IMG/VR virus record: IMGVR_UViG_3300037189_006861
Coordinates: 1-26,218 of that record
DNA length: 26,218 nt
Origin: a virus
Reading direction: 5' to 3' (one strand)
This document shows positions 1 through 26,218 of the stretch, piece by piece. Positions within the stretch are counted from its first letter, which is position 1, and each line of letters opens with the position of its first letter. Both the position numbers and the translations under genes were made by a program. The notes beneath the pieces were generated by a model. That model ran no database searches. It saw only the letters and a list, made by a program, of their open reading frames with translations, and was not told the DNA's origin.

Positions 1-96
1 ACCATATAATACGATGCGGTTATCGAGGACGGCCCGATGCGCTTCACGTTGTTTTGGCGTCGGATTGATTCTGTTTGCGGCTGCTTCATTTTTCAC
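1..96 (-). CDS. Terminase large subunit, N-terminal fragment (runs off left edge)
   Basis: Only 32 codons are present. They start at a GTG (94-96) that overlaps the end of the small-terminase gene and stay open to base 1. The residues include NPTPKQREAH followed by NRIVLYG, the usual start of a phage large terminase just before its Walker A loop (family knowledge: x-L-Y-G-G-x-x-G-G-G-K-S/T). The ATPase motif itself lies outside the window. The protein would be the ATP-driven DNA packaging motor with a nuclease domain. Its position directly after a small-terminase-like gene supports the call. An ATG at 87-89 is in another frame and gives no family match, so GTG is preferred. The short length is the main limit. 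Confidence 0.72.
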   Translation of the reverse strand, partial: MKNEAAANRINPTPKQREAHRAVLDNRIVLYG

Positions 97-493
97 CCGC
101 CCAATCTATAATAATAGGAGCCGCGGATTTGAGATTGTTGTCAACCTCTGTTTTTTCGACATAGCCGCGCGCCTTCCCTTTTGTTTTCAAAAAAAAGATT
201 GTTGCCACGGTATCGCCGGCATCTATGCGCTGCAATAGTTTTCCTTCCGCAAAGTCAATTGCATCTTCGAGTATTTCGTCAGCGGCTTTTGCATAGTCTT
301 CGTCCGCGTTGCGCCATTTGTAATGCGTCTCCCGGGCGATGCCTACACGCGCGCATGCAGCCGATACAACTCCAAGCGATTTTTTTAATGCAGACAACAT
401 GGCCGCTTTTTGCATTGCGGTCCGTGTTTGTTCCGGTTTATGCGTTGTCGCCGGTTTCGTCGCCTTCTTCGTCGGTTTCTTCTTTGTAGTCAT
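86..493 (-). CDS. Terminase small subunit-like helix-turn-helix protein
   Basis: A 135-residue protein from the ATG at 493; the longer frame would need a TTG. The first 25 residues are rich in Lys and Thr (TTKKKPTKKATKPATT). A helix-turn-helix follows (LGVVSAACARVGIARETHYKW), then a helical core (EILEDAIDFAEGKLLQRI) and a conserved-looking end (TIFFLKTKGKARGYVEK, PIIIDW). This layout is typical of Bacteroidota phage proteins annotated as small terminase or phBC6A51-type HTH proteins, which recognise the packaging site. It overlaps the ParB-like gene by 56 bases. A start at 415 (MQKAAMLSALKK) would remove the overlap but lose the basic tail. The large-terminase start directly follows, which strongly supports the role. 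Confidence 0.75.
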   Translation of the reverse strand: MTTKKKPTKKATKPATTHKPEQTRTAMQKAAMLSALKKSLGVVSAACARVGIARETHYKWRNADEDYAKAADEILEDAIDFAEGKLLQRIDAGDTVATIFFLKTKGKARGYVEKTEVDNNLKSAAPIIIDWAGEK

Positions 494-1142
494 CGCCAAA
501 CATTTTTTTCGCAATCATTTCCCCTTTAATGTACCGATCCTCGGGATCATGCCCGCAAAGGTCAAGGAAATGTTCCTTGTTTGCGATACTTGAAAATGTC
601 ATGACAATGTAGTTCTCGCCTTGGCTAACGTTTTTTGCCTTGGACGCGGCCTTTGCCGCCTTAATGTCTTCAATGCTATGTTTTACGCCGGCGACATAAT
701 TGTCCTCTTCGCGGGCCTCAATATCAGCATCAATGCCAATTATCGAAAGATCGTAATCGGAAAATCCGGTTGCGTCAAGATCAAGATTAGGCAAAAGTTC
801 TTTCAAAATCTCCATGTCATACTCACCCTGCATCGACGGGTTATTCAATGCAATGTTTAACTCTTGTTCCCGTTTCAAGTCCAAATTGACAACAGCAACG
901 GTCAGTTCATATTCCGGGTTGCCTTCAAGCACATCAAGTTGCGACAAACGCTGATGACCGCCAACAAGGTTGCCTGTCTTTTTATTCCATACAAGGGTTT
1001 CAACAAGGCCATGCGTTTTTAGGCTTTTGCGCAGGGCTTTTTGTTCGGCGTCGCCAATCTTGCGCGGATTGTATGGCGCGTTCTTAATCTTCCCACGGCT
1101 TATAGTAGCCGGCTCAAACTTTTGAAATTTACTGATCGCCAT
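438..1142 (-). CDS. ParB/IbrB-like nucleotide-binding domain protein
   Basis: 234 residues. The N-terminal third has the ParB N-domain pattern: a PYNPRKIG segment near residue 24, a helix (LRKSLKTHGLVETLVW) and the GGHQR signature, the phosphate-binding loop of the ParB/Srx fold (CTP or ATP in characterised members). The C-terminal end is strongly acidic (ETDEEGDETGDNA). There is no ParA partner and no obvious ParB HTH, so a partitioning role is unlikely. It starts inside the last 14 bases of the PP-loop gene, implying coupled translation. A ParB-like protein next to a PAPS-reductase-like protein is the IbrB/IbrA arrangement seen in enterobacteria and phages, whose biochemistry is unsettled. 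The domain call is firm; the function is inference. Confidence 0.75.
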   Translation of the reverse strand: MAISKFQKFEPATISRGKIKNAPYNPRKIGDAEQKALRKSLKTHGLVETLVWNKKTGNLVGGHQRLSQLDVLEGNPEYELTVAVVNLDLKREQELNIALNNPSMQGEYDMEILKELLPNLDLDATGFSDYDLSIIGIDADIEAREEDNYVAGVKHSIEDIKAAKAASKAKNVSQGENYIVMTFSSIANKEHFLDLCGHDPEDRYIKGEMIAKKMFGDDYKEETDEEGDETGDNA

Positions 1143-1803
1143 CGTCGTCGAGTATTAGGGTTTCTGCAAACGGGAACGCATCAATCAGACGTTTGTAATC
1201 TCGAGGCGCATTTTTTTTGCACCATCGCAAAACGTCCTCTGATATTGTCACTCCGCTGCTGTTCTTCTTATTGTAAGCCACCGGCGTCGGTAACTTATGC
1301 AGTTTAATGTAATTGATGCAGTCTTGCTTTTTCCATTCGGCCAATGGGTGCGCTCGTCTCGCTTTTAGATCTATTGCGTTCATGAACAATGTTCCCATCA
1401 TCAATCGTCGATTAAGGCTGTCAGCCTTTTTCATACCGGTGATGATCCAATCGCATCCAAAGTCTTGCCGGGCCTTTGTCTCAATATCGCCTAATTTAAA
1501 TTTCGGCACTTCGGCCCCATGGAACCGGTAATAATTGTCGTTGATGTATTGCGATAATTCCCAATGAGGATATTTACGAAATTCAACGCCATACTTTTTT
1601 TGTGCGAAATGCAAATATTTTTCGACATGCTCGAGGCCGTCAACAAAATACATAAACGCAAGGTGTACCTTGAAATGTTTGGTCAATAGATCCAACAAGA
1701 TCAAACTATCCTTGCCGCCCGAATAGAACAAAATGACGGCATCCGTTTGAGTCTTTAAGAACTCAATGCAAGATGCCGTCGATTTCATTGGTGTGGCCTT
1801 CAT
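1129..1803 (-). CDS. PP-loop ATPase, PAPS-reductase-like (IbrA-like)
   Basis: 224 residues. The ATP-pyrophosphatase P-loop SGGKDS is at residues 28-33 after a hydrophobic strand (AVILFY), followed by LILLDLLTKHF, as in the adenine-nucleotide alpha-hydrolase superfamily. Downstream segments (GCDWIITGMKKADS, RAHPLAEWKKQDCINYI) match the PAPS-reductase/IbrA/DndC-like group. The ECGLH-type catalytic Cys motif of true PAPS reductases is absent at the C-terminus, so sulfate reduction is unlikely. ATP-dependent nucleotide or base modification is more plausible but unproven. The start at 1803 shares one base with the stop of the H1-like gene (TAATG), and its end overlaps the ParB-like gene by 14 bases. 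The three genes therefore look translated as a unit. Confidence 0.78.
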   Translation of the reverse strand: MKATPMKSTASCIEFLKTQTDAVILFYSGGKDSLILLDLLTKHFKVHLAFMYFVDGLEHVEKYLHFAQKKYGVEFRKYPHWELSQYINDNYYRFHGAEVPKFKLGDIETKARQDFGCDWIITGMKKADSLNRRLMMGTLFMNAIDLKARRAHPLAEWKKQDCINYIKLHKLPTPVAYNKKNSSGVTISEDVLRWCKKNAPRDYKRLIDAFPFAETLILDDDGDQ

Positions 1804-1943
1804 TAGCCGTTTCCTCCACCCTGCGCCTTCTTCGATCCTTTTTTGGACGCAACGGTTTTTTTCTTTGCGGTCTTTACGCCTTTCTTTGCCGCTTTCTTCG
1901 GAGCCGCTTTTTTGGGAGCGGCCTTTTTTGCTGCTTTTGCCAT
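1803..1943 (-). CDS. Histone H1-like Lys/Ala/Pro-rich peptide (46 aa)
   Basis: A 46-codon frame: ATG at 1941-1943, TAA at 1803-1805. It is almost wholly Lys, Ala and Pro, with two KKAAP repeats near the N-terminus (KKAAPKKAAPKKAAKK), more Lys-rich segments (TAKKKTVASKKGSKK) and a glycine end (QGGGNG). This is the composition of bacterial H1/Hc1-like tails that bind DNA without sequence preference. It lies exactly between the ASCH gene (12 bases upstream) and the PP-loop gene, which starts on its last base (TAATG), so it fits the operon spacing. A role in DNA compaction or in feeding DNA to its neighbours is inference. The composition alone could arise by chance, but the start, stop and coupling argue for a real gene. 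Confidence 0.7.
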   Translation of the reverse strand: MAKAAKKAAPKKAAPKKAAKKGVKTAKKKTVASKKGSKKAQGGGNG

Positions 1944-1955
1944 TTTTTTAATGGT

Positions 1956-2240
1956 TTATGATTGTGAAATAATGGACCCTAATTTTATGGCGTAGCAATA
2001 CGAATCATTGCCGCCGCACCATTCAGGATTGGCATTTTTACGCTCAATGCCCAAACATTCAACCTCAATTGTGGGAGAATCGGGGCTGTAACCATTTCGA
2101 AATACGACGCGATCGTATTGCCGATTTTCTAACCTCGCTTCCCAATATGGTTTGATCTCTCTGTACTCTTCCTTTTTTTCGCCACGGGCGATCATGTCAA
2201 ACCATTTTTTCTGTAAGGTCAAATTCAACGTGTTTTGCAT
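1956..2240 (-). CDS. ASCH domain protein
   Basis: 94 residues with the ASCH (PUA-like barrel) pattern: LTLQKKWFDMIARGEKKEEYRE near the N-terminus, where the K-x-x-E-x-R tract is the family signature; then KPYWEARL, YDRVVFRNGY, a strand (TIEVECLGI) and a final strand (CYAIKLGSI). ASCH proteins are thought to bind RNA or modified nucleotides, and small ones are frequent in Bacteroidota phages. It is the first gene after a strong Bacteroidota-type promoter (2305-2334), so it can be transcribed separately from the upstream operon together with the H1-like, PP-loop, ParB-like and terminase genes. Its substrate is unknown. Confidence 0.82.
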   Translation of the reverse strand: MQNTLNLTLQKKWFDMIARGEKKEEYREIKPYWEARLENRQYDRVVFRNGYSPDSPTIEVECLGIERKNANPEWCGGNDSYCYAIKLGSIISQS

Positions 2241-2304
2241 TGCGGAATAAAATTAGGTGAAAGTTTGTTTTGCGAACATTTTGTATCGCTTGAATTTACA
2301 ATTA

Positions 2305-2334
2305 CAAAAGTACAAATATTTATACTTTATTCAA
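2305..2334 (-). promoter_or_regulatory. Bacteroidota-type promoter before the ASCH gene
   Basis: Read on the minus strand, TTG (2332-2334) is followed after exactly 19 bases by TACTTTTG (2305-2312), matching the phylum's -33 TTG and -7 TAnnTTTG boxes with the usual spacing. The expected start near 2298 leaves a leader of about 55 bases before the ATG at 2240. It lies in the 102-base gap after the SSB-like gene and would drive ASCH through terminase. Confidence 0.7.
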
Positions 2335-2342
2335 TGATTTTT

Positions 2343-2615
2343 TTAGAACGGTAAACCGTCGTCATCGTCCTGTACAGGCTGCTGCGGCTGATCCCTTTTG
2401 ACAAGATACCGAACGTTACCAAGTATCGCACCCTTGATGCCGGCTTTCCGATCTTCATCGTTAACGTTTTGAACAATCATGCCATTGTTCCCATATTTGT
2501 CCGGTTCATCCCACATGATGATTGTTGCGTCAAGATAAATGCCTTTTTCCCCGCGATACAATCTTTTTTTTTCAATTTTTTTACAATCTAATTTGAGGCT
2601 GATGTTTGTTGCCAT
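2343..2615 (-). CDS. Single-stranded DNA-binding protein-like (acidic tail)
   Basis: 90 residues. The C-terminus DDDDGLPF is the acidic tip with terminal Phe used by SSB proteins to recruit replication and repair partners (bacterial SSB ends in DDDIPF). The body (LKLDCKKIEKKRLYRGEKG, then YLDATIIMWDEPDKYGNNG and GAILGNVRYLV) looks like a compact beta-barrel and matches a family common in Bacteroidota phages. It is shorter than a classical SSB (about 110 residues of OB fold plus tail), so the fold is inferred. It follows the nuclease gene by 6 bases. It probably coats single strands made by the exonuclease and annealing system upstream. Confidence 0.68.
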   Translation of the reverse strand: MATNISLKLDCKKIEKKRLYRGEKGIYLDATIIMWDEPDKYGNNGMIVQNVNDEDRKAGIKGAILGNVRYLVKRDQPQQPVQDDDDGLPF

Positions 2616-2621
2616 TGGTTC

Positions 2622-2963
2622 TTATTTAGTAATTAAAACAAATTTTTCGTAACCATAAATTGCCTTTGCCAATTTCCATTTTAGTAACCACTCGGGAGTT
2701 GGAAACCCTTTTACCTCATGATATTCGACAATATCGTTTGAAAGGACCACCATAAAATCGACGTAATAGTTTGCAATGTGCCGGCCGTTGACGTCAAGGG
2801 ATAATTTGTATTGCCGCGTATATTCTTTGATCTCGCCGGCTTTTATTCTCCAATCCAATTCGACCGCGTAGTTTGCCTCCATTTGGCTGTCATATCGGTA
2901 GTCATTGTAAACAGACGTTTTTGCGCCGTACTTATTTCGCACCGGGTTTTTACGCTTCCACAT
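2622..2963 (-). CDS. DUF1064 PD-(D/E)XK nuclease, probable Holliday junction resolvase
   Basis: 113 residues, typical DUF1064 length. The nuclease core is visible: Glu29 in DSQMEANYA, Asp69 in YYVDFMV and Glu83-Val-Lys85 in YHEVKG, followed by a closing strand-helix (WLLKWKLAKAIYGYEKFVLI). The N-terminal RNKYGAKTSVYNDYRYDS is the usual DUF1064 opening. The family is predicted to cut branched DNA and stands in for RusA or RuvC resolvases in many phages; it would resolve replication or recombination intermediates before packaging. It overlaps the upstream gene by 14 bases, consistent with operon coupling. The domain call is firm; the resolvase role is inferred from family and context. Confidence 0.8.
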   Translation of the reverse strand: MWKRKNPVRNKYGAKTSVYNDYRYDSQMEANYAVELDWRIKAGEIKEYTRQYKLSLDVNGRHIANYYVDFMVVLSNDIVEYHEVKGFPTPEWLLKWKLAKAIYGYEKFVLITK

Positions 2964-3225
2964 TTTTCAGTATTTCGGTTTTTATCGAGAATCGTTCCCC
3001 GGTCTCAATGTTTTCGACTATCAGTACATTTTCATGATCTGCAACAATTTTTACCACGTCGCCACGTCGCGCGTATATTCGGTTCTTTACGCCGGTGATG
3101 TCTTCCGGGATGACGTAATTGCCCGGCAGACAATTTTGCCGCAATTCGGACAACGGCCTTCCCGCTTGCTGCCTTTCAAATAAGTTTGGGTGAACAATTT
3201 TTTGCACCCGTCGCATTTTAGCCAT
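2950..3225 (-). CDS. Hypothetical protein, possible SH3-like C-terminus
   Basis: 91 residues from the ATG at 3225, 13 bases after the stop of the upstream gene. Not recognised. The N-terminal half is basic (MAKMRRVQKIVHPNLFERQ). The C-terminal half reads as a small beta-barrel: NRIYARRGDVVKIVADHENV, then LIVENIETGERFSIKTEI, the alternating pattern of SH3- or KOW-like nucleic-acid-binding barrels. It sits between the unknown beta-sandwich gene and the nuclease gene and overlaps the latter by 14 bases. A nucleic-acid-associated role is a guess from fold appearance and location. Confidence 0.6.
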   Translation of the reverse strand: MAKMRRVQKIVHPNLFERQQAGRPLSELRQNCLPGNYVIPEDITGVKNRIYARRGDVVKIVADHENVLIVENIETGERFSIKTEILKNVEA

Positions 3226-3238
3226 GTTGTAATCAGTT

Positions 3239-3712
3239 TCATGATCTTCTCATTTCAATCCACATGTCATGCGGAGCCTTTTTGTTGCCGCCAAAATAAG
3301 GACGCAGTAAATACCCAACAGGATTTGGAGAAACATAAATAGTCGCTGTGGGCATGCCATCAATTTTTATGTCATGGTATTCGCCCCATTTTTGATGTAT
3401 CTCCATTTTTACCCATTGGCCTGTTTCGACATGCCCGATCGGCTTGTATTTCATATACCAATCCTTTCGACCGTATGCCAATAACTCAATTTTGCCGGCC
3501 TGTTCATCCCATCGCCAACCGATGCGAACGCTGTGCATTTTGTGTGAAGGAAAATAACCAATGCCAAACAATTTGTTGATGTCGGCCTGATCATCATCTC
3601 CAAGTTCATACCGGCACGACGGCGTGAACATGACGTTGTACGATATTTTTTTCGGGTTGATCAATAGCACCGGCATACGGAATGGTGCATGCGTGTTTTG
3701 ACGAATAATCAT
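3239..3712 (-). CDS. Hypothetical beta-sandwich (concanavalin/laminin-like) protein
   Basis: 157 residues, with its start coupled to the upstream stop by ATGA (3709-3712). The sequence is rich in aromatic residues and predicted strands: HSVRIGWRWDEQAGKIELLAY, then GQWVKMEIHQKWGEYHDIKID, and PVGYLLRPYFGGNKKAPHDM near the end. The strand order and the closing PYFGG-x(4)-APHDM segment resemble jelly-roll modules of polysaccharide lyases and lectins, as recalled from Bacteroidota proteins. No catalytic residues can be assigned. A carbohydrate-type fold is odd inside a replication operon. There is no signal peptide, so it acts in the cytoplasm or in the virion if it is a structural protein. Confidence 0.6.
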   Translation of the reverse strand: MIIRQNTHAPFRMPVLLINPKKISYNVMFTPSCRYELGDDDQADINKLFGIGYFPSHKMHSVRIGWRWDEQAGKIELLAYGRKDWYMKYKPIGHVETGQWVKMEIHQKWGEYHDIKIDGMPTATIYVSPNPVGYLLRPYFGGNKKAPHDMWIEMRRS

Positions 3713-4329
3713 TGCGCAGGGTTTTGGGGTTTTGCTGTTGTGATGATGTGCTGAATGTGAGCCTCTTTATGCTTGCGGATCTCTTCGTCCGGGTACATTT
3801 CGGTGAAACGTTCATTGACGGGCAGGGCCTTGAATTGCGCGTGCTGCTCTTCGCGGATACGCATGTACGATACGTGACGCTCTTGCCGGTATATCTCGAA
3901 TTTCTCCATGAACTTGATACTATCCATACTTTCATACAGCGCGCCGTATTGCCCACGGGTAAGCCGCTGCATAAACAGGATCAAATCTTCAAGCGACAAT
4001 TGATCCTCGCTTGCCGTTTCAAGGATTGCGTCTGCAAGGTCCATGACTTGCGATGCGTTCATGGGACGTGCAAGGTTCATTGCCTCGAGTGCCATGGTTA
4101 CGCCTGCTGTTACGATCATGGATGCTCGCCTGACGTCTTGCGCGGCCATTGCGGGCAATCTTTCGCTAATTGGTACAGATAACAGGGCCGGGTAATTTGC
4201 GGCCCCTGACGGCGTTTTGTATTCTTTCAGGGCCATCGTTACGCCGCGACGATCACCGGTCTCCAAAGCGACGCTCAAATTCCGCTTGAACGTCTGCCCG
4301 GAGCGTTGTAGTTGATTGCTGTTTTGCAT
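3709..4329 (-). CDS. Conserved phage/plasmid replication-region protein, DUF6633-like
   Basis: 206 residues from the ATG at 4329, all helical in appearance. The central part (SLEDLILFMQRLTRGQYGALYESMDSIKFMEKFEIYRQER) resembles a Bacteroidota family, DUF6633 as I recall it, found beside replication genes on phages and mobile plasmids. Its role is unknown; a helicase-loader or primosome accessory function is speculation. The gene overlaps the initiator gene by 77 bases; a second ATG at 4236 (MALKEYKTPSG) lies 14 bases past that gene's stop and may be the true start. The stop is coupled to the next gene by ATGA. Confidence 0.65.
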   Translation of the reverse strand: MQNSNQLQRSGQTFKRNLSVALETGDRRGVTMALKEYKTPSGAANYPALLSVPISERLPAMAAQDVRRASMIVTAGVTMALEAMNLARPMNASQVMDLADAILETASEDQLSLEDLILFMQRLTRGQYGALYESMDSIKFMEKFEIYRQERHVSYMRIREEQHAQFKALPVNERFTEMYPDEEIRKHKEAHIQHIITTAKPQNPAQ

Positions 4330-4984
4330 TGCCTGTATTTTTTAGTGGGAATAAACCTTGCCATTGATTCGAGATCGATTGCTGTATGATTTTGGAAGCG
4401 ATTTCAATTTGGCCGCCGGCCATTTCGTACAGCGCATTGACGGCTTGCTGTTCTGTCTTCTCGCTCTTGTAGGACTTTCGATGCTCTTCACGCTTGTAAT
4501 CTTTCCAAGCCTTCCACATTCTTTGCCCGGCTACACCAAAAGGATTTTCAATCTCAATTTTTGCGCGCGCGGTTTTTTTATTTTCAATTACATTTTCAAT
4601 TACATTTTCATTTTCATCTTCATTTTCATTTTCTAAAGGCAAAGCCGCGGGTGATGCCGCGGCATGTGCCGTGGTATTGTTTTTACGTTTTTGCCATCCA
4701 TTAACGGCCCTTTCACGCTGTTTGTCCGTATGTGTTCGCCTTTTTTGTATCTCTTCCTCGAGCCGTTCATTGTACCAAAGCCCTGCCGGATCGCGCCGAA
4801 ACTTTGCCATAACGTCTGCCGCGGCATTGCCGTGGCATGTGAGCATGATAGTTTTTTCTGTCAAATGTCCTTTCAAATGTTGCAAGCATAGCAATGTAAT
4901 ATATTGCCCGCGCTCTTCCATTGTCAGGTCTTGTATGCCTGATAAAAAATCGCTTGAATAGAACAGAAACGCCGGATCTTTCAT
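4253..4984 (-). CDS. Phage replication initiator-like protein (DUF1376/DnaD-like layout)
   Basis: 243 residues from the ATG at 4984 (MKDPAFLFYSSDF); an upstream in-frame ATG at 5002 would place the start inside a hairpin. The first 85 residues have the winged-helix pattern of DUF1376/YdaU-type initiators (FYSSDFLSGIQDLTMEERGQYITLL). A low-complexity linker follows at 118-137 (ENENEDENENVIENVIEN), then a helical C-terminus (MWKAWKDYKREE, KIIQQSISNQWQGLF) like helicase-loader interaction domains. It probably binds the phage origin and recruits host helicase, since the window holds no phage polymerase or helicase. The gene has its own leader of about 100 bases. The repeated linker codons look prone to slippage. 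Confidence 0.7.
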   Translation of the reverse strand: MKDPAFLFYSSDFLSGIQDLTMEERGQYITLLCLQHLKGHLTEKTIMLTCHGNAAADVMAKFRRDPAGLWYNERLEEEIQKRRTHTDKQRERAVNGWQKRKNNTTAHAAASPAALPLENENEDENENVIENVIENKKTARAKIEIENPFGVAGQRMWKAWKDYKREEHRKSYKSEKTEQQAVNALYEMAGGQIEIASKIIQQSISNQWQGLFPLKNTGNAKQQSTTTLRADVQAEFERRFGDR

Positions 4985-5083
4985 AAAAAAATACGGGGCC
5001 ACAGCGCGTTACAACCATGGCCCCTTTGTAGGTGGAACTTACCGACCCATACGACGCTAACGCCACGTTGTATGGATCATGAA
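4985..5083 (-). promoter_or_regulatory. Structured 5' leader: two inverted repeats, then U7 against the start codon
   Basis: On the minus strand the leader holds a first inverted repeat (CCATAC with GTATGG, plus three inner pairs after one mismatch, about 5049-5077). A second, GGGGCCA with TGGCCCC (4995-5024, 16-base loop), is followed by GTA and seven T (4985-4991) touching the ATG at 4984. Hairpin plus U-run is the form of an intrinsic terminator, yet it ends exactly at the initiator start. Attenuation or translation control is inference. Confidence 0.5.
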
Positions 5084-5091
5084 CAAACTTA
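5084..5091 (-). promoter_or_regulatory. Candidate -7 box for the replication-initiator gene
   Basis: On the minus strand TAAGTTTG (5084-5091) matches TAnnTTTG. The nearest upstream TTG (5114-5116) is 22 bases away, longer than the usual 19-20, so this promoter is only a candidate. It lies in the non-coding stretch after the winged-helix gene and would give a leader of about 95 bases. Confidence 0.38.
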
Positions 5092-5121
5092 AAACAATAT
5101 TCGCAATTTTTCGCAACAATA

Positions 5122-5409
5122 TCAAAAAAGTGTCATTTGCGCAAATCGCACGGATACTTGCCAATAATTTACATGCCGGCCTGTTTGCGGATCTAACCGC
5201 TTTCCGGATGACATGACCTGACCTGATTCAACCAATTCGCCGCGCCTCGGAGTGATTCTGTTTATAGGCCATTGCAATTGTTCCGCTATTTGACGGTCAT
5301 TGCAAACGCCTAATTTTCTTATAGTAATGAGTACCATTTGGCGGCAATAATCCTTGCCATTTGGGTTTTCATTGTAGGCCGGCAGGCTTGTATCATAATC
5401 GTATCCCAT
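5122..5409 (-). CDS. Winged helix-turn-helix protein
   Basis: 95 residues. A winged-helix core runs from about residue 23 to 85: helix 1 (CRQMVLITIRKLG), the HTH (NDRQIAEQLQWPINRITPRRGELVESG) and a beta wing (QVMSSGKRLDPQTGRHVNYWQV). This resembles a small family found in Bacteroidota phage early operons. It is the last gene before the structured leader, so it is a candidate regulator of the replication gene or an origin-binding partner; neither is shown. The start ATG (5407-5409) lies 9 bases after the upstream stop. No enzymatic motif is present. Confidence 0.68.
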   Translation of the reverse strand: MGYDYDTSLPAYNENPNGKDYCRQMVLITIRKLGVCNDRQIAEQLQWPINRITPRRGELVESGQVMSSGKRLDPQTGRHVNYWQVSVRFAQMTLF

Positions 5410-5418
5410 AATTTTGGT

Positions 5419-5664
5419 TTAGATTATATATGGATCCCATTCGTTAATGAACGAATTAACAGACTTGTAAAACTTTCGTTTTTCACCCCAAAGTTTTATT
5501 TCTTCAGGGGAATTGTTAGGGTTTTTTATTTCATCAGTTATGATTTTTTGGACGTATTTGATTGTTATGCCCGCAGCACTTCTCGCGTCATCCCTTGTCA
5601 AGCAACGTACAAAATGTTCTTCGCATAATGTCTTCGCTGTTTTTCTTTCTAATGCTTTATTCAT
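5419..5664 (-). CDS. Hypothetical small helical protein
   Basis: 81 residues, with its start overlapping the upstream stop by ATGA (5661-5664). Not recognised. The sequence appears helical and mixed in charge (MNKALERKTAKTLCEEHFV, DDARSAAGITIKYVQKIITDE, EEIKLWGEKRKFYKSVNSF). The segment around residues 26-45 could be a short helix-turn-helix, but this is weak. Coupled translation on both sides shows it belongs to the early recombination and replication operon. Confidence 0.6.
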   Translation of the reverse strand: MNKALERKTAKTLCEEHFVRCLTRDDARSAAGITIKYVQKIITDEIKNPNNSPEEIKLWGEKRKFYKSVNSFINEWDPYII

Positions 5665-5861
5665 ATTATCAATTTAATTCGGAGTTCAAATGTGTGTTTT
5701 TTTGTCATACGTTTTATTTCGACGTTCCATTGCTTCATGATGTTTCTTCGCATAGTACGGCTTGTAAAACGACGTGTTCTGATTATCTGTTCATCCATGA
5801 TCATGTATATGAGGCCCGACGTTTGCTCGTCCGTCAGGCCCCATTCTCGTCGGTTGCTCAT
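5661..5861 (-). CDS. Hypothetical small basic protein
   Basis: 66 residues, linked by ATGA overlaps both to the exonuclease upstream (5858-5861) and to the next gene (5661-5664). Not recognised. It is Arg- and Met-rich with a basic C-terminal half (RTRRFTSRTMRRNIMKQW, KRMTKKHTFELRIKLII). The charge suggests nucleic-acid contact or binding to the exonuclease, but no motif decides it. Confidence 0.58.
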   Translation of the reverse strand: MSNRREWGLTDEQTSGLIYMIMDEQIIRTRRFTSRTMRRNIMKQWNVEIKRMTKKHTFELRIKLII

Positions 5862-6592
5862 GACAATGCGGAATCTTTGATGCGCGATGCTTCAAATTCG
5901 TTCAGCCATTGCCGGCATGCCATTACGCGCGCATACATACGATCTATGTCGTTATCGTCTCGATCAATTTTAAATTCAATCAGACGTTCATGGAGCGCAA
6001 TGTCGTCAAACGTCATGTTGCGTTGCAATTCATTGCATGCCTCAATGAATAATGGAGTTTCTTCTGTTGCCACGCCCATCTTCCACATCAGGCGTCGTTT
6101 TTCGTCGTCTATCAATTGTTGCGGGGTATTGACAAGACAATAAGCAAGCGTCGCGGAACGCGCCCCTGTGAGGGCCATGTAGCCCTGTAATTGCCAATAG
6201 TAAAGTTTATTGATGTCTTTCGTAATGGTGCGCATGAACGTATATATATCCCATGAGGACTTAATATCGATGATGTGCCGGGCCGTCGTGATCGTATCGC
6301 CAATGTACAAATCAGGAGTGCCTTTGATGTATTCATTGGACAGATGATCTTCGTTTTTAAAATACACCTCACCTTTGATGCGAGAATACAGCGTAATCGA
6401 ATCCTCTTCAACGGCAAGACCCTTCTCAATGTATTTGTTTTGAATGTCATCCTGACGCCCATACCGGTTGGCAACATATACGTCAATAAGATGCGTTTTT
6501 GTCGTCTCGGACAACGTTTCTGATTTGCTTCGCGGATCGGTCATGATATAACCTAACGACGAACAACGGAACAATGTGCTACTGAAATTCAT
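5858..6592 (-). CDS. RecE/YqaJ-type PD-(D/E)XK exonuclease
   Basis: 244 residues from the ATG at 6592; the longer frame needs a TTG at 6601. The core is recognisable: Glu62-Glu63 (KGLAVEED), Asp94 in KGTPDLYIGD, Asp109-Ile-Lys111 in HIIDIKSSWD and the QLQGYM helix at 134-139 typical of YqaJ, lambda Exo and RecE families. It would resect double-stranded ends and hand single strands to the RecT-like protein two genes upstream, forming a two-component annealing recombinase. Five bases separate its start from the coiled-coil gene's stop. Its stop is ATGA-coupled to the next gene. Confidence 0.82.
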   Translation of the reverse strand: MNFSSTLFRCSSLGYIMTDPRSKSETLSETTKTHLIDVYVANRYGRQDDIQNKYIEKGLAVEEDSITLYSRIKGEVYFKNEDHLSNEYIKGTPDLYIGDTITTARHIIDIKSSWDIYTFMRTITKDINKLYYWQLQGYMALTGARSATLAYCLVNTPQQLIDDEKRRLMWKMGVATEETPLFIEACNELQRNMTFDDIALHERLIEFKIDRDDNDIDRMYARVMACRQWLNEFEASRIKDSALS

Positions 6593-6597
6593 ACCTT

Positions 6598-7563
6598 TCA
6601 ATTTTTGGAGTTAATGTAAGTTTCTATTTTGGTCAATAATTCTGTGACGCTAAAGTACAACAATTTATACTTTTTTGAACGAAATACATACTTTGTTTTA
6701 AGCGTCGTCAGGTCATTAATCAGGTCGGCTATTTTGGCCTTGTCGTTCTTTGCAAATACCGCTTCCGCTGCTGCTTGGCGTTCGGCTTCTGCTCTTGCTT
6801 CGGCATCCTGTTTTGCTTTCAATTCGGCGGCAAGTCGTTCGGCCTCTTGCCGTTCCTTGGCGGCTTTTATATTGGCTTCGCGCATTTCCATTTCTATGCG
6901 GTCCAATTCGGCCCTGCGTTCCTTTTCACGTGCTTCGGCTTCGGCTTTTAGACGTTCGTTTTCAACGCGCAAACGTTCTCGTTCCATGGCCTCGGCTTCC
7001 TGTTTGGCAATGCGCATGGCTTCTGCGTCGCGCGCGGCCTGTTCTTCGGCTTGCTTTTGCAATTTTGCGCCGGTCCATAATTTCATAAAATCATCCTCGG
7101 TAATCTCGCCAAAATTAACGTTGGCGATTATGTAGGATCTGACATCTGCAACCAACGATTCACGCTGTTTTCGCAGATCATCGCGCATCTTCATTTCGTG
7201 CAATTCTTTGAACTTCTCTTGCGCCTCGAGATGTTTTTCGATTGGAGTGATTTGCGATTCTATGACGTTGTAAACGGCCTGTACCGCACGGCCATATCGC
7301 AGACTATCCTCTTTCAGTTCTTTGCGCAATTTATCAGCGTTGATGCGGATCTCACGTAATGCAAGCCGGGCCTCTCGGGCCATTTTCATTTCACGCGTTT
7401 GCGCAATGTCCGTTACTACAAGTGCCTCGGCACGTTCGCGCCATTCAGTAGTTTGCTCGAGAAACGGAGTAAAACGATCAACAAGCATTTGTTGAATATT
7501 CGTGTCAACGGATATTTCCGTTACGGCTATTGATAGCGGATTGTCAATTGTTGCGGTGTTCAT
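6598..7563 (-). CDS. Long coiled-coil protein between RecT and the exonuclease (DUF1351-like)
   Basis: 321 residues. The middle (about 45-275) is a long charged coiled coil with Ala/Glu/Arg-rich heptads (EAEAMERERLRVENERLKAE, REKERRAELDRIEMEMREAN). The ends look globular; the C-terminus has aromatic-rich KYVFRSKKYKLLYFSVTELL. Proteins of this design, some called DUF1351, sit beside recT in many Firmicutes and Bacteroidota phages; function is unknown. The position suggests a scaffold or accessory for the recombinase. Its start overlaps the recT-like stop by ATGA (7560-7563). Confidence 0.7.
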   Translation of the reverse strand: MNTATIDNPLSIAVTEISVDTNIQQMLVDRFTPFLEQTTEWRERAEALVVTDIAQTREMKMAREARLALREIRINADKLRKELKEDSLRYGRAVQAVYNVIESQITPIEKHLEAQEKFKELHEMKMRDDLRKQRESLVADVRSYIIANVNFGEITEDDFMKLWTGAKLQKQAEEQAARDAEAMRIAKQEAEAMERERLRVENERLKAEAEAREKERRAELDRIEMEMREANIKAAKERQEAERLAAELKAKQDAEARAEAERQAAAEAVFAKNDKAKIADLINDLTTLKTKYVFRSKKYKLLYFSVTELLTKIETYINSKN

Positions 7564-8456
7564 TGCATTTCGTTTTCAGAAAGTTGAGCAAATTTGTTTT
7601 CAAATAATTCAACGTGGATCTCTTTGATATGCGGCTGCAATTTCATCAGTTGATCCATGTTTGTTGCGTCGTTGATCATTAAGGTGATGCGCTCGGCCTC
7701 TTTGTCGATCTTTGGCTCGTCATTGTCCACGTATGTCACATCAACGGTTTCAGCGTCATTGATCATGGCCTGATCGGTTATGACCGCGCGCTGCATGTCA
7801 ATGGACAACGGGGCGAACTTGGACAACAAAAGTTTGAGGACCGTTTTTGAGGCCATGGCATCAAAGTCTGTATTCCATAGCCCGGACTTATTGCCGAACG
7901 TTTTTGAATACTTTGAACCATGGGCTTTTAATTGATCAATGGACATGTAGAATGTCGCCTCATAACCGTTCAGCAATTTGAACTTTGCGGCGTATCCAAT
8001 CAACACGTTGCTTTTTACGGTAAAATCAAATTCGTACCCTTCAAGCGGATTCTCGCTGATTATCTGCCCTTGATAAATTGGGCTTGCGTAGATTGACTTG
8101 AATTGACCGGAACGCTGTGCAAGTTGAATGAACCCTTTGTAGCCCATCTGAAATTGGGCCACAACCTTCGTTGATCCGTCAGGTTGTTTATTGTTGTACG
8201 GCACAATGTAGGCGAAACCTAAATTGTTGTTCAATGGAAGATCAAGCGTTGCTGCTACGGCCGCGGCCTGATAGATGCTTGTAGGATCTGCTTTCGTCAG
8301 CATTGCATTTGATGCAACAATTTGGAGTACAGACGTACAAAATGACGACGAACGCTTACCGAGTAATTCCTTGAATTTACTCTGTACATCCGGCCGCTCA
8401 AATAGGGCTTTGACCGGGTTTTTGGGTGCCGGCTGCACCGCTGTTGTTTCGCTCAT
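7560..8456 (-). CDS. recT: RecT-family single-strand annealing protein
   Basis: 298 residues from the ATG at 8456 (MSETTAVQ), 10 bases past the upstream stop. RecT features are clear: the N-terminal FKELLGKRSSSFCTSVLQIV helix, NAMLTKADPTSIYQAAAVAA, LDLPLNNNLGFAYIVPYNNK, QFQMGYKGFIQLAQRSGQFK, and later WNTDFDAMASKTVLKLLLSK. The protein anneals complementary single strands and drives strand invasion together with its exonuclease. The C-terminal 60 residues are acidic and variable, as in the family. A phage RecT implies recombination-dependent replication, genome circularisation or repair. Confidence 0.92.
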   Translation of the reverse strand: MSETTAVQPAPKNPVKALFERPDVQSKFKELLGKRSSSFCTSVLQIVASNAMLTKADPTSIYQAAAVAATLDLPLNNNLGFAYIVPYNNKQPDGSTKVVAQFQMGYKGFIQLAQRSGQFKSIYASPIYQGQIISENPLEGYEFDFTVKSNVLIGYAAKFKLLNGYEATFYMSIDQLKAHGSKYSKTFGNKSGLWNTDFDAMASKTVLKLLLSKFAPLSIDMQRAVITDQAMINDAETVDVTYVDNDEPKIDKEAERITLMINDATNMDQLMKLQPHIKEIHVELFENKFAQLSENEMQ

Positions 8457-8466
8457 GTGATTGGAG

Positions 8467-8739
8467 TTATTGATTAACAATTAAAGATGCCTCAATTAAT
8501 TTCAGCATGTTTTCAGCATAATAAACGACAATTCTGTCTCTGACGGATCTGTGATGCTCGAGTAGTTTTTCAAGATCTGAACGGTCATACATGATACGCA
8601 ATGGGGACAATCCATCTGCGCAATCATAACGAATCAGATCGGCTTTTGCCGACACAATCCTTTTGTTTACGGTCTGTATCATTTCGAGAATTTTGATGCA
8701 CTTCGAGTGCATGCGGATGTGGCTGTTTGCAACGTTCAT
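8467..8739 (-). CDS. Hypothetical helical protein, first gene of the early operon
   Basis: 90 residues, first gene after the promoter at 8759-8790. Not recognised. It is mostly helical (CIKILEMIQTVNKRIVSAKADLI, RSDLEKLLEHHRSVRDRIVVYY) with a short central loop, resembling small coiled-coil modulators. Its stop lies 10 bases before the recT-like start. As the leading early gene it could be a regulator or anti-host factor, but nothing in the sequence shows that. Confidence 0.6.
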   Translation of the reverse strand: MNVANSHIRMHSKCIKILEMIQTVNKRIVSAKADLIRYDCADGLSPLRIMYDRSDLEKLLEHHRSVRDRIVVYYAENMLKLIEASLIVNQ

Positions 8740-8758
8740 GTGATGTGATTTAATACCA

Positions 8759-8790
8759 CAATATTAGGCAAACAATTTGTACTAACCAAA
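8759..8790 (-). promoter_or_regulatory. Early-operon promoter candidate
   Basis: On the minus strand TTTG (8787-8790) is followed after 20 bases by TAATATTG (8759-8766), one mismatch from TAnnTTTG. Spacing and position fit: it lies between the terminator at 8839-8870 and the first early gene, with the ATG 20 bases past the box. It should drive the recT-exonuclease operon. Confidence 0.58.
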
Positions 8791-8838
8791 CAATTTTTGA
8801 AAACTTTTGACAACCCCCTTATTGCATCCATTTACCGC

Positions 8839-8870
8839 AAAAAAAACCCAACCCGTAGAAACGGGTCGGG
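8839..8870 (-). terminator. Rho-independent terminator after the HTH gene
   Basis: On the minus strand a 10-base-pair stem (CCCGACCCGT with ACGGGTTGGG, one G-U pair), loop TTCT and then eight T. The wobble pairs only in minus-strand RNA, which fixes the direction. It lies 28 bases past the stop at 8899. Confidence 0.88.
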
Positions 8871-8898
8871 GAAGATTGCTTGCCATATGAAAACCACA

Positions 8899-9258
8899 TC
8901 ATGCGTACATTTCCCGCGATCTTTTTTGGTAACGTTCGCCCATTTCGCGCATGCCGGTATTTTTTATCCGTATCAATGATTCGCGCTTGATAAATATTTT
9001 GGATCCTTCTCTGTGCCAATCTTCGCCATACACTAACACATCTTTGGGTCTTTGATTATTCCATAATTGATCGACTTGTAACATGCGCCTATTGATCCAT
9101 GTCCGCTTACGATCAAGTATTTTTTGCGCCTGTTTTATATCAACGTACTCGGAATCTATATGTACAGATGCGGGTGCTTTAAGTTCGTTGATACTCGATT
9201 GCAATGCCTGAATTTCACTTTTAAGTTCATTCAAAATTTGCAGCATCTCTTCATTCAT
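8899..9258 (-). CDS. Coiled-coil plus helix-turn-helix DNA-binding protein
   Basis: 119 residues from the ATG at 9258 (MNEEMLQIL); upstream codons lack a good start and lie in the promoter. Residues 1-28 form an amphipathic coiled coil (LQILNELKSEIQALQSSINEL). Residues 36-60 look like an HTH_17/MerR-type reading head (YVDIKQAQKILDRKRTWINR), and the C-terminus is basic (RYQKRSREMY). The layout fits a small dimeric regulator or excisionase-like factor. It is transcribed alone, between its own -7 box and a strong terminator, between the late and early operons. That is a natural place for a control gene, though its target is unknown. Confidence 0.66.
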   Translation of the reverse strand: MNEEMLQILNELKSEIQALQSSINELKAPASVHIDSEYVDIKQAQKILDRKRTWINRRMLQVDQLWNNQRPKDVLVYGEDWHREGSKIFIKRESLIRIKNTGMREMGERYQKRSREMYA

Positions 9259-9284
9259 GACTGATTGTTTGGAGTTATTCAAAA

Positions 9285-9292
9285 CAAATATA
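9285..9292 (-). promoter_or_regulatory. Candidate -7 box for the HTH gene
   Basis: TATATTTG on the minus strand matches TAnnTTTG. The nearest TTG (9315-9317) is 22 bases upstream, slightly too far for the usual spacing. It gives a leader of about 20-25 bases to the ATG at 9258. Confidence 0.45.
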
Positions 9293-9317
9293 CGCAACAA
9301 TGTACAAATTAATACAA

Positions 9318-9533
9318 TTATATGCGCGCGCGTTTCAGATCTTTCGACATCAATTTTATCCCTGCCTTTATATCCTCTTTGTCTTGCGGGCTGAAATCTA
9401 TGGGCTTACCATTCCCGTCGATGCCTCGCATCTTTTGGTAAAATCTTTTCACGTTTGGTGCGTACCGGCTGAAAAACTGACGCGCAGGCACTAATTCAAA
9501 AAAATCATCCTTACTCAATGCTTTTGTTTTCAT
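9318..9533 (-). CDS. Hypothetical small protein with possible near-leaderless mRNA
   Basis: 71 residues from the ATG at 9533. The five extra upstream codons would run into the promoter box. Not recognised. It is basic and helical (MKTKALSKDDFFELVPARQF, RYAPNVKRFYQKMRGIDG) and ends in DLKRARI. The second half (FSPQDKEDIKAGIKLM) may form a helix-turn-helix, but weakly. It sits alone between the late terminators and the HTH gene. The -7 box TACTTTTG ends only four bases before its ATG, so the transcript may have almost no leader. Confidence 0.58.
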   Translation of the reverse strand: MKTKALSKDDFFELVPARQFFSRYAPNVKRFYQKMRGIDGNGKPIDFSPQDKEDIKAGIKLMSKDLKRARI

Positions 9534-9537
9534 GCTG

Positions 9538-9545
9538 CAAAAGTA
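9538..9545 (-). promoter_or_regulatory. -7 box (TACTTTTG) immediately before a start codon
   Basis: An exact TAnnTTTG match on the minus strand, identical to the box before the ASCH gene. No good TTG lies at the usual distance upstream, where the second late terminator's U-run sits. The ATG follows after four bases. Confidence 0.45.
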
Positions 9546-9562
9546 CAAACTATTGAACTAAT

Positions 9563-9590
9563 AAAAAAGCCCGACGTGGAAACGTCAGGC
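9563..9590 (-). terminator. Late-operon terminator, distal copy
   Basis: On the minus strand GCCTGACGT and ACGTCGGGC pair over nine positions (one U-G) around loop TTCC, followed by six T. It is almost the same as the copy at 9632-9659. The wobble fixes the minus direction. Confidence 0.88.
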
Positions 9591-9631
9591 CAATTGATTG
9601 TGTGTATCAATAACGTGGACCATAAAGATAC

Positions 9632-9659
9632 AAAAAAGCCCGACGTAGAAACGTCAGGC
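9632..9659 (-). terminator. Late-operon terminator, proximal copy
   Basis: The same nine-pair stem as the distal copy (GCCTGACGT with ACGTCGGGC), loop TTCT, then six T on the minus strand. It lies 43 bases past the endolysin stop. The 41 bases between the copies hold no gene I can support. Confidence 0.9.
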
Positions 9660-9701
9660 TCCAAAACAACTGCTGCATGAGAAGAACAGATGTTTCGATA
9701 A

Positions 9702-10205
9702 TTATATGCGGACAAACCCGTTTTGATCAACCTTCCCGGCCATGTGTAGCGCGCGCAATTCGCGTACAGAATAGCCGAATTTTTTTTGAAAGTGCGGGGG
9801 ATCTTTGAAACCCCAATCGCCGCCCCATTCCCAACCATATTCTTTAAAGATCTGTACCACTTCCATCCAATCAGATTTTCCGTCGCCGTCGTAATCGGTT
9901 TTCGTATCCCATACAGCCTTGTCGTAATCCCCGTCGCCGTCAATGTCATGGATCAATGCAATGTCAATTGCTAACCCATAATTGTGCATGGACAAGCCGC
10001 CGCGGGCCTTTGTTACAATCATGCCGGGTTTTGTACGGCCCTGTGCATATAGCGCATTTTGCTCCGCAATTGTGCGAAGGGTAAACGTAAAACGGCACAT
10101 CGCGCGGCCATTCAAGGCGTTGCAGATCTTGGAATATATTTCACGCGCCTCTTCCCGCACTTTTGGGTGCAGCAAATTGATTCGAGCAATCGTAATCTTA
10201 TCCAT
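9702..10205 (-). CDS. Endolysin, M15/VanY-type L-Ala-D-Glu peptidase with calcium-loop motifs
   Basis: 167 residues from the ATG at 10205. The zinc ligands of the M15 family are visible: His74 and Asp81 in SMHNYGLAIDI and His138 in DPPHFQKKF; the preceding FTLRTIAEQNALYAQGRTKP is the usual substrate-groove segment. The enzyme cuts the peptide stem of peptidoglycan, as the T5 endolysin does. Between the second and third ligands are two DxDGDGxxD-like loops (DIDGDGDYD at 87-95 and DYDGDGKSD at 104-112), typical of calcium binding. There is no signal peptide, so release needs the holin. It overlaps the upstream stop by eight bases and is the last gene before the terminators. Confidence 0.88.
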   Translation of the reverse strand: MDKITIARINLLHPKVREEAREIYSKICNALNGRAMCRFTFTLRTIAEQNALYAQGRTKPGMIVTKARGGLSMHNYGLAIDIALIHDIDGDGDYDKAVWDTKTDYDGDGKSDWMEVVQIFKEYGWEWGGDWGFKDPPHFQKKFGYSVRELRALHMAGKVDQNGFVRI

Positions 10206-10470
10206 CCATTTTGGATTTGATGAACAATTTGATACCAACGGCCCGAACGGTTCCTTCTTTCAGATTTGCGACCTTCAGGCGACAATCTCCATTGAAGTAT
10301 TTTACCGGTTGATCCTGTGCTATGGTAAACGCCCTTTGCGTTACCTCTTCCCACGTCATCGGTTCGGTTTTTTCAACGTCATTCATATTGACTGATAACA
10401 GCACGTAATTTTTTTCGAGAGATTGTTCCATGGATCTTGATTTGATTATGTTTTCAAGCGTCCGCAGCAT
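10198..10470 (-). CDS. Hypothetical protein in the lysis cassette
   Basis: 90 residues from the ATG at 10470, six bases past the spanin-like stop; a start at 10431 (MEQSLEK) is possible. Not recognised. A central segment (MTWEEVTQRAFTIAQDQPVK) and a beta-rich end (CRLKVANLKEGTVRAVGIKLFI) suggest a small alpha/beta protein without membrane helices or signal. Its last eight bases hold the endolysin start. It could modulate lysis, but only the location suggests that. Confidence 0.6.
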   Translation of the reverse strand: MLRTLENIIKSRSMEQSLEKNYVLLSVNMNDVEKTEPMTWEEVTQRAFTIAQDQPVKYFNGDCRLKVANLKEGTVRAVGIKLFIKSKMDG

Positions 10471-10476
10471 GCTTTG

Positions 10477-11007
10477 TTATTTAAGCCTTATCACGGCCCA
10501 CACGACGTTTGTAATTATCAGCAATGCAATCAGCGAATAGGTAAACCATTCCCGGCCTTTACGCTCGCCCTGCGTTTCTTTTATGCGCGCATCTCGCTCG
10601 TTCAATTGTCCATTCATATAGGCGATCTGACGCTCTAATGCAGACAATCCGGAACGGTCAACGATCGTTTTTAAAATGGTATCCGGCAAATTGACCGCAT
10701 ACTTTTGTTTCGTGATTGACATTTGCCCATCAATGAAACCGCGAGCATACGCGCTTCCACGATCATACACGGTATCAATCACCGGCACAGGATAATATAC
10801 GCTATCTATGCCGCCCGGAATGATAATGGCATGCGTATCGGCCACGCATGGGTATAGATCCCGCACAACCGGCAACATTGCGTCAACAAGCGGACGTTTG
10901 GCTTGTACTCGCTCGAGCGCGCGCTGATCCTTTTTTGCTACGCTACAACGCAGCAAAAACAGGCAGCCGACAATCAAGCCGGCCGCCAATAAAATGCGAG
11001 CGATCAT
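10477..11007 (-). CDS. Spanin candidate with unimolecular (u-spanin) layout
   Basis: 176 residues, coupled by ATGA to the holin-like gene. The N-terminal hydrophobic stretch (ILLAAGLIVGCLFLLRC) contains I-V-G-C15, matching a lipobox. A periplasm-like domain follows, with DTVYDRG and KQKYAVNLPD, then a coiled-coil stretch (ALERQIAYMNGQLNERDARI). A clear transmembrane helix (about 153-173, FTYSLIALLIITNVVWAVI) lies just before a basic C-terminus. An outer-membrane lipid anchor plus a C-terminal inner-membrane helix in one chain is the u-spanin plan known from phage T1 gp11. It would fuse the membranes in the last lysis step. Residues after C15 are unusually hydrophobic, so a plain two-helix membrane protein is the alternative. 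Confidence 0.6.
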   Translation of the reverse strand: MIARILLAAGLIVGCLFLLRCSVAKKDQRALERVQAKRPLVDAMLPVVRDLYPCVADTHAIIIPGGIDSVYYPVPVIDTVYDRGSAYARGFIDGQMSITKQKYAVNLPDTILKTIVDRSGLSALERQIAYMNGQLNERDARIKETQGERKGREWFTYSLIALLIITNVVWAVIRLK

Positions 11008-11192
11008 TGCTTAACCTCCCCGCCGGTCACGTTATTATCCTTTGCTGCGATCAGCCCCAAAGCCGTCAATACCGTCGTAATGGATATGGCCTGATCATTT
11101 GTGATCCATCCCAAATAGCCGGCGGCGGCAATAAGTCCAACAGCGACACCCGAAAGGGTCGTCTTCCAATTCTTAACGATGATTTTCTTCAT
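11004..11192 (-). CDS. Holin-like small membrane protein
   Basis: 62 residues with two predicted membrane helices (about 14-31, SGVAVGLIAAAGYLGWI, and 36-50, ISITTVLTALGLIAA) and charged ends (MKKIIVKNWK; KDNNVTGGEVKQ). This is the class II holin pattern: it would form timed lesions in the inner membrane and release the endolysin. It is linked by ATGA to genes on both sides and lies in the lysis cassette. Holins share little sequence, so the call rests on size, topology and context. Confidence 0.7.
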   Translation of the reverse strand: MKKIIVKNWKTTLSGVAVGLIAAAGYLGWITNDQAISITTVLTALGLIAAKDNNVTGGEVKQ

Positions 11193-11428
11193 TCTTTATC
11201 CTGTTTGTTTTGTAAAGTGACTTTTATGTCATTGATCCCGTCTTGCAATTTGTCAAGTTTTGTTGACGTTTGCTCGTCGGTACGCTCGCGCGCGTTCATG
11301 CGCATTTCCAATGCCGAAAGACGGACATCGGTATTCTTCCAAAATGTCAGCACAACGCCAATGATGACAATGCTCGCGGTGAGCAATTCTCCCATTGTTA
11401 TCCCGGCTTTTGCTTTCGGCATTTCCAT
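11189..11428 (-). CDS. Membrane-anchored coiled-coil protein (XhlA-like), lysis accessory
   Basis: 79 residues from the ATG at 11428; the longer frame begins with GTG. One membrane helix (about 12-30, GELLTASIVIIGVVLTFW) is followed by a charged amphipathic coiled coil (DVRLSALEMRMNARERTDEQ, KLDKLQDGINDIKVTL). This is the mirror order of Bacillus XhlA-type lysis proteins, which have the coiled coil first. It could be a holin partner, antiholin or i-spanin. Its position just before the holin-like gene, with an ATGA link, supports a lysis role. Confidence 0.58.
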   Translation of the reverse strand: MEMPKAKAGITMGELLTASIVIIGVVLTFWKNTDVRLSALEMRMNARERTDEQTSTKLDKLQDGINDIKVTLQNKQDKE

Positions 11429-11449
11429 TTCCACAATCTTATGTAGTGA

Positions 11450-11866
11450 TTAATTCGATGTTGTAGTGCCGGATGCGGCTTGGCGAGCGGCTTGACGGGT
11501 TGCTGCGGCTGCGCGCTGCTGAATACGCAATGCTTTCAGCGTTAAACGCAAAGCGGTGTCAGGATGATCGCCTTTGTTGACATACTGAATGTAATCATCG
11601 CCGGTAAAATCAATGTTTCCACTTGCGACAACAACTCCGGTGCTGTCTGAAATTTCATAGTACACGCGCGCGACGGTTTTGTAATCGTCAAAAACGCATA
11701 CAAGATCAATGTCGGACGCATCAAACTGCTGACCGTTTTTCCAAATTTTGAACTCTTTGATTGGTTGCTTTTCCCGTACCGGTTGGGTTGGTTTGGTGCT
11801 GTCAGCCTGCGCAAAGGTGATCAACGCAAAAATGGCGAAGATCATTGTCAATCCTGTTTTTTTCAT
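11450..11866 (-). CDS. Exported small protein after the tail fibre
   Basis: 138 residues from the ATG at 11866, 17 bases past the fibre stop. A type I signal peptide is clear: MKKTG, a hydrophobic core (LTMIFAIFALITFA), then Gln and ADSTKPTQ. The mature part has a beta-rich region (FKIWKNGQQFDASDIDLVCV, ARVYYEISDSTGVVVASGNI) and ends in an Ala/Arg helix (QQRAAAATRQAARQAA). Function unknown. It lies between the fibre and the lysis genes, where fibre chaperones or receptor-blocking proteins are common, but the export signal is unexpected for either a virion part or an intracellular chaperone. Confidence 0.65.
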   Translation of the reverse strand: MKKTGLTMIFAIFALITFAQADSTKPTQPVREKQPIKEFKIWKNGQQFDASDIDLVCVFDDYKTVARVYYEISDSTGVVVASGNIDFTGDDYIQYVNKGDHPDTALRLTLKALRIQQRAAAATRQAARQAASGTTTSN

Positions 11867-11883
11867 TTGCTTTTTGGTTTTGA

Positions 11884-14800
11884 TTATTGAGGAATGTTGT
11901 AAACTACCCATGTAAGTGTTAATGGAAAAATGACGTGATTTGTCCCGCCTGTTATTGCCGACGCGCTGACCGTACCAATTCTTACTTGCACGTTCCCGCC
12001 CGGATCCACGCGCGCGACCTTTACCCCGGTGTATTCTGCTGCGCCGGTAAAACGAACGTTGGATGATGTGTAATACGTTTCAGTACCAACATATCCGGGC
12101 AATTCAAAATATACGGTTGTTTTAGGAGCGTATGCTGACGGAACATTTGCAACGGTCTGCCATGAACCGGTAGTAAAGGACGACGTTGTGCGATAAACAG
12201 CAATCTGCATTGTGGCCGTCGCTTCATTTGTTGTTGTACTCTGTACGACGTTGATAAAATTATGATTCAAATTTCGTGTGCTGTCCTTGACAAATGTCCA
12301 ACCGGATGAAATGGTATTGACGTCGGTAGTATAACTTACCTCACTTCCCGGCACCGCGGCTTTTTTTACGACGCCGGTAGCATCAACGTACAGCATGTTA
12401 ATCCCTGTTGCTGTGCTGTCCACGGTCCTGATGCGCGCTTTACCGTTTACGTCAAGTCTTTCCGTTGGTGATGTGGTATTAATCCCAACAAGGCCCGTGC
12501 TGTCAATCTCCATGCTCACCGTGCTATTTGTGCCGAATTGCAGGGGCCTGTTGTATCCGCTCCCGACGACCGCCGCGTACTGTGTGGATCCGGTCAGGAT
12601 TGATCCGCCCGTTGAACTTTCGGCACCGTACAACAGCCAGGCATTTGAACTGTAAATCTGTGCAGCGATGTCGGACGTTCCAGATCTGACAATATTGTGG
12701 CCGATGGATTCCGATGATGTGACATCAATTTTCCCAGCGACGCGGACGTTTCCGCTTGACTGAATTTTGTAATCTCCGGCGTCGGTGGGTGATCCTGAAT
12801 GACCGACAAACAATTCCGAACCTATTAATGTCATGCTTTCGGTCGTACCTCCGGCGAATGATAAACGACCATTTGATAACCAAAAATTCGATTCACCTCC
12901 CCCGAAATTTCGAAATCTCAATGCCGCTAAACCTTGATATGTAACTGGATTAATTGTAAAATTTAATTGATTGTCAATTGTCCTTCTAAACCATATACTG
13001 CTACTACTATCTGTTGCCTCTTGAATATTTGTTGTTTTGAATATCCATCCGGGCAGTGTTGAATTTCCCGTTGAACGGAATGTACCAGAAACGTCAAGTT
13101 TATTAGATGGGTTGTTCGTTCCAATACCAAAATTCCCAGCTGAAAACCTTGCCTGTTCTGCAGATGCAATTCTAAAAACCAGTGAATTCCCCGTTCCCGT
13201 TTCAATTCGCGATTCAGTACCCGAACCGTAAAAATCAAAGGACTTTACACCTCCATTTTGTAACTGAATCGCGCCTAATGTAGTTCCGTTGACTGTCAGG
13301 GTTGTTGTACCTGCGCCAAAATTTACAGGGCTTTGCGTACCGATCCCCACGTTCCCCAGGGCATCAATTCGCATGCGATCTGCGGGGGTTCCACTTACTG
13401 CCCCTTTGAAAGACAATGCATCTGTAAATCCTAATTCAACCAACCCGGACCCGTCTCTGTATCTTCTAAAATATCCGTTTGTCCCTCCACTTTCAGACAA
13501 TAAAAACTGCATTATAGTTGAGGATGATGATGTCCCCGCATTTGACACCGTTATTGATGTCGCTGATGTTTGATCTTTTTGAACATGCAGATTAAACGAT
13601 GGGCTGTTATTGCCCATGCCAACATTCCCGTTTGACGCAATTCTCATATTGATTACCCCGGCATTTGCAAACGACATCGCGCCGCCGGATACTTGTATGA
13701 AATTGCTGCCTGATTGTGCATCAAAATCAACGACACCCCCGGTTGAATTTATTCGAGTTCCTCTGACATTCCCGTTGACGTCTAATTTTACTGCGGGACT
13801 TGTGGTACCAATTCCAACGTTCCCGGATCCATCAATACGCATGCGTTCGGTTGCACCCGTCCCGAAAACCAAAGGAAAATTCGCGTCGGCATTGTATATC
13901 TCAAACGCGGATCCACCGCTCACATGAAACAATTGATCCGCGTACACATCTCCGCTTATGCCGGCAGAATTTGCCCGGCTTCGTGTATATATATTGCGGA
14001 AACGTGTTGATGATCCGGACGCTATATTATTAGCCGCTAAAGACGCTGTTCCAACTGCATCAATTGGATATGATGGGGTAATTGTTCCAAATCCTACATT
14101 TCCATTACCGTAAATAGTCATTGCCTCGGTCAGCGGTGACGATGCGTTTGGCTTGTAAAAAAAGGATAACCCGTGCGAATTATTCGACCCCGTGTTGTTG
14201 GTGGCAATTTGGGCTTGATCATAATTAGCAATATTCCCGCCTCCGGATTTTCCACGAAACAAAATTGCGGTACCCGCGCCCACTTGTTCGGCGGCCGTTG
14301 CTTCCATATCAACAATCAATCCAACGTTGATAGAATTTGTACTTGCCCCCGTACCGATTACATGCAGTTTAGATGATGGGGACGCCGTACCGATGCCGAC
14401 GTTGCCCGAAGACGTTGCAAAATATGCGTCGTTGTCAGATTGCATATTACCCGCCACATGCAATCGAGCAAGTGGAGACAATGTATTGATCCCAACAAAA
14501 CCGTCATTGCCGATCATCATGCGGTCCTGTACGCCGGATGCTCCGGTTGGCGTTGTTCTAAATGTAAGGTATGATCCTCGATTTGTCGATGACCATGCCT
14601 CCGTTGAATATGCCTCTATTCGGGCCTGTGCCGGATAATTTACACTACCAAAACCGAGCGAGAATAAACGATTTGCCGATGCCGTAGGATCGGTTGTACT
14701 TGCCATCGCGACACCGCCCCCGCCTATCGGATTAGTAAACAAAGTATTAAACCCGGCCGTTGTATTTACACGTAAATCATTGTTTATTCGCGCCGTACCG

Positions 14801-15729
14801 TTTACGTCGAATTGGAAACCCGCGTCGGTTGGCGTTGGTCCAATAAATACACGACCATTGTTAAACAATCTGATTCTTTCGCCGGAGGATGTTCCATTAA
14901 AATAAAATCGCAATTCTTTGTTTACAGACCCGGTTTGCGATCCATAAAAATATGTGGCTGTATTATCATTTTCAATAGAAAATTCCGCATTTGCAGTTGT
15001 TGATGAACCTTGATAAATTAAAGATGATCCTGTCTCTCTTATTTTGCTATCCCCCAAAGTATTTGCACCGGTCCATTTAGGCACATAATTCGTCGTCCCG
15101 CTTCCACCCGGGAACGCCGTTGCGCTTGCCTTCTTGATGACGCCCGTTGCGTCGGCATACAATACGTTCATGGCCGAGGCCGTGCTGTCAATTGTACGCA
15201 CCCGGGCGCGACCGTTTACGTCCAATAATTCGGAAGGAGTAACGGTGCCTATACCTAATCTGCCATCTGATGTAAAACGTCCGACTTCAGTCAGACCGCC
15301 AATAGTTGTCACAGCATTGGAAACGCTTGTGCTTACACGAAAACTCAACCCTCCAAGATAATGCCCGCTCGGGTTTTGCCTGATGCCGGTCACAGCACTT
15401 GTCAATGTAAAATTTGCATCGTCAGCGAAAACCATTCCAATAGCACGTTCACCGTTATATGATGACAGGCCCGACCTCTGTATTCTAAACGCCTCTTCAA
15501 GTGGGGAATCAGCAAATACGGTTGACAAATGCAATTTTGCGGATGGGTTTGTTAACCCAATGCCAACGTTCCCGGCGGGTGTTATAGTTAAATTATTATT
15601 TTGTGTTCCCCCACTTGTAGTGGTTCTAAATATCATGGCCCCCCCATTTGTTACGTTTGCCAAATATGAATCATTACTTGAATTATATATTCTCAATTGC
15701 CTTGATGTGCCTTGATATAAATCAATCAA
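11884..15729 (-). CDS. Tail fibre, downstream part of a reading frame cut by an in-frame TAA
   Basis: 1281 codons counted from a TTG at 15729, but the frame is open back to the TAA at 15754-15756 and is the same frame as the gene before it. No ATG lies near the start, so this is probably the C-terminal part of one fibre of about 1870 residues. About twelve modules of the form NVGIGT-SP-KLDVNG are spread along it; two larger units recur with variations (STASAMNVLYADATGVIKKA and STATGINMLYVDATGVVKKA). The last 170 residues are unrelated to the modules (GWTFVKDSTRNLNHNFINVV to LTLTWVVYNIPQ) and are the likely receptor-binding tip. No S74-type chaperone domain is seen. Host range would depend on this protein. 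Confidence 0.85.
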   Translation of the reverse strand: MIDLYQGTSRQLRIYNSSNDSYLANVTNGGAMIFRTTTSGGTQNNNLTITPAGNVGIGLTNPSAKLHLSTVFADSPLEEAFRIQRSGLSSYNGERAIGMVFADDANFTLTSAVTGIRQNPSGHYLGGLSFRVSTSVSNAVTTIGGLTEVGRFTSDGRLGIGTVTPSELLDVNGRARVRTIDSTASAMNVLYADATGVIKKASATAFPGGSGTTNYVPKWTGANTLGDSKIRETGSSLIYQGSSTTANAEFSIENDNTATYFYGSQTGSVNKELRFYFNGTSSGERIRLFNNGRVFIGPTPTDAGFQFDVNGTARINNDLRVNTTAGFNTLFTNPIGGGGVAMASTTDPTASANRLFSLGFGSVNYPAQARIEAYSTEAWSSTNRGSYLTFRTTPTGASGVQDRMMIGNDGFVGINTLSPLARLHVAGNMQSDNDAYFATSSGNVGIGTASPSSKLHVIGTGASTNSINVGLIVDMEATAAEQVGAGTAILFRGKSGGGNIANYDQAQIATNNTGSNNSHGLSFFYKPNASSPLTEAMTIYGNGNVGFGTITPSYPIDAVGTASLAANNIASGSSTRFRNIYTRSRANSAGISGDVYADQLFHVSGGSAFEIYNADANFPLVFGTGATERMRIDGSGNVGIGTTSPAVKLDVNGNVRGTRINSTGGVVDFDAQSGSNFIQVSGGAMSFANAGVINMRIASNGNVGMGNNSPSFNLHVQKDQTSATSITVSNAGTSSSSTIMQFLLSESGGTNGYFRRYRDGSGLVELGFTDALSFKGAVSGTPADRMRIDALGNVGIGTQSPVNFGAGTTTLTVNGTTLGAIQLQNGGVKSFDFYGSGTESRIETGTGNSLVFRIASAEQARFSAGNFGIGTNNPSNKLDVSGTFRSTGNSTLPGWIFKTTNIQEATDSSSSIWFRRTIDNQLNFTINPVTYQGLAALRFRNFGGGESNFWLSNGRLSFAGGTTESMTLIGSELFVGHSGSPTDAGDYKIQSSGNVRVAGKIDVTSSESIGHNIVRSGTSDIAAQIYSSNAWLLYGAESSTGGSILTGSTQYAAVVGSGYNRPLQFGTNSTVSMEIDSTGLVGINTTSPTERLDVNGKARIRTVDSTATGINMLYVDATGVVKKAAVPGSEVSYTTDVNTISSGWTFVKDSTRNLNHNFINVVQSTTTNEATATMQIAVYRTTSSFTTGSWQTVANVPSAYAPKTTVYFELPGYVGTETYYTSSNVRFTGAAEYTGVKVARVDPGGNVQVRIGTVSASAITGGTNHVIFPLTLTWVVYNIPQ

Positions 15730-15753
15730 ACCTGAAACACCGCTTCCACCTAC

Positions 15754-15756
15754 TTA
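15754..15756 (-). other. In-frame TAA splitting the tail-fibre reading frame
   Basis: The frame reads GFKTL, stop, VGGSGVSGLIDLYQG with no shift before or after. The flanks read as continuous fibre sequence. A change from TAT or TAC (Tyr) would give FKTLYVGGSG. Whether it is readthrough, a mutation or a sequence error cannot be told here. Confidence 0.85.
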
Positions 15757-17493
15757 CAAAGTTTTGAAACCACTTTGCCCCGCTGCTAATAAACCTATAC
15801 CTACATCCCCTGAACTCGTTGCAAAGTTTGCGCCGTTGACCGTTCGCAGCGTTCCATTTATATCAAACTGATACCCCGCGTCGGTATTCGTATTCACTCC
15901 GACGCGTCCGTTTGCGAATATTCGCATGCGCTCAATTTCGCTTGTGCTAAATAAAATGGGATATGCTTGAAGGTGATAAACATTGAGCGAATAAGGTGCG
16001 CCGGTAGAAAGAGCGGATCCGGTTGAATTTTCTAATCCAATAAAACCCGAACCGCCCGAATTTTGAGCATGATACAAAGCATATTCTGTTCCGGTAGTTG
16101 GCTGTACTCTTATTCGAGGGTTTGACCCTGTAACGTCCAATCTGTAACTTGGGGATGCCGTGCCTATGCCTACATTTCCGGAGGCGTCTATACGCATGCG
16201 TTCGGACCCCGCGACACGCATGGACATTACAGGGGAACCAACACCGGCGGTAGCCTCAATATATCCAACGCCGGATTCGGCCCCTAATTGGATTCGATTT
16301 GTATTGCCGGTTGTGGTTTCTATATAACGTATTCCGACATCTGTGGAAGGGCCGCGCATGTCAAACCGTGCCGAAGGTGATGCGGTTCCAAGGCCGACGT
16401 AAGTACCATTATCGAACAACAATGAATTTCCCAAAGTACTTGTCGCGGTCCATTTTGGGACATAGTTCAATGTCCCGGATCCACCGACCTTTGTATTAGC
16501 CAACGTGGCGACGCTATCTATCCCTTTCTGCACACGCGCGCGCGTAGCAATTGCGGCTGTGTCCGCAAGCAACGATTGACCGCTTTTTATCAAACCATAT
16601 CCGGCGGCCCGGACGTATGGTCCAAGCATTGATGCGGTATCTGTTGTTTTTACCGGAGTGTAACCGAGTACAGATGCAATCGTTCTGTTCTTCCACAGAC
16701 GCGTTGTGCTGTCATAAGCAATTACCTGATTGTTGAGGCTATCGGTAATCAGTACGTCATGCAATTCCTCGAGTTCAAACCCATTTTGCACATGCACAAA
16801 AATTTCGCCGTTGTTGGCATTGACGCGCGTCACTACTCCCAAATAAACTAAATGGGCAGGCGCAACCGGTTTGTTTGCTATTCCATACAGCAAGTTTCCA
16901 TTTGTTCCTAACCATACAGCATCTCCGACCGTTGCTCCTATTGTATTTAATCCGCTTAAACGACCTTGCGTTATTACATACCCTTGCCCATTTTGGGAGA
17001 GATTTTGATAAAGTAATCCAAGCGTTTTACTTGATTGCCCGTCCGATATGTTTGATGCTTTTGCAACGAGTACGTTTGTCCCATTGGCACCGCTCACATA
17101 TACGGCCTGCCCTTTATTTATTGCTACGGTTGCTTTTACATACTCCCTAACCTCTGTCGTAAAATTGTCTATCCACGTAACGTCGTATGATGTGTCGCTG
17201 TCCTTTGCAAGCAATTGGCCTGTCGTACCGCCGGCCGGGATGCCATGTGCGCCCGCTGTTATTGGTTGCCATTTGACCGGTGTGCGGACGTATAACGTGT
17301 CGTTCAAAACCACCAAAGATCCCGGCAATTTGTTTTGCACGGTATCCGTAGGCATGACGATTGCAGCCTTTGCTTTCAGCCTGTTATAGGAAAAACCGTA
17401 CCCGTTAACCATGGTGTAACGCGTCGTGTCATTTTGAGCGGACGCGCTGACGATGATTGCAAATAGGTTGACGAGTAATATCAGTTTTTTCAT
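15754..17493 (-). CDS. Tail fibre, N-terminal part with signal peptide
   Basis: 579 residues, ATGA-coupled to the LysM-like gene. It begins with what looks like a Sec signal peptide (MKKLILLVNLFAIIVSASAQ). A globular attachment-type region follows (GTTGQLLAKDSDTSYDVTWI, VSGANGTNVLVAKASNI, YVITQGRLSGLNTIGATVGD), similar to N-terminal domains of Bacteroidota phage fibres. A linker with NYVPKWTATSTLGNSLLF comes next, and then fibre modules (YVGLGTASPSARFDMRG, NVGIGTASPSYRLDVTG, RVGVNTNTDAGYQFDINGTL). The fourth module is broken by the TAA after GQSGFKTL. Alone it would be a short fibre lacking its receptor tip. A signal peptide on a virion fibre is unusual; the N-terminus may instead serve as a hydrophobic attachment segment. 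Confidence 0.82.
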   Translation of the reverse strand: MKKLILLVNLFAIIVSASAQNDTTRYTMVNGYGFSYNRLKAKAAIVMPTDTVQNKLPGSLVVLNDTLYVRTPVKWQPITAGAHGIPAGGTTGQLLAKDSDTSYDVTWIDNFTTEVREYVKATVAINKGQAVYVSGANGTNVLVAKASNISDGQSSKTLGLLYQNLSQNGQGYVITQGRLSGLNTIGATVGDAVWLGTNGNLLYGIANKPVAPAHLVYLGVVTRVNANNGEIFVHVQNGFELEELHDVLITDSLNNQVIAYDSTTRLWKNRTIASVLGYTPVKTTDTASMLGPYVRAAGYGLIKSGQSLLADTAAIATRARVQKGIDSVATLANTKVGGSGTLNYVPKWTATSTLGNSLLFDNGTYVGLGTASPSARFDMRGPSTDVGIRYIETTTGNTNRIQLGAESGVGYIEATAGVGSPVMSMRVAGSERMRIDASGNVGIGTASPSYRLDVTGSNPRIRVQPTTGTEYALYHAQNSGGSGFIGLENSTGSALSTGAPYSLNVYHLQAYPILFSTSEIERMRIFANGRVGVNTNTDAGYQFDINGTLRTVNGANFATSSGDVGIGLLAAGQSGFKTL

Positions 17494-18086
17494 TGGGAAA
17501 CTATTTTATTGTAAAGTATCGAGAGCGTTTGTCCATAATCGGCGTATGTGTTATTGATCAACGTCAGTACACCGATCGATTTGTTCCACACGTATTGCGC
17601 GCCGACTTGACCTTCCGGAATCAATGGCTTAATCTCGAGTTCAATTTGAATGATGTCGCAGCCGGCAAGGTTGTTCCCGTTTATGTCGAGCGGGGTAATT
17701 ACGGTTGTGGAATCGGCCCCGCTTGTCCATGTGGTATTTAGCGTCACTTTGTAAGATGTAGAAACCGGCGCGGACGGCGGCGTATATGGTATTGCCGGGC
17801 CGTTTGGTATGTTCTGTATCGGTCCACGTTCAACCGTGTAATAAACATTCCCGAGGCCCGACATAGATGTGGAGTAGTAAACATTTGACGCTGCAAAAGC
17901 CGCATTGACTAACTGATCGACAACGAGCGTATCATCCCAAACAAAGGTTTGACCGCTGTAAATGTTCTCATTAAGGCCGTTGATCCCATTGTCTTGCATC
18001 AATTTGTACAAGTAATCAAGCGTCCCGTATGTTTGGAGGCATACGTCATAAATTGATTGACCCGCTATCGCCTTAAATATTCGCAT
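17490..18086 (-). CDS. LysM-like baseplate/tail protein
   Basis: 198 residues from the ATG at 18086, which overlaps the gp25-like stop by 14 bases; the longer frame needs a TTG. The first 55 residues have a LysM-type pattern (FKAIAGQSIYDVCLQTYGTL, then LMQDNGINGLNENIYSGQTF), as in tail protein X and gp53-like baseplate proteins. A Pro-rich hinge (PNGPAIPYTPPSAPVSTSY) leads to a beta-rich C-terminal domain (YKVTLNTTWTSGADSTTVIT to SILYNKIVSQ). Located between the wedge protein and the fibre, it may join the fibre to the baseplate. It stands where baseplate J and I genes are usually found. Confidence 0.65.
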   Translation of the reverse strand: MRIFKAIAGQSIYDVCLQTYGTLDYLYKLMQDNGINGLNENIYSGQTFVWDDTLVVDQLVNAAFAASNVYYSTSMSGLGNVYYTVERGPIQNIPNGPAIPYTPPSAPVSTSYKVTLNTTWTSGADSTTVITPLDINGNNLAGCDIIQIELEIKPLIPEGQVGAQYVWNKSIGVLTLINNTYADYGQTLSILYNKIVSQ

Positions 18087-18384
18087 TGGGTACAGCGTTA
18101 GGGTTGACAATTAATTGACCGGACGCATCAATGCTCACAGCCGGATTGCTCACTTTATATCCGTCGCTTGTTAATTGAATTTGAATTGCGCGTTTGAGTG
18201 TTTGATTTTGTCCCGCGCTGTTTATGTATTGGAAAACGCCTACGCCGTCAGCGGGGTACTCTTTCCACCATCCCGGAAACGCGTTGATTGTGTCGGCGAT
18301 ATGTTGCGTATCTGATTCGGTAATGGCAAAATCGCCATCCACGATGTACACGTCATTGTTTTGCAGCGCGATGTCTTGGTTCAT
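18073..18384 (-). CDS. gp25-like baseplate wedge protein
   Basis: 103 residues, starting at TAATG on the spike gene's stop. The N-terminus DVYIVDGDFAITESDTQHIA and the following INAFPGWWKEYPADGVGVFQ fit the small gp25/gpW-like wedge proteins that nucleate sheath assembly in contractile tails. The rest (LKRAIQIQLTSDGYKVSNPA) is the usual strand-helix end. Context is strong: spike and hub genes lie immediately upstream. The family is short and divergent, so sequence alone would not be decisive. Confidence 0.68.
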   Translation of the reverse strand: MNQDIALQNNDVYIVDGDFAITESDTQHIADTINAFPGWWKEYPADGVGVFQYINSAGQNQTLKRAIQIQLTSDGYKVSNPAVSIDASGQLIVNPNAVPNANI

Positions 18385-19007
18385 TATCCCTGCACAATTT
18401 TGTCGTTCTCAATATCGGCGCGCTGTGTGGGCGTCAGCGTTCCGGTTACTTGCGTAGGCGTCGGACCTGAAGATCCGGGGCCTGTTGTGACGCCGGAATG
18501 AACATGCGCGTTGAATGACGTGATCAATGTGTTCACCTTGTTTTCAAGGTTGTTCAATTTCTGCGTCAATTCTATGACTTTGACGAGGCCGCCCATGGCT
18601 CCGTCATTCATTTTTATTTCGCCATCAGTAATCGTGATGACGGTATCCGCGATCTCGAGCGCAATGCCGTTTTCATCAATTGTTACAGATGCGTCATTTT
18701 CGCCGCCTGTCAGCACAATTCTTTCCGCACCACTAAATAAGGCAACAAACGGTTGGGAGAACGTGCTATACACTACAAAAACCGTAGATGCAATTGCCGG
18801 GATGAACATAAACCCATCATCGACGCTTGCCATCAATTGCACATTTTCAATCGTAACGCTTCCCTGACTGCTTACGGTTGTTACTACGCATGTTCTTTTT
18901 TGTACGTCAACGCTGTCAACGGTCGCAGCAAGAACACTAACTTTATCGGCTAATTGAGTGCCGGTCATGCGCTGTATCGCTTCTATTATCTGCCTGTTCC
19001 CCGCCAT
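18384..19007 (-). CDS. Baseplate spike protein, gpV-like
   Basis: 207 residues from the ATG at 19007 (TGATG overlap with the hub gene; the preceding codon is TTG). Residues 22-95 form the OB-fold domain (VLAATVDSVDVQKRTCVVTT, FMFIPAIASTVFVVYSTFSQ). Residues 97-137 show the short repeats of a beta-helix (VTIDENGIALEIADTVITIT). A helix (KVIELTQKLNNLENKVNTLI) precedes His168-Val-His170 in FNAHVHSG and a Gly/Pro/Thr end. The HxH pair is the motif that binds iron at the tip of P2 gpV. The trimer would form the membrane-piercing point under the tail tube. Confidence 0.78.
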   Translation of the reverse strand: MAGNRQIIEAIQRMTGTQLADKVSVLAATVDSVDVQKRTCVVTTVSSQGSVTIENVQLMASVDDGFMFIPAIASTVFVVYSTFSQPFVALFSGAERIVLTGGENDASVTIDENGIALEIADTVITITDGEIKMNDGAMGGLVKVIELTQKLNNLENKVNTLITSFNAHVHSGVTTGPGSSGPTPTQVTGTLTPTQRADIENDKIVQG

Positions 19008-20242
19008 CAACTTATTGGTTTTCCATTGGCATCAAGCCGGGTTATAAGATAATCCAATTCAATTTCCTGACGCAACCCATCAACGCCGCCGGTGTATGTC
19101 ACCCCTTTTACTTTGTATCGTCCATTTCTTTCAGGCAAAATCGCATCGAGTATATCGACATTATCGCCGTGCTGTACAAACGGGATTCCAAACGTCGTGA
19201 ATTTGCCTTTTAGGCCGGTGTAATAATATTTCTTCAATTCGGCCTCGGCCAATTTTGCTAACTCGGATGTAGTGGTCGCCCCAAGGAAATGCAGGGTACG
19301 CCTTTCTCCCCCCGTATTCGGTGGCAAGGGCCTGTCCTTGGATCCGACCACTACTTCCGGTTCTTTTGTATTGTTTCTGAAGGTGACAAGGACTTCAAGA
19401 CGCGTTTTTTTCGTTTTCGGCTGCCCGTCTTTTGTCTTCTTCCCTGTCTGCTCTTCGATTGTATTTGTGGCAATTGCGGACAATACGGTATCGTCGCGCC
19501 GCTTATATTCAAGTTGATCTGAAATAATGTTTTGCTGAAACTTGAACACCTTTTGTCCGCTGTTTACAGCGTCTTGCTCAATGTACTTGAAGGCCCCACA
19601 ACGCAGCACAGATCCACGGAAATACGCTTCAAAATGATAGTCTTTGCGTAGCCGGGCAAGCACTTCCGCAATCGTTTCATTTTGTGTTACAAAATCTCCA
19701 ATTACCGTTTGCTCTGTTTGATCAACCGTAAATGAATGGCCCGAGTTTTTTATCATTTCGGCAAGCATAGATTGCACGGAATATTTGCTGCCGGCGAAAA
19801 AACCATTGTTTCCCCCAACGGCTTGATGTTGTTTGAGCGCATACATGTTGTCCTGTATTTCAAGGACAAACGGCTTTTTGGACGTCACCGATGATATGTA
19901 ACCTTCAAATATTGTTTTGAGCGGGCTTACTTCATTCCCGCGATTGTCATACCGTGCATAGCCCCATTCAATTTTTACTTTGTCTCCCAACAGAAACGTT
20001 GGCACCGTTTCAGAAAAACCGCCGACGTTTACGTTTGTCCCGCCGAGTGAATAACGCCGGCCGCTTTTGTCGATCACGTACACGTTTTTGGGCAACGTAA
20101 TTGTACCGCTGTCCGTCAAGTTTTGCCATGTCGATGTAAATTCAAACGAATGACAAAATTTGTAAATGATAACGCCATTACGCCCGGGATAATCTCCCGT
20201 TGGATGCTGCGTAAACGTTATTTGTGTAAGGACCCGGTACAT
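19007..20242 (-). CDS. Baseplate hub protein, gpD (late control D)-like
   Basis: 411 residues, TAATG-coupled to the gene before. The order of domains fits gpD/gp27-type hubs: a beta domain with FEFTSTWQNLTDSGTITLPK and GDKVKIEWGYARYD, a region with KYSVQSMLAEMIKNSGHSFT and TIAEVLARLRKDYHFEAYFR, a charged loop (EEQTGKKTKDGQPKTKKTRL) and the C-terminal barrel (GIPFVQHGDNVDILDAILPE, GRYKVKGVTYTGGVDG). The trimeric hub links the tail tube to the spike. The Lys-rich loop near residue 270 is probably an exposed insertion. Its place between the tape-measure region and the spike is the standard order in contractile phages. Confidence 0.82.
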   Translation of the reverse strand: MYRVLTQITFTQHPTGDYPGRNGVIIYKFCHSFEFTSTWQNLTDSGTITLPKNVYVIDKSGRRYSLGGTNVNVGGFSETVPTFLLGDKVKIEWGYARYDNRGNEVSPLKTIFEGYISSVTSKKPFVLEIQDNMYALKQHQAVGGNNGFFAGSKYSVQSMLAEMIKNSGHSFTVDQTEQTVIGDFVTQNETIAEVLARLRKDYHFEAYFRGSVLRCGAFKYIEQDAVNSGQKVFKFQQNIISDQLEYKRRDDTVLSAIATNTIEEQTGKKTKDGQPKTKKTRLEVLVTFRNNTKEPEVVVGSKDRPLPPNTGGERRTLHFLGATTTSELAKLAEAELKKYYYTGLKGKFTTFGIPFVQHGDNVDILDAILPERNGRYKVKGVTYTGGVDGLRQEIELDYLITRLDANGKPIS

Positions 20243-20856
20243 TATTGAATTTGCAATTCGAGCGGTTCGTCTGAAATAGCATTGATTGAAAAATCTTGCC
20301 GGCTTATTCCCCCGGCGACTTGCGGCATTGAATAATCCTCGACAACAACATTGTAAATGCCCATGCCGTTAAGAAAACGGGAAACTACCGGGATTGGAAC
20401 CGGGGCTTCGCACATGCGTTGCACAGAAAGTGATTCAGCCTCCGGATATTGGCCGTTTTGCCCGGCAATAATACCATTGATCGATATTTGGTAGTCATCC
20501 TTCGAGATGTATTCTTTCACGGTACCGTTCCGGCCCTGTATCTGCGTTTTAACGATGATCGACGGCCGGGATACAGAACACAATACCGTTTGCAACCTCA
20601 CTTCGTCTGTGGTTATTTGACGTCCCTGCGCAAAATCTGTGTAGGTAACAGATTGGAATGTCAGATCAATGACAACAGGCGTACCGAGCGCAGATTTGTA
20701 TAATTCCGGATCGCGATCATCAGCCTGATTGACTTTCCCGTCATACGGATTATCGCGTACTGCGAGCGGCTTAATGCCGGAAACATTGTACGTGCGAATG
20801 AGTGCCGACAATGGAACGGCTGCAATTACGACGGCTTTATCAACTGCTTTTATCAT
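20242..20856 (-). CDS. Tail/baseplate protein between tape measure and hub (DUF6046-like)
   Basis: 204 residues with ATGA coupling to the tape measure. Beta-rich, with KPLAVRDNPYDGKVNQADDR, VVIDLTFQSVTYTDFAQGRQ, a middle segment KEYISKDDYQISINGIIAGQ and the end VEDYSMPQVAGGISRQDFSI. From memory this resembles DUF6046, a family next to tape-measure genes in Bacteroidota contractile phages; its role is probably equivalent to the DNA-circulation or tube-initiator protein that joins tube and baseplate. The family name is moderately sure, the structural role is inferred from order. Confidence 0.62.
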   Translation of the reverse strand: MIKAVDKAVVIAAVPLSALIRTYNVSGIKPLAVRDNPYDGKVNQADDRDPELYKSALGTPVVIDLTFQSVTYTDFAQGRQITTDEVRLQTVLCSVSRPSIIVKTQIQGRNGTVKEYISKDDYQISINGIIAGQNGQYPEAESLSVQRMCEAPVPIPVVSRFLNGMGIYNVVVEDYSMPQVAGGISRQDFSINAISDEPLELQIQ

Positions 20857-22421
20857 TGTCCCGCGATTAATTGACTATCATTCGTTGCGTTCACCATGGC
20901 CTGTGCAACCATTTCGCGGACCTTTGCCGCGCCCTCCTGAATATTTGTCGTGGCAATTTTGAAATCCTTGATCAAAGATCCAATATTGACGGTAATTGTG
21001 ACGCTCTTCGCGCCCTGCGCTCCCTTTGTCTCGTTTTTGGGATCCATTGCCGGCATTACCGCTTTTTTACCGGCGGCACCGACAGGCAAAGCCCCGCCTT
21101 TTACTCCCGGCGCAGCCACGGTTTTTTTGGATTGATCCTTTGCAAAATCAGCCATGCCTTCATCATAGCCTTCCTTGAATCCTTGGGCGAGACGTTTGCC
21201 CGCATCAACCATGGCCCCGGCCGATTGCTTGAACCCTTCCACAACCATGCCGGCGTCGAGCGTCATAACGCCTTTGATGACTTTCCACACCCCTTCAAAG
21301 GCATCGACAACAAGCGCGGCCCACGCCTTGATCACGCCCCATACTCCCCACAGAACGGCCCTGAACGTACCAAATGAATTGTAGGCATACACTACGGCCC
21401 CAACGAGGAGGCCGAGGCCCGTGATGATGATGCCGATAGGATTGGCGTTCATGGCGACGTTCAAAGCCCATTGTGCGGCCGTCAATAGTCCTGTGTACAG
21501 CGCGCCCTGACCGATCGTAAATAGATATACTTGGTATGCGGCGGTAGCAATTCCAATTGTCAACGCTGTTGCGGCAATCACGTTTTTATTTTCCATGATC
21601 CAATTCCACGCCGAGCGCATGACATCAACAAACGATAACAGGCCCGTGATGATTGCATCGATCGCCGGCTTCAGGTCGTTGAACATTTGTACCGAGAATT
21701 GGAATACAGCATCACCGAGGTTGGAAATACGAACAGACGTATTCTGCGCCATATTGGCAAGACCGTTTGCATAGATGCCGCCTTCGTCCGCTGCTCGTGC
21801 AAGGGCCATTGTCAAAGCATCGTAGGAAACTTCCATGTCTTTGACTTTTTCAATTGGCTCTCCCGTTGCGTCTGCAAGCACTTTGTAAATGTTGACGCCG
21901 GCATACGCAAACTGCTTTATATCCATCGCGGTTGCCTTGCCTGTGTTTTTGATCTGCTGCATGTTTACAACCATGCGCTTCAATTCATCATCCCCGCCGC
22001 CGGTTGCCGCAATAGCATTGGCGAGATTGAGAACGTCAGTACGTGCATCTTTTGCACCTACTCCGGCCGAGATCAATGCCTTGTTTGCTTCAAGTAAACC
22101 CTCAAATGCAAATGGAGTTTTGACGGCATCCTCCATGGTATTGTTGATCACCTCTTGCGCGGCGGCCTTGTCTTTCAGGAGTGTTGTCAGGCCGGTCAGC
22201 GCGTTTTCAACTTGTGTTCCGGCTGCGATCATCTTTTGACCAAAGGCAGCAACGGCGGCGGCTCCGAACGCAATACCCACGGCCGAGGCAAGATTATTCG
22301 CGGTGCCTTGCGCACGCTTCATCTTATCCTCGAACTTTACGACCGAATCTTCGGCCTGTTTGATCTTCCCGCTTAATAGGTCACGAAGCGAGAGGGTATA
22401 TTGTACTTGTTCGTTCGCCAT
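20853..22421 (-). CDS. Tail tape measure protein
   Basis: 522 residues. After a coiled-coil start (GKIKQAEDSVVKFEDKMKRA) comes the conserved tape-measure domain, about residues 80-215: NALTGLTTLLKDKAAAQEVI, FAFEGLLEANKALISAGVGA, NMQQIKNTGKATAMDIKQFA, NLANMAQNTSVRISNLGDAV-like order. Hydrophobic helices at about 285-375 (ATALTIGIATAAYQVYLFTI, PIGIIITGLGLLVGAVVYAY) are typical of the part that enters the host membrane. By the rule of about 1.5 angstrom per residue the tail would be near 80 nm, short for a myophage. It starts two bases after the frameshift extension gene. Confidence 0.88.
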   Translation of the reverse strand: MANEQVQYTLSLRDLLSGKIKQAEDSVVKFEDKMKRAQGTANNLASAVGIAFGAAAVAAFGQKMIAAGTQVENALTGLTTLLKDKAAAQEVINNTMEDAVKTPFAFEGLLEANKALISAGVGAKDARTDVLNLANAIAATGGGDDELKRMVVNMQQIKNTGKATAMDIKQFAYAGVNIYKVLADATGEPIEKVKDMEVSYDALTMALARAADEGGIYANGLANMAQNTSVRISNLGDAVFQFSVQMFNDLKPAIDAIITGLLSFVDVMRSAWNWIMENKNVIAATALTIGIATAAYQVYLFTIGQGALYTGLLTAAQWALNVAMNANPIGIIITGLGLLVGAVVYAYNSFGTFRAVLWGVWGVIKAWAALVVDAFEGVWKVIKGVMTLDAGMVVEGFKQSAGAMVDAGKRLAQGFKEGYDEGMADFAKDQSKKTVAAPGVKGGALPVGAAGKKAVMPAMDPKNETKGAQGAKSVTITVNIGSLIKDFKIATTNIQEGAAKVREMVAQAMVNATNDSQLIAGQ

Positions 22422-22422
22422 G

Positions 22423-22596
22423 TCATTTCCATTTTACTTGATATGCAAGCGTCATAAAATATTTCACGCGTCCCCATTCTTTCCAAAAGTCTTCATCCGT
22501 CAAATGGTCCGGCTCGATATGCAAACAGCAACGAATTAGCGCGGAGATCCGCGTTTCATCGCTGCTGTCTTCATCGACCGTGAACCGGTCAATCAT
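22423..22596 (-). CDS. Tail-assembly chaperone extension (57 aa), reached by -1 frameshift
   Basis: The ATG (22594-22596) overlaps the chaperone stop as ATGA, and the frame is -1 relative to it. The peptide is acidic and aromatic (MIDRFTVDEDSSDETRISAL, HLTDEDFWKEWGRVKYFMTL) and ends AYQVKWK. In contractile and siphophage tails a short gene between tube chaperone and tape measure is usually made only as a fusion through a programmed -1 slip (lambda G/GT). With the A9 run just before it, the predicted fusion is 118 + 57 = 175 residues. It would bind the tape measure while the first part binds tube subunits. Independent translation from the ATG is also possible. Confidence 0.78.
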   Translation of the reverse strand: MIDRFTVDEDSSDETRISALIRCCLHIEPDHLTDEDFWKEWGRVKYFMTLAYQVKWK

Positions 22597-22949
22597 TTTT
22601 TTTTCTCGGCCTGATTGACCGCGAAATTGATCATTTCGCTCACGGCATAGACGGCTCCCATGTAATATTTATCGTCTTCTGCGCGCTCGCTACTGATGCG
22701 AGGATCGCTATATTCTTTCAACAGGATGACGTCAAGTGCCTGACTGCAAGCGGAATAAAAGCCGCTCGAGTATTTATCCATGACCGCCAATTTGACGGCC
22801 CGGCTTGGCTCTTTCACAAATCCTACCACCGGCTCGCCATCTTCTTGAACAAAGAAAACGAGCGGGTGTACTTTGATCTTTAATTCATCCGAAAGGGCTT
22901 GCGCTCTTGCGGCGGCCTCCAATTGGGCGGCCTTCAATGTTCCTGTCAT
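22593..22949 (-). CDS. Tail-assembly chaperone (upstream part)
   Basis: 118 residues from the ATG at 22949; the longer frame needs a TTG inside the tube gene. The leader before the ATG is A/CAA-rich (ACAACAACTACAACGC). The protein is helical with a DELKIKVHPLVFFVQEDGEP strand pair, GFVKEPSRAVKLAVMDKYSS, and SEMINFAVNQAEKKK at the end. Size and position between tube and tape measure fit the G-type chaperone. It ends with three AAA codons and TGA, giving a run of nine A. It is not part of the virion in known systems. Confidence 0.78.
   Translation of the reverse strand: MTGTLKAAQLEAAARAQALSDELKIKVHPLVFFVQEDGEPVVGFVKEPSRAVKLAVMDKYSSGFYSACSQALDVILLKEYSDPRISSERAEDDKYYMGAVYAVSEMINFAVNQAEKKK
22596..22604 (-). 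other. Nine-A slippery site for -1 frameshifting
   Basis: On the minus strand GCCGAG is followed by nine A and then TGATT. The run satisfies the X-XXY-YYZ form (A-AAA-AAA). A one-base backward slip avoids TGA and enters the 57-codon frame. I saw no clear downstream pseudoknot by eye. Confidence 0.72.
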
Positions 22950-22974
22950 GCGTTGTAGTTGTTGTTTTGTAAAA

Positions 22975-23397
22975 TCAAAGAACGTGAGTAACGCCGGCAA
23001 TGATCAGCGGGATCTTGATCAGGATCTTGCTGTCACCTTGCTTGGCATTAAACGGGTCCTCCATAAATTCACATGCTTCTAAATTGTCCTGACGAAACTG
23101 AATCGAACTATCGCCGAACAATACTTGAATCGGGAAAGGTTTGATCAGCAAAGGATCTTTTGAAGGTGCGGCAGATATGATACGACGCCATTCGTCGAGG
23201 AACATGGTGATGTCGGCTTCATATTCGACATTACCGTAACCACGGCTTACAGGCTCGACGCCGGCCCCGTATTGGTTTTCCTTGGCTTGCTTGCGCGTAT
23301 AATTGATTTCAGTAATGCCAACGACCGGAACCCCGAATAGGTTGAATTTGATGTTGGACCACGAATAGTTTACGCCGTTGATGAGCGGAGTTGCCAT
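22975..23397 (-). CDS. Tail tube protein
   Basis: 140 residues directly after the sheath gene, the standard order for contractile tails. The sequence has the beta-rich pattern of tube subunits: NGVNYSWSNIKFNLFGVPVV, GITEINYTRKQAKENQYGAG, EPVSRGYGNVEYEADITMFL, and LIKPFPIQVLFGDSSIQFRQ, closing with KILIKIPLIIAGVTHVL. The loop with GAGVEPVSRGYGN is characteristic of Mu- and Bacteroidota-type tubes. It stacks in hexameric rings round the tape measure. Its A/T-rich leader follows the sheath stop by 10 bases. Confidence 0.82.
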   Translation of the reverse strand: MATPLINGVNYSWSNIKFNLFGVPVVGITEINYTRKQAKENQYGAGVEPVSRGYGNVEYEADITMFLDEWRRIISAAPSKDPLLIKPFPIQVLFGDSSIQFRQDNLEACEFMEDPFNAKQGDSKILIKIPLIIAGVTHVL

Positions 23398-23407
23398 GTC
23401 TGAATTT

Positions 23408-24937
23408 TTAGATCGTTACATTGAATCCAATGTTTACGACAATATTCCGCGCCGTCGCAATTTGTACGAGGGTTGCGTTAATTGTCAGCACACCGGTTGA
23501 AAGGACATTCTGTGCCGTATTCACGTTCACATCGTATCCTGAAAGTTCACCATTGCGCACCATGTCGGCGAGCGGCCCCTGTGCAAGACCTTCAAAGTAT
23601 GCCACGGCTTCGTCGGAAAGAGTGCCATCTGCATTGAGCGTTATTGGAGAATTTAACGCCGGCAAAACTGCGGTGTAAATTCCACGCGTCGCTTTCTGCA
23701 TGGTCCTGTTGTCGGAAATGTAGGCGTAATCCGATGAAACGGAAATGCTTGTCGGGTTTTCGTTAAAGTACGAACCGGCGATGCCCACAAATTTCCGGAG
23801 GAACAAATAGCGTTTGTCTTGCAATGAAGACAGAAGGGAATCCGTTACGCTCGAGTGAGTGAACAGAACGCCATTCGCAAATGCGATAACGTCACATTCC
23901 GTGCCATTGGAAATATTGAACTGCGCGACCCATGCGATCGAGTGCGACACCTTCGCGCGGGCAACGGCACCGAGGGCCGCACCGAGCGTCGTGATTGATA
24001 CACCGGACGCATAGAACAGCGACGCACCGAGCGCACCGCCATCTTGGGAGATGACCGCCGTACAATAATTTGCGGACAGGCTTGCAAGGTTTGTGAGCGT
24101 TGACACATCAGCGGTACCGGATATATCCGCGCCATATAGGGCGATCAATTCTTTGTGTGCGCTGACGTTGGAGGCGCATACATTGTGGATTGCCGTAATG
24201 TCCGCACTTGCAAACGCCGCACTATCCTTGTAAATCGCAATTTGCCGGATCTTGCCACCCGAGAATGTTTGCATTGTCGTGATCTCGGTAAACGTGTACG
24301 GGTTAGGTACCGCAAAGATTCCAACATACAAGTTGCCTTGCGGTTGCAATCTGAAATACTCGGAGATGTGATAATGCCAAACAGCGTATTTTGATGCGAC
24401 GCCGCCGGTGAATTGGGTGATCGTTCCGGCAAGTGTGGCCCCCGCGCTGTACGTCGCGGTAATCGGAGTTCCTGTGTTCAGGTAAATACCGAGGCCGGGC
24501 CGGGCCGTAATCGTCACCGTTGAGGCGTTGACCGTCGCTGTGTAACCATGCGTTGATGTTCCGGCATTTATTACAGCGGCAATCGCTGTTGCCACATTGG
24601 CAGTTGTCGTATCCCCACTAACCTTGGTGTAAACGCCGAGGCTTACAACCTTCGATAATGGTTCCGCGACTTTCAGTTCAACGGTATCCCCATTGGCACC
24701 CGTGGCTGTAACGAGATATGATCCCGTGGCCTTGGTTTCATCGGAGAACGTACCGACGATACCGGCAGCCTCCGCATCAGCAACGCTGAAAAATTGTTTG
24801 ATGCGATTTGAAACGCTGAATCCGCTTGGGAGTGACCCGGCTGTGTAAAAAACAAGGCCCGAGATATGATCCTCCCCGGGCAGGGGCCGGCCGAGACCGC
24901 CCTGTCCGAGATTGAATATGATGTTATTGAGTGCCAT
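23408..24937 (-). CDS. Contractile tail sheath protein (DUF2586-like)
   Basis: 509 residues. The opening (MALNNIIFNLGQGGLGRPLP, then EDHISGLVFYTAG) and the C-terminal region (RTMQKATRGIYTAVLPALNS, DGTLSDEAVAYFEGLAQGPL, NGELSGYDVNVNTAQNVLST, ARNIVVNIGFNVTI) match the DUF2586 sheath family of Bacteroidota contractile phages. Residues 73-178 form an inserted beta-rich domain (SYLVTATGANGDTVELKVAE to TATYSAGATLAGTITQFTGG) that most sheaths lack here. Residues 200-380 hold the core Rossmann-like part. The sheath wraps the tube and contracts on infection, so this is a myovirus-type particle. Confidence 0.85.
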   Translation of the reverse strand: MALNNIIFNLGQGGLGRPLPGEDHISGLVFYTAGSLPSGFSVSNRIKQFFSVADAEAAGIVGTFSDETKATGSYLVTATGANGDTVELKVAEPLSKVVSLGVYTKVSGDTTTANVATAIAAVINAGTSTHGYTATVNASTVTITARPGLGIYLNTGTPITATYSAGATLAGTITQFTGGVASKYAVWHYHISEYFRLQPQGNLYVGIFAVPNPYTFTEITTMQTFSGGKIRQIAIYKDSAAFASADITAIHNVCASNVSAHKELIALYGADISGTADVSTLTNLASLSANYCTAVISQDGGALGASLFYASGVSITTLGAALGAVARAKVSHSIAWVAQFNISNGTECDVIAFANGVLFTHSSVTDSLLSSLQDKRYLFLRKFVGIAGSYFNENPTSISVSSDYAYISDNRTMQKATRGIYTAVLPALNSPITLNADGTLSDEAVAYFEGLAQGPLADMVRNGELSGYDVNVNTAQNVLSTGVLTINATLVQIATARNIVVNIGFNVTI

Positions 24938-24950
24938 GAGGCGTTAGGGT

Positions 24951-25175
24951 TTAACCGTTGAAAATATCCGTTCGGCTATATGCCTTGAATCCGGGTTTTT
25001 CGCAGAAATGCCATGTTCCCTCTTCATTCATCCACACACACAGAATATGCGGATTTTTTTCGAGTGTCGATTTTAATTCATCGGCAACCGGAGGTACATC
25101 GTAGAACGGCAAATCATCGTCGATCATGGTAGCGTTGACGGGATTTTGTTCTCTCTGCTTTTTAGGACGTCCCAT
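24951..25175 (-). CDS. Hypothetical small protein between capsid and sheath genes
   Basis: 74 residues. The N-terminus is basic (MGRPKKQREQ), the middle acidic (NATMIDDDLPFYDVPPVADE), and the end aromatic (HILCVWMNEEGTWHFCEKPG). Not recognised. The A- and CAA-rich leader (CAACAAAAACAACAACAGC) suits Bacteroidota initiation. The place suggests a head-tail joining or head-associated protein, but it is too small to be a typical connector and carries no diagnostic motif. Confidence 0.62.
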   Translation of the reverse strand: MGRPKKQREQNPVNATMIDDDLPFYDVPPVADELKSTLEKNPHILCVWMNEEGTWHFCEKPGFKAYSRTDIFNG

Positions 25176-25195
25176 GCTGTTGTTGTTTTTGTTGA

Positions 25196-25624
25196 TTATT
25201 GTACGACGCGACTTTCCTCAATCCACTTGGTGCCGTTGAATCTAAATGTAATTACAGCAACAAGACCGGAAGATAGTGTAGCGGTACCCGCAGATTGCCA
25301 ATTAGTGCCGGTAAATTTTACCTTGTCACCTGAAGTTCCGGAAACCATCAGTACAACGCGGTCGCCATAATAGGAATTGGTAACCGTAGGTGATTTGAAT
25401 GTGATAGAATCGAGCGCGGCGACTTTGTACAACGTCTCCCATGCGTTCGGGGCAACGGTAACGCTGTCCGCACCGGCTGCATCGGTCACGCTGACAAGTT
25501 TGTATGTCAATACGCGTCCGGTATTGTCCGTGTTCTTTGCGGTACCAAACCTTGGGGATGTGCTTTGTGCATTTACAGCAACAAAGGCAAAAATGAAGGC
25601 GAATAATGCGATCAGATTTTTCAT
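25196..25624 (-). CDS. Exported beta-rich protein next to the capsid gene
   Basis: 142 residues with a clean signal peptide (MKNLIALFAFIFAFVAVNAQ) and a mature part made of Ser/Thr/Val-rich strands (KLVSVTDAAGADSVTVAPNA, DSITFKSPTVTNSYYGDRVV, GTSGDKVKFTGTNWQSAGTA) ending KWIEESRVVQ. Mature beta content looks like a capsid decoration or fibre-tip protein. The position right after the capsid gene fits decoration, but the export signal does not, since heads assemble in the cytoplasm. A surface or secreted role in the infected host is the alternative. Confidence 0.68.
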   Translation of the reverse strand: MKNLIALFAFIFAFVAVNAQSTSPRFGTAKNTDNTGRVLTYKLVSVTDAAGADSVTVAPNAWETLYKVAALDSITFKSPTVTNSYYGDRVVLMVSGTSGDKVKFTGTNWQSAGTATLSSGLVAVITFRFNGTKWIEESRVVQ

Positions 25625-25639
25625 GTCTGTATTTATTTA

Positions 25640-25663
25640 GGGGCGACCCTTGCGAGCCGCCCC
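25640..25663 (-). other. GC-rich hairpin after the capsid gene
   Basis: On the minus strand GGGGCG (25658-25663) pairs with CGCCCC (25640-25645) around a 12-base loop. What follows is TAAATAAATAC rather than a run of T, so it is a weak terminator at best. It may be a partial attenuator or a processing site keeping capsid mRNA in excess over tail mRNA. Confidence 0.45.
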
Positions 25664-25674
25664 GGTTTCAGGGT

Positions 25675-26218
25675 TTAGGAGTTGAAATATGCGGCGTTGA
25701 GCGTCGTGTACAGGAAGATCTGATCCGAGAATCCATATTGTACATCGAATTTCATCAACCCTTTCAGGAAGAACAATTCTGAATTGTTTTGCAAACGCAT
25801 CAATTGCAGATTGTTATCCTCGGTTGAGTTCATGCCAACGTACAGATTGGAAGACGTGTCAGGCAGACCTTCGCAGAACAGGATCGTATCATCCGGGAAA
25901 CCGGCGAGAGGCACAACCTCATATCCTTTCCATGGTTTGATGCCACGTTCCATGGTGTTCAAACCTTTGAAGGTTACACCGGTCGTCAGCGCGGTTTGAT
26001 AAATTTGCTCGGTTTCAATTGAAACAAAGAATTTCATCCGATCGTAACGGGTTGCGCGAGACAACAGGGCCTTTTTGTTGGTAGCAACCGAAGCAATCAG
26101 CGCATCCAATTTGTCAAGGATGTTGGAAGACGTGAGTGTGACAGGGTTCGCAATGGTGCGGACGTCGCTGTCATTGACCATCTTCTTCAGGAATCCATCC
26201 ATGAACATGATCTGACCC
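25675..26218 (-). CDS. Major capsid protein, C-terminal part (runs off right edge)
   Basis: The frame is open to the edge (residues GQI precede the first Met), so the visible 180 residues are a fragment; I extend it to the edge. They read as the end of a phage capsid protein: a helix (DKLDALIASVATNKKALLSR), then YDRMKFFVSIETEQIYQTAL, KPWKGYEVVPLAGFPDDTIL, and the strand-rich end with NLYVGMNSTEDNNLQLMRLQ and FDVQYGFSDQIFLYTTLNAA. The late assignment is supported by the position just before the tail module. HK97-fold is assumed from family habit, not shown by the fragment. Confidence 0.7.
   Translation of the reverse strand, partial: GQIMFMDGFLKKMVNDSDVRTIANPVTLTSSNILDKLDALIASVATNKKALLSRATRYDRMKFFVSIETEQIYQTALTTGVTFKGLNTMERGIKPWKGYEVVPLAGFPDDTILFCEGLPDTSSNLYVGMNSTEDNNLQLMRLQNNSELFFLKGLMKFDVQYGFSDQIFLYTTLNAAYFNS

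Follow-up and report, generated by a model that had tools for sequence, protein, structure and literature searches.

A single in-frame TAA in a modular tail-fibre gene of a contractile-tailed phage, most likely a recent nonsense mutation or a consensus error

Introduction

The splitting of a phage fibre gene by a nonsense codon is an ordinary event. In the kayvirus 812K1/420, the tail-fibre complex gene orf119 is split by a premature stop and the RNase H gene by an in-frame nonsense mutation; the fibre split results from a 77-bp deletion in a laboratory-selected host-range mutant (PMC6445280). A long fibre frame is also broken up under the standard code in a code-15 crAss-like phage, whose fibre is read through TAG, a codon reassigned throughout the genome, with a suppressor tRNA and peptide proof (PMC9523058). 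Stop codon readthrough in bacteria is rarest at UAA (PMC5289835).

The fibre gene described here lies in a 26,218-base virus record, analysed over its whole length (the window). As in the kayvirus, a premature stop divides one gene into two ORFs in one genome while the relatives are intact, and the interruption is in-frame like that of the kayvirus RNase H gene. In contrast to the kayvirus fibre split, it consists of one codon in an assembled virus contig without a known phenotype. The likeness to the crAss-like fibre is confined to the broken long frame, whereas the window has one TAA, no tRNA and TAA as a normal stop.

Results

One fibre frame with one internal stop

Read on the minus strand from 17493 to 11884, the frame spans 1,870 codons and contains a single internal stop, a TAA at 15756-15754, which leaves parts of 579 and 1,289 residues. 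The features of the frame are as follows.

15757..17493, minus strand: first part of the fibre, 579 codons, 61 kDa, with a signal-peptide-like N-terminus, the conserved N-terminal ~290 residues and the first VGIG modules
15754..15756, minus strand: in-frame TAA within a fibre module, 12 codons after GDVGIG
11887..15753, minus strand: second part of the fibre, 1,289 codons, 134 kDa, the same frame continued, with a mosaic of VGIG modules and a C-terminal part that is conserved in the relative L002
11884..11886, minus strand: terminal TAA of the frame; the next gene starts at 11911 and overlaps

The sequence runs ...GQSGFKTL before the TAA and VGGSGVSG after it, and a random frame of the same base composition would stay open for 1,289 codons with a chance of ~1e-30. 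The other two frames of the post-stop stretch contain 68 and 77 stops. The reading frame resumes directly after the TAA, so a frameshift is not needed and was rejected as the cause of the split. The first ATG past the stop lies 40 codons downstream (15636), with TTG codons at +9, +20 and +31 as the sole candidates ahead of it. The original prediction of a single frame split by one TAA, with no shift and no ATG near the resumption, thus holds.

Both parts match the tail-fibre families PHROG 9942 and 18345 by profile (phrog_9942, 5.5e-11 for the first part and 7.7e-39 for the second), placing the gene among the VGIG-module tail fibres, from which it differs in being split by a stop. Its position downstream of contractile-tail baseplate genes is that of a VGIG fibre; in transcription order the window encodes a sheath (DUF2586), a tape measure, a baseplate hub and then the fibre. 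Other genes encode an endolysin, RecT-like and RecE-like recombination proteins, a primosomal protein and the terminase small subunit. The tape measure (20853-22421, minus strand) shows ~46% amino acid identity to the relatives, compared with ~75-85% for its neighbours. A PAPS-reductase-like gene (1129-1803, minus strand) adjoins a ParB-like gene and the terminase small subunit gene. The peptide PDVSTSGFF occurs twice in a frame at 9530-9700, between the endolysin gene and its neighbour; this suggests that the DNA there, which is probably non-coding, carries a short direct repeat.

The fibre N-terminus (17434-17493, minus strand) resembles a signal peptide of the Bacteroidota type, MKKLILLVNLFAIIVSASAQ followed by NDTT, and a similar start is present in the syntenic fibres L002, L003, L164 and L165. 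Such N-termini are rare in the remaining fibres: a crude rule picked out 2 of 96, both of them syntenic ones. Two more window genes have similar N-termini: 25196-25624 (minus strand), between the sheath and head genes, and 11450-11911 (minus strand), just after the fibre. Signal-peptide-like N-termini are unexpected on virion proteins of a tailed phage, and their conservation at the fibre start is odder than the stop. This protein style suggests that the host is probably a member of the Bacteroidota.

Uninterrupted fibres in syntenic relatives

The tail and lysis genes of the window align at ~65-75% DNA identity with three syntenic contigs (L002; L003/L163; L013/L162). Two of these, L003 and L013, have almost the same sequence, give identical matches and were counted as one independent observation. 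In all of them the fibre is a single uninterrupted ORF, of 1,695 residues in L002 and 1,474 residues in L003/L163 and L013/L162. Fibre alignments cross the stop position in-frame, with one stop in the window, for L002 (window 16482-13327) and for L003 (window 16653-14746). None of the three relatives has two separate fibre genes of which the second starts at the boundary, the arrangement that would have spoken for distinct genes in the original prediction.

The N-terminal 290 residues of the fibre are ~75-80% identical between the window and the relatives. Over residues 1560-1869 the identity to L002 is ~60-75%, and the region between is mosaic. The dN of residues 1560-1869 against L002 is 0.29 with a saturated dS of 1.87, and judged by these rates purifying selection has acted on this C-terminal part in the lineage leading to L002. 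The other window genes match the relatives without frameshift.

A stretch of 192 nt within the fibre (15047-15238, minus strand) has 87% DNA identity to L002, compared with 66-80% over most of the aligned DNA, and from this pattern a recent module exchange is likely. The phage also encodes the RecT- and RecE-like proteins.

Among the fibre frames of the fetched loci, a same-frame split between two fibre parts was found nowhere else, either in a strict scan of 56 long segments or in a loose scan of 124 frames; four other pairs in the loose scan were unrelated frames or adjacent genes. An exact pattern of the junction with the stop codon left open had no match in other viral contigs, whether to the same phage or to the junction, and searches with the post-stop sequence found no relative among viral contigs and genome contigs. 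Phage records yielded distant matches of less than 60% identity, none of them to the junction. A degenerate DNA pattern for GFK[TA]LxVGG matched unrelated genes only. The ancestral codon is thus unseen, because these searches found no intact copy of the same phage.

Position of the stop in a fibre module

Local alignments were used around the stop, since the modules are mosaic and a global fibre alignment is unreliable there. The stop sits just within a repeated VGIG...KLxVxG module. The relatives have a canonical module start at the site, GNVGIGTTSPGWKLTVRG or GNVGIGTTSPTAKLSVPG, while the window has GDVGIGLLAAGQSGFKTL, the stop and then VGGSG, with a spacer that exceeds the canonical length by a few residues. 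The canonical module start of the relatives places the TAA within a module rather than at the end of a gene.

No close relative was found for the module that follows the stop, so the ancestral sense codon can be inferred by analogy with other modules only. At 138 module starts in related fibres, residue x of KLxVxG is Asp in 45, His in 29, Glu in 15, Ser in 11, Thr in 10 and Tyr in 1. A tyrosine codon (TAT or TAC), originally proposed as the best-fitting ancestor, is thus unsupported, with the limit that the comparison with these modules is by analogy and the window module is non-canonical.

The two parts of the frame show only a moderate correlation in codon usage (RSCU r 0.65; GC3 0.45 and 0.41), as expected of a mosaic gene, and this was not counted as an argument. 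An origin of the split from a DGR or a duplicated module was rejected, as the window has no direct repeats of at least 50 nt and the fibre has short module repeats only.

Discussion

The most likely explanation is that a single modular tail-fibre gene has recently acquired a nonsense point mutation, or that its consensus sequence is in error. Frame continuity, the intact single ORFs of the relatives, the normal use of TAA elsewhere and the lack of other damage support it, and a real nonsense mutation is considered probable, though well short of certain. The original prediction offered mutation, readthrough or error; its interrupted single gene is upheld by relatives that are continuous through the site, while readthrough and the tyrosine codon are not supported.

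The second part of the fibre bears on the age of the change. There is no second stop in its 1,289 codons, and 3.9% of single substitutions there would create one, which limits the neutral substitutions to ~77 (2% of sites, 95%). Three readings fit this bound: a recent change, continued translation of the post-stop part, or a stop that is not real. We infer that the change is real and recent.

The main alternative is that one base of the metagenome-assembled contig is wrong, through a consensus or assembly error or the collapse of strain variants, with the gene of the phage itself intact. An error of this kind would be indistinguishable in the sequence from a mutation. One base would suffice in such an assembled record, the alignable stretch shared with L002 and L162 ends 37 nt short of the site, and strain variants could merge in the AT-rich surroundings (28% GC in the 60 nt just downstream). 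However, the window genes with homologues in the relatives show no further frame damage and the codon has no long homopolymer. An error is rather unlikely, yet the most serious of the alternatives.

Programmed readthrough or suppression of the stop would yield fibres of two lengths, one of 61 kDa and one of 195 kDa. The frame past the stop is intact and still encodes fibre sequence, and the +4 base is G, compared with U as the strongest context (PMC5289835). However, UAA is the least leaky stop in bacteria (PMC5289835), and the 123 nt that begin at the stop have no better predicted folding than shuffled sequences (z 0.05), arguing against a stimulatory RNA structure. A tRNA was detected neither in the window nor in five related records, in a scan of which 14 control genomes were positive; the window has no Rfam match either. 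Both the window and these records may be incomplete, and the host may supply a suppressor. The stop cuts through a module rather than following a complete tip, and the interruption is absent from the syntenic relatives (L002, L003 and L013) and unseen in the other fibres scanned. With no positive evidence for the two fibre lengths once suggested, readthrough is very improbable. It is very doubtful that UAA readthrough or host suppression in this lineage yields minority long fibres and virions with two fibre lengths.

A split gene making two proteins would need reinitiation at TTG 15729 or ATG 15636 and a second part that assembles in trans into the fibre. The TTG at +9 and the ATG at +40 are present; however, no relative has a gene start at the boundary and reinitiation would begin within a module, which makes this reading slightly more improbable still than readthrough.

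Recoding of TAA as sense, for which the single internal fibre codon is the sole argument, is practically excluded, because TAA ends 13 of the 20 window genes (TGA the other 7), as the original prediction of normal stops held, several of these TAA ends coincide with protein ends in the relatives (sheath, 20242-20856, 18073-18384), and neither genome-wide reassignment nor a suppressor tRNA was found. The genome-wide code change of the crAss-like phage (PMC9523058) does not apply to this phage.

A nonsense mutation in the single modular fibre gene of this contractile-tailed phage would end translation after 579 residues. The tail-proximal N-terminal base and the first modules would be made, and the remaining shaft and the conserved C-terminal part would be omitted. 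Unless the stop is suppressed, a phage with the TAA-bearing genome would be impaired in adsorption, or would be a minority or host-range variant.

In annotation, both ORFs should be entered as a single interrupted fibre gene. As it stands, the interruption has little importance, both fibre nonsense variants and, in assembled phage contigs, single-base errors being ordinary. If the TAA is fixed in the reads and the long fibre occurs in virions, the phage would offer a rare example of a virion protein extended by UAA readthrough.
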